A stretch of 64,000 nucleotides of DNA. Origin: Epilithonimonas lactis. GTDB taxonomy: Bacteria > Bacteroidota > Bacteroidia > Flavobacteriales > Weeksellaceae. The notes beneath the pieces were generated by a model, which worked only from the letters and a program-made list of their open reading frames with translations, had not been told where the DNA came from and made no database searches. Below are positions 1 through 64,000 of this stretch, in pieces. Numbering within the stretch: position 1 is the stretch's first letter; every line of letters begins with the position of its first letter. The position numbers and the translations under genes are program-made. The stretch spans positions 62,001-126,000 of the forward strand of contig NZ_FOFI01000006.1 of assembly GCF_900110605.1 (NCBI RefSeq). The letters run 5' to 3'.

Positions 1-600
1 ATTGATTTTGGCAGCATCGTAGATTTTTCCAGCTTTCAATCTGTCAATTAATTCTTCTGCTGTCAGATCGATGTTTACGACCTCATCGGCCTGGGCCAAA
101 ACGCTGTCCGGAATTCTTTCCTTAACTTCGATATCAGTAATGTTTTTGACATCTTCATTCAGACTTTCGATATGTTGGATGTTGACCGCGCTGATGACAT
201 TAATGCCCGCATCAAGGATTTCCATCACATCCTGCCAGCGTTTTTCGTTTTTGCTGCCTTCGATATTGGTGTGCGCCAATTCATCTACGATCACGACTTC
301 TGGGCGAAGGTTGATTACTGCCTGAACATCCAATTCTTCAAGCTCTTTTCCTTTATAGAATAATTTTCTTCTCGGAATGATTGGTATTCCGTCCAGCAAA
401 GCATGCGTTTCCTTGCGGTTGTGCGTTTCGATGTAGCCGATTTTCACATCGATGCCGTTTGTTAGTAGGGAATGCGCTTCTTGGAGCATTCGATACGTTT
501 TTCCCACACCGGCACTCATCCCAATGTAGATCTTGAATTTCCCGCGTCTTGATTTTTTTATTAAATTAAGAAAATCCTGAGCTGACCTTTTTTCATCCAT
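1..600 (-). CDS. kdpD: KdpD sensor kinase, N-terminal part (cut by window edge)
   Basis: This is the first 200 codons of the osmosensitive K+ sensor histidine kinase KdpD; the reading frame stays open to base 1. The N-terminal KdpD domain is visible: a P-loop GMSAGVGKT at about residues 27-35, a Walker-B-like VIVDELAHT near residue 104, and the conserved GYIETHNRKET and VNIQHIESLND-type segments. The start is the ATG at 600-598. The USP-like, transmembrane and kinase domains must lie outside the window. In the family, KdpD senses K+ limitation and phosphorylates a response regulator that induces kdp. It is the last visible gene of the kdp cluster, after the porin. No KdpE is seen; it may be beyond the edge, or replaced by the NtrC-type regulator at 7606-8952 (inference). 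Confidence 0.95.
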   Translation of the reverse strand, partial: MDEKRSAQDFLNLIKKSRRGKFKIYIGMSAGVGKTYRMLQEAHSLLTNGIDVKIGYIETHNRKETHALLDGIPIIPRRKLFYKGKELEELDVQAVINLRPEVVIVDELAHTNIEGSKNEKRWQDVMEILDAGINVISAVNIQHIESLNEDVKNITDIEVKERIPDSVLAQADEVVNIDLTAEELIDRLKAGKIYDAAKIN

Positions 601-627
601 AACAGATTATCTATATCAAATTTAGGT

Positions 628-659
628 AAATCCCTTGTCAAAAATTCAACAAGGGATTT
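628..659 (-). terminator. Hairpin between porin gene and kdpD
   Basis: AAATCCCTTGT and ACAAGGGATTT form a perfect 11-bp inverted repeat around a 10-nt loop in the 75-bp gap between the porin stop and the kdpD start. There is no clear T-run on the minus strand after it, so it could be a weak terminator, an attenuator lowering kdpD expression, or an mRNA-processing site. Confidence 0.5.
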
Positions 660-675
660 GGTAATATGGAAACTA

Positions 676-1773
676 TTAAAAACTTACGGCAAGCGATGTG
701 ACCGCCATAAAATTATTTTTGTTCAAATGATCATCTCTGTCGAGGAAAATATCATCCTTGCTGCTGAGATTCTTCAGTTCAGTACGCCAAACGAGATTTG
801 GAAGGATCCAGTAATCTGCATTCACAGAATAGCCGAAGGTCTTGAATCCATTTTCTGTTCCCGTCGCAATGATGACGCCTTTTTCATCACTGTAATATTC
901 GCATCTTGCCGCAAAACTCAACTTGTCTGTGGCCGCATATTTTGCAATGATCACAGGCGAAAACCAAATGTTATGCTGATTGCTGCCTTTCATCTTTTGC
1001 TCGGCTCCGATATCGAAACCTGTGGTCAAAGCCAACTTTTTACTCAGCTGAAAAATACCGTATAGATTGTGAAAATACCGCATCTGCCTGATGCTGTCCG
1101 GCTTATCATTTCCGATGAAAGAGCTGCTGTTCAAAGTGATTTTATCGGTAGGTCTGTAGGTCAATTGGTGTCCAAAACCGAGCGTCGAATTTCCATCCAC
1201 ACGTTGGATCCGCTGCCAGCCATTAACAACCAAACCGCTGACCAACCATTTTCCGCTGTCGCTGGTGTAGGAAATTTTTGCGCCACTTTCAAAGTAAGGT
1301 GAATTCTCTGCCAAAAGACTTCTGGTCAAAGTCCAACAATCTTTGCTGATGGCACTTTCAAAACCGATGTGTGAAGGCATAATTCCGGCATCGACCCAAA
1401 GATTTTTGGTCTTGGAAATTTTCAAACCGATGTTGGCTTCATAAATGTTTTTGAGGACGCCGGGTTCTGCAGCATAATTGGCATTCATGTACGTTCCGGT
1501 TGCCAAGGCCAGATTGGCTCGAAGTCTTTCCGTCTCGTAATTGGCTTTTACGAATCCGAGATTCAGATTGACCTCATTGTTCCGGTTGTGGCTGTAGATG
1601 AAGCCTGGCCGTGTGTTGTTCTGAGGATTGCTGAAATCAAATTGGTAATAGACTTCAGCGTAAGCCGAAATTTTCAATGGTTTCACATCGTCTTCCTGTG
1701 CAAACAAAGATGCGGAAGCGCCTAACATCATCAATGTCAATAGTTTTATATTTTTCATTTTAATTAATTTCAT
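676..1773 (-). CDS. Outer-membrane porin, OmpL/bbp2-like, in the kdp operon
   Basis: A 365-aa protein with a signal peptide (KNIKLLTLMMLGASASLFAQ) followed by a beta-barrel-like sequence of alternating short amphipathic strands, ending in an aromatic residue (LAVSF) as outer-membrane barrels do. It resembles the 'putative beta-barrel porin-2, OmpL-like' family. The annotated start is MKLIKMKN; the second Met at 1758 is an equally good start. It begins 7 nt after the kdpC stop and precedes kdpD, so it is probably co-transcribed with the K+ pump and may provide an outer-membrane route for ions (inference). No substrate can be deduced from the sequence. Confidence 0.8.
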   Translation of the reverse strand: MKLIKMKNIKLLTLMMLGASASLFAQEDDVKPLKISAYAEVYYQFDFSNPQNNTRPGFIYSHNRNNEVNLNLGFVKANYETERLRANLALATGTYMNANYAAEPGVLKNIYEANIGLKISKTKNLWVDAGIMPSHIGFESAISKDCWTLTRSLLAENSPYFESGAKISYTSDSGKWLVSGLVVNGWQRIQRVDGNSTLGFGHQLTYRPTDKITLNSSSFIGNDKPDSIRQMRYFHNLYGIFQLSKKLALTTGFDIGAEQKMKGSNQHNIWFSPVIIAKYAATDKLSFAARCEYYSDEKGVIIATGTENGFKTFGYSVNADYWILPNLVWRTELKNLSSKDDIFLDRDDHLNKNNFMAVTSLAVSF

Positions 1774-1780
1774 TTTTTTA

Positions 1781-2341
1781 TTATTTCAAACCGTCAAGCG
1801 CGATATTGAGTTTTAACACATTGATCTTTTCCGTTCCGAACAATCCCAGAAAAGGTTTTTCTGTATTGGATGCTACCAGATCTTGAATTTTGTTTTCATT
1901 AAGATTTCTGATCTTCGCAATCCTTTTCACCTGCACATCAGCGGCCTGCACGGAGATATTCGGGTCCAACCCACTTCCGCTGGCGGTGACGAGATCAGAT
2001 GGAATTTCGGATTTTGAAACTTCAGGATTGTGTTTGATGAAGTTGTCAATTCGCTCCTGAACGGTTTTTAAATAATCCGGATTGGAAGGTCCTTTGTTGC
2101 TTCCCGCGGCTCCTGCTGCATTGTAATCTACAGCTGAAGGGCGTGACCAGAAATACTGATCTTCTGTGAATGCCTGTCCGACATTTGTGTAATATTTTTT
2201 GTTGCCGACCGTGATGATCTCGCCTTTCCCGTCGTTGGGAGAAAATTGTGCGATCCCGAAAATAATGAGCGTGTAAAATCCTGAGAAAAACAGAAGACAA
2301 ACCAATGTCAGTTTCAAGGCAGGAAGAATATGTTGTTTCAT
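1781..2341 (-). CDS. kdpC: K+-transporting ATPase subunit C
   Basis: A 186-aa KdpC, the single-span subunit that stabilises the KdpFABC pump and assists ATP binding. One N-terminal membrane segment (residues about 10-32) is followed by family landmarks YFWSRPSAVDYN, GPSNPDYL, DLVTASGSGLDPNIS and a C-terminal LNIALD. Length is normal for the family. It follows kdpB after a 148-bp gap that holds a dispersed repeat, which is unusual in an otherwise tight operon. Confidence 0.97.
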   Translation of the reverse strand: MKQHILPALKLTLVCLLFFSGFYTLIIFGIAQFSPNDGKGEIITVGNKKYYTNVGQAFTEDQYFWSRPSAVDYNAAGAAGSNKGPSNPDYLKTVQERIDNFIKHNPEVSKSEIPSDLVTASGSGLDPNISVQAADVQVKRIAKIRNLNENKIQDLVASNTEKPFLGLFGTEKINVLKLNIALDGLK

Positions 2342-2391
2342 TTGATTTAATTTTAAAGTTCGATTTTATGTTGTGCCGTCTTTTGACACTG

Positions 2392-2486
2392 GATCTGCAG
2401 CCCGGCCTGAGTGGAGCTCATTTTTTTGTGGCTGGAAAAGCTGGGCAAAAAATAGCGGGAACGGAGGACGGAATAGCTGCCCAAAT
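2392..2486. repeat. Dispersed palindromic repeat, copy 1 (kdpB-kdpC gap)
   Basis: A roughly 95-bp imperfect palindrome fills the kdpB-kdpC spacer. On the plus strand it begins CTGCAGCCCGGCCTGAG, has a T-run (TTTTTTTGTGGCTGG) and an A-run (GGGCAAAAAATAGCGGG) facing each other in the middle, and ends GGAGGACGGAATAGCTGCCC. The copy at 44008-44091 shares both ends (GCAGCCCG and GGCGGAAAT-TCTGCC). The copies at 17812 and 27195 share the T-run/A-run core. It has no ORF and looks like a REP/BIME-type non-coding element. Confidence 0.7.
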
Positions 2487-2489
2487 CAT

Positions 2490-4529
2490 TTAAATAAATA
2501 GTGACACAATCAGGTCGATGATCTTGATTCCGACAAATGGGATCAAAACGCCGCCCAGACCGTAGATCAAAAGGTTTCTTCTGAGCAATGCACTCGCACC
2601 GATCGGTTTGTAGGCCACACCTTTCAGAGCCAACGGAATTAAGACCGGAATAATGATCGCATTGAAGATAACAGCCGACAGAATGGCACTTTCCGGGGAA
2701 TGAAGGTTCATGATGTTCAATCCTTGCAACGCTGGAATCGAGGCGATGAAAAGTGCTGGAACGATTGCAAAATACTTAGCGACATCATTCGCAATACTGA
2801 AAGTGGTAAGCGTTCCTCTGGTCATCAAGAGTTGTTTTCCGATTTCCACGATCTCGATCAGTTTGGTCGGGTCGTTGTCCAGATCCACCATATTTCCGGC
2901 CTCTTTTGCCGCTTGTGTTCCGCTGTTCATCGCAACGCCGACATCTGCCTGGGCAAGCGCTGGCGCATCGTTGGTTCCATCGCCCATCATGGCGACCAAT
3001 CGACCTTCCGCTTGTTCTTTTTTGATGTAGTTCATTTTGTCCTCAGGTTTCGCTTCTGCAATGAAATCATCCACGCCCGCTTTTTCAGCGATATATTTGG
3101 CGGTCAAAGGATTGTCTCCAGTGACCATCACGGTTTTGATGCCCATTTTTCTCAGACGTTCAAAACGCTCCTGAATGCCCGGTTTGATGATATCTTGAAG
3201 TTCCACCACACCCAAAACTTTCTCGTTCTCGGAAACGACCAATGGTGTTCCGCCGTTGCTGGAGATGGTTTTTACTGCTTCCTCGATTTCTTTCGGAAAA
3301 GGATTGCCTGCTTTTTCAACCAAGTTTTTGATGGAATCCGAAGCGCCTTTTCTGATTCTGATGTTTTCATAATCCACACCTGAACTTCTCGTCTCTGCTG
3401 TGAAATTGATGAATTCGGGACTTTTGATATCATAAGTTTTAGGATCAATTCCCGCCAATTCTATGATTGATTTTCCTTCCGGCGTTTCATCTGCCATCGA
3501 ACCTAAGACCACCGCTTTCTGGAAATGTTTTTCGTCGATCCCTTTTGCAATATGGAAATGGGTCGCTTTTCTGTTCCCGATTGTGATGGTTCCGGTTTTA
3601 TCTAATAAAAGGACATCCACGTCACCGGCAGTTTCAACCGCTTTTCCACTTTTCGTAATCACGTTGGCTCTCAAGGCTCTGTCCATTCCCGCGATTCCGA
3701 TGGCTGATAGAAGTCCGCCAATCGTAGTCGGAATTAAGCAGACAAATAATGAGATAAAAGCAGAAATAGTGATTGGCGTATTTGCGTAATCTCCAAAAGG
3801 TTTGAGGGTTACCGTCACGATGATGAATACCAATGTGAAACCTGCCAAAAGTATTGTTAAGGCAATTTCATTTGGTGTTTTCTGTCTGGAAGCTCCTTCT
3901 ACCAAAGCAATCATTTTATCCAGAAAACTTTCGCCTGGTTCTGTGGTCACTTTGACTTTGATCTTGTCAGAAAGTACTTTTGTTCCGCCGGTCACACTGC
4001 TTTTGTCACCGCCAGATTCACGGATCACAGGCGCACTTTCTCCAGTGATCGCACTTTCATCAATCGTTGCAAGACCTTCGATGATCTCTCCATCTGAGGC
4101 AATGATGTCGCCTGGCTCACATAGGAACACGTCGCCTTTTTTAAGCTGAGACGAAGGAACAATGGTGATTTCATCATTAAAAATATCCCCCACCGGCTGA
4201 ATCCATTTTGCAGGCGTTTCCTCTCTCGTTTTTCTGAGTGAATCTGCCTGCGCTTTGCCTCTTGCTTCTGCGATGCCTTCTGCAAAATTGGCGAACAATA
4301 AGGTGATAAATAAGACAGCAGTTACGATGATATTATAAATCAAACTTCCTTGGTCTTTCTCGCCAAGTGCGATCCAGACACAAACGCCGGCCATTACCAA
4401 TGTTCCAATCCACACCATGAACATTACAGGATTGCGGAACATTTTGGATGGACTTAGTTTTATAAAAGACTGTTTCAATGCTTCATTGACCAATTCGGCC
4501 TGAAACAAATTATTTTGATTTCCTTTCAT
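2490..4529 (-). CDS. kdpB: K+-transporting P-type ATPase subunit B
   Basis: A 679-aa catalytic subunit of the KdpFABC high-affinity K+ pump in the inner membrane. Visible P-type ATPase landmarks are the actuator motif [10 protein letters not shown] (about 157-166), the phosphorylation motif DKTGTIT with the phospho-Asp at residue 310, [15 protein letters not shown] in the nucleotide/P domain, and the hinge [12 protein letters not shown]. Membrane segments surround these as expected, and length is standard for the family. It starts 10 nt after the kdpA stop, which suggests one transcript. Confidence 0.98.
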
Positions 4530-4539
4530 TTTAATTCAA

Positions 4540-6240
4540 TTATTTAAGTAAAAAATGTTCTGCGATAGGTCCCAAAGCCAAAGCCGGGAAGAAAGACAGC
4601 GCAGCAACAAGTGCGATAACGGCGAAGACCATCAATCCGAAAGTTGGCGTGTCGGTTTTCAACGTACCAGCACTTTCCGGGATGTATTTTTTGGCAGCGA
4701 GGCTTCCGGCAATTGCTACTGGACCAATGATTGGAAGATATCTTGCCATCAACATCACGATGCCACAGGCAATGTTCCAAAAAGGTGTGTTGTCTCCGAG
4801 ACCTTCGAAACCACTTCCATTGTTGGCGCTCGACGATGTGAATTCATACAGCATTTCGCTGAAGCCGTGAAAGCCTGGATTATTTAGCCAACTGGCATAA
4901 GCTTCAGGATCATTCGCGAAAGTATAACTCGCGATCGCGGTTCCTGCCAAAATCAAAAGCGGGTGTAGAAGTGCGATGATCATTGCGATCTTCATTTCTC
5001 TGGCTTCAATCTTCTTACCCAGAAATTCCGGTGTTCTTCCTACCATCAATCCACTGATGAAAACGGCGAGAATGATGAAGATGTAGAAATTGAGGAAACC
5101 GACGCCGACACCGCCATAGAAGCAATTCACCATCATTCCAAGCAATTGATTCATTCCGCTGAGTGGCATAAAACTGTCGTGCATCGAATTGATACTTCCT
5201 GTAGAAATAACAGTGGTTGCAATGCTCCAATAAGCAGAAGCTGCAGCACCGAAACGGACCTCTTTCCCTTCCATATTTCCCATCGATTGAGAAATTCCCA
5301 TCTCGGAAATCGCAGGATTGCCATTGACTTCGGAAACGACGGTCGGGATCATTAACATTAAAAATCCGATGGTCATTACGCCAAAAATCGTCCAAGAAAG
5401 TTTTCTTCTTTTGATAATAAATCCCATTGCAAATATCATAGCTAAAGGAATCAGCATCTGAGTGACAATCTCAACAATGTTTGTAAAGTAATTCGGATTT
5501 TCTAGTGGATGTGCGGAATTAGGTCCGAAAAATCCACCGCCGTTGGTCCCTAGATGTTTGATTGCGACAAACGCCGCCACCGGACCACGGCTAACTTCCA
5601 CTTTATCACCTTGTAAATTGATGATCGAATCTTTACCCTCAAAAGTCATCGGCGTTCCGTTGAATGCCAGTAATGAAGCAACAACGATTGCAATTGGAAA
5701 TAAAATCCTTGTGCAACTTCTCACAAAAAAAAAGTAGAAATTCCCGAGTTTATCGGTCGTTCTTTCCTTCATTGCAAAAAATACGACAGCTGCGATTGCT
5801 ATTCCGCATCCGGCACTGATAAACTGCCACAGCATCAAGGTCAATTGTCCTAGATACGACATTCCAGTTTCTCCCGAATAGTGCTGAAGATTGGTATTGG
5901 TGACAAAACTAACTGCCGTATTGAAAGCCAGATCACCACTCATCGATGGATTGTTGTCCGGATTCATTGGGAGCCAACTCATATTTGTAAGGACGAACAT
6001 TGCGGCTAAAAACCAAACAAGATTGATGGTCAGTAATGCAGTTAAATGCTGTTTCCAGGTCATTTCTTTTTCTGGGTCGATGCCTGAAATTTTGTAGAAT
6101 AGTTTGTCTACAGGATTTAAAAGCTTGTCCAGCCAGGTTTTTTCGTTTCCGAAAATTTTTGAGATGTAGCGACCAAGCGGCAGTGCAATACCGACTGCGA
6201 GGGCGAACATCAATATAATTCCTAATATTTCTTTGTCCAT
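4540..6240 (-). CDS. kdpA: K+-transporting ATPase subunit A
   Basis: A 566-aa channel-like subunit, homologous to the SKT superfamily, that binds and translocates K+. Ten or so hydrophobic segments are evident. Selectivity-filter-type loops can be seen, including the GGGFFGPNSAHPLENPN segment near residue 235 and NNGSGFEGLGDNTPFWN near residue 470. Length matches the family. It lies between a 28-aa membrane micro-ORF (gap 23 nt) and kdpB (gap 10 nt). Confidence 0.98.
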   Translation of the reverse strand: MDKEILGIILMFALAVGIALPLGRYISKIFGNEKTWLDKLLNPVDKLFYKISGIDPEKEMTWKQHLTALLTINLVWFLAAMFVLTNMSWLPMNPDNNPSMSGDLAFNTAVSFVTNTNLQHYSGETGMSYLGQLTLMLWQFISAGCGIAIAAVVFFAMKERTTDKLGNFYFFFVRSCTRILFPIAIVVASLLAFNGTPMTFEGKDSIINLQGDKVEVSRGPVAAFVAIKHLGTNGGGFFGPNSAHPLENPNYFTNIVEIVTQMLIPLAMIFAMGFIIKRRKLSWTIFGVMTIGFLMLMIPTVVSEVNGNPAISEMGISQSMGNMEGKEVRFGAAASAYWSIATTVISTGSINSMHDSFMPLSGMNQLLGMMVNCFYGGVGVGFLNFYIFIILAVFISGLMVGRTPEFLGKKIEAREMKIAMIIALLHPLLILAGTAIASYTFANDPEAYASWLNNPGFHGFSEMLYEFTSSSANNGSGFEGLGDNTPFWNIACGIVMLMARYLPIIGPVAIAGSLAAKKYIPESAGTLKTDTPTFGLMVFAVIALVAALSFFPALALGPIAEHFLLK

Positions 6241-6263
6241 TTTATTAATAGTTTCTTTAAAAT

Positions 6264-6350
6264 TTAATTGATTGTTTTGATCTTAATGATGATAAAGAGG
6301 AATGCGATGACGAAAAATATCCAGCCGAATATCGCGAGCCAGTCTTTCAT
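6264..6350 (-). CDS. 28-aa single-span membrane micro-protein between kdpF and kdpA
   Basis: An ATG-initiated ORF encodes a 28-aa peptide beginning MKDWLAIFGWIFFVIAF and ending IIIKIKTIN: a short polar N-terminus, about 20 hydrophobic residues and a basic tail. It sits 29 nt after the kdpF stop and 23 nt before kdpA, colinear with the operon. I do not recognise the family. Being a single membrane span inside the kdp operon, it may be a KdpF-like lipid-mimic subunit or a small regulator of the pump (inference). It is too short for most gene callers. Confidence 0.6.
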   Translation of the reverse strand: MKDWLAIFGWIFFVIAFLFIIIKIKTIN

Positions 6351-6379
6351 TTCATTTTTAGTCCTTTTGTTCATCGTTT

Positions 6380-6457
6380 CTAGAATTTTTCCGGATTGAT
6401 CAAAACGTAGCCTATGTAGCCGAATACGGCAATGGCAATAATGAATAATGTGATCAT
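6380..6457 (-). CDS. kdpF: KdpF, small K+-ATPase subunit
   Basis: A 25-aa membrane peptide starting MITLFIIAIAVFGYIGYV and ending LINPEKF. The pattern of one hydrophobic span plus a Y(V/A)LI-x-PE-x-F tail is the hallmark of KdpF, which stabilises KdpABC. The ATG at 6457-6455 overlaps the stop of the upstream gene as ATGA, which suggests translational coupling. It was identified by its C-terminal motif and its place upstream of kdpA. Confidence 0.9.
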   Translation of the reverse strand: MITLFIIAIAVFGYIGYVLINPEKF

Positions 6458-6837
6458 GATCTGTTGATTAATTGGTGGTCTCTTCTTGTCTGTTCCATAT
6501 AAATGTTCTTAAAATCTGCAGGAATCTCCTGGAAGAGAAATCGCCATTGCTGCGGATTTGTTTTTCTTTTCAGGCTTTCAAATGATCGGATGAAGATATT
6601 TTCTATCAGGTATCTCACATAGGAATTGCCTCGTTTGTAGATCCAGTCCATTCTTTTGAGATTGCGGATCATAGACTGGATCTTGGTCTGCTCCAGAAGA
6701 TCTTTCATGTGATCTACCGTGGTTTGCATGATCCCCGCAAAATTGTTTCGGTCCGAGAGGTTGGTAATTTCATTCTTGATATCAGGATAAAAAGCCTTTA
6801 GATATTCGACTGTCTTTTTTTGATTGATCTTTTGCAT
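6454..6837 (-). CDS. Small cytoplasmic protein, paralogue of the 119-aa operon leader (DUF7674-like)
   Basis: 127 aa, soluble, mostly helical by composition. It aligns with the product of 7086-7445 in the core: M-I-R-x(5)-MDWIYKRGNSYVRYLIENIFIRSFESL here against LIRSFDKMNDLYQKGDQALKNAVENVFVYSLDSL there, and FQEIPADFKNIYMEQ against FSKMPTSLHQVYLRQ. I think this is a Bacteroidota family of unknown function (DUF7674 or similar; recalled, not checked). Its stop overlaps the kdpF start (ATGA), and it starts 3 nt after a 26-aa micro-ORF. The operon position suggests a role in Kdp regulation or assembly (inference). Confidence 0.75.
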   Translation of the reverse strand: MQKINQKKTVEYLKAFYPDIKNEITNLSDRNNFAGIMQTTVDHMKDLLEQTKIQSMIRNLKRMDWIYKRGNSYVRYLIENIFIRSFESLKRKTNPQQWRFLFQEIPADFKNIYMEQTRRDHQLINRS

Positions 6838-6840
6838 GGC

Positions 6841-6921
6841 TCAAATTTTTTCGAAAGTTCTGATCAACAAGAAAAAAAGGGCAAATAGCGCAGCTCCCAA
6901 GAGAATTAAAATCGCTGTCAT
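6841..6921 (-). CDS. 26-aa membrane micro-protein, KdpF-like in shape
   Basis: A 26-aa ORF beginning MTAILILLGAALFALFFLL and ending IRTFEKI. It is one hydrophobic span with a short charged C-terminus, reminiscent of KdpF in size and in the -FEKI versus -PEKF ending, though it lacks the proline. It starts 13 nt after the preceding 45-aa ORF and stops 3 nt before the 127-aa gene, with no spare DNA on either side, so it is probably translated. Function is unknown; a second KdpF-type subunit is one possibility. Confidence 0.55.
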   Translation of the reverse strand: MTAILILLGAALFALFFLLIRTFEKI

Positions 6922-6934
6922 AATCGTTTATGTA

Positions 6935-7072
6935 TTAAGGTTGAATAATGGCTGCAAACACAAAAACACTTAGGATTACCGCGACGTTGATGATGAGTAT
7001 CTCGAAGTCATGTTTGGTTTTGGATCTTTTCCAACTTTCCCAGTTTCCCGATTTTATGATTTTTCTATGCAT
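6935..7072 (-). CDS. 45-aa protein with basic N-terminus and C-terminal membrane span
   Basis: A 45-aa ORF. Residues 1-24 are polar and basic (MHRKIIKSGNWESWKRSKTK...), and residues 25-43 are hydrophobic (EILIINVAVILSVFVFAAII), giving a tail-anchored or single-span topology. It starts 13 nt after the 119-aa gene stop and ends 13 nt before the 26-aa ORF. I recognise no family. Conserved tight spacing within the kdp operon is the main support. Confidence 0.55.
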   Translation of the reverse strand: MHRKIIKSGNWESWKRSKTKHDFEILIINVAVILSVFVFAAIIQP

Positions 7073-7085
7073 GATATGGTTTGTT

Positions 7086-7445
7086 TTAAAGTCCTGATTT
7101 GTAGATCTGACGCAGGTAAACTTGATGTAAGCTTGTCGGCATTTTCGAAAAGATCAAATTCTTGTAATTGTTGTCGCAGGAATATGTCAGGCTGTCGAGA
7201 GAATAGACAAACACATTTTCCACCGCGTTTTTCAAGGCCTGATCGCCCTTTTGGTAGAGGTCATTCATTTTGTCGAATGACCGGATCAAAATCGTGGTTT
7301 CACCTTTCCTGATAAGGTTTCTGATCTGCCTCGTAAAGACATTGATCACCATAAAGGAATTTTTGGTTTTATAGACTTCTTCGAACTCCGCTTTGGAATC
7401 CGGAACCACTTGGATGATCTCCTGTATTGCTTCTGTGTGATTCAT
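7086..7445 (-). CDS. Small cytoplasmic protein heading the kdp operon (DUF7674-like)
   Basis: 119 aa, soluble, no signal peptide. It is the first gene of the kdp transcript and a paralogue of the 127-aa product at 6454-6837 (shared core around KGETTILIRSFDKMNDLYQ and the -NVFVYSLDSL- and -YLRQI- segments). The start ATG at 7445-7443 lies about 50 nt downstream of a candidate promoter. Function is unknown. Two divergent copies flanking two micro-ORFs suggest an accessory module added to Kdp in this lineage (inference). Confidence 0.75.
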   Translation of the reverse strand: MNHTEAIQEIIQVVPDSKAEFEEVYKTKNSFMVINVFTRQIRNLIRKGETTILIRSFDKMNDLYQKGDQALKNAVENVFVYSLDSLTYSCDNNYKNLIFSKMPTSLHQVYLRQIYKSGL

Positions 7446-7496
7446 TTTAGTAATTGTTTTGAATCACTAATGCCAATAAATATTCCCGCAAGCAGA

Positions 7497-7523
7497 CAAA
7501 ACTTATAAACAACTATTAATCAA
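7497..7523 (-). promoter_or_regulatory. Candidate promoter of the kdp operon
   Basis: On the minus strand TTGATTAATAG (7523-7513) and TAAGTTTTG (7505-7497) resemble the Bacteroidota -33 (TTTG) and -7 (TAnnTTTG) elements. They would start transcription about 45 nt before the first kdp-operon ORF. The match is imperfect. Confidence 0.35.
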
Positions 7524-7557
7524 TGAATTAAAATAAAAATTTAATTTTTAACCAATA

Positions 7558-7586
7558 AAAAAGCCTATCAAAATGATAGGCTTTTT
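7558..7586. terminator. Bidirectional-looking terminator after the NtrC-type regulator
   Basis: AAAAAGCCTATCA and TGATAGGCTTTTT form a perfect 13-bp stem with a 3-nt loop and T-runs on both strands. It lies about 20 nt beyond the regulator stop (7606) and separates the regulator from the kdp operon. Confidence 0.9.
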
Positions 7587-7605
7587 CTCAATATGATAAT
7601 TAATC

Positions 7606-8952
7606 TTATGAAATTTTGTATTCTTCAATTTTGCGGTACAATGTGGCGATGCCAATCTCGAGCAGTCTGGCTGCTTCTGCCTTGTTTCCATTGGTATAGT
7701 TCAGCGTTTTCTGGATCTGAATTTTCTCCGCGCTGGCAAGCGAGAACGCCGACAGACTTTTATTATCAGATATATTATAATTTACATTTTGAAAATCTGA
7801 TGGAAGCGAAATCAGCCCTAACTCAGAATCATCCGTGAGGATCACACTTCTTTCTATCACATTCCGAAGTTCGCGGATGTTGCCTTTCCAAGGATGATGT
7901 TTCAAAGCTTCAAGATATTCTTGGCTGATAGAATTTATTTTCTTTCCTGTCTTGAGAGAGAAATTTTTCAAGAAGTAATAAGCCAATTCCTCAATATCAG
8001 AAACTCTTTCCCGAAGTGATGGAAGTGAAATATTAAAAATATTGATCCTGTAGAACAGATCTTCGCGGAAGTTTCCGGCTTCGATCTCTTTTCCCAGATC
8101 TCTATTGGTGGCCGCAATGATTCTGACATTGATTTTGGTCACTTTGTTGTCACCAACTTTCAAAAATTCACCTGATTCCAGAACCCGCAGTAGTTTGGCC
8201 TGCAGATCGAGTGGCATCTCTCCTATTTCATCAAGGAAAACCGTTCCGTTATTAGCTTCTTCGAAAATCCCTTTGGAATCTTTGATGGCTCCTGTAAAAG
8301 CACCAGCTTTGTGTCCGAACAATTCATTTTCCAATAATTCTTTGCTGAATGCAGAGCAATTGACCGCCACAAAATTCTGTTTGCTTCGGTTGCTTGCGTT
8401 ATGGATGGCTTGTGAAAAAACCTCTTTTCCTGTTCCAGTTTCGCCGGTCAATAGAACTGTAGCGTCCGTCACAGCCACTTTTTTCCCGGAATCTATCGCA
8501 AATTTTATTTGTTTTGACTTTCCTAGAATGGTCTCAAAAGAATATTTGTTTCCCAATTGTTTTTCCAATTGCAGGACACGTTTGTTCAGAACAACTTTTT
8601 CGATGGCTTTGTAAACCAATGGAATAATTTTGTTGTTATCATCACCTTTTGTGATGTAATCGAAAGCGCCGTTTTTTATGGCCTGAACCCCATCTGGAAT
8701 GTTTCCGAAGGCAGTGAGCAGGATGACTTCGAGCGAAGGATATTTATCTTTGATGAATTTGGAAAAATCAACGCCACTGCCGTCTGGAAGTTTGACATCA
8801 CAGATCACAACATCGATCTCAGAGATCTCCAGTCTTTTTTTTCCGTTTCTGAGATCAGAGGCCTGAAAAACTTCAAAGCCTTCCAAACTGATGATTCGGG
8901 AAAGCAAAGTTCTGATCTTTTCTTCGTCGTCGATTATGAGAATTTTATTCAC
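7606..8952 (-). CDS. Sigma-54-dependent NtrC-family response regulator
   Basis: 448 aa with three domains: a receiver (1-120, acidic pair DD at 8-9, phospho-acceptor D52 in CDVKLPDGSG, conserved K102), a central AAA+ sigma-54 activator domain (Walker A GETGTGKE 170-177, sigma-54-contacting loop GAFTGA 217-222, Walker B VFLDEIGEM), and a C-terminal Fis-type HTH (NKAEAARLLEIGIATLYRKIEEY). The start is GTG at 8952-8950; no better ATG is nearby. It activates RpoN promoters when phosphorylated. Upstream and colinear with kdp, it might be the KdpD partner, or an unrelated global regulator as seen next to other flavobacterial genes. The window does contain a strong sigma-54 site at 18480. Confidence 0.93.
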   Translation of the reverse strand: MNKILIIDDEEKIRTLLSRIISLEGFEVFQASDLRNGKKRLEISEIDVVICDVKLPDGSGVDFSKFIKDKYPSLEVILLTAFGNIPDGVQAIKNGAFDYITKGDDNNKIIPLVYKAIEKVVLNKRVLQLEKQLGNKYSFETILGKSKQIKFAIDSGKKVAVTDATVLLTGETGTGKEVFSQAIHNASNRSKQNFVAVNCSAFSKELLENELFGHKAGAFTGAIKDSKGIFEEANNGTVFLDEIGEMPLDLQAKLLRVLESGEFLKVGDNKVTKINVRIIAATNRDLGKEIEAGNFREDLFYRINIFNISLPSLRERVSDIEELAYYFLKNFSLKTGKKINSISQEYLEALKHHPWKGNIRELRNVIERSVILTDDSELGLISLPSDFQNVNYNISDNKSLSAFSLASAEKIQIQKTLNYTNGNKAEAARLLEIGIATLYRKIEEYKIS

Positions 8953-9088
8953 GCTTCAAAAAAATTATAAACAAAGGTAAATATTAAAGTATCTATCTAA
9001 TGGAATAAAATAGAAATATTGGTCGAGAAAGTAACTTGTTTAATGACCTTAAAAACCAATTTAATTATCGAGATCATGTAAAACAAAA

Positions 9089-9111
9089 ATCCCTGCTCAA
9101 ATGGCAGGGAT
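9089..9111 (-). terminator. Terminator of the histone-like gene
   Basis: ATCCCTGC and GCAGGGAT form an 8-bp stem around a 7-nt loop, followed on the minus strand by ATTTTTGTTTTAC. It lies 16 nt beyond the stop of the histone H1-like gene. Confidence 0.85.
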
Positions 9112-9126
9112 CAATTGGAAAATCTT

Positions 9127-9303
9127 TTATTTCTTAGATTCTTCTACTGAAATTTTTCTGAATTCTTTGAACAGTTTGCTCAGTTCCAAAGCAGATTTTC
9201 TAGCTCTAGTTCCAGCTGCTTTGTTTCCTTTTTCAGATTGTTGGTTAGCTTCACTAGAAAATGCTTCGAATTCTGCACTGATCTTTTCAATAAGTTCTTT
9301 CAT
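9127..9303 (-). CDS. Histone H1-like DNA-binding protein (58 aa)
   Basis: A 58-aa ORF starting MKELIEKISAEFEAFSSEAN with a lysine/arginine- and alanine-rich middle (KGNKAAGTRARKSALELS) and a KEFRKISVEESKK tail. This is the typical Hc1-like 'histone H1' family of Bacteroidota, small nucleoid-associated proteins. It has its own -7 box (9336-9343) and its own terminator (9089-9111), so it is a monocistronic gene. The longer plus-strand ORF over the same bases is its antisense shadow. Confidence 0.88.
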   Translation of the reverse strand: MKELIEKISAEFEAFSSEANQQSEKGNKAAGTRARKSALELSKLFKEFRKISVEESKK

Positions 9304-9335
9304 AAGTTTATTGTTTTAAAAATTAAATTGGGTTG

Positions 9336-9343
9336 CAAATATA
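9336..9343 (-). promoter_or_regulatory. -7 promoter box of the histone-like gene
   Basis: TATATTTG on the minus strand is an exact TAnnTTTG match, 33 nt upstream of the ATG, giving a leader of about 25 nt. No clear -33 TTTG is seen. The rest of the 270-bp gap up to 9573 is AT-rich with nothing else recognisable. Confidence 0.55.
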
Positions 9344-9573
9344 AATTAAATCAAAGAACTTTTACATCGCAACGCTAGTTTTTTGTATTATTTGAATAAT
9401 GAATTGATATATAATGCTTCAAAAATTATATTAGAATAATTGAATTTCAAAAAAGTCTATTTCAATACAATTCTCATTTCATATCACAACCATTAGGATT
9501 TTCTATATTCAATGGTGGAGAATTGGTCTAATATTTCCATAACTTGTACTTTCTAAAAAACGAGATTCATCTC

Positions 9574-10716
9574 ATGACAAATAAACAACGCAACTTTCAA
9601 CAGGGTTTCACATTTAGCAAACACGTGCCTGAAGAAATATCACACTTTGACAGGGTTTTTGACGTGTTCAAAGACTTGCTGACCCACACTTCCGGCGATA
9701 TCGAGGAGGCTTTTGACTGGCTGGATATGCTGGATAAAGAGTACGATATTTTTACCGATGACTATACGCTTGAAGATTTTGAAAAAGACCTGATCAAGCG
9801 AGGCTACATCAAAAAAGAAGACGATTCCGAAGGTGGAAATACAGGAACCGGAAATGGCAAAAGCATCTTGACCGCAAAACTGGAAGCGGCCTTACGTGAA
9901 TATGCATTAGACCAGATTTTCGGAAAGCTGAAAAAAAGCGGCATCGGAAATCACCGAACCAACAAATCTGGTGTAGGCGACGAGCGCGATGGCGAAAACA
10001 GAAACTTTCAGTACGGTGATGACCTTTCCACTGTGAATATGACCGAAAGTCTAAAAAATGCCCAAATCAACAATGGAATCTCTGACCTTCGAATGACAGA
10101 GGACGACCTGATCGTAGAAGAAACCAAGCACAAAGCACAGATGAGCACGGTTCTGATGATTGACATCAGCCACTCGATGATCTTGTACGGCGAAGACAGG
10201 ATTACGCCCGCAAAAAAAGTGGCGATGGCTTTGGTAGAATTGATCAACAGAAAATATCCCAAAGATTCCATCGACATCATCGTCTTTGGAAACGAAGCCT
10301 GGCCAATAAAGATCAAAGACCTACCCTACTTGCAGGTCGGGCCATTTCACACGAATACAGTTGCTGGACTGGAATTGGCGATGGATATACTTCGCAGAAA
10401 ACGAAATACGAACAAACAGATCTTCATGATCACCGACGGAAAACCGAGTTGTCTTAAACTGCCTAATGGAGAATATTACATGAACAGTGTTGGTCTGGAC
10501 GAAAGAATCGTTTCGGAATGTCTGAGTAAAGCAGCGCAGGCCAGAAAACTTAAAATCCCGATCACCACGTTTATGATTGCGCAAGACCCATATCTGAGAA
10601 GGTTTGTTGAAGCTTTTACAGCCCAAAACAAAGGGAAAGCTTTTCTCACCGGACTTTCAGGTTTGGGACAAATGATTTTTGAAGATTACGAAAAAAATAG
10701 AATAAAGAGAATTTAA
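9574..10716 (+). CDS. VWA-domain protein paired with a MoxR-like ATPase
   Basis: A 380-aa cytoplasmic protein. The N-terminal half is acidic and helical (residues 1-90), followed by a Gly/Lys-rich linker and a C-terminal von Willebrand factor A domain beginning at about residue 190, with an intact MIDAS motif DISHS (197-201) and the later ITDGKPS. I chose the ATG at 9574 (MTNKQRNFQQG) over an upstream TTG at 9544. It is followed 4 nt later by an AAA+ ATPase; such VWA/AAA pairs, related to Mg-chelatase D/I and MoxR systems, act as chaperones for complex assembly or metal insertion. The target is unknown here. Confidence 0.85.
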   Translation: MTNKQRNFQQGFTFSKHVPEEISHFDRVFDVFKDLLTHTSGDIEEAFDWLDMLDKEYDIFTDDYTLEDFEKDLIKRGYIKKEDDSEGGNTGTGNGKSILTAKLEAALREYALDQIFGKLKKSGIGNHRTNKSGVGDERDGENRNFQYGDDLSTVNMTESLKNAQINNGISDLRMTEDDLIVEETKHKAQMSTVLMIDISHSMILYGEDRITPAKKVAMALVELINRKYPKDSIDIIVFGNEAWPIKIKDLPYLQVGPFHTNTVAGLELAMDILRRKRNTNKQIFMITDGKPSCLKLPNGEYYMNSVGLDERIVSECLSKAAQARKLKIPITTFMIAQDPYLRRFVEAFTAQNKGKAFLTGLSGLGQMIFEDYEKNRIKRI

Positions 10717-10720
10717 AATA

Positions 10721-12175
10721 ATGAAAAACGATATCACATTCAAGGAATTGAAAAATTCTGGTTACACAGATAAAACCATCAATCAAGAAATTCAAGCCAA
10801 TTTGATTTCAAAGATCAAAGCGAAAGAGCCAGTTTTCGAAGGACTTTGGGGCTACGAAGATTCTGTGGTTCCGCAATTGAAAAAAGCGATTTTGGCTGGT
10901 CATCACATCAATTTGTTAGGATTAAGAGGACAGGCAAAAACCCGAATTGCACGAAGCATGGTCAATCTTTTGGATGAGTACATGCCGATTGTAAAAGGTT
11001 CGGAAATAAATGACAGTCCATTCCAGCCTATTTCAAAATTTGCGAGAGACCTGATCGCTGAATTGGGCGACGAAACACCGATCTCGTGGGTTCACCGTTC
11101 CAATCGCTTCTTCGAAAAGTTGGCAACACCAGATGTGAATGTTGCCGATCTAATTGGCGACATCGACCCGATCAAAGCTGCAACTTTGAAGCTACCTTAT
11201 TCTGACGAGCGCGTTTTGCATTACGGAATGATCCCGAGAGCTAACCGTTCTATTTTTGTATTGAATGAATTACCCGATCTGCAAGCGAGAATCCAGGTTT
11301 CTTTGTTTAATATTTTGCAGGAAGGCGACATTCAGATCCGTGGATTTCAGTTGAGAATGCCTTTGGATATTCAGTTTGTATTTACAGCAAATCCGGAAGA
11401 TTACACAAATCGTGGAAGCATTGTGACACCTTTGAAAGATAGAATCGGGTCACAAATTTTCACACACTATCCGAAAACCATTGAATTAGCAAAACATATT
11501 ACGGAACAGGAAGCGCAAATTTCAGCAGAAGATCGCTCTCAAATTCAAATTCCAGATTTGGCGAAAAATCTCTTGGAAGAAGTTGCTTTCGCAGCCCGTG
11601 AAAGTGAATATGTTGATGCGAAAAGTGGCGTCAGTGCAAGATTGACTATCAGTGCGATGGAAAATCTGATTGCCGCTGCAAAGCTACGTTTGATAGAAAC
11701 TGAAGCGCCAAAAACTTCCGTTCGTTTGTTAGATTTTATGTCTATTATTCCATCAATCACCGGGAAAATCGAATTGGTCTATGAAGGTGAACAGGAAGGT
11801 GCTGACTTTGTAGCCAAAATTCTGATTGACAAAGCTGTAATGACGCAGTTTGAAAGTAGTTTTCCACGCATTTCAAAATTAGAAAAAGAAGGTATCAAAA
11901 CGCCTTATACCGATCTGATCAAATGGTTCAACAAAAATCATCTTGAACTGAATTATGCTGATTCAGATGAAGTATTTTATGAGAAGCTGAATAGCATTTC
12001 ACCTTTGGTCAATCTAATTGAAGAAAATGCCTCTGAACTGAGTGTAGATGACCAAAACTTCTGTAAAGAATTGGTTTTATGGGCTTTGACCATCAGCAAA
12101 AAACTAGACAAATCCGAAAATTCTAGTACCTACACTTTTGATTCAGCAGGAATCGGGCAGTTTTTTAGAGATTAA
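10721..12175 (+). CDS. MoxR/ChlI-like AAA+ ATPase
   Basis: A 484-aa AAA+ protein of the Mg-chelatase subunit I/MoxR type. The P-loop is GLRGQAKT (67-74), in which the usual second Gly is Ala. The Walker B region reads SIFVLNELPDLQ, with Asn in place of the canonical Asp before Glu. Sensor 1 is FTANPEDYTNRGSIVTPLKDRIG. A helical C-terminal lid follows. It lies 4 nt after the VWA gene, so the two should be translated together as an ATPase/adaptor pair. The departures in Walker A and B may be normal for this subfamily. The client is unknown. Confidence 0.87.
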   Translation: MKNDITFKELKNSGYTDKTINQEIQANLISKIKAKEPVFEGLWGYEDSVVPQLKKAILAGHHINLLGLRGQAKTRIARSMVNLLDEYMPIVKGSEINDSPFQPISKFARDLIAELGDETPISWVHRSNRFFEKLATPDVNVADLIGDIDPIKAATLKLPYSDERVLHYGMIPRANRSIFVLNELPDLQARIQVSLFNILQEGDIQIRGFQLRMPLDIQFVFTANPEDYTNRGSIVTPLKDRIGSQIFTHYPKTIELAKHITEQEAQISAEDRSQIQIPDLAKNLLEEVAFAARESEYVDAKSGVSARLTISAMENLIAAAKLRLIETEAPKTSVRLLDFMSIIPSITGKIELVYEGEQEGADFVAKILIDKAVMTQFESSFPRISKLEKEGIKTPYTDLIKWFNKNHLELNYADSDEVFYEKLNSISPLVNLIEENASELSVDDQNFCKELVLWALTISKKLDKSENSSTYTFDSAGIGQFFRD

Positions 12176-12202
12176 TTGTAATAAGAATCAGTAATTAATA
12201 TG

Positions 12203-12235
12203 AAGCAACAATTTAAAAGATTGTTGCTTTTATAT
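12203..12235 (+). terminator. Terminator of the VWA/AAA operon
   Basis: AAGCAACAAT and ATTGTTGCTT form a 10-bp stem with a 7-nt loop followed by TTATATTTTAT, 28 nt after the AAA gene stop. Confidence 0.8.
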
Positions 12236-12291
12236 TTTATAATAGTCAAATAAAAATATTCAATGAGTGATTTTCTTTAGTCATAAAACTT

Positions 12292-12299
12292 TATTTTTG
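12292..12299 (+). promoter_or_regulatory. -7 promoter box of the GH92 gene
   Basis: TATTTTTG is an exact TAnnTTTG match, 17 nt before the ATG. A TTTT (rather than TTTG) lies at about the -33 distance. Confidence 0.45.
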
Positions 12300-12316
12300 A
12301 TATAAATAAATTCTGA

Positions 12317-14611
12317 ATGAGAAGTTTGAAACTAGTTCTATTCTGCTCCATTATTTCAATTGCAGTAAAATCTCAGGACATCAAAGATTGGATCAAAGAC
12401 CCTGTGGAATATGTGAATCCTTTGATGGGAACACAATCGTCTTACGAGCTGTCCAATGGAAATACCTATCCCATCATCGGCTTACCTTGGGGAATGAATT
12501 ACTGGACACCACAAACGGGGAAAAATGGAAATGGCTGGCAATACACTTATAATTCCAACAAGATCCAAGGATTCAAACAAACGCACCAACTTTCGCCTTG
12601 GATGAATGATTACGGGCAATTCTCGATTCTTCCGACGGTCGGCAAACCAGAAATAGATCAGGAAAAAAGAGCAAGCTGGTTCTCCCATAAAACCGAAGAG
12701 GCCAAACCTTATTTCTACAAAGTTTATTTGGCGGATTATGATGTTTGGACAGAGATTGCGCCGACAGAACGTGCAGCAGTCATGAGATTCACTTTTCCTG
12801 AGACCGACAAAGCGAATGTCATCCTGGATGCTTTCGACAAAGGTTCTTATGTCAAGATCATTCCATCCGAACGAAAAGTAATCGGTTACTCTACAAGATA
12901 TGCGAGAGGAAAGATGGAGAACTTCAAAAACTATTTCGTGCTTCAATTTGATCATGATTTTGTCGCTCAAAATGTTTGGAATGATAAAGAAATATTGGCT
13001 TCAAACACAGAGATCAAAGCTGACCACGTTGGTGCTTTGGTCCAATTCGGTCATTTGAAAAAAGGTGAACAAGTTACCGTTAAAGTCGCATCATCATTCA
13101 TTAGCCAGGAACAAGCTGAAATTAACCTTAATGAAATTAATGATAAAAATTTTGACCAAGTAAAGTCTGAAGCCAAAGATATATGGAACCAAACCTTGAA
13201 CAAAATCCAGATCAAGGGCGCAACCCCGGAACAGGCGAAAACTTTTTACAGTTGCCTCTACCGAAGTGTACTATTTCCCCAGAAACTTTATGAAAAAGAC
13301 AAACATGGAAATATCCAACATTACAGTCCTTACAACGGTAAGGTTTTGCCAGGATATCTATTCGGAGGAACAGGTTTTTGGGATACGTTCCGAGCGCTTT
13401 ATCCGCTTTTGAATCTGGTCTATCCTTCCATCAATGTGGAAATGCAAAAAGGTTTGATATCAGTTTATCAAGAAGGTGGATTTTTGCCCGAATGGAGCAG
13501 TCCAGGTTATGCAGATATTATGATAGGCAACAATTCTGCCTCCGTGGTTTCAGAAGCTTACCTCAAGGGATTGCGAGGTTACGACGCCGAAATTTTGTGG
13601 CAAGCTTTGAAACATGGCGCGAACAACGAAGGTCCAATCAGTGCGGTCGGAAGAAAAGGTGTTGAGGATTATAATAAAATGGGCTATGTCCCAACGGATA
13701 CTGGCATCAACGAAAGTGCAGCCAGAACACTCGAATATGCTTACGATGATTATGCGATCTATGAATTCGGAAAAGCACTTAAGAAATCAGAAGCCGAACT
13801 TCAGCCCTACAAATCACGGGCGATGAATTACAAAAAACTCTTCGACCCAAAGTATAATCTGATGCGCGGAAAAAAGAAAAATGGTGATTTCCAAGACAAC
13901 TTCGATCCTTTCGAATGGGGAAATGCTTTTACAGAAGGCAATAGCTGGCATTACACCTGGAGTGTTTTTCAGGATATTGATGGACTTAAAGAGTTAATGG
14001 GAGGAAAGAACAATTTTGTAAAAATGCTGGATTCTGTTTTTGTGATGCCGCCAACCTTCAACACCAATTATTATAAGGAAGTGATTCATGAGATGCGAGA
14101 AATGCAGATCGTAGGTATGGGACAATACGCACACGGGAACCAGCCGATCCAGCACATGCTTTATTTGTACAATTATGCAGGACAACCTTGGAAATCCCAA
14201 TATTGGGTAAGACAAGCGATGGACAAACTTTACAAACCAACGCCCGATGGCTACTGTGGCGACGAGGACAATGGACAAACTTCTGCCTGGTACGTTTTCT
14301 CCGCATTGGGCTTTTATCCCGTGACGCCAGCCAGTATGCAATATGTTTTGGGCGCACCACTTTTCAAATCGATTAAAATTAATTTAGAGAATAACAATTC
14401 AATTACCATTGATGCTCCAAAAAATTCTGACAAAAATATTTATGTTGACCAGCTGAAGCTGAATGGGAAAAATCATTCAAAAAATTGGTTAGATCATTTT
14501 GAATTGCTGAAAGGTGCAAAACTAAAGTTTGAAATGACAGAAAAACCCAATCTCAAAAGAGGACTATCGGATTCTGATGCGCCCTTCTCCATCAGCACTT
14601 ATGAGAAATGA
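12317..14611 (+). CDS. GH92 family alpha-mannosidase, secreted
   Basis: 764 aa with an N-terminal signal peptide (SLKLVLFCSIISIAVKSQ). It has the hallmarks of glycoside hydrolase family 92, Ca2+-dependent exo-alpha-mannosidases: VNPLMGTQSSYELSNGNTYP at the N-terminus, GTGFWDTFRALYPLLNL, GGFLPEWSSPGYADIMIGN, and the C-terminal DGYCGDEDNGQTSAWYVFSALGFYPV with the predicted catalytic acid/metal region. Length is standard for the family. It stands alone between the AAA operon and sixA, not within a SusCD cluster, so host glycan or yeast mannan use cannot be inferred from neighbours. Confidence 0.95.
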   Translation: MRSLKLVLFCSIISIAVKSQDIKDWIKDPVEYVNPLMGTQSSYELSNGNTYPIIGLPWGMNYWTPQTGKNGNGWQYTYNSNKIQGFKQTHQLSPWMNDYGQFSILPTVGKPEIDQEKRASWFSHKTEEAKPYFYKVYLADYDVWTEIAPTERAAVMRFTFPETDKANVILDAFDKGSYVKIIPSERKVIGYSTRYARGKMENFKNYFVLQFDHDFVAQNVWNDKEILASNTEIKADHVGALVQFGHLKKGEQVTVKVASSFISQEQAEINLNEINDKNFDQVKSEAKDIWNQTLNKIQIKGATPEQAKTFYSCLYRSVLFPQKLYEKDKHGNIQHYSPYNGKVLPGYLFGGTGFWDTFRALYPLLNLVYPSINVEMQKGLISVYQEGGFLPEWSSPGYADIMIGNNSASVVSEAYLKGLRGYDAEILWQALKHGANNEGPISAVGRKGVEDYNKMGYVPTDTGINESAARTLEYAYDDYAIYEFGKALKKSEAELQPYKSRAMNYKKLFDPKYNLMRGKKKNGDFQDNFDPFEWGNAFTEGNSWHYTWSVFQDIDGLKELMGGKNNFVKMLDSVFVMPPTFNTNYYKEVIHEMREMQIVGMGQYAHGNQPIQHMLYLYNYAGQPWKSQYWVRQAMDKLYKPTPDGYCGDEDNGQTSAWYVFSALGFYPVTPASMQYVLGAPLFKSIKINLENNNSITIDAPKNSDKNIYVDQLKLNGKNHSKNWLDHFELLKGAKLKFEMTEKPNLKRGLSDSDAPFSISTYEK

Positions 14612-14680
14612 CATATAAATTTATATCAATAAGAGATACGAAGTAATTTTTTTTTACTAATTTTAATTTATTATTAATCA

Positions 14681-14712
14681 TTTGTTAATGAAACACTTTG
14701 TTTGTAGTTTCA
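14681..14712 (+). promoter_or_regulatory. Candidate promoter of sixA
   Basis: A TTTG -33 element (14681-14684), a 20-nt spacer and TAGTTTCA (14705-14712) resemble the Bacteroidota promoter with a weak -7 box. The predicted start lies about 26 nt before the ATG. Confidence 0.35.
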
Positions 14713-14744
14713 TCTGAACATAAAAAAATAATTAAAAAAAACAA

Positions 14745-15224
14745 ATGAAAACACTTTTACTTGTGAGACATGCCAAGAGTGATTGGCCTGTAGACGTCGA
14801 AGATTTTGACCGCCCTCTCAATGAGTTGGGAATAATCAATGCACCAAAGATGGCAAATTTGTTAAAGGATAAATCGATTGTCATAGAAAATTTTATTTCC
14901 AGCCCAGCCAAACGTGCTTTGCATACGTGCGAATTGTTCTCACAAGTCTATGAGAGACCTTACTCTACCGACGCTAGCTTGTACAACCCACGAGAACGCA
15001 ATTTTGAGAATCTTATTTTCGGATTGGACAACACGATCAATTCAATTGCGATATTTTCTCATAACAATGGCATCTCAAATTTTGCCAATTCATTGACCGA
15101 TGAGATTGTCAATTTACCTACATCAGGCGTTGTAGGCTACGAGATCGATTGTGATAATTGGAGCGACTTTGCAACGGCAAGCAAGAAGTTTCTATATTTC
15201 TACTCACCGAAGAATTTTAAATAA
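14745..15224 (+). CDS. sixA: SixA-like phosphohistidine phosphatase
   Basis: A 159-aa histidine phosphatase (phosphoglycerate-mutase superfamily). The catalytic motif LVRHAKS lies at residues 6-12 with the nucleophile His9, followed by DFDRPLNELG, SSPAKRALHTCE, and the second active-site His in the FSHNNGIS segment. SixA-type proteins dephosphorylate phosphohistidine in signalling proteins. It has its own promoter and terminator. The substrate in this organism is unknown. Confidence 0.88.
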   Translation: MKTLLLVRHAKSDWPVDVEDFDRPLNELGIINAPKMANLLKDKSIVIENFISSPAKRALHTCELFSQVYERPYSTDASLYNPRERNFENLIFGLDNTINSIAIFSHNNGISNFANSLTDEIVNLPTSGVVGYEIDCDNWSDFATASKKFLYFYSPKNFK

Positions 15225-15251
15225 AAATATAATATTCTAAATTTAAAATAA

Positions 15252-15280
15252 AAAAACCTCTCAATAATTGGGAGGTTTTT
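15252..15280. terminator. Convergent terminator between sixA and DUF4294 gene
   Basis: AAAAACCTCTCAA and TTGGGAGGTTTTT pair with one G-T wobble around TAA, with T-runs on both strands. It serves the plus-strand sixA and the minus-strand gene ending at 15300. Confidence 0.9.
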
Positions 15281-15299
15281 AATTTATATAGATAAGATT

Positions 15300-16004
15300 T
15301 TATTTATTTACCTTATAATCATTAGCGCCAGGATAAGGTTGTAGATAACCGAGATTCCAGTTGGACTGCAGAAGCGACTCAATAAAAAGGTCATCTCTGA
15401 ATTTATGCGGATCATAAGGCGTTTTGAGACTGACATCTGCAATATTTCCTTTCACATTCCACCAAAAAGCACTCCAGCCGCCTCTAAGTTCTTTGATGAT
15501 CTCATAGACTGTTTTTCCCGTTGCTCGACTCATCAATTTGGCAAAAACCTGACCTTCTGTTGTGGTAAGTTGACGAAGTTGTTTTTCATAACTTGCAGCC
15601 AATTCGGTTTGTCGCTGTTTCATGTATCTACTTCTATCTGATCCTTTCATGTCCGCACTTTCTTTCTGGATGTCACGATATTGCTCCAATGCATCTAAAA
15701 AAAGAGGATAGACTCTATTCAGCTTTTTATTAAGAAAAAAATAGAAATTCTTATCCAGTTGGTTATTGAAATGTGGATTGGCTCTCAAGGTCAACTCGTC
15801 CATCACGATCACCTGTTCACCATTTATTTTATAGATTTTAGCCTTTTGAGCTTCATCATAAAAATACTCATTTCCGGACTCATCTTTTTGCAATTTACTT
15901 TTAGGAATATCATCGAAGGATTTTACCTGCAAAGTATCTTGCTGCGAAAAACAAAATACACCTACAAACAGGAAAACAATCGGAATCAATTTATGAAAAA
16001 TCAT
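15300..16004 (-). CDS. DUF4294 family secreted protein
   Basis: A 234-aa protein whose likely start (16004) gives a clean signal peptide, MIFHKLIPIVFLFVGVFCFSQ. An upstream Met at 16043 would place the start inside the candidate promoter. The conserved DUF4294 core is visible: VIVMDELTLRANPHF, RVYPLFLDALEQYRDI, and GQVFAKLMSRATGKTVYEIIKELRGGWSAFWWNV. Members are flavobacterial periplasmic or envelope proteins of unknown function. It is divergent from the M42 peptidase gene with a 57-bp intergenic region. Confidence 0.85.
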   Translation of the reverse strand: MIFHKLIPIVFLFVGVFCFSQQDTLQVKSFDDIPKSKLQKDESGNEYFYDEAQKAKIYKINGEQVIVMDELTLRANPHFNNQLDKNFYFFLNKKLNRVYPLFLDALEQYRDIQKESADMKGSDRSRYMKQRQTELAASYEKQLRQLTTTEGQVFAKLMSRATGKTVYEIIKELRGGWSAFWWNVKGNIADVSLKTPYDPHKFRDDLFIESLLQSNWNLGYLQPYPGANDYKVNK

Positions 16005-16018
16005 TACTTTTACGTCAT

Positions 16019-16026
16019 CAAAATTA
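16019..16026 (-). promoter_or_regulatory. -7 promoter box of the DUF4294 gene
   Basis: TAATTTTG on the minus strand is an exact TAnnTTTG match, 15 nt before the Met at 16004, giving a very short leader. This is the main reason to prefer 16004 over 16043 as the start. Confidence 0.45.
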
Positions 16027-16061
16027 ACAAAGATTAATATCAAAAATCATTCCCAATAGAT

Positions 16062-17138
16062 ATGAAATTCGAAAAGAAATCAATTAAGTTTTTAGAGCAA
16101 TATTTAAATACCGCTTCGCCAACAGGTTACGAACACAATGGACAAAAAGTCTGGATGGATTACATCAAACCCTATGTTGAAAAGATCGAAGTGGATCACT
16201 ATGGAACCGCGTACGGCATCATCAATCCAGAAGCCGACTTCAAAGTGGTGATAGAAGCGCACGCAGATGAAATTTCGTGGTACGTGAATTACATTACCGA
16301 CGATGGATTGATCTACGTCATCAGAAATGGAGGATCCGACCAAACCATCGCCCCATCGAAAGTTGTCCATATTCACGGCGAAAAAGGCATCGTAAAAGGT
16401 GTTTTCGGATGGCCAGCAATTCACACCAGAAGCGCCAATCAAAACGAACCAACGCCAAAAATTGAAAACATCTTCATTGATTGTGGCGCAACATCCAAAA
16501 AAGAAGTTGAAGAATTGGGAGTTTTCGTTGGCTGTATGATCACTTATCCCGACGAGTTTTTTGAACTGAATGACCGATATTTCGTTTGCCGCGCATTGGA
16601 CAACAGAATCGGTGGCTTTATGATCGCGGAAGTTGCAAGATTATTGAAAGAGAACAAAAATAAATTACCGTTCGGACTGTACATTACCAATTCCGTACAG
16701 GAAGAAGTTGGACTTTATGGTGCAGACATGATCGCTGACACCATCAAACCGAACATTGCCATTGTGACAGACGTGACCCACGACACCACAACACCAATGA
16801 TTGAAAAGAAAAAAGAAGGCGACCAAAAATGTGGTGACGGACCAGTTGTGTTTTTTGCGCCAAGCGTACATCACACCATCCGTGAATTGATTATCGACAC
16901 TGCGAAAACCAAAGAGATCCCTTTCCAAAGAGCAGCAGCCAGCAGAGCCACAGGAACCGACACAGATGCTTTCGCCCATTCCAACGGCGGCGTTCCAAGT
17001 GCTTTGATCTCATTGCCTTTGCGATATATGCACACAACTGTGGAAATGGTTTCCAAAGAAGATGTTAGCAACGTTATCAAATTGATCTACGAAACGCTTC
17101 TGAAAATAGAGCCGACAATGAAGCTGAAATACCATTAA
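16062..17138 (+). CDS. M42 family metallo-aminopeptidase
   Basis: A 358-aa cytoplasmic M42-type peptidase (glutamyl aminopeptidase/FrvX-like) that trims N-terminal residues from peptides. Metal-ligand and catalytic segments are IEAHADEISWYV (His and Asp), ALDNRIGGF (bridging Asp), SVQEEVGLYGAD (catalytic Glu and metal Glu), VTDVTHDTTTP (Asp) and the C-terminal LPLRYMHTTVEM (His). All expected ligands are present. The ATG at 16062 is the only sensible start. Confidence 0.93.
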   Translation: MKFEKKSIKFLEQYLNTASPTGYEHNGQKVWMDYIKPYVEKIEVDHYGTAYGIINPEADFKVVIEAHADEISWYVNYITDDGLIYVIRNGGSDQTIAPSKVVHIHGEKGIVKGVFGWPAIHTRSANQNEPTPKIENIFIDCGATSKKEVEELGVFVGCMITYPDEFFELNDRYFVCRALDNRIGGFMIAEVARLLKENKNKLPFGLYITNSVQEEVGLYGADMIADTIKPNIAIVTDVTHDTTTPMIEKKKEGDQKCGDGPVVFFAPSVHHTIRELIIDTAKTKEIPFQRAAASRATGTDTDAFAHSNGGVPSALISLPLRYMHTTVEMVSKEDVSNVIKLIYETLLKIEPTMKLKYH

Positions 17139-17160
17139 TAAATCAAGTAATTAAGTAAAA

Positions 17161-17811
17161 ATGAAAACAAAACTGATTGCACCTTCCCTTCTTTCCGCAG
17201 ATTTTGGAAATCTAAAGAGAGACATCGAGATGCTCAACAACTCCCAGGCAGACTGGTTTCACGTAGATGTGATGGATGGCCGATTTGTCCCAAACATCTC
17301 GTTTGGATTCCCTGTGATGAAGACCGTTCAGCAGCACGCAAAGAAATTCGTGGATGTTCACTTGATGATCGTAGAGCCGGAAAAGTATGTCGAGGAATTC
17401 ATCAATCTGGGAGCAGACCTGGTTTCCGTGCATTACGAAGCTTGTATTCACCTTCACAGAACCATTAATTTGATTCAAAGCAAAGGCGCAAAAGCAGGCG
17501 TTGTCCTCAATCCTGCAACTCCTGTTTTGATGTTGGAGGATATCATTGCAGACGTGGATCTGGTTTTGTTGATGAGCGTCAATCCAGGATTTGGCGGACA
17601 GAAATTCATTGAGAACACCTACAAAAAGATCAGCGAGACCAAAGACCTGATCCTAAGCAACAATTCCACCGCGTTGATCGAAGTGGATGGCGGCGTGAAT
17701 CTTGACAATGCTTCCAAGTTGTTCGATGCTGGCGCAGACGTTCTGGTAGCCGGAAATGCAGTTTTCTCTTCCGCAGATCCAGAGAGAACCATAGAGTTAT
17801 TGAAACTTTAG
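17161..17811 (+). CDS. rpe: Ribulose-phosphate 3-epimerase
   Basis: A 216-aa TIM-barrel enzyme that interconverts D-ribulose 5-phosphate and D-xylulose 5-phosphate in the pentose phosphate pathway. Diagnostic motifs are APSLLSADFGNL at the N-terminus, FHVDVMDGRFVPNISFG, VDVHLMI, LLMSVNPGFGGQKF and IEVDGGVN. Length is standard. It lies 22 nt after the M42 gene and may share its transcript. Confidence 0.98.
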   Translation: MKTKLIAPSLLSADFGNLKRDIEMLNNSQADWFHVDVMDGRFVPNISFGFPVMKTVQQHAKKFVDVHLMIVEPEKYVEEFINLGADLVSVHYEACIHLHRTINLIQSKGAKAGVVLNPATPVLMLEDIIADVDLVLLMSVNPGFGGQKFIENTYKKISETKDLILSNNSTALIEVDGGVNLDNASKLFDAGADVLVAGNAVFSSADPERTIELLKL

Positions 17812-17906
17812 GAGCTTGATCCCGCTATCCGCTATATCTTTTTTGCCCAGGCTTTTTCCCCAGCAAAAAAGGATGCCGCTTCTATCGGGGCTATTGAGAC
17901 GTGACG
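17812..17906. repeat. Dispersed palindromic repeat, copy 2 (after rpe)
   Basis: A 95-bp element starts directly after the rpe stop: CCCGCTATCCGCTATATC, TTTTTTGCC, a central GGCTTTTTCCCCAGC, then AAAAAAGGATGCCGC and TTCTATCGGGGCT. The arms are imperfectly complementary. The core matches the 27195-27300 copy (TCC-CTAT-TCTTTTT and AAAAAGGAT-CCGCTTC-ATC). A plus-strand ORF drawn across it into ndk is not a real gene. Confidence 0.75.
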
Positions 17907-17918
17907 ACAAAAAAATAA

Positions 17919-17938
17919 GGCTATCAGTTTTGATAGCC
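17919..17938. terminator. Convergent terminator between rpe and ndk
   Basis: GGCTATCA-GTTT-TGATAGCC, with CATTTTTTAT following on the plus strand and TTATTTTTTTG on the minus strand, gives a bidirectional terminator for rpe and ndk. Confidence 0.9.
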
Positions 17939-17966
17939 CATTTTTTATATTTAATTTCAGAAGAAA

Positions 17967-18386
17967 TTAGAAGATCTCTCTTCCAGAAAAGTGGAATTGC
18001 GCTTCGATCAAAGCGTTCTCGTCTGAGTCAGAACCGTGAACTGCATTTTCTCCGATGCTTCTTGCGAAAAGCTTTCTGATAGTTCCCTCAGCCGCTTCAG
18101 CAGGATTGGTAGCACCAATTGTAGTTCTGAAATCTTCTACTGCATTGTCTTTTTCCAAAACCGCCGCTACGATCGGACCAGAGGACATAAAGTCTACCAA
18201 CTCTCCGTAGAAAGGTCTTTCAGAATGTACTTCGTAGAATTTCTTAGCATCAGCAACAGTAAGTTGCGTCAATTTCAAAGCTTTGATCTTAAAACCAGCT
18301 TCACTGATTTTTCCAAGGATCGCACCAATGTGACCATCTGCAACAGCATCTGGCTTGATCATGGTAAATGTGATTTTTCCTGACAT
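17967..18386 (-). CDS. ndk: Nucleoside diphosphate kinase
   Basis: A 139-aa enzyme that equalises nucleoside triphosphate pools with ATP as donor. Motifs are TMIKPDAV at the N-terminus, the [15 protein letters not shown] region, [20 protein letters not shown], and the active-site phospho-His segment [12 protein letters not shown]. Length is standard. Its -7 box lies at 18415-18422 and its terminator at 17919-17938, so it is monocistronic. Confidence 0.98.
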
Positions 18387-18414
18387 TATTTTTAATTTTT
18401 GTTTTAAAGAAGTG

Positions 18415-18422
18415 CAAATTTA
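18415..18422 (-). promoter_or_regulatory. -7 promoter box of ndk
   Basis: TAAATTTG on the minus strand is an exact TAnnTTTG match, 29 nt before the ndk ATG. No clear -33 element is seen. Confidence 0.5.
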
Positions 18423-18479
18423 CGATAATTTTCCTTTAAATTTGTCCTCGGAAATTCTTTTCTGGGAAAAAATATTTTT

Positions 18480-18495
18480 TGGCACACAGTTTGCT
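18480..18495 (+). promoter_or_regulatory. Sigma-54 (RpoN) promoter, near-perfect
   Basis: TGGCACACAGTTTGCT matches the RpoN consensus TGGCACG-N4-TTGCW at every position except the seventh (A for G). GG (18481-18482) and GC (18493-18494) have the exact spacing required. The predicted start is near 18506. It sits on the plus strand in the ndk-ccsBA gap, where no plus-strand protein gene follows. An RpoN activator is encoded at 7606-8952. Confidence 0.75.
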
Positions 18496-18505
18496 ACTTA
18501 ATATT

Positions 18506-18571
18506 CGATTCTCATGTTTAATTTGAGTTTTCATGGTTATTAGTTTTTACCCTGCTTCGGCAGGGTTTTTT
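18506..18571 (+). ncRNA. Predicted ~65-nt sigma-54-dependent small transcript
   Basis: A transcript starting 12 nt after the RpoN -12 element would end at the intrinsic terminator at 18549-18571, about 65 nt in all. It contains a 9-codon ORF, MFNLSFHGY (18514-18543), closing 5 nt before the terminator stem. It could be a small regulatory RNA or a micro-peptide mRNA. I do not recognise the family. Support is the promoter-terminator pairing only. Confidence 0.5.
18549..18571 (+). terminator. UUCG-capped intrinsic terminator
   Basis: ACCCTGC-TTCG-GCAGGGT followed by six Ts is a textbook tetraloop terminator on the plus strand. The only upstream plus-strand transcription unit is the predicted sigma-54 small RNA. 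Confidence 0.9.
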
Positions 18572-18600
18572 GTTTTATTTTGTGAATGGAAAAACAAAAA

Positions 18601-18640
18601 AAATACCGCCAAAACAATTTAACTTGTTCTGGCGGTATTT
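18601..18640 (-). terminator. Terminator of ccsBA
   Basis: AAATACCGCCA and TGGCGGTATTT form an 11-bp stem, extended by AAACAA/TTGTT, followed by a T-rich tract on the minus strand. It lies 55 nt beyond the ccsBA stop. With the sigma-54 unit it accounts for most of the 308-bp ndk-ccsBA gap. Confidence 0.85.
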
Positions 18641-18694
18641 CTATTATAGCTTTAAAACTCGTTTGTTTAAAAGAGTTATGGCTTTCATCATAAA

Positions 18695-21600
18695 TTAAGG
18701 CTCAACCTGCGTTCTTTCATCTTTTTTGATCTGAAGATCATTGTGCAGTTTTTTATATTTTATCCAGGCAAAAATCGAAAGCACGATCATATATCCAATA
18801 CTCACATAAACCCAAAGTGGAAGCGGAATTGGATCTCCTTTTGCGTAAGAGTGCAATCCGGAAAGATAGTAATTCACGCCGAAATAGGTCATGACCATGG
18901 AACAAAATGCAAACATCGTCACCACGTGGAAAGTGTATCTTCCTCTCAAACCTGGAACCAATCTCATGTGGATCACGAATGCGTAGATCATGATTGAGAT
19001 GAACGCCCAAGTTTCCTTCGGATCCCAGCTCCAATAACGGCCCCAAGATTCGTTGGCCCAAATTCCTCCCAAGAAGTTTCCGATGGTCAATGCTAACAAT
19101 CCGATATTTAGAGACATCTCACTTACAATGGCTAGTTCTTTCAGCGTCGTATCGTTATGTCTTTTGAAAGTGTCTTTGTTGGCGATGATGTAGAAGATCA
19201 GAGAGATCATGGCAATCAACATCGACAAAGAGAAGAATCCATAACTGGATGTAATGATCGCAACGTGAACCACGAGCCAATAAGACTTAAGAACAGGAAC
19301 TAATGGTGTAATCTGCGGATCCAAAGCAGAACCACCGTGCGCAAATCCCATCATAATCACCGCAACCAAAAATCCAGCTGCAGGAATCAAGGTATTCGAG
19401 TTTCTGTACAAGGCATATCCTGCTGAAATCCCAACCCAAGAGATGAAGATGATCGCCTCATAACCATTACTCCAAGGTGCATGTCCGGAAATATACCATC
19501 TCGCCACCAATCCTAAGAAATGGAAGGTGTAACCAATTGCACCAATGTAGATCAATGCTTTTATCACATTATTAAGGATCTTGCTCGGCTTGAACAATTG
19601 CGCAAAACCTAAAATCAAAAGCAAACCACCGATCATCGTATAGAAAATCAATAATTTGAAATTGATGTCAAGCTTGTTGATCAGAACTTCAATTTTAACT
19701 TTGGTTTCGGAAGGCACTACATTTTTGCCCCATTTCTGTTGATACGCCTCTACTTTTTTAAGTTCAGCATCGGCTTTTGCCCAACTTCCACCTTGTGTTG
19801 CCATCAAAACGCTAGACAAATATGGACCTAGAACGGACTGTGCATTTTCATCTGGTTCAAAAGTTGGCGTCATCACAGAACTCCAGGTATGATTCGAGTC
19901 GTTTTTAACTGGAATTGTTCTGAAATATTGGTAAGACATGATCCCATTAAGAACCTGAACTTTGTCATTCAGTTTGATCACCGCTTCATCGTATCTTGTT
20001 CTTTCTGCTGGTTTCTTTCGGAAGGCGTCATTATAATCATCTTCCAATACGAAACGTAGATTTCCGTTTTTGTCGGCTGGAAATAATTTGATCAAACTGG
20101 TGAAACCTTCTTCAGTAGCTTTTGTTTTAGCTCTTAGGTCTTTTCCAACTTTACCTGCCGTTTCAATTTTGATGATATTGACCTGTGCCCAGAACATAGG
20201 ATCGATTGTCGCTGCCAAAAACCATTGATTGGCATCCAAATCTTGGAAAGTCGAACGTAAAGTTAATTTATGTAAAATATCAAGCGCCTGTGTATTGGCC
20301 GGAACAATACGACCTTCATAATTTTGAACCAATAGAGAACCGAACTTGTCTGCATGTTCCTTGTTGATCGTGATATTTTTCACCATTTCGTCCGCATCCA
20401 AAACCATTGGGTTTTTATTCGGAGCGGTAGCTTTTGCTTCGGTTGAATTGGAATGACCTTCGTGACTTCCGTCCTTTCCGTGCATATCGATCTCCTGAGC
20501 ATTAAGTCCGAAACTTAATAATAGCATAACAGCAACTTTTGCTTTTTTCTTGCTAATCGTTTTCAACATTTGGTTGAGACTCCAGAATCTAGAACCTTTC
20601 CAGAACATGGTCACGAACATTCCTATGAATAAGAAGGCGTAACCGATGTAGCTGATCAAAGTTCCCCAGAAATCGTGGTTCACAGAAAGAACCGTTCCTT
20701 TTCTGTCTGGATCAAAACTTGCCTGGAAGAATCGGTAACCTTTATAATTAAGAACGTGATTCATATAAATATTGTAAGGCGTTTCTTTGCCTTCGTCCAC
20801 GATCTTCACATGAGATTCATACGCAGATGGCGAAGAACTTCCTGGATAAGTTTCCATGACGAATTTTTCTAATTTCAATGCGAAAGGTTGGGTAAAATAA
20901 ACTTTTGGACCGAATCCTAACATAATATCCAATCCATCAACTTTGATCTGTTTGTAGTTATTTGGATTTCCTTTTTCTACCACAAGGTCAACCATTTGCT
21001 TCGTTTTTGGTCCAGAGACTTCCACCCTCAACAAATCCGGAACATCTTTATCTTTTTGCTTATCACCTTCGTAATTCACCAGTTTCCCTTTTTTCGTTCC
21101 TTCCGGAATTACCAATTTCAATTGATCGATCGTATATAGACTTCTTAAGACCAAAGGTTGGAATTCATCTTTCTTAGTTGTTCCGGTTGCCTGAGTTGCC
21201 ATGGTCATAAAGGCTGCATCAGTTGGTGTTTTGATGTAAAGTTGTCCATCCTTCTTTTGGAATTCAACCGCGCCTTCAATGGCTGTTCTGTTGTAACTTA
21301 CCAAAGTTCCATTAATATTTTGGACATCTCCTTCACCCAAATAGATATTTTGACGGCCGCCCATATCACTCGTAGAAACCAAGTGCAGATATTCCTTTCC
21401 AGCGCCTGCAACCAAACTATCTTTCTTTCTTTGGATATAATCCACAGCTTTCACAACGATTTTTTCCTTTCCTAAGAAATCATAAGTTGCCTGGAAATCG
21501 TGGTGAAGTGGTGACATTAGATAAGGAACATCGTGGTAATTCTGTTGCTCTCCTTTCTCTTCAATTTTGATTTTGAAGAAATGTTTGTCTGTAATAATCT

Positions 21601-21940
21601 CATTATTCGTTTCACCTTCACGGATGTGCATTGTCCCTTCAAAACTGATGTATCGCGTGATCGCACCTCCGATGAATATTAAAATGAAAGCCAGGTGGAA
21701 AACCAAAATTGGCCACTTCTCTCTTCGGAAAAGCCTGTAACGTCCTATATTACCAATGAAGTTTAATATCAATAAAAACATTACGGCTTCAAACCATTTG
21801 GCTTCGTAGATCAATGCCTTCGCTGTTGGTGTTCCGTAATCGTTTTCAATAAAAGTGGCAACAGCCATAGAAATTGCGAAAACCAGCAAGAGAAGCGCCA
21901 TCGTCCGCGTAGAAATAAGAATATCCTGAATCTTTTTCAT
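18695..21940 (-). CDS. ccsBA: Fused cytochrome c synthetase CcsBA (ResB-ResC)
   Basis: A 1081-aa inner-membrane fusion of System II cytochrome c biogenesis proteins, which export haem and attach it to CXXCH apocytochromes. N-terminal ResB-like half: TM segments in the first 90 residues, a large periplasmic domain, and a TM segment near residue 440. A middle periplasmic region (about 470-780) is followed by a C-terminal CcsA half with several TMs and the WWD haem-handling motif WANESWGRYWSWDPKETW. His residues of the haem gate (VVHVAIITSSY, FVIHMRL) are present. The length is typical of Bacteroidota fusions. Its terminator is at 18601-18640. Confidence 0.94.
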   Translation of the reverse strand: MKKIQDILISTRTMALLLLVFAISMAVATFIENDYGTPTAKALIYEAKWFEAVMFLLILNFIGNIGRYRLFRREKWPILVFHLAFILIFIGGAITRYISFEGTMHIREGETNNEIITDKHFFKIKIEEKGEQQNYHDVPYLMSPLHHDFQATYDFLGKEKIVVKAVDYIQRKKDSLVAGAGKEYLHLVSTSDMGGRQNIYLGEGDVQNINGTLVSYNRTAIEGAVEFQKKDGQLYIKTPTDAAFMTMATQATGTTKKDEFQPLVLRSLYTIDQLKLVIPEGTKKGKLVNYEGDKQKDKDVPDLLRVEVSGPKTKQMVDLVVEKGNPNNYKQIKVDGLDIMLGFGPKVYFTQPFALKLEKFVMETYPGSSSPSAYESHVKIVDEGKETPYNIYMNHVLNYKGYRFFQASFDPDRKGTVLSVNHDFWGTLISYIGYAFLFIGMFVTMFWKGSRFWSLNQMLKTISKKKAKVAVMLLLSFGLNAQEIDMHGKDGSHEGHSNSTEAKATAPNKNPMVLDADEMVKNITINKEHADKFGSLLVQNYEGRIVPANTQALDILHKLTLRSTFQDLDANQWFLAATIDPMFWAQVNIIKIETAGKVGKDLRAKTKATEEGFTSLIKLFPADKNGNLRFVLEDDYNDAFRKKPAERTRYDEAVIKLNDKVQVLNGIMSYQYFRTIPVKNDSNHTWSSVMTPTFEPDENAQSVLGPYLSSVLMATQGGSWAKADAELKKVEAYQQKWGKNVVPSETKVKIEVLINKLDINFKLLIFYTMIGGLLLILGFAQLFKPSKILNNVIKALIYIGAIGYTFHFLGLVARWYISGHAPWSNGYEAIIFISWVGISAGYALYRNSNTLIPAAGFLVAVIMMGFAHGGSALDPQITPLVPVLKSYWLVVHVAIITSSYGFFSLSMLIAMISLIFYIIANKDTFKRHNDTTLKELAIVSEMSLNIGLLALTIGNFLGGIWANESWGRYWSWDPKETWAFISIMIYAFVIHMRLVPGLRGRYTFHVVTMFAFCSMVMTYFGVNYYLSGLHSYAKGDPIPLPLWVYVSIGYMIVLSIFAWIKYKKLHNDLQIKKDERTQVEP

Positions 21941-21942
21941 AG

Positions 21943-22029
21943 TTAGATATCTATTGTTTTTTGTTTGTCAGAGGTAGTCGCCAAATGCTCATCAACATTT
22001 ATGATCAGCTTAGTTCCTGGCGCTTTCAT
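21943..22029 (-). CDS. 28-codon micro-ORF directly before ccsBA
   Basis: An ATG ORF of 28 codons (starts MKAPGTKLIINVDEHLATT, ends KQKTIDI) stops 2 nt before the ccsBA ATG. It is soluble in character and has no membrane span. It follows the candidate -7 box at 22049-22056. It could be a leader peptide coupling translation to ccsBA or a chance ORF; I do not recognise it. Confidence 0.35.
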   Translation of the reverse strand: MKAPGTKLIINVDEHLATTSDKQKTIDI

Positions 22030-22048
22030 TCTGAAATTTATAAGTTTA

Positions 22049-22056
22049 CAAAAATA
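22049..22056 (-). promoter_or_regulatory. -7 promoter box of the ccsBA unit
   Basis: TATTTTTG on the minus strand (exact TAnnTTTG) lies 20 nt before the 28-codon ORF and about 110 nt before ccsBA. The rest of the 328-bp ccsBA-ftsK gap is AT-rich with only this and the ftsK box recognisable. Confidence 0.4.
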
Positions 22057-22237
22057 AGGATGATAAACCACAAAGGCGTTAAAAAAAACTGTTTTTTGTC
22101 ACTTTAAAAGGCGATGCGCTTATTTTGAAACATTCTTAATAACAGGTTTTGAACTGTAAATTAGAAGCCTAAAATACTTATTAGACCAAAAAAAATAAAA
22201 ATAAGCGTCAACAATTTAGATGACTGATAAAAAACAT

Positions 22238-22245
22238 TAAATTTG
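22238..22245 (+). promoter_or_regulatory. -7 promoter box of ftsK
   Basis: TAAATTTG is an exact TAnnTTTG match, 24 nt upstream of the ATG. TTTA lies at roughly the -33 position. Confidence 0.5.
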
Positions 22246-22268
22246 CAACTATTGACCTTTTTTGAAAA

Positions 22269-24767
22269 ATGAACAACGACAAAAACACAACTTCCAACAC
22301 GAGCAAGATCATCTCCAAACCAAGAATCATTTCTGGTATTACTTTCATCGTCTTATCCATTGTTTTGACGCTTTCCTTCGCTTCTTATCTGATGAATTGG
22401 AAAGCAGACCAAAGTCAGGCTGGAACGATGGCGGACAAAACCATTCAGTCCTCCAATATTTTTGGGAAGATCGGCGATTGGTTGGGTAATCTATTTATCT
22501 TCGAAAGTATTGGTGTTGCGGCGTTTGTGGTCGCATTCTTGTTTTTTGTCTTTGGAACTTTGATCTTCAAAAAAAACTATTTCAAACCTTGGAAGACCAT
22601 ATCTCACAGTTTATTTTTCATTTGCTGGACGCCGATCTTCTTCGGCGCTGTGACTGGCGGTGAAGGCGTTCTTGGCGGTGTTTACGGTTATCAGATCATG
22701 GATTATCTGAAATCTTACATCGGTTCTGTCGGACTTTGGATGGTACTTTTTGTAAGTTTCGCTTTGTATTTTGTTTTGGAATTTAATCTAAGACCAAGTT
22801 CCATTAAAAATAAACTGAACGATATTAATGATAACACGTTCGGCAAGCTGAAAGGTCTGATGCCAGATTCCAATGAAGATTTTGAAGCGGATGAAGAATT
22901 GGATAGAGAAATTGTTCCAGAAAAATTAGCTGTTAACGAAGTTCCAGCCAAGAGCGACAATGATTTTAGCAACATCAAAGTGACCCAGGATTTTGAGCCG
23001 ATCAAAACGCCTAATAAAACAACGTTTGTTGAAGACGTCCAGGAAACGCAGCCTGAATCAATCGTTCTATCAACTGAAGCTCCGATTGAAAAACCAATCG
23101 TTGACAAACCAATTGTTATAGAGAAACCTTTAGTAGAAACGCCAGCTGTAAAAGCAAATGACGATATCACTTTAAATATAGAAGTTAAAAAAGAGGAAGT
23201 CTATGTTCCAACAGCGGAACAGCAAAAATCCGACGACCTTGTCAGCAAACATGGATTGTACGACCATAAACTGGATCTGGCGAAGTTCCAAATGCCTTCG
23301 GTTGAATTATTAAAAGATTATGGCAACGAAGAGATCACCATCAACCACGACGAATTAGAAGAAAATAAAGACAGGATTGTTGGCTTGCTAAAAACTTTCA
23401 ACGTTGGAATTTCTGAGATCAAAGCGACGATTGGACCAACAGTTACTCTTTACGAGATCGTACCAGAAGCTGGAATCCGAGTTTCAGCGATCAAGAAATT
23501 ACAGGATGATATTGCTTTGAATCTTTCCGCGCTTGGAATTCGTATCATCGCGCCAATGCCAGGAAAAGGAACCATAGGAATTGAGGTCCCAAGAAAAAAT
23601 CCGACCATGGTTTCTATGCGTTCCGTTGTTGCATCGCCGAAATTCCAAACTGCGGATATGGATCTTCCAATCGTTTTTGGAAAGACCATTTCCAACGAGG
23701 TTTTCGTGGCGGATCTTGCTAAAATGCCTCACCTATTGATGGCTGGAGCAACCGGACAAGGAAAATCGGTTGGGATCAATGCGATCTTGACTTCTTTAAT
23801 ATATAAGAAACATCCGAGCGAACTGAAATTTGTAATGGTGGATCCGAAGAAGGTAGAGCTTTCTTTATATTCAAAAATTGAAAGACATTATTTAGCTAAA
23901 TTGCCTGATACAGAAGATGCGATCATTACAGACAATGCAAAAGTGATCAATACTTTGAACTCACTTTGTATCGAAATGGATCAGCGTTATGACCTTTTGA
24001 AAAATGCATTCTGTAAAAACATAAAAGAATACAACGCCAAATTCGCTCAAAGAAAACTGAATCCTGAAAACGGACACCGATATTTACCTTACATCGTTTT
24101 GGTGGTCGATGAGTTTGCCGATCTGATCATGACGGCAGGAAAAGAAGTTGAACATCCGATTGCACGTCTAGCACAACTGGCAAGAGCGATTGGAATCCAC
24201 TTGATCGTTGCAACACAAAGACCCTCCGTAAACGTCATCACAGGTATGATCAAAGCGAATTTCCCTGCGAGGATCGCGTTCCGTGTAATTTCGGGAGTCG
24301 ATTCTAAGACGATTTTGGATTCGCCTGGAGCGGAGCAATTGGTTGGACGTGGTGATATGCTTTACTTCAATGGAAATGATCTGACACGTTTGCAATGTGC
24401 GTTTGTAGATACGCCGGAAGTAGAGAGAATTGCTGAATTTGTGGGTGAACAAAAAGGTTATCCAGACGCTTATCTTCTTCCAGAATATTCCAGCGACGAA
24501 GGCAGTTCAACCGTTGGTGCCTTCGACCCGAACGAGAAAGATCAGCTTTTTGAAGAGGCGGCAAGAATCGTCATTTCGACACAACAAGGTTCAACATCCA
24601 TGCTTCAAAGACAATTGAAATTAGGATACAACAGGGCTGGAAGAATTATGGATCAGCTGGAAGCCGCTGGCGTAGTTGGTGGTTTTAACGGTGCGAAAGC
24701 GAGAGAGGTTTTGATCTCCGACCTTGGTTCTTTGGAACGTTTGTTTGATGAATTGAAAGGGAGATAA
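22269..24767 (+). CDS. ftsK: DNA translocase FtsK
   Basis: An 832-aa DNA pump that clears chromosome termini through the division septum and promotes dimer resolution. Four N-terminal membrane segments (about 20-45, 78-100, 110-130, 150-172) are followed by an acidic, Pro/Val/Glu-rich linker (about 200-320). The FtsK motor then has Walker A GATGQGKS at 493-500 and Walker B IVLVVDEFADL. The C-terminal winged-helix gamma domain (STQQGSTSMLQRQLKLGYNRAGRIMDQLE) recognises KOPS-like sites. Length and order are typical. The stop codon abuts the start of the next gene. Confidence 0.97.
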   Translation: MNNDKNTTSNTSKIISKPRIISGITFIVLSIVLTLSFASYLMNWKADQSQAGTMADKTIQSSNIFGKIGDWLGNLFIFESIGVAAFVVAFLFFVFGTLIFKKNYFKPWKTISHSLFFICWTPIFFGAVTGGEGVLGGVYGYQIMDYLKSYIGSVGLWMVLFVSFALYFVLEFNLRPSSIKNKLNDINDNTFGKLKGLMPDSNEDFEADEELDREIVPEKLAVNEVPAKSDNDFSNIKVTQDFEPIKTPNKTTFVEDVQETQPESIVLSTEAPIEKPIVDKPIVIEKPLVETPAVKANDDITLNIEVKKEEVYVPTAEQQKSDDLVSKHGLYDHKLDLAKFQMPSVELLKDYGNEEITINHDELEENKDRIVGLLKTFNVGISEIKATIGPTVTLYEIVPEAGIRVSAIKKLQDDIALNLSALGIRIIAPMPGKGTIGIEVPRKNPTMVSMRSVVASPKFQTADMDLPIVFGKTISNEVFVADLAKMPHLLMAGATGQGKSVGINAILTSLIYKKHPSELKFVMVDPKKVELSLYSKIERHYLAKLPDTEDAIITDNAKVINTLNSLCIEMDQRYDLLKNAFCKNIKEYNAKFAQRKLNPENGHRYLPYIVLVVDEFADLIMTAGKEVEHPIARLAQLARAIGIHLIVATQRPSVNVITGMIKANFPARIAFRVISGVDSKTILDSPGAEQLVGRGDMLYFNGNDLTRLQCAFVDTPEVERIAEFVGEQKGYPDAYLLPEYSSDEGSSTVGAFDPNEKDQLFEEAARIVISTQQGSTSMLQRQLKLGYNRAGRIMDQLEAAGVVGGFNGAKAREVLISDLGSLERLFDELKGR

Positions 24768-25790
24768 ATGAAAAAATTATATAAAACTAATAATAGATTA
24801 AGCTCTTATTTGAACCTTAAAAGCTCATTAATAATTTTATTGTTTTCATCATCCTTTTGCTATTCTCAGGAGAATAATTTAATTGGAAAATGGATATTAG
24901 TTAGAACCTTATTTGACACCGGAAAAAAAATTGAAATAAATAGTCCGAATTACTCTTCAAAATTAACCTATACCATAAGTCCAGATAAATTAAAAATCAA
25001 TAGTCAGTCCTTTAATTCTACTTTTACATCCAATAAGATTAAGACTCCTTTTAGAATTATAAATTATTCATTGAGAGAAAACTATTTATTAATCCAAGAT
25101 GAGGGAGATAATAAAATAAGTTATTTTTTGAAAATAAAAGATTTCATTAAGAAATTTCCTGAGTTTTCACTTAAAGAGGCTCAAAGAAATGGAATTACTT
25201 TCTATGTTGATAATGATTTATCAGGATATGAATTCAATAATGAACATTCTTTTGAAGAATTTATAGATAAAAATACTAGAGACAGATCTTCAAAAGATTT
25301 TAAAAATTTAAATTTTCAAGTTGAATTTATTTTAACTGCAGAGAATAAAATTAAGGATATTAAAATCTTAAATTCTATTGACAATGATTTTGACAATGAT
25401 TATATAAATGCTTTGAAAAAAGCAGAACCTTTTTTGGAAAATATTTCTGGAAAAGATTTACTTATCTTCAAAGAAGTTAATCAATTAAAATGGGCAAATG
25501 ATTTAAATGATAAGGAGGAAAAAAAGTTATATAAATCAAGAGCAAATGGCCTAGAATATTTCAGAAATAATAAATTTGAGAAAGCTATAGTGGAATTTTC
25601 ACAGATTCAAGATTTACAGATTAAAAATAATAGGTTTAAAACATTGATAAAGGAATCATTACTTAATTTAGGTGTATCTTATTTAGCAATTGGTAATAAT
25701 GATAACGCTTGTAAAATCTTTAATAAAATAGGTGATAAAACAGACTTTGAAATCAGAAATTACTTAATTGATTTTTGTGAGAGAAAATAA
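24768..25790 (+). CDS. AT-rich secreted protein of unknown function with TPR-like C-terminus
   Basis: 340 aa. The N-terminus has a hydrophobic export segment (SLIILLFSSSFCYSQ) followed by an N-terminal part reminiscent of lipocalin-like stress proteins (NNLIGKWILVRTLFDTGKK). A middle part resembles TonB-C-terminal-like folds (QVEFILTAENKIKDIKILNSID), and a C-terminal Asn/Lys-rich part has TPR-like periodicity (ANGLEYFRNNKFEKAIVEFSQI, LLNLGVSYLAIGNNDNACKIF). It starts on the base after the ftsK stop. Base composition is strikingly lower in GC than ftsK: sample 60-nt blocks give 14 and 15 G+C here against 31 in ftsK. That suggests recent acquisition or weak selection. I do not recognise the family. 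Confidence 0.7.
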   Translation: MKKLYKTNNRLSSYLNLKSSLIILLFSSSFCYSQENNLIGKWILVRTLFDTGKKIEINSPNYSSKLTYTISPDKLKINSQSFNSTFTSNKIKTPFRIINYSLRENYLLIQDEGDNKISYFLKIKDFIKKFPEFSLKEAQRNGITFYVDNDLSGYEFNNEHSFEEFIDKNTRDRSSKDFKNLNFQVEFILTAENKIKDIKILNSIDNDFDNDYINALKKAEPFLENISGKDLLIFKEVNQLKWANDLNDKEEKKLYKSRANGLEYFRNNKFEKAIVEFSQIQDLQIKNNRFKTLIKESLLNLGVSYLAIGNNDNACKIFNKIGDKTDFEIRNYLIDFCERK

Positions 25791-25835
25791 TTATACGAAA
25801 TATACATCAGGAAAATATTATATTAAACTAACTAA

Positions 25836-26282
25836 ATGTCCACACACGAACTTCTCTACAAAGCCATAAAAATCGCTACCAAAGCACATAAAAAACAAAC
25901 CGACAAATACGATGCGCCTTACTTAGGTCACGTTTTCCGCGTGATGAATGCGGGAAAGACCATCGACGAAAAGATCGTTGGCGTACTGCACGATGTTGTG
26001 GAAGACAACCCGGAATTCCCATTAGAATTTCTCCGAGAAAAAGGTTTTCCAGAGCACATTCTAGAAGCTGTGGAATGTCTGACGAAACGGGAAGAGGAAC
26101 ATTTGGATTATGACGCATTCGTGGCAAGGATAGAGAAAAGTCCGTTGGCGATTGCTGTAAAACTGAATGATCTGCGCGACAATATGGACCTCACCAGATG
26201 CACAACATTGCTCGAAGAAAAAGATTTGAAGCGCTTCAACAAATATCTGAAAGCCTATCTTTATCTGATTGAAAAATATTAG
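25836..26282 (+). CDS. HD-domain hydrolase, small alarmone-hydrolase-like
   Basis: A 148-aa single HD domain related to the hydrolase half of RelA/SpoT and to Mesh1. Metal-ligand residues are visible: H in GHVFRVM, HD in GVLHDVVEDN, and a C-terminal D in VKLNDLRDNMD. The HDVVED signature resembles HDTVEDT of (p)ppGpp hydrolases, so cleavage of alarmones or a related nucleotide is plausible (inference). It has no synthetase, TGS or ACT domain. It converges with the DUF2490 gene across an interleaved inverted repeat. Confidence 0.82.
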   Translation: MSTHELLYKAIKIATKAHKKQTDKYDAPYLGHVFRVMNAGKTIDEKIVGVLHDVVEDNPEFPLEFLREKGFPEHILEAVECLTKREEEHLDYDAFVARIEKSPLAIAVKLNDLRDNMDLTRCTTLLEEKDLKRFNKYLKAYLYLIEKY

Positions 26283-26291
26283 AAATACTAA

Positions 26292-26365
26292 TTCTGAAAT
26301 TTTCTTTCCCCAATCCTAAAGGGAGGAAAATTTCAGAAAAATTGCACCCTTTAGGGTTGGGGAAA
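26292..26365. repeat. Interleaved inverted repeats (A-B-A'-B') at a convergent gene end
   Basis: Two inverted repeats are interlocked: A TTCTGAAATTTTC (26292-26304) with A' GAAAATTTCAGAA (26326-26338), and B TTTCCCCAATCCTAAAGGG (26305-26323) with B' CCCTTTAGGGTTGGGGAAA (26347-26365, one mismatch). Their order permits either hairpin alone or a pseudoknot, not both nested. It fills the gap between the HD gene and the DUF2490 gene and may act as a two-way terminator. CCCTTTAGGGTTGGGG-type elements recur in flavobacterial genomes (recalled). Confidence 0.75.
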
Positions 26366-26371
26366 CAATTT

Positions 26372-27079
26372 TTAATCCACCATCGGGATCACAATATCCT
26401 TCTCGTCATCCGTCCCATCAATCGTAAAGTTGAGCGCGAAATAGAGGAAGTGAAAATTATCATTCCCTTTCGCCGCAAATTCCCGCTGGAACATATAACC
26501 TGAAGTCACAGACAAACTGTGGTTGAACTGGTAACCAAAACCTGCAAAGGTCCGGTTACGCTTGAAGTTTGGGTCCACAGGTCCAAGGAAGATCTCCTCA
26601 AAAGCATTCACAAAAAAAGTTTCTTCCTGCACCTTATCTTTATTGATCGGCAAAGTTGCGCTCAGTCGGTAGCGGAAACGGTTCGCCTTGGTATGTTCAC
26701 CCGTTTGGCTGGCGTAGAAATAGCGCTGCTCTGCCCTACCCCTGTGATCCAGCTTCAACTTTCCAAGCCTCTGCGTAAAAGTATATTGCAACCACATCCG
26801 GAATTCCTCCTGAGATATCTTCATCTTCTCATAAGTTCCGTAACGCCCGGCGCCTACAAAAACCTGATTGTTTTTCGTGATGTTGTAGCCAATTCCACCT
26901 TTTGTCTCATAATAGTCGATCACGGTGTAATCCCGTCTGGCTCTCGTTTGAAGCTCTACATAAGCCATCCATTTCGGACTCGCTTTGTACGTAAAAGACA
27001 TCATATTGAACCCCGACAAATGATCTTGTCCAAACACCAAACTTCCTACGAAAAGAAATAAAAAACTAAGCTTTTTCAC
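26372..27079 (-). CDS. DUF2490 family outer-membrane-type protein
   Basis: About 235 aa from a GTG at 27079 that gives a clean signal peptide (KKLSFLFLFVGSLVFGQ); an ATG at 27103 would add eight residues inside the promoter region. The DUF2490 character is clear: W-x-Y-VELQTRARRDY, a series of beta strands separated by turns (FVGAGRYGTY, RAEQRYFY, RFRYRLSATLPIN), NAFEEIFLG and the final IPMVD. The family is predicted to form small outer-membrane beta-barrels of unknown function. Confidence 0.8.
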   Translation of the reverse strand: MKKLSFLFLFVGSLVFGQDHLSGFNMMSFTYKASPKWMAYVELQTRARRDYTVIDYYETKGGIGYNITKNNQVFVGAGRYGTYEKMKISQEEFRMWLQYTFTQRLGKLKLDHRGRAEQRYFYASQTGEHTKANRFRYRLSATLPINKDKVQEETFFVNAFEEIFLGPVDPNFKRNRTFAGFGYQFNHSLSVTSGYMFQREFAAKGNDNFHFLYFALNFTIDGTDDEKDIVIPMVD

Positions 27080-27082
27080 GGC

Positions 27083-27090
27083 ACAAATAT
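27083..27090 (-). promoter_or_regulatory. -7 promoter box of the DUF2490 gene
   Basis: TATATTTG on the minus strand is an exact TAnnTTTG match only a few nt before the GTG start at 27079. The mRNA would be nearly leaderless, or start selection differs from my call. Confidence 0.35.
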
Positions 27091-27194
27091 AATCAAATCC
27101 CAAATTGAAATGCTAATTATTTGGGCGTAACCCTTTGTTTTTGCCAAGACGTTTCTCCATTTTGATAGAAAGCTCTCAGTTTAGCAAAAAACAA

Positions 27195-27300
27195 GCGGGT
27201 CGGGCTGTCCACTATTATCTTTTTGTCTAGAACGTTTCCCATCCAAATTGATATTAATCCAAAGACAAAAAGGATAACCGCTTCCATCCCTTACGCAGCT
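27195..27300. repeat. Dispersed palindromic repeat, copy 3
   Basis: An imperfect palindrome: GGGTCGGGCTGTCCACTATT then ATCTTTTTGTCT, a 35-nt centre, then AAAGACAAAAAGGATAACCG and CTTCCATCCCTTACGC. The arms ATCTTTTTGTCT/AAAGACAAAAAGGAT are the most complementary part. GGGCGTAACCC at 27123-27133 is probably an outlying part of the same element. It belongs to the same family as the 17812 copy. It occupies the left third of the 694-bp gap between the DUF2490 gene and aceF. Confidence 0.75.
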
Positions 27301-27373
27301 TGGGTTATCAGCACGACGTGAGTCCATCAATTAAAATTTATTCTAAACTTATATTTAAGTGTAATCCATTCCA

Positions 27374-27673
27374 AACAACTTGTTTAAACAAAATACAAGT
27401 TGTGGTTTTCTCTACGCAATCTGTTTAAACTAAATACAAGTTGTGTTTTTCTCCAAACAACTTGTTTAAACTAAATACAAGTTGTAGTTTTCTTCAAACA
27501 ACCTGTTTAATCTAAATACAAGTTGTGTTTTTCTCTAAACATCTTGTTTAAACAAAAAATAAGTTGTGTTTCTCTCTAAACAACTTGTTTAAACTAAATA
27601 CAAGTTGTGGTTTTCTCCAAACAACCTGTTTAAACTAAATACAAGTTGTGGTTTTCTATAAACAATCTGTTTT
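27374..27673. repeat. 41-bp tandem array, 7.3 units, each with a hairpin
   Basis: Seven full 41-bp units start at 27374, 27415, 27456, 27497, 27538, 27579 and 27620, with a partial unit at 27661. The consensus unit is ACAACTTGT, TTAAACTAAAT, ACAAGTTGT, then a 12-nt T-rich linker (GGTTTTCTCCAA). The 9-bp arms are perfectly complementary in units 1, 3 and 6. In units 2, 4, 5 and 7 one or both arms carry substitutions. The linkers are themselves repeated, so this is not CRISPR. No protein gene or recognisable promoter overlaps it. Confidence 0.92.
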
Positions 27674-27746
27674 TAATATAATTCAAATCATTAAACAAAA
27701 TTACAGCCTAATACCAATTCTTAAAAATTTAAATTCAGAAACAAAA

Positions 27747-27775
27747 AAAACCTTTCAACAGAATTGAAAGGTTTT
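27747..27775 (-). terminator. Terminator of the pdhA-aceF operon
   Basis: AAAACCTTTCAA and TTGAAAGGTTTT form a 12-bp stem with a 5-nt loop, with T-runs on both strands, 22 nt beyond the aceF stop. Confidence 0.9.
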
Positions 27776-27797
27776 ATAAAATATTTCGAACAAGTTT

Positions 27798-29435
27798 TTA
27801 TCCTAATAAAAGCGTCAATGGACTTTCCAGATAAGTTCTAAGCGTTTGCAAGAACTGAGCACCTGTTGCTCCATCAATTACTCTGTGGTCACAAGCCAAT
27901 GACAATTTCATGGTGTTTCCAACAACAATTTGTCCGTTCTTAACGATTGGTTTCTCAACGATGGCTCCTACAGATAGGATCGCAGAATTCGGTTGATTGA
28001 TAATCGATGTAAACGTCTCAATCCCAAACATTCCAAGATTTGAAACGGAGAAAGTAGAACCTTCCATTTCGTTAGCTTTAAGCGCTTTTGTTTTCGCTCT
28101 TCCAGCCATATCTTTTACAGATGCGGAGATGTCGTTGTAAGACATAAAGTCTGTATTCTTCAATACTGGAACTACCAATCCGTCTGGAACAGCTACTGCT
28201 ACCCCAACGTTGATATTCCCGTGGTGGATGATCTTGTCACCTGCCCAAGAAGAATTCACTTGTGGATGTTTTCTCAATGCCACTGCAACCGCTTTGATCA
28301 CCATATCGTTGAACGATACTTTGGTGTCTGGCACAGCGTTCATTTCTTTTCTCGCTTCGATCGCCTTATCCATGTTGATCTCAACCGTCAGATAATAATG
28401 TGGCGCAGTGAATTTACTTTCACCCAATCTCTTCGCGATGATGTTTCTCATTTGAGAATTCACAGTTTCAGAATCTTCTCCTGGCGTGAATGCTACGCTT
28501 GGCTGAGCAGAAACCGCTTTCGGCGCTGAAGCTGCAGCTGCTGGCTGAGCAGACGGCTGATAGTTTTCAACATCCTTTTTCACGATTCTTCCGTTCTCAC
28601 CAGAACCTTTGATAGCTGAGAAATCTACACCTTTATCTTGTGCGATTTTCTTGGCCAAAGGAGAGATTGCGATTCTTTCGCCTGTAGAAGATGCAGCTAC
28701 TGGAGCCTCTTCTTTTTTATCTTCAGATTTAGTTTCGGTTTTTGCTTCTGCTTTTGGAGCAGCTGCTTTTTTACCGCCACCGGAAACCACACCGGAAACG
28801 TCCGTTCCTGCAGGACCGATGATCGCTAAGATCTTATCTACTTCCGCAGCGTCACCTTCAGCAACACCTTGGTATAATAAAGTTCCGTTCACTTCAGATT
28901 CGAAATCCTGAACAGCTTTGTCAGTTTCGATCTCAGCAAGGATGTCACCTTCTTTTACAGTGTCACCTACGTTCTTTTGCCATTTGGCAACTTTACCTTC
29001 GGTCATTGTATCAGAAAGACGAGGCATTGTGATCACCTCTACACCTTCAGGCACTTCGGCTCCGCTCGTTGAGTCGGTGCTTTCAGTTTCTACATCTGTA
29101 GATTCGCCTTGGGTTTTTGATTCTTCTTCGGACTTGCTTTCAGCAGCAGCTTCTGGTTTTGCACCTCCGCCGTTCGTTAGTGAAGAAATATCTTCTCCTT
29201 CTTTACCGATGATTGCCAAAATAGAATCTACTGGTGCAGCAGAACCTTCCTCTACGCCAACGAATAATAAAGTTCCGTTGATCTCGGATTCAAAATCCTG
29301 AACTGCTTTATCTGTTTCGATCTCTGCAAGAATATCACCTTCTTTTACAGTGTCACCAACTTTTTTGTGCCATTTTGAAACTTTGCCTTCCGTCATCGTA
29401 TCCGACAAGCGGGGCATCGTAATTACTTCTGCCAT
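27798..29435 (-). CDS. aceF: Pyruvate dehydrogenase E2, dihydrolipoamide acetyltransferase
   Basis: A 545-aa core of the pyruvate dehydrogenase complex. Two N-terminal lipoyl domains are present (about 1-80 and 130-210), each with the lipoylated Lys in ETDKAVQDFESE. They are joined by Glu/Ser/Thr- and Ala/Lys-rich linkers. A peripheral-subunit binding domain follows (ISPLAKKIAQDKGVDFSAIKGSGENGRI, about 257-290), then the catalytic domain with the active-site motif DHRVIDGATGAQFL near the C-terminus. It follows pdhA by 16 nt. The E1-beta and E3 genes are not in the window. Confidence 0.97.
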   Translation of the reverse strand: MAEVITMPRLSDTMTEGKVSKWHKKVGDTVKEGDILAEIETDKAVQDFESEINGTLLFVGVEEGSAAPVDSILAIIGKEGEDISSLTNGGGAKPEAAAESKSEEESKTQGESTDVETESTDSTSGAEVPEGVEVITMPRLSDTMTEGKVAKWQKNVGDTVKEGDILAEIETDKAVQDFESEVNGTLLYQGVAEGDAAEVDKILAIIGPAGTDVSGVVSGGGKKAAAPKAEAKTETKSEDKKEEAPVAASSTGERIAISPLAKKIAQDKGVDFSAIKGSGENGRIVKKDVENYQPSAQPAAAASAPKAVSAQPSVAFTPGEDSETVNSQMRNIIAKRLGESKFTAPHYYLTVEINMDKAIEARKEMNAVPDTKVSFNDMVIKAVAVALRKHPQVNSSWAGDKIIHHGNINVGVAVAVPDGLVVPVLKNTDFMSYNDISASVKDMAGRAKTKALKANEMEGSTFSVSNLGMFGIETFTSIINQPNSAILSVGAIVEKPIVKNGQIVVGNTMKLSLACDHRVIDGATGAQFLQTLRTYLESPLTLLLG

Positions 29436-29451
29436 AATTTTTTTTATAAAA

Positions 29452-30456
29452 TTAATTATTTTCTAATTTGTTGATGAATGGATAATCCGGAGTGGAATAT
29501 ACATAGTCATAAAGAAGATTTGCATCTGGATACGGAGAATTCTCCATAAACTCTACACATTCTTCTACAAACTCTCTTGATTTTTCTTCCAAAGCGTCCA
29601 ATTCTTCTTGGGTCGCCCAATTGTTATCAAAGATTCTTTGTTTCACAATCTCGATCGGATCTTCCAATTTGTATTGCGCCACTTCGTCTTTTGATCTGTA
29701 AGGTTCCGCATCCGACATAGAGTGACCTCTGTAACGGTACGTTCTAGCCTCGATGAAAGTTGGCCCGTCTCCTCTTCTTGCTCTTTCGATCGCTTCGTAA
29801 GCAGCTTCTGCTACTTTCTCCGGATCCATCGCATCTACAGGAAGACAAGGCATCTCATATCCTAATCCTAATTTATAAATATCTTCGTGGTTGGCAGTTC
29901 TTTTCACAGAAGTTCCCATTGCGTAGCCGTTGTTCTCACAAACGAATACTACAGGAAGTTTCCAGTTCATTGCCATATTGAAAGTCTCGTGAAGCGCACC
30001 TTGACGTACAGCACCATCACCCATAAAACAGATATTGACAGCTTTTCTGTCAAAATACTTGTCACCGAATGCAATACCTGCTCCCAAAGGGATCTGACCG
30101 CCAACGATACCATGACCACCATAGAAACGATGCTCTTTGCTGAAAATGTGCATAGAACCTCCCATTCCCTGAGATGTTCCTGTAGCTTTTCCACAAAGTT
30201 CTGCCATGATTCTTTTTGGGTCAACGCCCATCGCCATTGGATGGATGTGACATCTGTATGCTGTGATCATACTGTCTTTGGAAAGGTCCATTGCGTGGGT
30301 AAAACCTGCTGGAATGGCTTCCTGACCGTTATAAAGGTGTAAGAAACCTCTGATTTTCTGTTTAAGATAAAGAGAACGGCATTTGTCTTCAAACCTTCTC
30401 CACATCGTCATTTCTTCATACCATTTAAGGTAGACTTCTTTTGAAAATTCTTTCAT
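29452..30456 (-). CDS. pdhA: Pyruvate dehydrogenase E1 component, alpha subunit
   Basis: 334 aa from the Met at 30456 (MKEFSKEVYLKWYEEM), which has family-typical length; an upstream Met at 30531 would lie inside the promoter. The thiamine-diphosphate-binding motif begins GDGAVRQGALHETFNMA and ends in the usual NN (CENNGYAMGTS). The phosphorylation-loop-like YRYRGHSMSDAEPYRS and the substrate-channel GGSMHIF are also present. It decarboxylates pyruvate and passes acetyl to E2, encoded immediately downstream. Confidence 0.97.
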   Translation of the reverse strand: MKEFSKEVYLKWYEEMTMWRRFEDKCRSLYLKQKIRGFLHLYNGQEAIPAGFTHAMDLSKDSMITAYRCHIHPMAMGVDPKRIMAELCGKATGTSQGMGGSMHIFSKEHRFYGGHGIVGGQIPLGAGIAFGDKYFDRKAVNICFMGDGAVRQGALHETFNMAMNWKLPVVFVCENNGYAMGTSVKRTANHEDIYKLGLGYEMPCLPVDAMDPEKVAEAAYEAIERARRGDGPTFIEARTYRYRGHSMSDAEPYRSKDEVAQYKLEDPIEIVKQRIFDNNWATQEELDALEEKSREFVEECVEFMENSPYPDANLLYDYVYSTPDYPFINKLENN

Positions 30457-30476
30457 TGTAATTTCGAAATATGTAG

Positions 30477-30484
30477 CAAAAATA
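30477..30484 (-). promoter_or_regulatory. -7 promoter box of pdhA
   Basis: TATTTTTG on the minus strand is an exact TAnnTTTG match, 21 nt before the chosen pdhA start. Confidence 0.5.
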
Positions 30485-30569
30485 AGAAAAAAATATTTCT
30501 TTATTGTATGCATATTATCATATTTTTCCACAGATTAAATTCATTAGGTCAATTTAATATAAAAAATTG

Positions 30570-30581
30570 CGCAATCGATTG
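30570..30581. promoter_or_regulatory. 12-bp perfect palindrome in the pdhA/PAP2 divergent region
   Basis: GCAATCGATTGC is a perfect 12-bp palindrome about midway between the divergent pdhA and PAP2-like genes, a typical position for a dimeric repressor site. Its 10-bp core, CAATCGATTG, recurs at 38843-38852. No binding protein is identified. Confidence 0.35.
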
Positions 30582-30661
30582 CATTATTAATGAACTTAAT
30601 TCAAAAGGAGAAGTTTGGAGAAAATGATAAATGTTGTATATTGAGGTCGAAATTTTGCTGA

Positions 30662-31261
30662 ATGGAAATCAAAAACCCAATTATTATTACGCTTTCGAAA
30701 GTGATCTCGAATTTCTTCAACCCGTTGGTTTCTCTCGTCATTTACTTTTTCTATTACAGTTACAAGAATTACACTTGGGAGCAGGCTTCTGCAAAGTTTT
30801 TACCAATCCTACTCTTGTTGATCATTCCAGTTGCGCTTTGGATCTACAGAAATGTGAAGAATGGGAATTACACTAATATGGATGTTTCGAATCGCAAGCA
30901 ACGGCATTCGCTTTATATCTTCATTATTATTGCAACGGTCATCTTCTTAGCCGTGGATTTTTACCTTCACAAGGAAATGGATTGGGCAATTTTTATGCTT
31001 TGTATTTTATTAATTTTGATGCAGGTCAGTAATTTCTTCATCAAAAGTTCAATGCACACGAGTCTCAATATTTATGTTGCGGCTTTGTTCTTCACCATAG
31101 AACCAGTGATCGGCATTTTTTGGTTTCTACTTTCAATCGTCATTGGAATTACCAGAGTGATCCTCAAAAGACACACACCAAAAGAAGTTTTGTCCGGTGG
31201 CGCGATCGCTATTTTTGTATCTTTAATCTATCTTGTAATGGTGAACGCCATTATCTTTTAA
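30662..31261 (+). CDS. PAP2-like integral membrane protein
   Basis: A 199-aa protein with about six hydrophobic segments. It keeps a skeleton of the PAP2 phosphatase motifs: NRKQRHSLY (motif 1-like), SSMHTS (the PSGH-like centre) and TRVILKRHTPKEVLSGG (motif 3-like, R-x5-H). Members dephosphorylate lipid phosphates at the membrane. The weak motif 1 means activity is not assured. It heads a plus-strand run with blaI-like and DUF4153 genes (gaps 13 and 31 nt). Confidence 0.75.
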   Translation: MEIKNPIIITLSKVISNFFNPLVSLVIYFFYYSYKNYTWEQASAKFLPILLLLIIPVALWIYRNVKNGNYTNMDVSNRKQRHSLYIFIIIATVIFLAVDFYLHKEMDWAIFMLCILLILMQVSNFFIKSSMHTSLNIYVAALFFTIEPVIGIFWFLLSIVIGITRVILKRHTPKEVLSGGAIAIFVSLIYLVMVNAIIF

Positions 31262-31274
31262 AATATTCATTTTT

Positions 31275-31763
31275 ATGATGTTACAATCTTTAACACCTTC
31301 TGAGGAAGAAATAATGCAACTGATCTGGAACAAAGGTCAAATCTACTTCCGAGAATTGATGGACATTTATCCAGAACCAAAACCTCACCAAAACACGGTT
31401 TCGACATTCTTGAAAATCCTGGTAGACAAAGATTATCTTTCAACCGAGAAACAAGGAAGAATTTACCTCTACACACCAACAATCGGTTTTGATGATTACA
31501 AAAAATTTGTATTGAGTCGCTTTCTCGAAAATTACTTTGACAATTCCGGAAGCGCATTGCTGCAGGTTTTGGTTGACGAAAAATTTGTTGTAGCTAAAGA
31601 TCTGGAGCCATTCGTGGATGGGAAAAAGACGAAGGCCTCAATAAGAGAGAACACAGAGGAAGACAATCACATCCAGGATTTCATCAAAGAGATCACTGGT
31701 GAGAAAAAGTCTAAGAAGAAAGAAAAAAAGGATAAGAAAAAAGGTAAAAAGAAGAATAAGTAA
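31275..31763 (+). CDS. BlaI/MecI-family transcriptional repressor
   Basis: 162 aa with an N-terminal winged helix (LTPSEEEIMQLIWNKGQIYFRELMDIYPEPKPHQNTVSTFLKILVDK...) diagnostic of BlaI/MecI. A dimerisation region follows, and then a long Lys-rich tail (KKSKKKEKKDKKKGKKKNK) that is unusual for the family and might add non-specific DNA or RNA binding. No BlaR-type sensor is adjacent, so the inducing signal is unknown. The start is either of two consecutive ATGs at 31275 and 31278. Confidence 0.88.
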   Translation: MMLQSLTPSEEEIMQLIWNKGQIYFRELMDIYPEPKPHQNTVSTFLKILVDKDYLSTEKQGRIYLYTPTIGFDDYKKFVLSRFLENYFDNSGSALLQVLVDEKFVVAKDLEPFVDGKKTKASIRENTEEDNHIQDFIKEITGEKKSKKKEKKDKKKGKKKNK

Positions 31764-31794
31764 TTTTAATTCTAACTAAAAAAAGACAAACATC

Positions 31795-33594
31795 ATGAAT
31801 CAAAAAATAAACGAAATATTCGGGAAAGCGAGTTTTGCCATTCGGCAATTCCCTTTGGTTTTATTGATGGCTTTGTCGGCGTCGATTTGTTTGATGTTCA
31901 TCGCTGAGGAAAATTTCCGCACCAGCGAGAAAGTTTTCACGTTGACCAAACTGACTTTGGTTTCGTGTTTGGGAATTTCGTTGATGTTTGGTTTGAAAAT
32001 CCTTTCGCAGCGAATCGGAAAACAGATATTGCTCGAACTTGGCGGAATTTTATTCTTGATCGGCTTCTATTTTCTGTTGCCAAAATTGCAAAAAGATTTC
32101 ACCGAAGTGTATGCGTTTCTACTGATTCCGACTTTTATTTTGTCGCATCTTTTCGTTTCGTTTGCTTCATTTTTCGGGCAGAAAACCGAGATGCATTTTT
32201 GGCAATACAACAAGAATCTCTTCATTAATATTTTCCTCACCGTTATCTTCACTGGCGTTTTGACCGGCGGTGTAGAATTGGCGATTGTCGCGGTGGACAA
32301 GCTTTTTGATTTTAATTTTAATGATAAAATATATCTGCGCGTTTTTTATTTATTAGCCATATTCGGAAGTAGTTTTATCTTTCTTTTATTCAACGAAAAA
32401 GGTCTGGAGGATTTGGAAAAAGAAGGCAAATATCCAGTCGTTCTAAAATTCTTCACACAATATATTCTAATTCCACTCCTTATTATATATGTTGTCATCT
32501 TGTATTTCTATTCGGCGAAAATCCTCATCAATTGGGAATTGCCGCGAGGTTGGGTTTCATATCTCGTCCTCGCCTATTCGATCGTTGGGATTTTGGCGAT
32601 ATTGCTGGTTCATCCTTTAAAAGAAAATTCGGCGAAGTCTTGGGTCAAGATGTTTTCGAAAATCTTTTACTTTACCTTAATTCCATTATTGATCTTACTT
32701 TTCACCGCTATTTTTACAAGGATCCTGGAATATGGATACACGGAACCGAGATACTTTGTCGTGCTTCTTTCAATTTGGTTGGCTACTGTCGTTTTCTATT
32801 TTATCATTAATAAAAATGCGAACATCAAATTCATTCCAACAAGTCTTTTTGCCTTTGGATTGTTTGCGTTGATTTTCCCATTTCTCAATACATTTTCTGT
32901 GGCGAAACGAAGTCAGAAAAATCAACTGCTTCAAATCCTCAATGAAAATAAATTGCTTGACAACAACCAGAAAATCGATTTTACAAGACGAATTGTTGAT
33001 AGCACAGCGACGGAAATTGCGAACAAGTTTGAATTTTTGGGCAAACGAAATGAAAACGAATCCTTGTTAAAATTAATAGATATTAAAAAACAGGAAGATT
33101 TAGCCAAAGAAATCAATCAATCTACAAATTCATATTCGCTTTACTACATTGTAAAAGACCAATTTTCTAATCTTAAAAAGACAGATAAATCGACTTCGGA
33201 TTATCAAAGATTAGAATTAATTTCAAATCAACAAATTGTAGATGTTAGCGGTTACAATTATGTTTTTTACTTCAACAGATATAACCACAGCGCCAAAACT
33301 ATTGGCAATGACACGTTTGAGATCTTCGACAGAATAACGGATGAGGAACCGCAGTTCAAAGTTATTTTAAATTCTAAAGAAGAAGCTGATTTTTCTTCAT
33401 TAATCATAGATCTAAAAACAAAATACAAAGGAAAAATCGGAAAAATAAATTTACCCGAAATGGCGATGGAAGGTCATCTGGAAAAGTACCATCTCAAAAT
33501 ATCACTGGGAAATCTGATCATTGAAAAGCACAAAAAAAATCCTTTGCCAACCATAGATTTTGAAAACGCCTATTTGTTGATCAAGAAAAAGTAA
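31795..33594 (+). CDS. DUF4153 family membrane protein
   Basis: 599 aa. The first 370 residues contain about ten hydrophobic segments in the DUF4153 pattern (FPLVLLMALSASICLMFIAEE, YKNLFINIFLTVIFTGVL-like, LIPLLILLFTAIFTRILEYGYTEPRY). The remaining 230 residues are soluble and Lys/Asn-rich. DUF4153 proteins are envelope proteins of unknown function. It follows the BlaI-type gene by 31 nt and may be its target (inference). Confidence 0.85.
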   Translation: MNQKINEIFGKASFAIRQFPLVLLMALSASICLMFIAEENFRTSEKVFTLTKLTLVSCLGISLMFGLKILSQRIGKQILLELGGILFLIGFYFLLPKLQKDFTEVYAFLLIPTFILSHLFVSFASFFGQKTEMHFWQYNKNLFINIFLTVIFTGVLTGGVELAIVAVDKLFDFNFNDKIYLRVFYLLAIFGSSFIFLLFNEKGLEDLEKEGKYPVVLKFFTQYILIPLLIIYVVILYFYSAKILINWELPRGWVSYLVLAYSIVGILAILLVHPLKENSAKSWVKMFSKIFYFTLIPLLILLFTAIFTRILEYGYTEPRYFVVLLSIWLATVVFYFIINKNANIKFIPTSLFAFGLFALIFPFLNTFSVAKRSQKNQLLQILNENKLLDNNQKIDFTRRIVDSTATEIANKFEFLGKRNENESLLKLIDIKKQEDLAKEINQSTNSYSLYYIVKDQFSNLKKTDKSTSDYQRLELISNQQIVDVSGYNYVFYFNRYNHSAKTIGNDTFEIFDRITDEEPQFKVILNSKEEADFSSLIIDLKTKYKGKIGKINLPEMAMEGHLEKYHLKISLGNLIIEKHKKNPLPTIDFENAYLLIKKK

Positions 33595-33645
33595 GATTTT
33601 AAAATCATTTTTCTGAGGTCAATTTGATAAATTACAAGCACAAAA

Positions 33646-33671
33646 AAAGCGATCTAAAAATAGATCGCTTT
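33646..33671. terminator. Convergent terminator between DUF4153 and RRM genes
   Basis: AAAGCGATCTA-AAAA-TAGATCGCTTT is a perfect 11-bp stem, with A-rich and T-rich flanks on both sides, between convergent genes. Confidence 0.9.
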
Positions 33672-33690
33672 CTTGTTTTGTTAAGGAATA

Positions 33691-34050
33691 TTACCAACGG
33701 CCGCCTCCACCGCCTCCACGGTTTTCTCCACCACCGTAACCACCTCCACGGTTGTTACCACCTCCGTAACCACCACCACGGTTGTTATCGAAAGATCTTC
33801 TTGGTTTCTCTTCTCTTGGTCTAGCCTCGGTAACATTTAGTATTTTACCGTTAAATTCTTTCTGATTTAAAGCATCTAATGCTTGTTTTCCTTCTTCGTC
33901 TCCCATTTCTACGAAACCAAATCCTTTTGATCTCCCAGTGTCACGGTCAGTAATGATCTTTGCAGAAGTTACTTCTCCAAATTCTTCGAATAATTCTTGC
34001 AACTGATAATCTTTAGTTGCGTAATTGATGTTTGAAACAAAAATGTTCAT
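33691..34050 (-). CDS. Glycine-rich RRM RNA-binding protein
   Basis: 119 aa: one RNA-recognition motif (residues 1-80; RNP2 NIFVSNINY, RNP1 SKGFGFVEM) followed by an RGG/YGG-type tail (repeats of NRGGGYGGG, ending GGGGGGRW). Cyanobacterial and Bacteroidota relatives are often cold-induced mRNA-binding proteins. The gene has a long predicted 5' leader (about 67 nt) with a hairpin, which suggests post-transcriptional or cold control. Confidence 0.95.
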   Translation of the reverse strand: MNIFVSNINYATKDYQLQELFEEFGEVTSAKIITDRDTGRSKGFGFVEMGDEEGKQALDALNQKEFNGKILNVTEARPREEKPRRSFDNNRGGGYGGGNNRGGGYGGGENRGGGGGGRW

Positions 34051-34072
34051 TTTAAAAAAAAATTAAGTTAAC

Positions 34073-34105
34073 TGTTGTTTTAATATTATATCAGGAAAAA
34101 CAACA
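34073..34105 (-). promoter_or_regulatory. 5' leader hairpin of the RRM gene
   Basis: TGTTGTTTT (34073-34081) and AAAACAACA (34097-34105) form a 9-bp stem with a 15-nt AU-rich loop in the predicted leader, upstream of the RRM start. It is a candidate for autoregulation or thermosensing. Confidence 0.45.
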
Positions 34106-34123
34106 AAAGAAGATTATTGATTT

Positions 34124-34131
34124 CAAATATA
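34124..34131 (-). promoter_or_regulatory. -7 promoter box of the RRM gene
   Basis: TATATTTG on the minus strand is an exact TAnnTTTG match, 74 nt upstream of the ATG. This implies a leader of roughly 67 nt, longer than other genes here. Confidence 0.5.
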
Positions 34132-34205
34132 ATTGAGTGCAAGATACAATTATTTTTGAATAATTATATATTTTGAAAATTAATTTAAAGTGAATTGAAA
34201 ATCTG

Positions 34206-35066
34206 TCAATCCACCTGTTTTCCTCGGCTTGCTTCCAATATGCGGAACCAATCTATTGCTTCCAAATCAATCAATAATGATTTTTTCAAGTGCCGGACGG
34301 TTTCCACTTTAGAGGTTCCGATCACAGGAATGATCTTCGCTGGATGCTTCAAAATAAATGCTAACAACAGCTGGTTTTCCTCAACATCATATTTATCAGC
34401 TAGCTCTTTCAGAACATTGCTAATAATCATATTCTGGTCTGTCTTTTCCGAGAAATAATTTCCCATCACAGACCAGGCCATCGGTCTCAGACCTTTGCGC
34501 ATCAATTGCTCCAAAGTACCATCATAGAAAGCGTTCAAATGATTGACTGAGACTTCGATTTGATTTGTTACTAAAGGAAAATATTGATTCAACAGGTCGA
34601 ATTGGGAAGCAGAAAAGTTGCTCACGCCAAATTCCTTCACTTTGCCTTGGGACTTCAAAGTTTCAAAGACCTTGGCAACCTTTTCTGGATCCAACAAAGG
34701 CGACGGGCGATGCAATAGAAGAAGGTCTAGATAATCTGTTTTCAAATTGCTGAGACTTTCATCAACACAATTTAAAATATAATCAGAATCATAGTTGTAA
34801 TATTTGAGTTGCGATGGCTTTTTCTCAGAATCCATCACGATTCCACATTTGGAGATCAGTTGAATTTTATCTCTTTCGATATTCATTCCTTTCCAAGCGT
34901 TACCAAAAAGTTCTTCCGTAGTGTGACCTCCGTAAATATCGGCGTGATCGAAGGTAGTGATATCTTCCTCCAGGCAAACTTCTATCAGTTCCTGTACTTT
35001 TCTCTCGGGATGATCTGCGCCCCAAACGCCCCAACGCATTGTTCCAGCTATTAATTCTGAATACAT
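34206..35066 (-). CDS. Aldo/keto reductase (YdhF-like)
   Basis: A 286-aa NADPH-dependent TIM-barrel oxidoreductase. Catalytic residues are in place: Asp and Tyr in FDHADIYGGHTTEE, Lys in LISKCG, His in LLLLHRPSP. The C-terminal cofactor segment IIPVIGTSKVETVRH binds the adenosine phosphate. The closest resemblance is to the YdhF group. The substrate is unknown. It stands alone on the minus strand. Confidence 0.9.
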   Translation of the reverse strand: MYSELIAGTMRWGVWGADHPERKVQELIEVCLEEDITTFDHADIYGGHTTEELFGNAWKGMNIERDKIQLISKCGIVMDSEKKPSQLKYYNYDSDYILNCVDESLSNLKTDYLDLLLLHRPSPLLDPEKVAKVFETLKSQGKVKEFGVSNFSASQFDLLNQYFPLVTNQIEVSVNHLNAFYDGTLEQLMRKGLRPMAWSVMGNYFSEKTDQNMIISNVLKELADKYDVEENQLLLAFILKHPAKIIPVIGTSKVETVRHLKKSLLIDLEAIDWFRILEASRGKQVD

Positions 35067-35114
35067 ATTAATAAATTTTTACAAATATATTATGTTAAAC
35101 ACAAAATACATTGA

Positions 35115-35122
35115 TAAATTTG
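35115..35122 (+). promoter_or_regulatory. -7 promoter box of the T9SS beta-helix gene
   Basis: TAAATTTG is an exact TAnnTTTG match, 22 nt before the ATG at 35144. It argues against the upstream in-frame TTG at 35111 as the start. Confidence 0.5.
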
Positions 35123-35143
35123 ATATTCAAAAAATTTAAGTTT

Positions 35144-36574
35144 ATGAAGAAATTTACTCTTTTACTGATGTTGGGTTGTGCTTTTGCCAAGGCTCAATTC
35201 ACCAGTCCGAATAACGGAACCAGTTACACGCTGACCAGCTTATCTGCTGCTGCACCGACCGTTTTGGTGAAAAGCGGTACAGATTACACTTTGACGGCCG
35301 ACCTTACACTTTCTGCCACAGACAAACTTTTGATCGACGAAAACACAACCTTGAAAGTCAATTCTGGCATCACCATTTTTATTTATGGCGAATACAAAAC
35401 TACAGCGGGTAATTTCACAATTACAGCGACAGATATTGCTTCACCATTCAAAGGGATTCGTTTTGAGGATGGATCGGTTGCAGAAATAAGAAATACAAGA
35501 GTAGAATATGGCGGTGGCGTAAGGGTTTTATCCGCGAATTTCTTAATGGACAATTGTATCCTTTACAAAAATAATGGTGGTGTTTCTACGAGTGGTGCAC
35601 TAAGTTTTTCTAAAGGTAGTCCAATTGTGAGCAACTCTCAATTCTTAGAAAACTCAAAAGCGGCAATCGGATCAGCTGCGAACGCAACAGTTTCGGGGAC
35701 ATTCAGCAATAATTATTTTTTTGGCAATGTGACAGAAAATATCAATACACCACAGATCAATATGGGACCTGGCGGAACAGATTCTTTGAAGATCATTAAT
35801 AATACGATCATCGGAGATCGTACAAAAATAATGGTTGGTGGGATTTCAGCATCGGCGTTGGCTGGCGGAACAAACAGATTCCGAATCGAAGGAAACACCA
35901 TCAGAGATAACCGTTACGGAATTACATCCTACGCTTCTACTTCTACAGGTACTATCAAAAATAATATTATAGAAAACAACAACACCCAAAACGATGCAAA
36001 CTTGGGCGGTAGCGGAATCTCAATCTATGGCGCGAAAGATGTTGTCATTACAGAAAACCAGATCAGAGGTAATCTTTGGGGAATTACAATCTTAAGTAAT
36101 GGAACAGCCAATGTGGGAACCATTGAAAATCCTGGAAATAACATTTTCAAAAACAATGTTAACGGCGGAGAAACTGTTGCTTTATTTAACAATACGACCA
36201 ATCCAATCAATGCTGTTGGAAACTGTTGGAGAGAAGACGAACTTTCGACAGACGCAATGGTAGAAGAAGTTATAGGAAGTCAGACTTCCAACACCATAAA
36301 TTACAAACCTTATAACTGTGCATTACCATTGTCTGTATCTGATGTCTCAAAATCAGCAATGAAGATCTATCCAAACCCGAGCAAAAATCGTTTTTTCCTT
36401 GATACAGAAAATGCCGGAAATATCGTGATCCAGGACCTAAGTGGTAAAGTCGTTCATTCTGCAATCGTGAACAAGGGAAAGAACGAGATCAACACCAATT
36501 TGCAATCTGGCGTTTACATCATCACCCAACATTATGAAGGGAAAAGATCAAACACAAAACTGATCATCAAATAA
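35144..36574 (+). CDS. Secreted right-handed beta-helix protein with T9SS sorting signal
   Basis: 476 aa from the ATG at 35144. It has a signal peptide (KKFTLLLMLGCAFAKAQ) and a long Asn/Gly/Ile-rich parallel beta-helix with recurring N-x-I-x-(D/G)-N rungs (NNTIIGDRTKIMVGG, EGNTIRDNRYGITSY, ITENQIRGNLWGITIL). It ends in a type A type IX secretion C-terminal domain (MKIYPNPSKNRFFL..., GVYIITQHYEGKRSNTKLIIK). Such proteins are exported and attached to or released from the cell surface. A polysaccharide-binding or lyase-like role is possible; no catalytic residues can be assigned. Confidence 0.9.
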   Translation: MKKFTLLLMLGCAFAKAQFTSPNNGTSYTLTSLSAAAPTVLVKSGTDYTLTADLTLSATDKLLIDENTTLKVNSGITIFIYGEYKTTAGNFTITATDIASPFKGIRFEDGSVAEIRNTRVEYGGGVRVLSANFLMDNCILYKNNGGVSTSGALSFSKGSPIVSNSQFLENSKAAIGSAANATVSGTFSNNYFFGNVTENINTPQINMGPGGTDSLKIINNTIIGDRTKIMVGGISASALAGGTNRFRIEGNTIRDNRYGITSYASTSTGTIKNNIIENNNTQNDANLGGSGISIYGAKDVVITENQIRGNLWGITILSNGTANVGTIENPGNNIFKNNVNGGETVALFNNTTNPINAVGNCWREDELSTDAMVEEVIGSQTSNTINYKPYNCALPLSVSDVSKSAMKIYPNPSKNRFFLDTENAGNIVIQDLSGKVVHSAIVNKGKNEINTNLQSGVYIITQHYEGKRSNTKLIIK

Positions 36575-36597
36575 TTGATTTTGAAATCAAATCTCAC

Positions 36598-36626
36598 AAA
36601 AGCATCACAAATCGTGATGCTTTTTT
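36598..36626 (+). terminator. Terminator of the T9SS beta-helix gene
   Basis: AAAAGCATCAC-AAATC-GTGATGCTTTTTT is an 11-bp stem with a T-run, 24 nt after the stop. Confidence 0.9.
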
Positions 36627-36655
36627 CATATCCATAAATTGATTAAATTTGAGTT

Positions 36656-37213
36656 ATGAAAATCTCTATCAAAAATATGGTTTGCAACCGTTGTATTTCC
36701 GCCGTCCAGGCTATTTTTGATGAACTTGAGATTGAGATTTCCAACATTGAACTTGGTGAAGTGGAAACTAAGAATGAGATTTCCGACAAAGTTCTCCAAA
36801 ACCTGAATTCTAAACTAAAGTCCACTGGTTTTGAAATCCTGGAAGATTCATCCAAAAAACAAATCGAGAAGATCAAAAATCTGATCATCCAAAAAATATC
36901 TGAAGAAGATATCACCGAAGAATTCATTCTGACCGAATTTCTAAGTTCTGTGCTCAACAAAGATTACAGCGCGATTTCCAAGCTTTTCTCACAAAATGAA
37001 AATGTGACGCTTGAACAATATTTCATCCTTCAAAAAATTGAAAAGGTGAAGGAACTTTTGCTTTATAAGGAATTCAATCTGACAGAGATTTCTTTGAAAT
37101 TGGGTTACAAAAGTGTGCAGCATCTTTCCAATCAGTTCAAAAAGATCACAGGCTTCTCTCCTACCCAGTTTTTGAATTCTAAGGAGAAACGGATTGCTTT
37201 GGATAAGGTTTGA
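36656..37213 (+). CDS. AraC-type HTH protein with HMA-like N-terminus
   Basis: 185 aa. The first 65 residues look like a heavy-metal-associated fold: beta-alpha-beta spacing with a CxxC in KNMVCNRCISAVQAIF, comparable to the HMA MxCxxC loop. The C-terminus is a single AraC HTH region (FNLTEISLKLGYKSVQHLSNQFKKITGFSPTQFLNSK). A metal- or thiol-responsive regulator is a reasonable inference. The CxxC might instead be structural. The partner operon is not evident from neighbours. Confidence 0.78.
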   Translation: MKISIKNMVCNRCISAVQAIFDELEIEISNIELGEVETKNEISDKVLQNLNSKLKSTGFEILEDSSKKQIEKIKNLIIQKISEEDITEEFILTEFLSSVLNKDYSAISKLFSQNENVTLEQYFILQKIEKVKELLLYKEFNLTEISLKLGYKSVQHLSNQFKKITGFSPTQFLNSKEKRIALDKV

Positions 37214-37234
37214 TCACAATTTTAAAGAAAACAA

Positions 37235-37777
37235 ATGCAATCCAACCTCAAAATCCTTCGCGAACAAAAAAACCTGACCCAAACCGAATTAGCGGAAAAG
37301 TCTGGACTTTCTTTGCGAACCATCCAGAGAATCGAAGCTGGGAATCCACCCAAAGGTTTTACGCTGAAAGCGATTACAAAAGCGTTGGACATTCAACCAG
37401 AAAATTTGTTTTCTACAGGAGAGGAAAATCCGACAGTCGACAGAGCAAAACTCATCAATCTTTCTGCCTTGTGCGGATTGATCATTCCATTTGGCAGCAT
37501 TATTTTCCCAGCGATTTTGACCTACAAGACCAAAGATCCCAACAACAGAGAATTAGGGAAAAGTATTGTGAGCATTCATATCATTCTGACTTCAGTTTTC
37601 TCTGTTTTGATGATTATTTCTCCGTTTATTCAGAGGTCAATATCAATCAAATTTCCATTATTTTTGATTCCATTGATTGCCTTTATCATTACAAAAATCT
37701 GCATCATCATCAAAAATGGAATCAGCCTCAACCAAAACCAAAACATCAGTATCAAACTGAAAAACAACTTCTTATAA
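37235..37777 (+). CDS. XRE-family HTH membrane protein
   Basis: 180 aa. An N-terminal Cro/CI helix-turn-helix (LREQKNLTQTELAEKSGLSLRTIQRIEAGNPPKG, residues 7-40) is fused to a C-terminal region with three or four hydrophobic segments resembling DUF4870 (LINLSALCGLIIPFGSIIFPAI). This makes it a membrane-tethered DNA-binding protein, a common Bacteroidota arrangement. It starts 21 nt after the AraC-type gene and may be co-transcribed. Targets are unknown. Confidence 0.8.
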   Translation: MQSNLKILREQKNLTQTELAEKSGLSLRTIQRIEAGNPPKGFTLKAITKALDIQPENLFSTGEENPTVDRAKLINLSALCGLIIPFGSIIFPAILTYKTKDPNNRELGKSIVSIHIILTSVFSVLMIISPFIQRSISIKFPLFLIPLIAFIITKICIIIKNGISLNQNQNISIKLKNNFL

Positions 37778-37866
37778 ACTCTGTCATAAAACTGACGTTA
37801 AATTGTCATATCGCTTTTTAAAGTTAATTGATCTGTAAAACCGAATCTTGCAGAAAAATTTTGACA

Positions 37867-38778
37867 ATGAAGTTATTCAAAAAGATCGCACTCGGATTTT
37901 TAGTTATTTTGATATTGACAGCAATTGCAGGTTACATTTATTTTGATCAGAAATTCACGCCAGAAAAAAATTACTTGACTGTAAAAAACGAAAGTGGAAA
38001 CATCCCAATTACCTGGCTCGGAAATGATAAAAATGTTTTGCTTTTGCCCATTCATTTTTCTGGAAATTCGGAAACTTATTATCTTCAATTTGATACAGGT
38101 TCGGCTTACACTGTATTTTATTCCCAATCGATAGAGGACATCAGAGAAATTTCTATTGATAATGAGCAAGCAGAAACTTCATTCTTTGTTGGAAAAACCG
38201 AAATTTCATCAGATCAATTTAAAATATATAAAACTAATAAAGACGATAAAAGTGATTCGATAAAAATCATTGGAACGCTGGGTGCAGATGTGTTGGAAGA
38301 CCGAAAAACGCTGATCAACTTTAGAGAAGATCTCGTTGTTCTAAATGTATCCAGCATTCCTGCAGATTTCAGGAATAAGCTCATCGATTTCAAATTCAAA
38401 AAGAGAAAAATCATTATTCCCGGAATTTTGAAAGGTGAACAACGAAAATTCCTCTACGATTCTGGAACCAGCGCCTTCGAATTTTTGACCTACAAAGAGG
38501 AATGGGAAAAATTAAAGTTGAAAAATTCCAAAGTGAAGATTGAAAAATCCAAAAGTTGGAATAATGTTTTGACCACTTACACCGCCAGTTGTGATCAGAA
38601 TATCGAATTTGATCATATCAAAATTCCAGTTAAAGAATTGACTTACGTGGAAGGTTTTTCGAATGCACAATTTTCTTTGATGAAATTCTCCGGAATGTCT
38701 GGAATGCTAGGCAATAAGATATTTTTGGACAAAAGCATTTTTATAGATTGTTCTGATCATAAGATTGCAATTAATTAA
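37867..38778 (+). CDS. Membrane-anchored retropepsin-like aspartyl protease
   Basis: 303 aa from the ATG at 37867 (MKLFKKIALGF), chosen because it gives one N-terminal membrane anchor (residues 8-26). Two aspartic-protease-like motifs are visible: LQFDTGSAYTVF (Asp76) and FLYDSGTSAFEF (Asp198), each in the hydrophobic-hydrophobic-D-(T/S)-G context. The two lobes are about 120 residues apart, as in duplicated retropepsins. The substrate is unknown; the catalytic domain should face the periplasm. Confidence 0.75.
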   Translation: MKLFKKIALGFLVILILTAIAGYIYFDQKFTPEKNYLTVKNESGNIPITWLGNDKNVLLLPIHFSGNSETYYLQFDTGSAYTVFYSQSIEDIREISIDNEQAETSFFVGKTEISSDQFKIYKTNKDDKSDSIKIIGTLGADVLEDRKTLINFREDLVVLNVSSIPADFRNKLIDFKFKKRKIIIPGILKGEQRKFLYDSGTSAFEFLTYKEEWEKLKLKNSKVKIEKSKSWNNVLTTYTASCDQNIEFDHIKIPVKELTYVEGFSNAQFSLMKFSGMSGMLGNKIFLDKSIFIDCSDHKIAIN

Positions 38779-38842
38779 AGTCACAGATTTTCAAAAGATT
38801 ATTTTTAGTTCAATCACTGATTTGAAATGGATGATCTAGGTC

Positions 38843-38852
38843 CAATCGATTG
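38843..38852. promoter_or_regulatory. CAATCGATTG palindrome upstream of the GH28 operon
   Basis: A 10-bp perfect palindrome identical to the core of the 12-bp palindrome at 30570-30581, about 160 bp upstream of the GH28 start. The two sites might be bound by the same regulator, or match by chance. Confidence 0.25.
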
Positions 38853-39011
38853 AAAGAGTAAATTTTTAAACGGGTCATCAACTTTAAAATACAAAAAATT
38901 CAGGATACAGACAGTGCAGGACAATCGTTACTCATAATAATTTTAGATTGCGTTTATAAAGAAACTATTTAAAGATTTTTAGCATCTTTAAGAAAATTTA
39001 ATTCTGTCATT

Positions 39012-40415
39012 ATGAAAAAACTCGCTTTAGTTCTCCTCGCATTTCTACTGTCAATACCGCTTTCCGCTCAATACAAACCGTGGACTTCCGCAAAGCAGCC
39101 TTTAAAAGAAATTAAAGCTTTAAAGAAACAAATCAAAGCTCCAAAATTCAGAAAAGCAGACTATCTGATAACAGATTTCGGAGCAGTTGGAGATGGAAAA
39201 ACAAAAAACACGGAAGCCTTCAAAAAAGCGATTGAAAAATGCAGTTCTGAAGGTGGCGGAAGAGTTGTGGTTCCAAACGGCGTTTTCCTCACCGGTGCAA
39301 TTTATCTTGAATCTAATGTAAATCTTCATTTGACGGACGGTTCAACGATTCTGTTCAGTCAGGACAGCAACGACTACCCTATCGTTTTCACGCGTTGGGA
39401 AGGAATGGAATGTATGAATTATTCATCTTTGATTTATGCTTACGAAGAAGAAAACATTGCCGTGACCGGAAAAGGAACTTTGGATGGAAATTCAGATTTA
39501 GACAACTGGTGGTTCTGGTGTGGTGCTACAAAATATGGCTACAACACATCGCGTCCGGGAAGACAAAACCCTGCCAGAGCTAAACTTCACGAATATATGG
39601 CCAACAGAACGCCAGCAAGAGAAAGAATTTTTGGAGACGGATGGTATTTAAGACCGAATTTCGTTCAGCCTTACAAGTCTAAAAACTTTTATATGGCGGA
39701 TGTTTTGGTGAAAAATTCTCCAATGTGGAATCTGAATCCTGTTTTGTGTGAAAATGTTTTAATTGAAAGAGTAAAAGTCATCAGCCACGGACCGAATAAC
39801 GACGGTTTCGACCCTGAAGCCTGTAAAAATGTCTGGATTAAAGATTCTTATTTCGACACAGGAGACGACTGTATCGCCATCAAATCAGGTAGAGACGAAG
39901 ATGGAAGAGATATCGGTAGACCTGCAGAAAATCACATCATCGAAAACTGCGAAATGAAAGACGGTCACGGCGGTGTTGTAATTGGAAGTGAAATTGCAGG
40001 CGGTGCTAAAAATATTTACGCCATCGGAAACGTGATGGACAGCAAGAATCTTGACCGGGCATTGAGAATTAAAACCAGCTCGAGCCGTGGCGGAACGATT
40101 GAAAATGTATTTTTCTACAACACAAAAGTGGGTGCTTACAAAGAAGCGGCCGTTCGTTTCAATATGCATTATGAAAAGCCGGGAAATCACATTCCGACCA
40201 TCAGAAATATCTGGGTTGAAAATTTAACCGTTGACAAAGGCGGTAAATATGCCGTATTTTCTGATGCTTACGAATCTTCGCCAGTAACTGATTTCACGAT
40301 GATTAATGCAAAAATGGTTGGCGTTCAGATTCCTTACAAAGTAGATTATCTGAAAAATGTGACTTTAAAAAATGTAACCGTTAACGGACAGCCATTAACT
40401 GAGTTAAAACCATAA
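39012..40415 (+). CDS. GH28 family polygalacturonase/rhamnogalacturonase-like enzyme
   Basis: 467 aa with a signal peptide (MKKLALVLLAFLLSIPLSAQ). A right-handed beta-helix GH28 with the family motifs: ITDFGAVGDGKTKNTEAF at the N-terminus, SPMWNLNP, the catalytic NNDGFDPEAC and DTGDDCIAIKSGRD (the three Asp residues), GHGGVVIGSE (His) and the RIKT strand. GH28 enzymes hydrolyse galacturonate linkages in pectin. The neighbours (DUF4450, rhamnose catabolism) suggest rhamnogalacturonan or rhamnose-decorated galacturonan as substrate (inference). It is separated by 1 nt from the next gene. Confidence 0.93.
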   Translation: MKKLALVLLAFLLSIPLSAQYKPWTSAKQPLKEIKALKKQIKAPKFRKADYLITDFGAVGDGKTKNTEAFKKAIEKCSSEGGGRVVVPNGVFLTGAIYLESNVNLHLTDGSTILFSQDSNDYPIVFTRWEGMECMNYSSLIYAYEEENIAVTGKGTLDGNSDLDNWWFWCGATKYGYNTSRPGRQNPARAKLHEYMANRTPARERIFGDGWYLRPNFVQPYKSKNFYMADVLVKNSPMWNLNPVLCENVLIERVKVISHGPNNDGFDPEACKNVWIKDSYFDTGDDCIAIKSGRDEDGRDIGRPAENHIIENCEMKDGHGGVVIGSEIAGGAKNIYAIGNVMDSKNLDRALRIKTSSSRGGTIENVFFYNTKVGAYKEAAVRFNMHYEKPGNHIPTIRNIWVENLTVDKGGKYAVFSDAYESSPVTDFTMINAKMVGVQIPYKVDYLKNVTLKNVTVNGQPLTELKP

Positions 40416-40416
40416 A

Positions 40417-43400
40417 ATGCGAAGAAAAACCATTTTCGCCGGACTTCTGGTTTTGTCGGCATTCTCACTCTCCTATTCCCAGTCGAAACACTGGCAGAAT
40501 AATGAGCGTGAACTGCATTACAAAGAAGACAAAGGCGATTTTTTACTGGTCAACGGAAAATACAGATTCAACCGTGCTTTGTATGGCGATAACCGTGCTT
40601 CGAGAGTTGAAGCGGGAGATTTGCCGGAATTCGCATTGTATCTTCCGGGAATGGGCGGAAATCTTCAGTTCGTTATTCAGAAAGGAAATTCAATTAAACA
40701 ATTAATAAAGGCTGATAAAATTGAAACACGTTACCGACCTGGTTCGATGTTATATGAAATCAAAGACCCGATTCTCGGAACTGGAACTTTAAAACTGACC
40801 GTTCTGGCACAGGCCAAAGAAGAAGGTTTGGTTTTAAAAATGGAAACTGTGAATGTAGATTCTTCCACAAAAATCTATGCTGTTTACGGCGGTGCGAGCG
40901 GAACGACTTTCAGCAGAAACGGCGACATCGGCGCAGACCCCGAATCCGGATTTTATCTGTTGCCTGAATATTGTCTGAACAATCAGTTTCAACTCAATAA
41001 AAATCAGTTTCAACTCAATTATTTAAATAAGAAAAAAGAAACTCAAACCGTTTACGGAAGTTTTTCGAATGTTAATTCTTTACAGCAAACTGATGCTGAG
41101 ACTTTGGAAAAACTGGCTGAGTTTACTCAAAATAAAACAGACAAATCTCCGATAGTTTACGCTTCGTATTCTTCACAAAAACAACCGGTTTACATTCAGG
41201 TTGCCAAAGGAAAATCGGATAAAACTTTTTCGGATAAAGATTTGAAAAACATCTTTAATGAAGCGGATAAAACCCGTTTAACATTAACTAACAGAATTCA
41301 GCTAAAAACTCCGGATGCGGATTTAAATAACTTTGGAGCCAATTTAGCCGTTGCAGCGGATGGAATTTGGGAAAGTCCAACCTTTCTTCACGGAGCCGTT
41401 GCCTGGAGGATGCGGTTGAATGCGTGGCGTGGCGCTTATACAGCCGATGCGTTGAACTGGCACGACAGAGCAAAAGAACATTTTGAAAGTTATGCCAATT
41501 CGCAGGTTCTAAAACCAGAATTTGCACCCGTAGAAATGGACACGATGCGTCATCTTGCCCGACACGAGGAAAAAATGGGAACTTCTGTTTTTTCAAGCGG
41601 ATATATTTCCAGAAATCCGAATGACAACACAAAAGCTCACCATTACGATATGAATCTGGTGTTTTTCGACCAGATGTTTTCACACTTCAATTACACTGGC
41701 GACAAAGAATTCCTGAAAAAAATGTGGCCGACAATGGTTCGCCATATGGATTGGGAAAAACGGAATTTCAAACGTGGTGATTTGTATGATGCGTATGCTG
41801 CCATTTGGGCAAGTGATGCGCTTCAATATTCGGGTGGAAAGGTTACGCACACTTCGGCCTATAATTACAGAGCCAACCGTGAAATGGCAAAACTGGCGAA
41901 AATCATTGGCGAAAATCCTCAACCTTACGAACAGGAAGCTGATGCGATTTTAAAGGCAATGAAAAACCAGCTTTGGCTAAAAGACAAAGGTTATTTTGCT
42001 GAATACAAGGATGCCTTGGGCAATCAAATCGTTCACGACAAACCGGGAATATGGTCGATTTATCACGTTTCCGATGCGTTTATTCTAAATGAATTTGAAG
42101 ATTATCAAAACTTACAGTACATCAATCATCACACACCGAAAATTCCGATTACGGTAAAAGGTGCGGATAATAAAGACTATTTTACTTTGGCGACTACGAC
42201 TTGGCAACCATACGATTGGTCGATTAACAATGTGGCTTTGGCGGAAAATTTACAGACCGCTTTGGCGTATTGGCAAGCCGGAAGAACAGAAGATGCATAT
42301 CAACTTTGGAAGGGAAATCTGGTGGAGTCGATGTATTACGGCATCAGTCCGGGAAATTTTGAGCAGCTTTCTCATTACGATGCCTTTCGTGGTGAATTGT
42401 ACCGAGATTTTGCCGACCCGATTGGCGTTGCTTCGAGAACATTGACAGAAGGACTTTTCGGAGTTTATCCGAATTTATTGGAAAATAAAATCTCCATAAA
42501 ACCTGGCTTTCCGAAAGACTGGAATTCTGCCGAGCTGAAACTTCCGGATTGGGATTATCAATTTACCAGAACTTCAAAAAAGACGGAATATTTGTTTAAA
42601 TCAAAATATAAGAATCCAGTGGCATTGGAAATGCAGATTCCTGTAAATTATTCCAACATCAAATCGGTGAAAGTAAACGGTAAAAAAGTGGATTGGAAGA
42701 TTAAACCGAATTCCATTCTGCAACCATTTATTCAGTTTGAAACTCCGAAAGGAAAAGACTTTAAAATCGAAATCAACTATTCCGGAGAAGAACTGAAAAA
42801 CGAGCAAACCGATTACGTCAATTATGTTTCTGAAAATCTTCAGTTAAATTTTGATTCAAAAAAGAAAATAAAAGAAATTCTTGACCCACAGAAATTGATT
42901 AAAACCAAAAACGGAAATCAATTTAGCTTAATTCAAGAAGAAAGAAAAGGAACTTTTTTCGTTCAAGTGGAACAAAATGGAACAACCTGGTGGCAACCTG
43001 TGAATGTTGACATCCGTTTTCCTTTGGAGACCGAATGGGTGAATAAAAAATTGCAGATTCAGTCGAAATCATCCAGTCCAATTAGTGGAAAACTGACTGT
43101 TAATGGTTTAAACAAAACTTTTTTGATTCAGAAAAATCAAAATACAGTTATTGAAATTCCTGCGAATGTTTTAAGCAAAGGAACAAATTCAATCGTGCTT
43201 GAGTACAACGGAATCAAACAGAATAATGAAATTACAGACTGGGAAATAGAAAACCAAGGTCAATTCAACAACATTTCATTAGCCTCAAAATACAATGAAA
43301 AAGTGACTGAAATTTTCAATCAGAAATACCTTTCGCCGAGACTGGAAGTTCCGACTTTACAACTTCCGTGGCAGGGAATCGGAAACTGGTGTTACCCGTT

Positions 43401-43980
43401 AATTACCGCTCAAATTGATGACAGCGGATTGATGAACAAAAGAAAAAATGGCAAAGTTGATTTCCTTGGAATTCCTTTTTTAATTGATAAAACAGATAAA
43501 AATATCGCGTTTGTCAGTCAGTGGGATAATTACTCTGATTCTCTAGAAATTCCAATTTCAGGGAAAGGAAAGAAAATTTATTTTCTGATGGCTGGTTCTA
43601 CCAATCCGATGCAGTCGCAAATTGTGAATGGAAAAATAACCGTTCAATATGTTGATGGTTCAACGATAGAACTGGAACTTAAAAATCCGACGAACTGGTG
43701 GCCGATTGAGCAGGATTTGTTTGATGATAATTTTGCATTTGAAATTCCGGATGATAAAATTCCGTACAGAGTGAAACTGAAGACCGGAGAATTGTACAAA
43801 GGCGGAACTTTGAGCAAATATTCGAGTATTAAAGGATTTACCGACCGTCAGGTGGATGGTGGTTCTGCCACAATTCTGGATTTGCCGATTGATGCGAGTA
43901 AAGAATTAAAATTGATAAAATTAACGGCCGTGAGTAATGATGTGGTGATTGGAGTGATGAGTGCGACGGTTTTGAAATAA
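40417..43980 (+). CDS. DUF4450 large secreted protein, (alpha/alpha)6 glycosidase-like core
   Basis: 1187 aa with a signal peptide (RRKTIFAGLLVLSAFSLSYS). It fits the DUF4450 family of Bacteroidota pectin loci. It has an N-terminal beta region (40-300), a central six-hairpin-type helical domain (about 320-700; HGAVAWRMRLNAWRGAYTADAL, VEMDTMRHLARHEEKMGTSVF, YDAYAAIWASDALQYSGGKVTH), a beta domain resembling glycosidase accessory folds, and a C-terminal part with ISLASKYNEKVTEIFNQKYLSPR. A rhamnosidase-like or related glycosidase role is likely but unproven. An 18-nt exact tandem duplication encodes NQFQLN twice at 40981-41019. Confidence 0.82.
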   Translation: MRRKTIFAGLLVLSAFSLSYSQSKHWQNNERELHYKEDKGDFLLVNGKYRFNRALYGDNRASRVEAGDLPEFALYLPGMGGNLQFVIQKGNSIKQLIKADKIETRYRPGSMLYEIKDPILGTGTLKLTVLAQAKEEGLVLKMETVNVDSSTKIYAVYGGASGTTFSRNGDIGADPESGFYLLPEYCLNNQFQLNKNQFQLNYLNKKKETQTVYGSFSNVNSLQQTDAETLEKLAEFTQNKTDKSPIVYASYSSQKQPVYIQVAKGKSDKTFSDKDLKNIFNEADKTRLTLTNRIQLKTPDADLNNFGANLAVAADGIWESPTFLHGAVAWRMRLNAWRGAYTADALNWHDRAKEHFESYANSQVLKPEFAPVEMDTMRHLARHEEKMGTSVFSSGYISRNPNDNTKAHHYDMNLVFFDQMFSHFNYTGDKEFLKKMWPTMVRHMDWEKRNFKRGDLYDAYAAIWASDALQYSGGKVTHTSAYNYRANREMAKLAKIIGENPQPYEQEADAILKAMKNQLWLKDKGYFAEYKDALGNQIVHDKPGIWSIYHVSDAFILNEFEDYQNLQYINHHTPKIPITVKGADNKDYFTLATTTWQPYDWSINNVALAENLQTALAYWQAGRTEDAYQLWKGNLVESMYYGISPGNFEQLSHYDAFRGELYRDFADPIGVASRTLTEGLFGVYPNLLENKISIKPGFPKDWNSAELKLPDWDYQFTRTSKKTEYLFKSKYKNPVALEMQIPVNYSNIKSVKVNGKKVDWKIKPNSILQPFIQFETPKGKDFKIEINYSGEELKNEQTDYVNYVSENLQLNFDSKKKIKEILDPQKLIKTKNGNQFSLIQEERKGTFFVQVEQNGTTWWQPVNVDIRFPLETEWVNKKLQIQSKSSSPISGKLTVNGLNKTFLIQKNQNTVIEIPANVLSKGTNSIVLEYNGIKQNNEITDWEIENQGQFNNISLASKYNEKVTEIFNQKYLSPRLEVPTLQLPWQGIGNWCYPLITAQIDDSGLMNKRKNGKVDFLGIPFLIDKTDKNIAFVSQWDNYSDSLEIPISGKGKKIYFLMAGSTNPMQSQIVNGKITVQYVDGSTIELELKNPTNWWPIEQDLFDDNFAFEIPDDKIPYRVKLKTGELYKGGTLSKYSSIKGFTDRQVDGGSATILDLPIDASKELKLIKLTAVSNDVVIGVMSATVLK

Positions 43981-44007
43981 ATGACGTCCTATTTTGATAC
44001 GTGAGAT

Positions 44008-44091
44008 ATTGCAGCCCGACTTGAACGGAAATCCTTTTGCGAGGAGGAACGACGAACAAAAGATTGGGAGTGGAAGGCGGAAATGTCTGCC
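44008..44091. repeat. Dispersed palindromic repeat, copy 4
   Basis: The gap after the DUF4450 gene holds GCAGCCCGACTTGAACGGAA, ATCCTTTTGC, a 14-nt centre, GAACAAAAGATTGGGAG, and TGGAAGGCGGAAATGTCTGCC. Its outer parts parallel the 2392-2486 copy (GCAGCCCGGCCTGAG and GGACGGAATAGCTGCC). An apparent minus-strand ORF over it is not a gene. Confidence 0.75.
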
Positions 44092-44180
44092 ATAAAAAAA
44101 ATTTAACATTCGAGGTAATCAATAGCCGCCCCGAATAAAATATAACATTGAACAAATTTATTTACTGAAATAAAAGAAAA

Positions 44181-46316
44181 ATGAAAAAAATTACAATATA
44201 TCTTGGGATTTTCCTGATGGGATTTTCTTCAGTGAATGCCCAGAAAATTGACCGGAAAAAAGTCGTTCAGCGACATAATATTGTCAACACAAAAGCAGAT
44301 ACGCTTTCCACTTTTACGGTTGGAAACGGAAAGTTTGCCTACACGGTTGACATTACCGGAATGCAGTCGTTCCCTGAATATTACAAAAATGGAGTTTCTC
44401 TCGGCACGCAGTCTGAGTGGGGCTGGAACAGCTTTCCGAATAAAGAGAATTATAAATTTGAGGAAACATTAAAGCCTTATGATTTCAATAATGACGGGCG
44501 AAAAGCTTTGTACAGCGTCCAAATCAAAGAACCGGAAAGAAATAAAAGTGCAGTGGAATATTTCCGTGTGAACCAACACCGTTTGCAGCTGGGAAATATC
44601 GGGATTGAACTTACGAAAAAAGATGGTCAAAAAGCAAAAATTTCAGACCTGACCAATGTCAATCAGAAAATTGATTTGTGGACAGGAATTATCACCAGCG
44701 AATTTTCTCTGGAAGGAACTCCTGTGAAAGTATGGACGGCTTCTTTCCAAAATTCAGATAAAATCGGGGTGAAAATTGAATCTGATTTAGTGGCTAAAGG
44801 AAAGCTTAAAGTTTTTGCTAAATATCCACATCCGTCGGGACAGTTTTTGGATGACGCCGCATTTTATGGAAGAGAAAATGAACATACCACGAAAATTGTT
44901 TCTTCACAGTCGACGCAAGGTTTGATTCAGCACAAATTACAAAGCACAGATTATTATACTCAATTGAATTTTACGGAAGGAAAACTTCGTGAGGCCGGAA
45001 AACATTATTTCGTTTACGAGCCTTCTTCGAAAAACAAAACCGTAGAATTAAGTGTTGAATTTTCAGCTAAAAGTCCGAAATCTAACAGAACTTTATTCGC
45101 TGATGCAGAAAAAGAAAGTACTTCTGGCTGGAAAAACTTCTGGGAAAGCGGTGCTGCTGTTGATTTTGAAGGAAGTACAGACCCGAGAGCCAATGAGCTT
45201 GAACGAAGAGTTGTCTTATCAGAATATTTAACGAAAGTTCAGTGTGGTGGGAACAATCCGCCTCAGGAAACGGGTTTGACATTCAACAGCTGGTACGGAA
45301 AACCGCATACGGAAATGCATTGGTGGCACGGTGTTCACTTTGCACTTTGGGGAAGACCGGAGATTTTGGAGAAGCAACTGGATTATTATTTCAGGTCGTT
45401 TGATAAAGCTAAAAAATTAGCCGAAAGACAGGGCTATAAAGGTGTTCGCTGGATTAAAATGTCGGACAATGAAGGTAATGAAAGTCCTTCCTCTGTTGCT
45501 GCATTTTTGATTTGGGAACAACCGCACATCATTTATATGACCGAACTTTTGTACCGCAACAGTAAAGACAAAAAGGTTTTAGAAAAATATAAAGATTTGA
45601 TTTTTGCAACAGCCGATTTTATGGCTGATTTTGCAACTTATGACAAGGAGAAAAACCGCTACAACTTAGGGAAAGGCGTCATTCCGGCTCAGGAAGTTTT
45701 CCCTGCGAAAGATACTTACAACCCGACTTACGAAGTGGCCTACTGGGATTGGTCGCTTAAAATCGCTCAGCAGTGGAAAGAAAGATTGGGTCAACCAAGA
45801 GATAAAAAATGGGATGATGTGATTAATAAACTGGCACCCCTTCCGGTTCAGGATGGTGTCTATTTATCGACAGAATCAGCAAAAGATTCTTTCACTTTCC
45901 CAAAATGGATGACCGACCACCCAGCTGTTTTAGGCGCCTTGGGAATGGTTCCTGAATCTCCGAAACTGGATAAAAAAATAATGAAAAACACCCTTGATAT
46001 CGTTTGGGAAAGATGGAACTGGGAACATACGTGGGGTTGGGATTTCCCAATGACCGCGATGAACGCTGCGAGACTGGGACTTCCAAATAAAGCTTTGGAC
46101 GCTTTGTTTATGAACATTCAGACCAATACCTATCTGAAAAACGGACATAATTTCCAGGACAAACGTCTTAGAATTTATCTTCCCGGAAACGGCGGTGTTT
46201 TGACAACCGTTGCAATGATGCTGGAAGGCTGGGATGCTTCGACAGGACAATTTCCAGGTTTCCCGAAAGACGGCAGCTGGAAAATAAAAGCGGAAGGTTT
46301 TAAAAAGATGCCTTAA
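44181..46316 (+). CDS. Secreted six-hairpin glycosidase-like protein (GH65/GH95-like)
   Basis: 711 aa with a signal peptide (KKITIYLGIFLMGFSSVNA). The N-terminal beta-sandwich region (30-320) is followed by an (alpha/alpha)6 helical domain with FNSWYGKPHTEMHWWHGVHF, YKGVRWIKMSDNEGNESPS, WEQPHIIYMTELLYR, YNPTYEVAYWDWSLKIAQQW and WNWEHTWGWDFPMTAMNAARL. These are reminiscent of clan GH-L (GH65, GH15) and GH95-type enzymes. I cannot name the family. It is the third gene of the GH28-DUF4450 cluster, so it should act on the same rhamnose-containing pectin (inference). Confidence 0.75.
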   Translation: MKKITIYLGIFLMGFSSVNAQKIDRKKVVQRHNIVNTKADTLSTFTVGNGKFAYTVDITGMQSFPEYYKNGVSLGTQSEWGWNSFPNKENYKFEETLKPYDFNNDGRKALYSVQIKEPERNKSAVEYFRVNQHRLQLGNIGIELTKKDGQKAKISDLTNVNQKIDLWTGIITSEFSLEGTPVKVWTASFQNSDKIGVKIESDLVAKGKLKVFAKYPHPSGQFLDDAAFYGRENEHTTKIVSSQSTQGLIQHKLQSTDYYTQLNFTEGKLREAGKHYFVYEPSSKNKTVELSVEFSAKSPKSNRTLFADAEKESTSGWKNFWESGAAVDFEGSTDPRANELERRVVLSEYLTKVQCGGNNPPQETGLTFNSWYGKPHTEMHWWHGVHFALWGRPEILEKQLDYYFRSFDKAKKLAERQGYKGVRWIKMSDNEGNESPSSVAAFLIWEQPHIIYMTELLYRNSKDKKVLEKYKDLIFATADFMADFATYDKEKNRYNLGKGVIPAQEVFPAKDTYNPTYEVAYWDWSLKIAQQWKERLGQPRDKKWDDVINKLAPLPVQDGVYLSTESAKDSFTFPKWMTDHPAVLGALGMVPESPKLDKKIMKNTLDIVWERWNWEHTWGWDFPMTAMNAARLGLPNKALDALFMNIQTNTYLKNGHNFQDKRLRIYLPGNGGVLTTVAMMLEGWDASTGQFPGFPKDGSWKIKAEGFKKMP

Positions 46317-46347
46317 AAAATTTCACATTCATATTTTTAGTTAGGAG

Positions 46348-46374
46348 GTCTGCCGGAAACGGCAGGCTTTTTTT
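46348..46374 (+). terminator. Terminator of the GH28-DUF4450-glycosidase operon
   Basis: GTCTGCCG-GAAA-CGGCAGGC (GNRA loop, one G-T pair) followed by seven Ts, 31 nt after the last stop. The remainder of the 298-bp gap to 46614 is AT-rich with the operator-like repeat at 46546-46583. Confidence 0.92.
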
Positions 46375-46545
46375 GTGTTCAAAATAATTTATCATTTGGT
46401 TAATATTAGGTTCTGCATAGCAAAAAATGTTATTATCACATCATCATCAAATTATGCTTATCACAAGCTAAACACCTATAAATAATAGACTTATTAACAA
46501 TTAAAAATAATAAATTCATATTACTGTAAATTTACTATCTTGTCT

Positions 46546-46583
46546 ATCATAAAATAATCGATCGTCAAAAATCAGATTATGAT
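46546..46583. promoter_or_regulatory. Operator-like inverted repeat before the GntR gene
   Basis: ATCATAA (46546-46552) and TTATGAT (46577-46583) flank AATCGATCG, 32 bp upstream of the regulator start. The position suits autoregulation; the arms are short, so chance is possible. Confidence 0.3.
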
Positions 46584-46614
46584 GAAAATGAAGTAATATC
46601 CTTATCCCAGGGCC

Positions 46615-47661
46615 ATGTCAGAAATATTCGAAGTTAATATTAACGAAAACTCCAGAGTTCCAAAGTACAAACAAATCGTAGATTCTATCCTAAATGGAAT
46701 TGACGGTGGAGAAATTAAAATTGGAGAAAAAATCCCATCTATCAATGAACTAAGTGAAGCCTGTTTCCTCTCTAGAGACACCGTAGAAAAGGCTTACAAA
46801 GAACTTCGGAAACGGCAGATCATAGAGTCTGTAAAGGGAAAAGGTTACTACATTTCGCGCATCAACAAGAGTGATGTCATCAATATTTTCTTTTTGATCA
46901 ACAAACCGAGCACGTACAAAATGATGATCTACGATTATTTTGTAAACGCCATCGGAACCAAGGGAAATGTGGAGATGTACATCTACCATTGTGACGAGAC
47001 CCTTTTCATCAACGCTTTGAAGCGAAATTTGGGAGGCTTTGATTATTATGTCGTAATGCCACATTTCCGTGATGACCAATCCAAACACACCAGTTCTACG
47101 CAAGAAGTGATCGATATGATCGAGAAGATCCCGAAGAATAAATTGGTCATGCTGGACAATACGAAACCCAATATTTCCGGCGAGTATGGCTCTGTTTTTC
47201 AAGACTTTGCGCTTGACATCTACAACGCTTTGAAGGAAGGATTAGAAAAAATTAAAAAGTACGAAAAGATCATTTTGGTCTATCCTGATAAATCCATCAA
47301 TCCCTACCCTTTCCGAATTGTCCGTGGTTTTGAGAAATTTTGTAAGGAATTCAAATTGGATTATGAGATTTTGGATGCCATCTATCCTGACATGGAATTG
47401 CAGGACAAAGATATCTTCATCACCATCCAAGAGCGTGATCTTGTGAATCTGGTTAAGCAGATCAGACAAAAGAATCTGAAATTAGGCGAAGACATCGGCA
47501 TTATTTCTTACAACGAAACACCTTTGAAAGAGTTGCTGGGAATTACCGTGATCACGACAGATTTCAAAGCGATGGCGGAATCTGCAGCTTACATGGTTCT
47601 TAAAAATAAAAAAGAGCAGGTGAATAATGTGTTTAAATTTATTGAGAGAGAGTCTTTGTAA
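46615..47661 (+). CDS. GntR-family regulator with LacI-like sensor domain
   Basis: 348 aa. An N-terminal GntR winged helix (residues about 10-80; SRVPKYKQIVDSILNGIDGG, IPSINELSEACFLSRDTVEKAYKELRKR) is fused to a LacI/periplasmic-binding-like effector domain (from about 90; INIFFLINKPSTYKMMIYDYF, YYVVMPHF, VMLDNTKP, GIISYNETPL). This combination typically regulates sugar catabolism in Bacteroidota. It lies between the glycosidase operon and the divergent-facing rhamnose catabolic operon, so an L-rhamnose-responsive regulator is a good inference. The ATG at 46615 fits the domain. Confidence 0.9.
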   Translation: MSEIFEVNINENSRVPKYKQIVDSILNGIDGGEIKIGEKIPSINELSEACFLSRDTVEKAYKELRKRQIIESVKGKGYYISRINKSDVINIFFLINKPSTYKMMIYDYFVNAIGTKGNVEMYIYHCDETLFINALKRNLGGFDYYVVMPHFRDDQSKHTSSTQEVIDMIEKIPKNKLVMLDNTKPNISGEYGSVFQDFALDIYNALKEGLEKIKKYEKIILVYPDKSINPYPFRIVRGFEKFCKEFKLDYEILDAIYPDMELQDKDIFITIQERDLVNLVKQIRQKNLKLGEDIGIISYNETPLKELLGITVITTDFKAMAESAAYMVLKNKKEQVNNVFKFIERESL

Positions 47662-47687
47662 AATCTTGTTTTTAATAAGACGAAATT

Positions 47688-47761
47688 CTATTGCAATCAT
47701 TTCGGCTAAAGCCAAGCAACTTACTTAAATGGAAAACGGGCTAAAGCCCGCTCCTATTGAT
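47688..47761. repeat. Dispersed GGCTAAAGCC repeat element
   Basis: A 74-bp element between convergent genes carries two related hairpins, TTCGGCTAAAGCCAAG and AACGGGCTAAAGCCCGC, bracketed by CTATTGCAAT and CTCCTATTGAT. The CGGGCTAAAGCCCG stem is perfect apart from its AA loop. Elements with the GCTAAAGCC hairpin pair recur between genes in Chryseobacterium relatives (recalled). It lacks a T-run but may terminate both transcripts. Confidence 0.75.
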
Positions 47762-47774
47762 AAATTCAAAATAA

Positions 47775-48926
47775 TTATTTCACCCTAAAATTTTGTAGTT
47801 CCGTCGTTTCATTACAGCAAAGTTGCTCCATCACTTGTCGGAATTGCATTTTCAGCATTTCGATGATGTGATCTCCGCCTTTATCTCCCAAAGCTCCAAC
47901 GGCGTACATAAATGTTCTGCCCATAAAGGTAAACTCAGCACCACAACTTAATGCGCGAGCCACATCCGGACCGGTTCTTACGCCGCTGTCCATCATGATC
48001 TTGATCTGACCTTTGTATTTTTCACTGATGTCTTTCACAACGGCAATCGTAGATTCTCCCGCATCCAACTGTCTTCCGCCGTGGTTGGAGATGATCATTC
48101 CATCAAATCCCAAACGAACGGATTCTGCAGCATCTTCGTCAGAAGCAACACCTTTGATGACCAATTTCCCTTTCCATTTGTCACGGATCGCTTTGATCCT
48201 GTCTGAATTCAATCTTCCAGAAAAGGTAGAATTCATGAACTGTCCGAGCTGTTTTACGCCCATATTCTTGTCCATATATTTATCCATCGTGGCAAAGCTT
48301 GGAACGCCGTGTTTCAGCATTTCCAGACACCATTGTGGTTTTACCATCGCTTGAGAAACAGTTCTTAGATTCAATTGTGGTGGCATTGCCAGACCATTTC
48401 TGATCTCTTTGGCTCTGTAACCAAAAGTCGGAACGTCGGCCAAAACTACCAAAACGTCATAGCCAGAAGCTTCACAACGCTCGAGGATATCATCGCGCAG
48501 CCATTCTTCTCTTGGATGATAAAGTTGATACCAAGCTTTTCCTTCCGTCAATTCAGCGATTCTTTCGATGCTGCTGGTCGTAACGGTACTTAGAATGAAA
48601 GGAATATTATGTTTAAAAGCTGCTTTTGCTAAAATCTCTGGTGCATTCGGCCACATCAAACCTTGCAAACCAACTGGTGAAATCCCAAATGGTGCAGAAT
48701 ATTTCACACCGAACAATTCCGTTTCCATATTGGCTTCACGGTATTGGTCCTGAAGATATTGTGGACGAAGCAAAACATCTCTCAGCTCGCTTGTGTTTCT
48801 ATCTCTGTTGATATTTTCGTTGCAGCCACCATCCAGATATTCGAAAGCGAAACGAGGCATTCTACTTTTGGCTTTTTCAATCAAAAGTTCTAGCGAAGCA
48901 TAATTGGTATCAAATGGAAACGACAT
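47775..48926 (-). CDS. lldD: FMN-dependent L-lactate dehydrogenase (alpha-hydroxy acid oxidase family)
   Basis: 383 aa. A TIM-barrel FMN enzyme with the family signature ISNHGGRQLDAGES containing the catalytic His and Arg. Other landmarks are MPRFAFEYLDGGCNENI, PVGLQGLMWPNAPE, ILSTVTTSSIERIA, VLADVPTFGYRAKEIRNGL, and IMMDSGVRTGPDVARAL. It oxidises L-lactate to pyruvate. It is the last gene of the rhamnose operon, where the lactaldehyde dehydrogenase step makes L-lactate, so it closes the route to pyruvate. It follows the kinase by 62 nt. Confidence 0.93.
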   Translation of the reverse strand: MSFPFDTNYASLELLIEKAKSRMPRFAFEYLDGGCNENINRDRNTSELRDVLLRPQYLQDQYREANMETELFGVKYSAPFGISPVGLQGLMWPNAPEILAKAAFKHNIPFILSTVTTSSIERIAELTEGKAWYQLYHPREEWLRDDILERCEASGYDVLVVLADVPTFGYRAKEIRNGLAMPPQLNLRTVSQAMVKPQWCLEMLKHGVPSFATMDKYMDKNMGVKQLGQFMNSTFSGRLNSDRIKAIRDKWKGKLVIKGVASDEDAAESVRLGFDGMIISNHGGRQLDAGESTIAVVKDISEKYKGQIKIMMDSGVRTGPDVARALSCGAEFTFMGRTFMYAVGALGDKGGDHIIEMLKMQFRQVMEQLCCNETTELQNFRVK

Positions 48927-48988
48927 AATTGGTTGATGGATTTTGGTTGATAGTTGATGGTTTTTTGACTAAAACTTTCAAAGATTAA

Positions 48989-50377
48989 TTAATGATAATT
49001 AAGAATCAAAGGTTGAAGCACTTTCATCTGATAATGCTGTTGTAGAAATGTTTCGTCGATTTTTTTGTTGGAAATCACCATCGATGCGCCAAGTGCGGAA
49101 CCTAGCGGAGAATGCGTGGACATCACATTATAATGCTGAAAATGATGCGACATTAGTTTCATAAAAACGTCATTATCTGTAAATCCACCGTCGATGTAAA
49201 TCGTGTCGATCTCAGAATTTCCAATGGCATTTTTGATCGTGTGGATCTGAAGATCCATTAATTCGATCATCAATTGATGATAAGCTTCTTCGAAAGTTGC
49301 GAACGATTTGAGATCTGTTTCGGTGATCAATTTACGTTTCAAAATAATGCCTTCAAAACGGAAATAGACCGCTTTGTTTTTCATTAAATTTAAATATAAT
49401 TCCTGATCAAACTCCACTTCTCGATGAGCACCATATTCTTTTCCGTAGTAGGCACAAAGTTTTTCGACCTGAACACGGTATTCATTTCCCATAAAAAATC
49501 GGGAAGCTTTGACGCGTTTTCCATCGATTCGCATATAATTCAGGCAATTGTTTTCGATGTCTTCGTCCGTAAGACTTTCATCATTAAAAGGATTTAGAGA
49601 AATACTCCAAGTTCCTGTTGATAATAGTAAAAACGGATTTTTTTTGCTTAAAATATAAGGCAACAATGCGGAAGAACTGTCATGAATTCCTACACCGATT
49701 TTAATTTTTTTATTTCTGTATGATGTATTGATACTTGCAGAAGTTGGCACAATCGGTGGCATCAAAACATCAATCTCTTCTTCGTAAACCCAATCGTGGT
49801 AATCGCCTTTGTCATAATCCCACAAATTGGTGTGACAACCGATTGACGTAAATTCCGAAACGCAAATTCCGGTAAACAAATAGGATAAATATTGAGGCAA
49901 ATGAAGACTGTAACGGATCTTGCTGAAAACTTCCGGATGCTTGTACTTCAACCAAAACAATTGCAGTCCCGAGTTCAACATGCCTGCTTGTGGCGAGGCC
50001 GTTTCGCGGGCAATTTTAAGTTTATCGCCGTGTTTTTCATAGAACAGATCGAGAATATCTTCGTCAATCGGTTTGGTGTAATTGTACAAAGGCGTTAAGA
50101 CATTTCCCTTGTGGTCCAAGTGTACGAAACTGGCTCCGTAAGTGGAAAAATTGATGGCTTTTACATCAAAATTTTCATCGTCAAGGATTGCGTTGAAATT
50201 ATCTTTGATCCAATTCTGAAGCGCGACAATATCTTCTGTTGGATAACCATCTTCGTCCGTCGTCAATGGCAATTCTGTATATTCCCGAACGACTTCCTTG
50301 TAATTTTTATCAAATAAAAAAAACTTCTTGTTGGTTTTTCCAATATCAAATACGATGGTTACCTTTTTTTTGGACAT
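48989..50377 (-). CDS. rhaB: Rhamnulokinase-like FGGY carbohydrate kinase
   Basis: A 462-aa FGGY kinase of the ASKHA fold: phosphate-1 motif VFDIGKTNKKFFLFD near the N-terminus, adenosine/phosphate-2 region LLLSTGTWSISLNPF, and C-terminal IDTIYIDGGFTDNDVFMKLMS with SPLGSALGASM. It lies between an L-rhamnose isomerase and lactate dehydrogenase genes, so it should phosphorylate L-rhamnulose at O-1. FGGY specificity cannot be read from motifs alone; the context decides the name. Confidence 0.85.
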   Translation of the reverse strand: MSKKKVTIVFDIGKTNKKFFLFDKNYKEVVREYTELPLTTDEDGYPTEDIVALQNWIKDNFNAILDDENFDVKAINFSTYGASFVHLDHKGNVLTPLYNYTKPIDEDILDLFYEKHGDKLKIARETASPQAGMLNSGLQLFWLKYKHPEVFSKIRYSLHLPQYLSYLFTGICVSEFTSIGCHTNLWDYDKGDYHDWVYEEEIDVLMPPIVPTSASINTSYRNKKIKIGVGIHDSSSALLPYILSKKNPFLLLSTGTWSISLNPFNDESLTDEDIENNCLNYMRIDGKRVKASRFFMGNEYRVQVEKLCAYYGKEYGAHREVEFDQELYLNLMKNKAVYFRFEGIILKRKLITETDLKSFATFEEAYHQLMIELMDLQIHTIKNAIGNSEIDTIYIDGGFTDNDVFMKLMSHHFQHYNVMSTHSPLGSALGASMVISNKKIDETFLQQHYQMKVLQPLILNYH

Positions 50378-50427
50378 TCTTGCAATACGTTAATAGGTGG
50401 ATGGCAGAAATCAATGCTGCCAAATTG

Positions 50428-50507
50428 ATCATCATTAAGGCGTGTTTAGACATTAAGAAAATAATCTATTAAAAACCTAATGTTCTAAACACTTCACCTT
50501 AAATGAT
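50428..50507. repeat. Long imperfect inverted repeat between rhaI and rhaB
   Basis: Two arms of about 28-30 nt pair with a few indels. The left arm reads ATCATCATTAAGG then CGTGTTTAGACATTA. The right arm reads TAATGTTCTAAACAC then TTCACCTTAAATGAT. The loop is 22 nt, AT-rich. The best block is GTGTTTAGA/TCTAAACAC. It lies in the 204-bp rhaI-rhaB gap and could be an mRNA-stabilising or attenuating structure or a mobile palindrome. Confidence 0.7.
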
Positions 50508-50581
50508 AAAAAAAATTGAGTGGTTATAATAAAAACTTTCAGATCGCATGAAAGCTCGAATTATCAAATTTAAATTGGATC

Positions 50582-51859
50582 TTACAATCCAGTGGCTTTT
50601 GCCCAACCTCTTTCGGAGATCAAAGTTTCTCTTACTTTCAGGTTTCTGTAAGTGGCAATTGGGTCCAATGCTGCACCAGACTGTAGTCTTGCAGCCTGCA
50701 ACAATGGACGAACATCTGTTCTGTAAGCATTCTGCAGAATATCCTGCGCTGCTACCACATCATTGTTCAGTTGTGCAGTCTTCAAAGCTTTCTGATCTAC
50801 CAAAAGTGCCTGAGCATAGGCAATCAATATCGCTTCCAACGATTGTAGCAGATCTTCCAACGGATCTTTGATGTTGTGACTTGCGTCGATCATCCAAGCT
50901 GGATAAGGATTGTTTTTGTTATTTTCAATTCCGTAAACCAATTCATTGAAGATCAAGAACAAAGCATAAGGCTTGATGGAACCAACCGTCAAATCATCGT
51001 CGCCATATTTACTGTCGTTGAAGTGGAAACCACCTAATTTACCTTTGTACATCAATGTTGCAACGATCTGCTCGATATTCGTATTTGGTAAATGGTGACC
51101 AAGATCAACCAACGTGAAAGCTCTTTCTCCGCAAGCATTTGCCAGCATGAAAGACGTTCCCCAATCCTGGATGGTTGTTGAATAGAAATTTGGTTCGTAA
51201 GGTTTGTATTCAATGAACAATTTCCAGTCTTCCGGCATATCGGCGTAAATCTCTTTCAAGCTTTTTTCAGTGTTTGATAAAGCGGTTTGGAAATTCAATT
51301 GGCCTGGAAAACTTGCGCCATCAGCTAACCAAACGGTCAAACTTTTGGAGTCTAATTCTTTTCCAATTCTGATCACTTCCTTGTTATGTTCAACGGCGTA
51401 AGCTCTGGAATCTTCATTCACAGAATTCAGAGAACCGAATTTATATGATTTTTTCGCATCTGGCTGATCCTGAAAAGTGTTGGAATTCATTGCATCGAAA
51501 ACAAGTCCGTGAGATTTTGCACTTTCTTTCAAAGCACTCACATCGCTTGGAATGTCCCATGGAATGTGAAGAGAAACCGCTCCGGCAGAATGCGTCAACG
51601 CGTGAAGCAATCCAACATCATCTAATTTTTGTTCCAAAACTGCAGGTTCGCCACCGTAAGAAAATCTCCCAAATCTTGTTCCGCCTGCGCCCAAGGCCCA
51701 GCTTGGAATCGCGACCTGGAAATCGGCAATTTTGTTCACGATCTCAGCAACGTTTGCTCCTGATCTCGTCAGTTTATTTTGCAGAAAATCGAAATCTGAA
51801 TTGAAGTTTTCAACGCCTGCTTTGTTGTACTGATCAATAATATCTTTTCCTATTATCAT
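50582..51859 (-). CDS. rhaI: L-rhamnose isomerase, RhaI type
   Basis: 425 aa from the Met at 51859 (MIIGKDIIDQYNKAG). It is a TIM-barrel sugar isomerase of the Pseudomonas stutzeri RhaI class rather than the E. coli RhaA class. Metal-binding segments are visible: WLADGASFPGQLNF, LFIEYKPYEPNFY, ALVDLGHHLPNTN-like (LVDLGHHLPNTNIEQI), and GGFHFNDSKYGDDDLTVG. It converts L-rhamnose to L-rhamnulose, the first catabolic step. It follows the aldolase gene by 242 nt, longer than other gaps in the operon. Confidence 0.92.
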   Translation of the reverse strand: MIIGKDIIDQYNKAGVENFNSDFDFLQNKLTRSGANVAEIVNKIADFQVAIPSWALGAGGTRFGRFSYGGEPAVLEQKLDDVGLLHALTHSAGAVSLHIPWDIPSDVSALKESAKSHGLVFDAMNSNTFQDQPDAKKSYKFGSLNSVNEDSRAYAVEHNKEVIRIGKELDSKSLTVWLADGASFPGQLNFQTALSNTEKSLKEIYADMPEDWKLFIEYKPYEPNFYSTTIQDWGTSFMLANACGERAFTLVDLGHHLPNTNIEQIVATLMYKGKLGGFHFNDSKYGDDDLTVGSIKPYALFLIFNELVYGIENNKNNPYPAWMIDASHNIKDPLEDLLQSLEAILIAYAQALLVDQKALKTAQLNNDVVAAQDILQNAYRTDVRPLLQAARLQSGAALDPIATYRNLKVRETLISERGWAKATGL

Positions 51860-51903
51860 GATATATCTTAAAATTTTAAAACTGAAGACTTGCAATATTT
51901 TTG

Positions 51904-52046
51904 AACCACAAAAGGCACAAAAGTTTTATTAAAATTTAAAAACTTAGGAATTAAAGTTTAAAAACTGAAAATAAAAGTACACATAAGAAGAAAATCAAAG
52001 ATTTTCAAAAACTATAGTATTTGAGTCTTTTTTTACTTTTGTGGTT
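51904..52046. repeat. CCACAAAAG-bounded intergenic element between rhaEW and rhaI
   Basis: AACCACAAAAG (51904-51914, followed by a related GCACAAAAG) and CTTTTGTGGTT (52036-52046) are an exact 11-bp inverted pair about 120 bp apart, bounding an AT-rich segment with short A/T repeats. CCACAAAAG-type ends flank many intergenic inserts in related genomes (recalled). The rest of the 242-bp gap has no other recognisable signal. Confidence 0.45.
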
Positions 52047-52101
52047 ATATTAAAAGCAAGCCTTCAATTTATTAAAATAAAAACCTTCTAAAAAATTAAA
52101 T

Positions 52102-54204
52102 TTATCTTGGGAACGCATTTGCCATTCCGCCATCTACATTGATGATGTTTCCTGTGGTCTTATCCAAGATCGCAACGCAAGCAAAAACGCCGTTTGCGAT
52201 GTCTTCAGGAAGAATAATTTCGTTCAATAAATTTCTTTTGGCGTAGAATGCTGGCAATTCCTCTACAGAAATTCCGTTTGCTTTCGCACGGCCTTCTGCC
52301 CAAGAACCTTCCCAGATCTTGCTTCCGACAATCACACCGTCAGGATTCACGACATTCACTCTGATCTTATCAGCGGCCAATTCTGCGGCCAATAATCTTG
52401 TCATGTGTTGTTGCGCTGCTTTCGCAGTTCCGTACGCTACGTTGTTTGGACCTGCAACAAGACCATTCTTACTGGCGATGTTGACGATGTCACCTCCAAG
52501 ATTCTGTTTTTTCATGATCTCTGTTCCGCTCTTTGCGATTAAGAACTGACCTTTGACCAAAACATTTTCCAGAAGGTCCCAATCTTTTGTAGTTGTGTCC
52601 TCTAGTGATTTAGAAATCGCTAAACCTGCGGAATGAACCAAAATATCTACTCCACCAAAAGCTAAAACCGTTTCTTTGAAAGCATCGGCAATACCTTGCT
52701 CACTTGTCACGTCGCATTGAACCGCGATTGCCTGATCTTTGCTGTATTTCGCCGTAACTGCTTCCGCTGCTTCTTGGTTAAGGTCTGTGAAAACGACCAC
52801 TGCACCTTCAGCTACCATCTTGTCTGCGATGGCCTGTCCTATTCCACCACCAGCACCTGTTACGATAGCAATTTTTCTGGACAATGGTTTTTCTTTCGGC
52901 ATTCTTTGAAGTTTTGCCTCTTCCAGCAACCAATATTCGATGTCGAAGGCTTCTTGTCTTGGCAAAGATGTGTATTCCGAAATAGCTTCTGCACCACGCA
53001 TCACGTTGATCGCATTCACATAGAATTCGTTCGCAACACGTGTTGTCTGCTTATCTTTTGAGAAACTGAACATTCCAACGCCTGGATAGATGATGATCAC
53101 CGGATTTGGGTCACGCATCGCAGGGCTGTTTGGATGTTTGCAAGTCTCGTAGTAGTCTTTGTATTCTTGTCTGTACTGTTCGAAAAGTGGATTTAATTTC
53201 TCCAAAATCGCTTTTGAATCAGACAAGTCTTCATTTTTATCTAAAGTCAAAACCAACGGCTGAATCTTTGTTCTTAAGAAGTGATCCGGACAAGAAGTTC
53301 CAAGCGGAGCCAAACGTTCCAAATCATTGCTGTTAATATATTCCAAAACAACATCGCTGTCTGTAAAATGACCTACCATTCTGTTTTCAGAAGAGGCTAA
53401 ACCTCTTAGCAAAGGCATGATTTGAGCGGCTTTGTTTTTACGTTCTTCAGCAGGTAGAGATTCTACTTTTTGTCCGCCGAAAACCTGTCCTTTTTCTTCG
53501 ATTTTTTTAGCGATATATTCAGAAGCCATTTCGATCACTTCCAAACTGTTGATGTAAGATTCATAAGACGTATCGCCCCAAGTGAACAAACCGTGGCTTC
53601 CTAAAACAATCCCTCTGATTCCTGGATTGTCAGCTAGACATTTCTCCAACTGAAGTCCCAGATCAAAACCAGGACGTTGCCAAGGCACCCATCCCATTGT
53701 ATCGCCCCAGATTTCCTTGGTAATTGCTTCACTGTCTTTAGCTGCAGCTACAGCAATCAAGGCATCCGGGTGAAGGTGGTCTATATGTTTGAAAGGTAAA
53801 AGTCCGTGAAGTGGTGTATCGATTGAAGGTGCTTTGCTTTCCAGATCGAAAATACAGTGGTCAAACAAACCAACCATTCTGTCTTCGTCTGCCAGACCGC
53901 CATAAACATTTTTAAGATTTCTCAATCTTTCTGTATATAGACCAGCGATTCCTTTTCTGGTCAAAGTTCCGATGTCTCCACCTGAACCTTTCACCCACAT
54001 TACCTCAACCTCTTCATTTGTCAATGGATCTTTCTCAATCGTTTTACAACTGGTGTTGCCGCCACCGTAATTTGTAATTCTAAGATCAGCTCCTAATATG
54101 TTTGAACGGTACAAAAACAAAGCAACCTGATCATCTCCAAGAGATGCGGCGTGGCTTTCGTCCCATAAATAATCTACGTATTTGAAAGTTTTTACGTTTT
54201 CCAT
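52102..54204 (-). CDS. rhaEW: Bifunctional rhamnulose-1-phosphate aldolase / L-lactaldehyde dehydrogenase
   Basis: 700 aa from the Met at 54204 (MENVKTFKYVDYLWDESHAA); an upstream Met at 54249 overlaps the leader. The N-terminal class II aldolase domain (about 20-400) has HGLLPFKHIDHLHPDALIA with metal-binding His residues and GIVLGSHGLFTWG. The C-terminal short-chain dehydrogenase (about 430-700) has TGAGGGIGQAI, Ser-Tyr-Lys in IASKNGLVAGPNNVAYGTAKAA, and NVDGGMANAFPR. This is the RhaEW fusion. It splits rhamnulose-1-P to DHAP and L-lactaldehyde and oxidises the latter to lactate. It is the first gene of the rhamnose operon. Confidence 0.93.
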   Translation of the reverse strand: MENVKTFKYVDYLWDESHAASLGDDQVALFLYRSNILGADLRITNYGGGNTSCKTIEKDPLTNEEVEVMWVKGSGGDIGTLTRKGIAGLYTERLRNLKNVYGGLADEDRMVGLFDHCIFDLESKAPSIDTPLHGLLPFKHIDHLHPDALIAVAAAKDSEAITKEIWGDTMGWVPWQRPGFDLGLQLEKCLADNPGIRGIVLGSHGLFTWGDTSYESYINSLEVIEMASEYIAKKIEEKGQVFGGQKVESLPAEERKNKAAQIMPLLRGLASSENRMVGHFTDSDVVLEYINSNDLERLAPLGTSCPDHFLRTKIQPLVLTLDKNEDLSDSKAILEKLNPLFEQYRQEYKDYYETCKHPNSPAMRDPNPVIIIYPGVGMFSFSKDKQTTRVANEFYVNAINVMRGAEAISEYTSLPRQEAFDIEYWLLEEAKLQRMPKEKPLSRKIAIVTGAGGGIGQAIADKMVAEGAVVVFTDLNQEAAEAVTAKYSKDQAIAVQCDVTSEQGIADAFKETVLAFGGVDILVHSAGLAISKSLEDTTTKDWDLLENVLVKGQFLIAKSGTEIMKKQNLGGDIVNIASKNGLVAGPNNVAYGTAKAAQQHMTRLLAAELAADKIRVNVVNPDGVIVGSKIWEGSWAEGRAKANGISVEELPAFYAKRNLLNEIILPEDIANGVFACVAILDKTTGNIINVDGGMANAFPR

Positions 54205-54250
54205 GTTTTTCTTTATTTCTAAATTTTTTCTCAAAATTAGATGGTTCAAT

Positions 54251-54281
54251 TTGCTATAGCATCCCGTACTATACTGACAAA
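54251..54281 (-). promoter_or_regulatory. Candidate rhamnose-operon promoter with overlapping operator
   Basis: On the minus strand TTTG (54281-54278), a 19-nt spacer and TATAGCAA (54258-54251) give the Bacteroidota spacing, though the -7 box is weak. An inverted repeat TATAG-N9-CTATA (54255-54273) covers the spacer and the -7 box, where a bound repressor would block transcription. The GntR protein at 46615 is the obvious candidate binder (inference). Confidence 0.4.
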
Positions 54282-54321
54282 TAATTTTTTTAAAATTAAT
54301 TTAACATTTAAATGATATTAA

Positions 54322-54361
54322 AACTCAGCACATTTGCAAAACAGCAATAAAATGCTGAGTT
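54322..54361 (-). terminator. Candidate terminator of the first SusCD pair
   Basis: AACTCAGCA and TGCTGAGTT form a 9-bp stem; the loop contains a second short stem (TTGC/GCAA). On the minus strand it is followed by TTTAATATC, about 40 nt past the SusD stop. It would separate SusCD from the rhamnose operon. Confidence 0.55.
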
Positions 54362-54401
54362 CAATTGAAAAATCCACTTTGAAAATTATATTATTATTTA
54401 A

Positions 54402-56465
54402 TTAATATCCAGGTAGTTGCGTCAGGTTTGGATTATCTACCATAGGATGTCCTGCCGATGCGGAAGCAAATGGAAGCAATTCTGTTTTATTTGGAACAAA
54501 ACCGTAGAAAAGACCATCGCCATTGCCTTCTATCCAATCGGGATATTTCCCACCATTTTCCGACGATGCCGTTGGTTTTGTATAGATAATTGCACCGATC
54601 TGAAGAGCGTTGAATCCTCCCGTGAATCCTGCTGCCTTTCTTGCATTACCATTGAAAGTACTTGTGTAAGCCTGGAACATATTGGCAGGATAGAATTTGT
54701 CGTCCGTCGCCACAGTTTGACCATTTGCCGTTGCAATACTTCTCAAAGTTGACTGATAAGCCGCGTAACCAGCTGTGGTGGTTGGCACAGCCTGAACTTG
54801 TGCAATTTGAGCAGGATTTGTCAGATCAATATAAGGCACTTGTAAGATCGGATCACCGTAGATCTGTGCATTTTTTTGGAATTTGTAAAGACGGTAAACA
54901 GGTGTGTTGGCGTAAGCACCAGTACGGTCTGACAGGTTTTTCATTGCTTGTTTGGTATCTGCAATTTCACTTGCCAACCTGTTCATCCTGATCAGATCTG
55001 TACGAAGTGTAAATTCTCCAGCAAATTCCCATTTTCGCTCCTGAACGATCGCTTTCTCAAATGCTTCCTGTCCAGTAGGTGCTTGCAAATTGCCAATGCC
55101 TGCTCTGGTTCTGACTTGCATCAAAGCAGCTGTGCCTGCAGCAGTAGGGCCACCATTCAAATAGTTTTGAGTTTCTGCGTACATCAATAATACATCAGAA
55201 TATCTAAGAATTGGAATATTAAGATTACGCGCATCTGCTGCTTGTGGCGCCACACACCATCCCATTCTGAATTTGCCTGCCAATATACAAGAGAATGTGG
55301 TTCCTGCGTTCACCCAAGTATCTGTTGCCGCCCCTGCATTCAGGAAGTAAACACTGTAAGATGTACAAGAGACATCGCGACGCGTATCGCCCTGGTTGAA
55401 TGATAGATAATAACTTGGAAGCACAAATTGAAGTGCTTTCCTAGAACCATAAGTTCCGCCACGTGATCCCTCCATGGCATACACACCGAAGGCTGAGTTG
55501 GTATTTGGTCCGTACTCTGCGATATGCCAAAGCATTTCTGTATTGGTCACGGGAAATTTCCTCTGACAGAAGTTGTACCACAAAGCTTCGAAGCCACTTT
55601 TGCCACCTTGAGCCTGTACGAGACTGGCAGTTCCACTTGTAATGACAGCAGAAGCAGCATTGTCTGCGATCTGATAAAGTTCTCTCACCCTTGCAGCATC
55701 ACTACGGCGAGACATTGTGCCAGGCGCGCCAGTGTTCAAATCCCATCTTAGGGAATAACCTGCCGCATACAAAGCAATCTTGGCCAATAAGGCATTGCCG
55801 CCGGATTTTGTCAAGCGCTCTGTGGTTGTCCCAGATACAGGAAGATCATTAACGGATTCCTGCATATCTGCTATGACGCGGTCATATATTCCATCTCGAG
55901 GCGAGCGTTTGGGATATAAGGTATTTGGGTCATTTGGATCCGCATCTTCCAAAGGAATATACACCGCAGGAACATCGCCATAAACCCTGATCAGATTGTA
56001 GTAGCAAAATGCACGAATGGCTTTCACTTCTGCCAATAAGGAATTTCGTTTTTCGCCTGCTGGCATCAAAGATAATCTGGCAATTGCGATGTTGGTCTTC
56101 TCGATGCTGGCATACATTGCCGCATAGATGCCTGTAACAGTATTTGGTGTCTTTGCATCATACTGATAGTTGCAAATGTTGTATTTGGAATTGTTGGTCG
56201 TGCCATCTTCAGCAGAATGGATCACGGTGTCTCCAGCGCCCAGCTGATAGTACATCTCGGTAGGGATCAAACCTCTGTAACAACCTTGGACAAACATATC
56301 GGCGGTATCAAGACTTTCAAAGACAGAATTGGTATCGGCGACGTTGTAGGCAGGCTGATCCAAAAAATCATCGCTACAAGAATTGGCAAGTAAACCTGCA
56401 ATTACAAAAGAAGGAATGACAACCAATCTTTTGATAAGAATTGATCTATTCATTATATTTTTCAT
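54402..56465 (-). CDS. SusD/RagB-family surface glycan-binding lipoprotein
   Basis: 687 aa with a lipoprotein signal (VIAGLLANSC, lipid-carrying Cys at residue 30). SusD-type helical TPR scaffold: AIRAFCYYNLIRVYGDVPAVYIP, LAKIALYAAGYSL, VLLMYAETQNYLNGGPT, AFEKAIVQERKWEFAGEFTLRTDLIRMNR. It is longer than the usual 500-600 residues, with extra length in the C-terminal half. It sits 13 nt after its SusC partner. It binds oligosaccharide at the cell surface and forms the lid on SusC. Confidence 0.93.
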   Translation of the reverse strand: MKNIMNRSILIKRLVVIPSFVIAGLLANSCSDDFLDQPAYNVADTNSVFESLDTADMFVQGCYRGLIPTEMYYQLGAGDTVIHSAEDGTTNNSKYNICNYQYDAKTPNTVTGIYAAMYASIEKTNIAIARLSLMPAGEKRNSLLAEVKAIRAFCYYNLIRVYGDVPAVYIPLEDADPNDPNTLYPKRSPRDGIYDRVIADMQESVNDLPVSGTTTERLTKSGGNALLAKIALYAAGYSLRWDLNTGAPGTMSRRSDAARVRELYQIADNAASAVITSGTASLVQAQGGKSGFEALWYNFCQRKFPVTNTEMLWHIAEYGPNTNSAFGVYAMEGSRGGTYGSRKALQFVLPSYYLSFNQGDTRRDVSCTSYSVYFLNAGAATDTWVNAGTTFSCILAGKFRMGWCVAPQAADARNLNIPILRYSDVLLMYAETQNYLNGGPTAAGTAALMQVRTRAGIGNLQAPTGQEAFEKAIVQERKWEFAGEFTLRTDLIRMNRLASEIADTKQAMKNLSDRTGAYANTPVYRLYKFQKNAQIYGDPILQVPYIDLTNPAQIAQVQAVPTTTAGYAAYQSTLRSIATANGQTVATDDKFYPANMFQAYTSTFNGNARKAAGFTGGFNALQIGAIIYTKPTASSENGGKYPDWIEGNGDGLFYGFVPNKTELLPFASASAGHPMVDNPNLTQLPGY

Positions 56466-56478
56466 TTTTTCTAATTAA

Positions 56479-59400
56479 TTAAAAAGTTAAGTTGATCCCA
56501 AGAACGTAACTTCTGGATCTTGGAAAAGAAGAACTATCGTAGCCAGGAGATACTGTAACGCCACTTGCTGCAGAAACTTCCGGATCGTAGCCAGAGTAGC
56601 CTGTAATGGTTGCCAGATTGTTCACTGTAACATAGATGCGCGCATTGGCCACTGAGACGTGTTCCAAGAATTCTCTATTCAAACTATAACCAAGTGTCAG
56701 CTGTGCAATCCTTAAGTATGACCCATCTTCCACATAGTAAGATGAAGGATAAGCGATATTGGTGGTATTGGTATTGCTTAAGCTCCAAAGATTGGCGTCC
56801 TCGTTTGGATTTAGTTCTTTCAATCTGACCAAATTGTTTGTTGCCAATCCCGTATTTGGGTCAATCAGATGATAATAATTATTCCCGAATTCTGTAGGTA
56901 CATTTTGATATAAAGCATATGGACTCAAACTCTGCTTGGTCGCATTGTAAACATCACCTCCCACACTGAATTTCATAAATACAGCCATGTCGAAGCCTTT
57001 GTAAGAGAAATTATTGCTGATACCTCCAATAAAGTCTGGTGTCCCATTTCCAATCTTCACCATTTTTCTTGTGAATTGATCTCCCGCAGCATTATCTGCT
57101 GCAAATTTCATGTCGCCAGGTTTAGGTGTTCCGGTAGCTGGTTTTACAACACCTGGATTCAAAGTCAATGTGCCATTGGCCGCCTGTGTAAAGTCTGCAG
57201 TTGTGTAAATACCTTGATAAACATAACCATACATGTCTCCCAATTGCTCACCAACTGTTGCATAATAAGTTACCAAACCTCCTCTGCTGCTTCCTACACT
57301 GAAAGTTTTCTGGGTCTGCCCGTTTTCCAGGGACAATACTTTTGATTTATTGAAACCAATATTGGCATCTGTTGACCATCTGAAATTCTCGGTGCGCAGA
57401 TTGACGGTATTTAGTGTAAATTCCATTCCACGGTTTTGCATGGTCCCTATATTCTGCTGTTGTCTGGCATATCCTGATGACACTGGTAACAAGGCATCCA
57501 AAAGCATATCACTCACTTTGTTATTGTACCATTCCGAGGTTAATTTTATTCTATTATTAAGAAAAGCCATATCCACTCCAATATTGGTGGACCTCATCTC
57601 TTCCCATTTCAGATAGGGATTTCCCAATCTGTTGCTGGTGGTGTACGCAGGATTACCAACCGTATTGTTCAGTGGATAATCTGTAAGCACCAAGTTCGTG
57701 GTATACAAACTGTTTCCAATATCATTATTACCAGTCACACCATATTCACCTCTGAACTTGATCTCGTTGATCACATTATTGATCTTTCCATCTTTCCAGA
57801 AATTTTCTTGTGAAAGTCGCCAAGCCAATGCACCCGATGGAAAGGTTCCATAACGATTGACAGGTCCAAATTTGGAAGAACCATCTCTACGCACCGTAGC
57901 TGTAATGAGGTAGCGGTCGTCATAATTGTAGTTGACACGTCCGAAATAAGAGGACAAACTCGTACTGGAACGGTCCGTATCTTTATCTGCGACTGTTGCG
58001 TTCGTCACATCATCCAACCCAAAATTGACCACTGGGAATTTGATCAGCCTCATATTATTGCTTTCAGACTCCTGATAGATCGCTTCTTGCCCGATCAAAG
58101 CAGTCAATCTGTGTTTTTCCCCGAAGGTGTTGTTGTAGGTCAAAGTATTTGTAAGCTGATAGCGGTAGGATTCGCTGTTTCCAATACTTCCGTTGATTCC
58201 CGTATTCACTGGATCGGTAAGGAAAGCGCGGGAGTTTTCGTCTGCAAAAGAGGTCGATTTACTATTGTTCCATTGGTATTGACCAGCAGTTCTGAAAGTA
58301 AAATTCTTCATGATATCGAACTCGATACCTGCGTTTGCCACAAATGATCTCGACCGTTTGTTGGAAGTGGAAGCTCTCGTTTCTATGTATGGATTTTCTG
58401 TATCAAAATTGGAATCAAAACCGGAAAAGTCACCGTACGTTTGGGTATTGTACAACTCATCTTGTGTAAACTTGGTTCCACCATTGATCGGCTGAAGAAG
58501 AATTTTTTTCATTCCGCCATATGCACCGCCACCATCCGTGGAATTGACCGTGAACATCGAACCAAAATCTACCCTGATCCCTTTGTAAAGTTCTGATTTG
58601 ATGTTAGCACGTAAAGAGTTCCGTTTTTCACTGAAGTTGGCTAGCAATCCTTGCTGATCATTGTAATTATAACTGATGAAAGCCTGCGTTTTCTCGTTCC
58701 CTACAGAGATATTGATATTCTGATTTTGAGTAACGCCTGTGCCACCAAGCATCTTTTCTTGCCAGTTCAACGCTGGTGCATTCGCGTATCTGTTGTTGAT
58801 CCTATCAAACACACCTGCATAAAATCCCGGTGAATCTATGCCCAGACTGTTATCAAAAACGTTGCTCCATTGTGTTGTTTTCCCTGCGAGCTGGGCCAAT
58901 TCGTACTGATATTTCACATACTGGTCAGCGCTGGAAACCATGTCCAGTTTTTTCGAAAGCATATCAAAACTCATGAAAGAGTTGTAATTGATCGTGGTCT
59001 TTCCCTTCTTCCCACTTTTCGTCTTGATCACGATAATTCCATTGGAACCACGCGCACCGTAGATCGCAATTGCAGAAGCACCTTTCAAGACATCAATACT
59101 TTCGATGTCATTTGGATTGATGACATTCAGCGCGCCATCCAACTGGAAACCGTCAACAATGTAAAGCGGCTCCGTCCCTTGTGTGATAGACGCACCACCA
59201 CGAACGGTGACGTTGGCACCCGCGCCAGGAGCGCCACCAGCAGTCACGATATTCAGACCTGCAGCTCTACCTTGCAAAGCTTGTAAAGCATTCATTGCCG
59301 GAGTAGCTGCGAGATCTTTGGCAGAAACAGAGGAAACCGAGCCAGTAAGATCTGACTTTTTCACCGATCCGTAACCTATGATCACGACCTCATCGATATC

Positions 59401-59520
59401 TTTAATGTCCGTTTTTGCAGTGTCACTTGCCTTCTGCTGCGACCATAAGAAACCCGATGTAAGCAAAAATGCCGGAAACACGATTCGCTTAATATCTTTG
59501 TGTTTGATTATTAGAGACAT
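56479..59520 (-). CDS. SusC/RagA-family TonB-dependent transporter, short N-terminus
   Basis: 1013 aa. After the signal peptide (KRIVFPAFLLTSGFLWSQ) comes a short linker, the TonB box-like IDEVVIIGYG, and then the plug domain (LQALQGRAAGLNIV, VTVRGGASITQGTEPLYIVDG, GASAIAIYGARGSNGII), and a 22-strand barrel ending YVLGINLTF. The carboxypeptidase-regulatory-like domain that usually precedes the plug in SusC is absent, giving a short version. It imports glycan fragments with SusD. The locus suggests rhamnose-containing pectin oligosaccharides. Confidence 0.94.
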   Translation of the reverse strand: MSLIIKHKDIKRIVFPAFLLTSGFLWSQQKASDTAKTDIKDIDEVVIIGYGSVKKSDLTGSVSSVSAKDLAATPAMNALQALQGRAAGLNIVTAGGAPGAGANVTVRGGASITQGTEPLYIVDGFQLDGALNVINPNDIESIDVLKGASAIAIYGARGSNGIIVIKTKSGKKGKTTINYNSFMSFDMLSKKLDMVSSADQYVKYQYELAQLAGKTTQWSNVFDNSLGIDSPGFYAGVFDRINNRYANAPALNWQEKMLGGTGVTQNQNINISVGNEKTQAFISYNYNDQQGLLANFSEKRNSLRANIKSELYKGIRVDFGSMFTVNSTDGGGAYGGMKKILLQPINGGTKFTQDELYNTQTYGDFSGFDSNFDTENPYIETRASTSNKRSRSFVANAGIEFDIMKNFTFRTAGQYQWNNSKSTSFADENSRAFLTDPVNTGINGSIGNSESYRYQLTNTLTYNNTFGEKHRLTALIGQEAIYQESESNNMRLIKFPVVNFGLDDVTNATVADKDTDRSSTSLSSYFGRVNYNYDDRYLITATVRRDGSSKFGPVNRYGTFPSGALAWRLSQENFWKDGKINNVINEIKFRGEYGVTGNNDIGNSLYTTNLVLTDYPLNNTVGNPAYTTSNRLGNPYLKWEEMRSTNIGVDMAFLNNRIKLTSEWYNNKVSDMLLDALLPVSSGYARQQQNIGTMQNRGMEFTLNTVNLRTENFRWSTDANIGFNKSKVLSLENGQTQKTFSVGSSRGGLVTYYATVGEQLGDMYGYVYQGIYTTADFTQAANGTLTLNPGVVKPATGTPKPGDMKFAADNAAGDQFTRKMVKIGNGTPDFIGGISNNFSYKGFDMAVFMKFSVGGDVYNATKQSLSPYALYQNVPTEFGNNYYHLIDPNTGLATNNLVRLKELNPNEDANLWSLSNTNTTNIAYPSSYYVEDGSYLRIAQLTLGYSLNREFLEHVSVANARIYVTVNNLATITGYSGYDPEVSAASGVTVSPGYDSSSFPRSRSYVLGINLTF

Positions 59521-59595
59521 ATATTAATTTTTATTAAAATTTTATTTACACTAATTTATTATGTCACCAAAGTACACTGTTCCAAAAACTCTCGC

Positions 59596-59612
59596 ATCCT
59601 GCCATATCCTGC
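59596..59612 (-). promoter_or_regulatory. Direct repeat one helical turn apart upstream of SusC
   Basis: ATCCTGC-CAT-ATCCTGC (GCAGGAT-ATG-GCAGGAT on the coding strand) is a 7-bp direct repeat spaced exactly 10 bp apart, about 80 bp upstream of the SusC start. This is typical of activator half-sites on one DNA face. The rest of the 295-bp gap upstream of the SusC start holds only AT-rich DNA and the terminator at 59766. Confidence 0.45.
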
Positions 59613-59765
59613 AAACATTAAAAATTTAATATTTATATACAATTATTTGTAATTATTTAAAAAAAATATAGTTGAAGCATTAAGATTTCATTAATTCAAC
59701 GAAGCAAAATTCCACTTCGGATTATATTAATAAAAATAATTTGAGATTGAGGTTTTAGCAAAAAA

Positions 59766-59796
59766 AAAGCGGGAAATAGTTGTTATTTCCCGCTTT
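59766..59796 (-). terminator. Terminator of the second SusCD pair
   Basis: AAAGCGGGAAATA-GTTGT-TATTTCCCGCTTT is a perfect 13-bp stem followed on the minus strand by a run of Ts, 20 nt beyond the SusD stop at 59816. Confidence 0.93.
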
Positions 59797-59815
59797 GATT
59801 ATTTTACAAATGACA

Positions 59816-61354
59816 TTATGGATTTTGCTCGTATCCAGCTATTTGTACCTGTGTCAAAGGAATCTGGTAGAGATAGTCATTGGTCGTAATTGTATAATTG
59901 TAATTGAGTGCCGCCGCAGCTTGGTTGATGACATCCACTGCAATGTTCCAACGTACCAGATCATGCCAATAAATACCTTCGCCTGCAAATTCGGACCTTC
60001 TTTCTCTTCGCAAAGCTGTCATAAAATCAGCACTAGATAATGAAGTGGAAAGCGCAGGAAGACCTGCTCTCTGGCGGATCCTGTTGACGTACGGAACAGC
60101 TCCTGCCGTATTGCCCTGCATGTTGAGAACCTCAGCATACATCAACAAAACATCGGCATATCTAATAATTGGGAAGTTGATCGGCCAATCGTATCGGTTG
60201 GTGATCACCATTCCTTTTTCACGGAATTTCACAAAGAAATTTTGATTATCTGGCTGTCCATTTTGTGCTATGAATGATGTCTTGATCGTCAATGGCAATC
60301 TCAGGTCGCCTGACTCATAAGAACTGATAAGCGACTGGGAAACACCTAATTCGCCCGAGCTGTACAAGCTACTTTGTGCGTTATAAAAAGGATCGTTGAC
60401 ACCAAAGTTCGGGGTAACATAACTTGGCAGAAGAGAGCCTTGTGAAAGCCCACCAGTGATATGTTGGATCTCGAAAAGATGGTACTTGTTGTCGTTGGCA
60501 CTTTTGAAAAGATCGGCATAATTGGGCGCAAAAGTCACAAACTGACCTTCTTTCTGAATGACCGCCTGTAGATTCGTTCTTGCTTTTTCTACGTAGGCAT
60601 TATTGTTAAGCGGATAGCCGGCGCCGGTAAGGTAAATTCGGCCAAGCATTGCATGAGCTGCCGCTTTTGTAACCCTGCCTTTATCTTTAGCTTCGTAAGT
60701 ATCTTTCAGTCCAGCTACTGAAGCTTCGATTTCGGAAGTGATGAAGGTATAAAGGACCGTCAAATCTGTTCTAGGAATCGCCAAAGCCTCCTCTGGACTT
60801 ACGGGACGATCGATGAGTGGCACTTTTCCAAAGGTGCGCATCAACTCAAAATAAGCATATGCTCTCAAAAAACGGGTCTCTGAACGGTATTGTTCTTTGG
60901 TTGCAGCATTGGCAAAAGGAACGGCATCAATTCTGGACAAGATCACATTCGCATAAGAGATCAGCTGGTAGGCATCATCCCAAAGGATCGCCACCTCTTC
61001 TGTAGATGACGTATCTTGGAAACGGTTGATCGCAAAATAATCTCTATTTCCGTTTTGTGAAAGTGCCGTATAATTATTGGATCGCACCTCTGATGCTAAA
61101 AGGTAAAAATTAACATCATAACCTCCTCTTGATGAAGCATTTATCATTGCAGAATAAACACCAGACAAGGCTTGGTTGATCTGCAATTCGGTGGTGTAGA
61201 AGGAGTTCTGGGTAATATTATTTTCTGGTTCCAGTCTTAGGTCATCTTCGCAGCTTAGCATTCCCATCATCAAAGTTCCGACAAGGAAAGCTTTCGTTAA
61301 GGTTTTACCGCTTACTTTTAGAAAAGATGTTTTTGTATTATAAGTCGTTTTCAT
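59816..61354 (-). CDS. SusD/RagB-family surface glycan-binding lipoprotein (second pair)
   Basis: 512 aa, standard SusD size. Lipoprotein signal with Cys at about residue 35 (TLMMGMLSCEDD). SusD landmarks are SETRFLRAYAYFELMRTFGKVPLID, AAHAMLGRIYLTGAGYPLNN, IIRYADVLLMYAEVLNMQGN, and MTALRRERRSEFAGEGIYWHDLVRWN. It starts 11 nt after the upstream SusC gene and differs considerably from the SusD at 54402, so this is a second transport pair rather than a recent duplication. Confidence 0.95.
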   Translation of the reverse strand: MKTTYNTKTSFLKVSGKTLTKAFLVGTLMMGMLSCEDDLRLEPENNITQNSFYTTELQINQALSGVYSAMINASSRGGYDVNFYLLASEVRSNNYTALSQNGNRDYFAINRFQDTSSTEEVAILWDDAYQLISYANVILSRIDAVPFANAATKEQYRSETRFLRAYAYFELMRTFGKVPLIDRPVSPEEALAIPRTDLTVLYTFITSEIEASVAGLKDTYEAKDKGRVTKAAAHAMLGRIYLTGAGYPLNNNAYVEKARTNLQAVIQKEGQFVTFAPNYADLFKSANDNKYHLFEIQHITGGLSQGSLLPSYVTPNFGVNDPFYNAQSSLYSSGELGVSQSLISSYESGDLRLPLTIKTSFIAQNGQPDNQNFFVKFREKGMVITNRYDWPINFPIIRYADVLLMYAEVLNMQGNTAGAVPYVNRIRQRAGLPALSTSLSSADFMTALRRERRSEFAGEGIYWHDLVRWNIAVDVINQAAAALNYNYTITTNDYLYQIPLTQVQIAGYEQNP

Positions 61355-61365
61355 TTTTTTTTAAT

Positions 61366-64000
61366 TTAGAAGTTAAAGTTCAATCCCATCATATAAACTT
61401 TCGCATTTGGATATGCACCATAGTCGGTTCCGTCTGACTGTACAGATTCTGGATTATATCCACCGTAGTAGTTGTCCTTTCTCCATACATTTTCCAAACT
61501 CACATAGATCCTTAGATTGGAAATTCTTAATTTGTTTATCAGATCCTGAGAAAAATTGTAGCCTAATGTGATATTTTTCAACTGGATATAACTAGCGTCA
61601 TAAAGCCATCTCGTGTCCAAAAGACTTCCTGTGGTCCCATCCAATCTAGGTGTTTTTCCATCGCCCGGATTTTCGTCCGACTGCCATCTGTTGGCCCAAT
61701 TTCCCATGGCATTGTTCAGTGTTCCCATTCCCGGACGGTCGATTGCACGTCCTAAGAGTGCATAACTATAACCACCTTGCTGACCTTGGAAAAATACGGA
61801 AAGGTCGAAACTTTTGTATGAGAATGTATTGGTGAATCCCCAATAGTAATCTGGTGTTGGACCGCCAATGATGTGTCGGTCTTTATCATCGATCTTACCA
61901 TCACCATTGTAATCAAAATATTTTACGTCACCGGCGATAGCACCATTCGTTTTGGCCACACCAGCATTTGCGATGTCTGCACTGGAAAGGACACCAATGG
62001 CTTTGTAAAGATAGAAGGAATTGAGTTCTTCTCCTACCTGGATAATATTCGTCGTATTGCTGAAACCTGTGTAAATCGGTGCATTGTCACTGCCTAACTG
62101 CAATACTTTGTTGTTGTTGAAAGCAATGTTGGCGGAAGTGTTCCATCTGAATTCTCCCACAAAATTCTTTGTGCTAAGTTCCAACTCCACACCTTTGTTC
62201 TCTACAGAGCCCACATTCTTCCACATGGTGTTGTAACCAGTGACAGATGGAATCGGCTGTTGCAAAAGTAGGTCGTTCGTTTTCTTGATGTAATAATCTG
62301 CTGTAAAATCTATCCTGTTGAACAATCCCAGTTCAAAACCGAAATCTGAAGACCTTGTCTTTTCCCATGTCAGATCAGGATTTGGGATTGTGTTCGGGAT
62401 CAGACCATTTGTCAAGCCACCACCAAATGAATAGTTTCCACCTGCCAATGTTCCAAATGCTCTGTACTCTCCAATGGAGTTGTTTCCATTTTCACCCCAG
62501 CTGTATCGGAATTTCATATTCGTCAACCAGCTGGAATCTTTTAGGAAATTTTCCTGAGCGACGTTCCATGCTCCTCCAAATGCCGCGAAAGTTCCCCAAA
62601 GGTTGTTCCATCCGAATCTGGACGATCCATCTCTACGGATACTTGCAGACAACATATATCTTTTCTTGTAATCATAATTCACACGGCCGAACATAGAGAC
62701 CAACATCCATTCTGATGCTGTAGATTCTGAGTTAAGTACAGATGCAGACTGTGTAAAATTGAAAGTCTTTAGATCATCATTAGCAAAACCTTTGTTCCTG
62801 TTGTACTGCGTGGTCACTCTGTAGTTCTCTGCACTGTAACCTGCGATGGCAGCAACGCTGTGGTCTCCGAATGTTTTTTTGTAATTAAGCAAAGCCTCTC
62901 CCAGATATCGGTTGTAGTTTACCGTTCTGCGGCTTGCAATACTTACCTGTCCCGGGATATTTGTAATCAGGTCAAAGGTCGGCGTGTAGCCACTATTGAT
63001 ATTGAAGTTGTTGGTCGCCCCTCCTGAAATTTTGAAATTAAGGCCTGGCATAATGTCGTATGACATGTATAAACTGGACAATAATCTAAATTCATTGGTA
63101 TCGTTGGTCGTGTTTTCCATCAATCCGATCGGACTTTGTGTGGATCCGGCCCATCTGTATCTTGTATTTTTCCAGAAGTTGGTGTAGACACCTGCAGAGT
63201 TCTCCGCTATTGGAACCATAGAAAGCATTTTGTGGGCAAGATTATCTTTACCATCTACCGTCTCACCATAACTTTCGGAGAAACTAGGACGTAATGAAAC
63301 CCCAACTTTCCATTTGTCTGTAATATTAATGTCAACTACCGCACTTAGATTATATCTTCTAAATCCTGTGTTGATCGCCAAACCTTCTTGATCAAAGTAA
63401 CCTGCAGAGATGGCATACTTGGCATTTTTGCTGCCGCCTTGTACACCTAACTGATAACTTTGGATGGATGCAGGACGGTAAAACTCATCTTGCCAATCGA
63501 TATTAGCCACCTGATTTGTTCCCCATCTTGGATCCAGCATGTAGTTGATGTTAGCAAGATTATAATCATAATTATTAGCAAGATTGAAATACTTTGCTCT
63601 CACCTCATAGCTGTCCGAGGCAGAATTGGTAGCAGGATTCAGAGCGACCCATTTCTTGTTGGTAGCTTCCGTCACGTAATCGATCCATTCGGCACTGGTC
63701 ATGATATCCAGTTTCTTCTCGATGGTCTGAACGCCATAATATTGAGAAAAACTAAATGAAGGTTTGCCAGAAGTTCCTTTTTTCGTGGTCACAATCACCA
63801 CACCGTTTGATCCTCTTGATCCATACATCGCAGTAGAAGCGGCATCTTTCAAGACGTCAATCGATTGCACATCATCTGGTGCAATGTTCGCAATATCATC
63901 TACGACCATTCCGTCCACCACGTACACAGGTGAATTGTTTGCTGAAATAGAAGCCGTTCCACGAACTCGGACCTCCAAAGGCTCGCCCGGTTTTCCGCTA
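61366..64000 (-). CDS. SusC/RagA-family TonB-dependent transporter (N-terminus outside window)
   Basis: At least 878 codons; the frame continues open past base 64000 (SGKPGEPLEVRVRGTASI...), so the true start and signal peptide lie outside. An internal TTG at 63978 is not a start. Plug-domain motifs (NSPVYVVDGMVVDDIANI, DAASTAMYGSRGSNGVVIVTTKKG) and a barrel ending MMGLNFNF are visible. The barrel contains EF-hand-like DYNGDGKIDDKDRHIIGGPTP, which is common in SusC. It pairs with the SusD at 59816. Confidence 0.95.
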   Translation of the reverse strand, partial: SGKPGEPLEVRVRGTASISANNSPVYVVDGMVVDDIANIAPDDVQSIDVLKDAASTAMYGSRGSNGVVIVTTKKGTSGKPSFSFSQYYGVQTIEKKLDIMTSAEWIDYVTEATNKKWVALNPATNSASDSYEVRAKYFNLANNYDYNLANINYMLDPRWGTNQVANIDWQDEFYRPASIQSYQLGVQGGSKNAKYAISAGYFDQEGLAINTGFRRYNLSAVVDINITDKWKVGVSLRPSFSESYGETVDGKDNLAHKMLSMVPIAENSAGVYTNFWKNTRYRWAGSTQSPIGLMENTTNDTNEFRLLSSLYMSYDIMPGLNFKISGGATNNFNINSGYTPTFDLITNIPGQVSIASRRTVNYNRYLGEALLNYKKTFGDHSVAAIAGYSAENYRVTTQYNRNKGFANDDLKTFNFTQSASVLNSESTASEWMLVSMFGRVNYDYKKRYMLSASIRRDGSSRFGWNNLWGTFAAFGGAWNVAQENFLKDSSWLTNMKFRYSWGENGNNSIGEYRAFGTLAGGNYSFGGGLTNGLIPNTIPNPDLTWEKTRSSDFGFELGLFNRIDFTADYYIKKTNDLLLQQPIPSVTGYNTMWKNVGSVENKGVELELSTKNFVGEFRWNTSANIAFNNNKVLQLGSDNAPIYTGFSNTTNIIQVGEELNSFYLYKAIGVLSSADIANAGVAKTNGAIAGDVKYFDYNGDGKIDDKDRHIIGGPTPDYYWGFTNTFSYKSFDLSVFFQGQQGGYSYALLGRAIDRPGMGTLNNAMGNWANRWQSDENPGDGKTPRLDGTTGSLLDTRWLYDASYIQLKNITLGYNFSQDLINKLRISNLRIYVSLENVWRKDNYYGGYNPESVQSDGTDYGAYPNAKVYMMGLNFNF

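Follow-up and report, generated by a model that had tools for sequence, protein, structure and literature searches.

Does the short gap between ndk and ccsBA in Epilithonimonas lactis hold a gene, and what might its product do? The window analysed here is a 64,000-nt stretch of contig NZ_FOFI01000006.1. A preliminary description had placed a sigma-54 promoter and a terminator on the plus strand between two minus-strand ORFs, which it named ndk (17967-18386) and ccsBA (18695-21940), and had proposed that the two signals make a tiny RpoN-dependent RNA. The first ORF is the divergent neighbour and marks the orthologous locus; the second is the convergent neighbour here. Comparison with related genomes bears out the predicted terminated transcript. 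We regard it as nearly certain that positions 18506-18571 are a conserved sigma-54 small-RNA gene, a prediction drawn from the conservation of its elements between poorly conserved flanks and from a covarying terminator stem.

A predicted sigma-54 small-RNA gene beside ndk

The candidate promoter, TGGCACACAGTTTGCT at 18480-18495 (plus strand), has a -24 element TGGCAC with its GG at 18481-18482 and a -12 element TTTGC with its GC at 18493-18494. The ten bases between GG and GC are the exact spacing claimed for it. An exact match to TGGCACNNNNNTTGCW occurs once in the window, at this promoter. When two mismatches are allowed, 29 sites are found and 29.2 are expected, so the promoter evidence from a single sequence is weak on its own. 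We accept the promoter and the RNA signals as real because they are conserved between flanks that are not.

This conservation was evident in several searches. Of 59 genomes of the same family, the window's own among them, 51 gave a BLAST match to a 106-nt query with an E value no higher than 1e-8; in 39 genomes from the order's other families, no match had an E value below 0.006. Named genomes contain an exact 41-mer from the RNA interior in at least 120 stretches, and the matches listed include Chryseobacterium, Epilithonimonas, Kaistella, Elizabethkingia and Bergeyella. Sampling of the ndk region in one genome per genus, which avoids selection by the RNA itself, gave 30 loci from 33 genomes, 29 of which could be parsed. 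The promoter-terminator pair with its conserved interior lies close upstream of ndk in 22 of these 29 readable loci, and inspection revealed the RNA in two further genera (G035 at L269; G044 at L337, with two core changes). All 22 loci holding the 8-mer TTTCATGG at ndk hold the 20-mer too. In the commonest arrangement, found for 67 of 121 genome-locus copies, the order is ndk, the RNA and a 308-aa ORF read by eye as rsgA. The right neighbour in Epilithonimonas is a different gene from this ORF of many relatives, and the RNA is retained.

Loss of the GG and GC elements in close relatives had been named as grounds for abandoning the RNA; the -24/-12 pattern is present in all 22 ndk-linked copies, with an identical GG-to-TTG distance in every one. 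Mean pairwise identity among these copies is 95% for TTGGCAC and 100% for the TTG, the latter by construction, as promoters were placed by the pattern GGCW...TTG. The base 3' of this TTG is C in 8 copies, T in 11 and A in 3, so the GC of the window is the fullest form of the -12 element. Identity is 34% upstream of the promoter, 36% between its elements, 38% in the spacer that follows and 31% downstream of the RNA, whereas it reaches 99% for GATTCTCA and again 99% for TGAG plus the core. The step from the 38% of the spacer to the 99% of GATTCTCA is a sharp 5' edge of conservation. We set +1 at this edge, 12 nt past the -12 C, which yields a predicted RNA of about 66 nt (18506-18571). The window genome has an rpoN match (E 2.4e-51), as do 34 of the 37 genomes tested. 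The match is absent from G027, G029 and G034, which are 79 to 83% complete; G027 and G034 still carry the RNA.

As read from the predicted fold, the RNA consists of a mini-hairpin, an open core and a terminator. The mini-hairpin (18511-18527, plus strand) is a CUCA-loop-UGAG element whose loop varies in sequence and length among relatives: TGTTTAATT is the loop in 18 of the 22 ndk-linked copies and four other loops occur once each, while TGAG is present in all 22. The terminator, ACCCTGC-TTCG-GCAGGGT-TTTTT at 18549-18571 (plus strand), begins 55 nt after the -12 C, in agreement with the roughly 55 nt first proposed. It spans A18549-CCCTGC-TTCG-GCAGGG-T18566 and continues as T through 18571. 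Its stem changes on both sides across genera, and each of positions 4 to 8 is occupied by between three and five kinds of base pair in the 21 folded ndk-linked copies (G054 was left out). A 74-nt stretch folds better than 200 of 200 shuffles (z -2.95), mostly via the terminator as we read the structure. A covariance model was set aside: its automatic structure had four pairs and missed both hairpins. A scan of 261 bases around the locus to E 5 gave no Rfam 15 match over the gathering cut-off; the best sub-threshold hit, on the minus strand, scored 23.6 bits where 85.6 was required.

Other signals lie nearby. An inverted repeat, AATACCGCCA...TGGCGGTATT at 18602-18639, is probably the terminator of the convergent ccsBA. 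Two Flavo-1 RNAs (RF01705) were found in the window, both on the minus strand, at 17814-17896 (69.5 bits), just past the 3' end of ndk, and at 27194-27304 (53.5 bits).

A multicopy family in hosts, phages and probably a plasmid

The ndk-linked gene is one member of a larger family. A search of 246 genomes in 33 genera of the bacterial family found the 22-mer core, with at most one mismatch, in 204 genomes and 26 genera; a reversed control pattern was found in none of the 246. Positive genomes hold 1 to 8 core matches, some of which are start regions rather than RNA genes. Four exact copies are present in the window genome. The three away from ndk carry TAnnTTTG boxes, different 5' parts and different terminators; TAnnTTTG is the sigma-A consensus of F. 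psychrophilum (PMC9723704). These sigma-A-type paralogues lie at C5:39132-39160, C5:53101-53126 and C8:53053-53078 of the window genome G000 (L002 to L004), and two of them have a 5' part GGAAAU...AAGG before the same core.

Across the genomes, 187 distinct hairpin copies fall into 131 with a sigma-54 motif, 27 with TAnnTTTG, 18 that are on phage contigs or adjacent to a tRNA and 11 unclassified, by patterns that were picked after the sequences had been viewed and that shuffled upstream regions match at 2.3% and 2.6%. On reading, the 11 unclassified copies include two linked to tRNAs (L164, L295) and three with GG-N10 sigma-54-like sites (L129, L180, L286). The CUCA...UGAG element is present in 131/131 sigma-54-type, 18/27 sigma-A-type, 16/18 tRNA/phage and 10/11 unclassified copies. 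Where the 5' part is shared, the two kinds of promoter would start transcription near the same place, CGAUUCUC. Some Epilithonimonas genomes have an extra sigma-54-like copy of the TGGCTTACTTATTGCT type with a different upstream region (L051, L054, L068, L071, L073).

The exact 22-mer also occurs in 18 viral contigs, as the RNA form with hairpin in 14 and without the hairpin in four (L201, L207, L210, L211). Three more viral copies were located via a neighbouring element, and the cores of two of them (L454 and L455) are changed. Ten proteins of the viral contigs were scanned. Six gave matches to families of phage-type integrase, endolysin, DNA polymerase or primase (L195, L198, L203, L205 and, twice, L208), two to families whose function is unknown, and the other two gave none. 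The RNA stands directly 3' of a tRNA-like end at L198, L202, L203 (twice) and L212; tRNA genes were called at L198 and L202, Rfam identified that at L203, and L212 was recognised by sequence alone. In nine distinct cases and three more, a hairpin element of about 40 nt lies between tRNA and RNA (L100, L164, L195, L197, L204, L205, L209, L265, L268, L454 to L456). The arms of this element appear to covary and its loop resembles UUAARCUACRGGAAAUUGYG. At L199, L206 and L208 a protein ORF ends ahead of the RNA or runs into it. These arrangements suggest that the phage RNA may be freed by tRNA processing. Phage T4 offers a parallel in its RNAs C and D, unassigned stable non-tRNA RNAs within phage tRNA clusters. 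The RNA described here is likewise a small non-tRNA RNA in phage tRNA arrays; unlike RNAs C and D, it is also a conserved host gene.

Three of the viral contigs (L201, L207, L211) have several start-region-like sites per few kb that resemble the core complement (TAAAAACTAGAAATCATG), and no RNA copy was seen beside these sites in them. GenBank phage records gave no match to the RNA. Plasmid records gave two partial matches, one of 43 nt at 86% in Chryseobacterium joostei and one, to the terminator end only, in Duffyella. At the place of the C. joostei plasmid match (NZ_CP033927.1), L238 (G269:C2, 30209 bases) has an RNA copy with terminator. A plasmid thus appears to carry the RNA family too.

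As far as sampled, the family is confined to one flavobacterial family, its phages and a plasmid. In a class-wide sample of 395 genomes, the three genomes of this flavobacterial family matched, and seven others had one three-mismatch match each, all seven of which we read by eye as opposite-strand start regions. The 13 genomes of this sample from the same order and other families had no RNA copy and one start-region match. A literature search that included the core letters returned no description of the RNA; subscription papers, most preprints and supplements lay outside its coverage. We have found this multicopy RNA family described nowhere.

The core as a complement of translation start regions

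The nearly invariant core, UUUUCAUGGUUAUUAGUUUUUA (18528-18549, plus strand), is mostly unpaired in the predicted fold, and it is the complement of a flavobacterial start region: its complementary sequence is UAAAAACUAAUAACC-AUG-AAAA. We scored the antisense core against a start-region position matrix built on 313 non-redundant ORF starts. Its score, 8.53, is reached by 1% of real starts, by 3 of 43,759 ATG sites that are not starts and by none of 6,110 CATG sites. An earlier matrix of longer span (387 starts) placed the core complement at the 93rd percentile, with none of 20,000 shuffles reaching it; on that matrix the second CAUG of the RNA was not significant (15% of shuffles). Bacteroidota are naturally without Shine-Dalgarno sequences, and in F. 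johnsoniae Baez et al. report that A is enriched from -14 to -11 and that A-12, A-13, A-6 and A-3 have positive effects (PMC6847099 for both). The core complement has A at -14 to -10, -7, -6, -4 and -3. These positions match those that the same source describes as promoting initiation in Flavobacterium (PMC6847099).

Duplex calculations gave a mixed result. Averaged along genes, duplex energy shows a dip at the start codon, and its mean at -5 was matched by 2 of 300 shuffles with CATG fixed. Sites that reach -10 kcal/mol number 52 among the 313 starts; shuffles with CATG preserved give 25 (sd 8.8), and one of 300 of them reaches 52. The contrast in energy between start and flank was matched by 42 of 300 such shuffles, and this counts against masking.

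The best explanation, towards which we lean with some reserve, is that the locus encodes a sigma-54-driven member of a family whose core masks translation starts without Hfq. Firing of sigma-54 and its activator would make the RNA accumulate, and its open core could pair with the translation start regions of mRNAs. The U-runs of the core would face A at -14 to -10, A-6, A-3 and the A's past the AUG, and its CAU would face the AUG itself. A start region paired in this way would be closed to ribosome initiation, with no Hfq involved; Hfq was found in none of 27 genomes of the family, and 5 of 14 control genomes were positive. The sigma-A paralogues and the phage tRNA-adjacent copies may deliver the same core at other times.

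Which mRNAs might be masked? In the window genome, the 12-mer AATAACCATGAA occurs nowhere outside the four RNA genes, so targets there, if any, pair less extensively. A search for long perfect targets with ACTAATAACCATGA in 98 genomes (the window's own included) returned mostly the RNA gene itself. As no targets were found, start masking is a mechanism that we infer. Among core-like matches in the family, 15 of 40 stretches are ORF start regions with one mismatch in 22 to the core complement (L239 to L242, L245 to L247, L249 to L251, L255, L260 to L263). Three pairs of stretches lie at one gene each: L239 with L241, L250 with L251, and L301 with L302. The gene at L260 has a leader with three repeats of a TAATAACCAT-like motif before its start.

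A target-like 12-mer had 147 matches (RNA copies included) in 37 genomes that bear the RNA and 42 in 37 that do not, compared with 19 and 27, respectively, for a comparator 12-mer. Once the RNA copies L394 and L405 had been moved out of the start class, starts of ORFs of at least 40 codons accounted for 34 of the 70 matches read in RNA-bearing genomes (68 stretches, some of the 70 being RNA genes) and for 11 of the 32 read, from 42, in genomes without it. The enrichment is modest and is confounded by phylogeny, genome size and shared orthologues, and we therefore do not count it as proof.

A near-invariant 22-nt core fits a protein site equally well. The core could bind such a protein, one of the RRM type like RbpB for instance, which the RNA would titrate or load, with the variable 5' part, or nothing, pairing with mRNA; we hold this to be possible, if doubtful. 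It would account for a core that is kept while the 5' part varies and for the lack of a long target in the window genome, and the absence of Hfq makes another chaperone plausible. RbpB binds multicopy FopS RNAs (PMC11697453). A protein site leaves unexplained, however, why the core is a near-ideal complement of a start region with well-placed A's.

Masking of starts could also be taken further. The core complements the Kozak-like signal of the lineage, and the RNA may be a generic anti-start-region RNA, a broad brake on translation fired by sigma-54 in hosts and processed from tRNA transcripts in phages. This is a speculative extension that we consider unlikely. If it is true, the phage copies would steer translation in the infected cell or shut out rival phages.

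Other readings of the locus fare worse. Conserved position, with ndk on one side in most loci, could point to an element acting in cis, such as an antisense or a terminator between ndk and the convergent gene. We think this very improbable: the same RNA occurs at many unrelated loci and in phages, its flanks are unconserved, and it was not lost when the right neighbour was replaced in Epilithonimonas. It is also scarcely to be expected that the complementary strand is the functional one, as the start region of a short ORF beginning MKTQIKHE; that strand has an excellent start-region score, but the ORF ranges from a few to about 50 codons with no conserved end, and the promoter motifs, the U-run and the tRNA orientation fit the plus strand.

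The nine-residue peptide MFNLSFHGY (18514-18543, plus strand) suggested in the preliminary description is barely credible as the product: its frame is present in the window and intact in 18 of 22 ndk-linked and 125 of 131 sigma-54-type copies (many of the latter were retrieved with an exact 41-mer in which the frame lies), but the remaining 4 of 22 show start losses and single-base insertions or deletions, it is found in just 12/27 sigma-A-type, 9/18 tRNA/phage and 5/11 unclassified copies, and intact frames are identical at every base, silent positions included. Between a conserved ORF and a conserved RNA structure, the comparison sides with the structure, through the covarying terminator stem, and against the ORF.

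Related RNAs and significance

The closest analogues, by description only, are the FopS/GibS sRNAs of Bacteroides thetaiotaomicron. These are also multicopy paralogous sRNAs, and FopS acts by binding close to start codons, where it prevents translation from initiating (PMC11697453). The RNA described here shares their multicopy nature; complementarity to start regions is found as a property of the class of sites. FopS pairs via its 5' end, is made from sigma-ABfr promoters and represses SusC transporters (PMC11697453). In contrast, the putative pairing part here is the core, which lies inside the RNA and next to the terminator; the orthologous copy is predicted to be sigma-54-driven, and there are phage copies. 

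Short sigma-54 RNAs had been called rarely described in Bacteroidota, and this statement needs trimming. Rfp36 of Flavobacterium psychrophilum is a precedent: it too is a putative regulatory RNA, preceded by a sigma-54 (SM4) promoter (PMC9723704). Rfp18 of the same species is likewise a conserved flavobacterial sRNA and is set apart by its description: it is strongly structured and pairs via its third stem-loop, whereas the RNA here has one mini-hairpin and a terminator (PMC9723704 for Rfp18).

Bacteroidota lack Shine-Dalgarno sequences, and with no Hfq match in the genomes scanned, the question arises of how their sRNAs find and silence mRNAs. A core that complements experimentally defined determinants of initiation would be a directly testable answer. 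The RNA would also be an output of sigma-54 in this flavobacterial family, and an RNA gene common to hosts and their phages.
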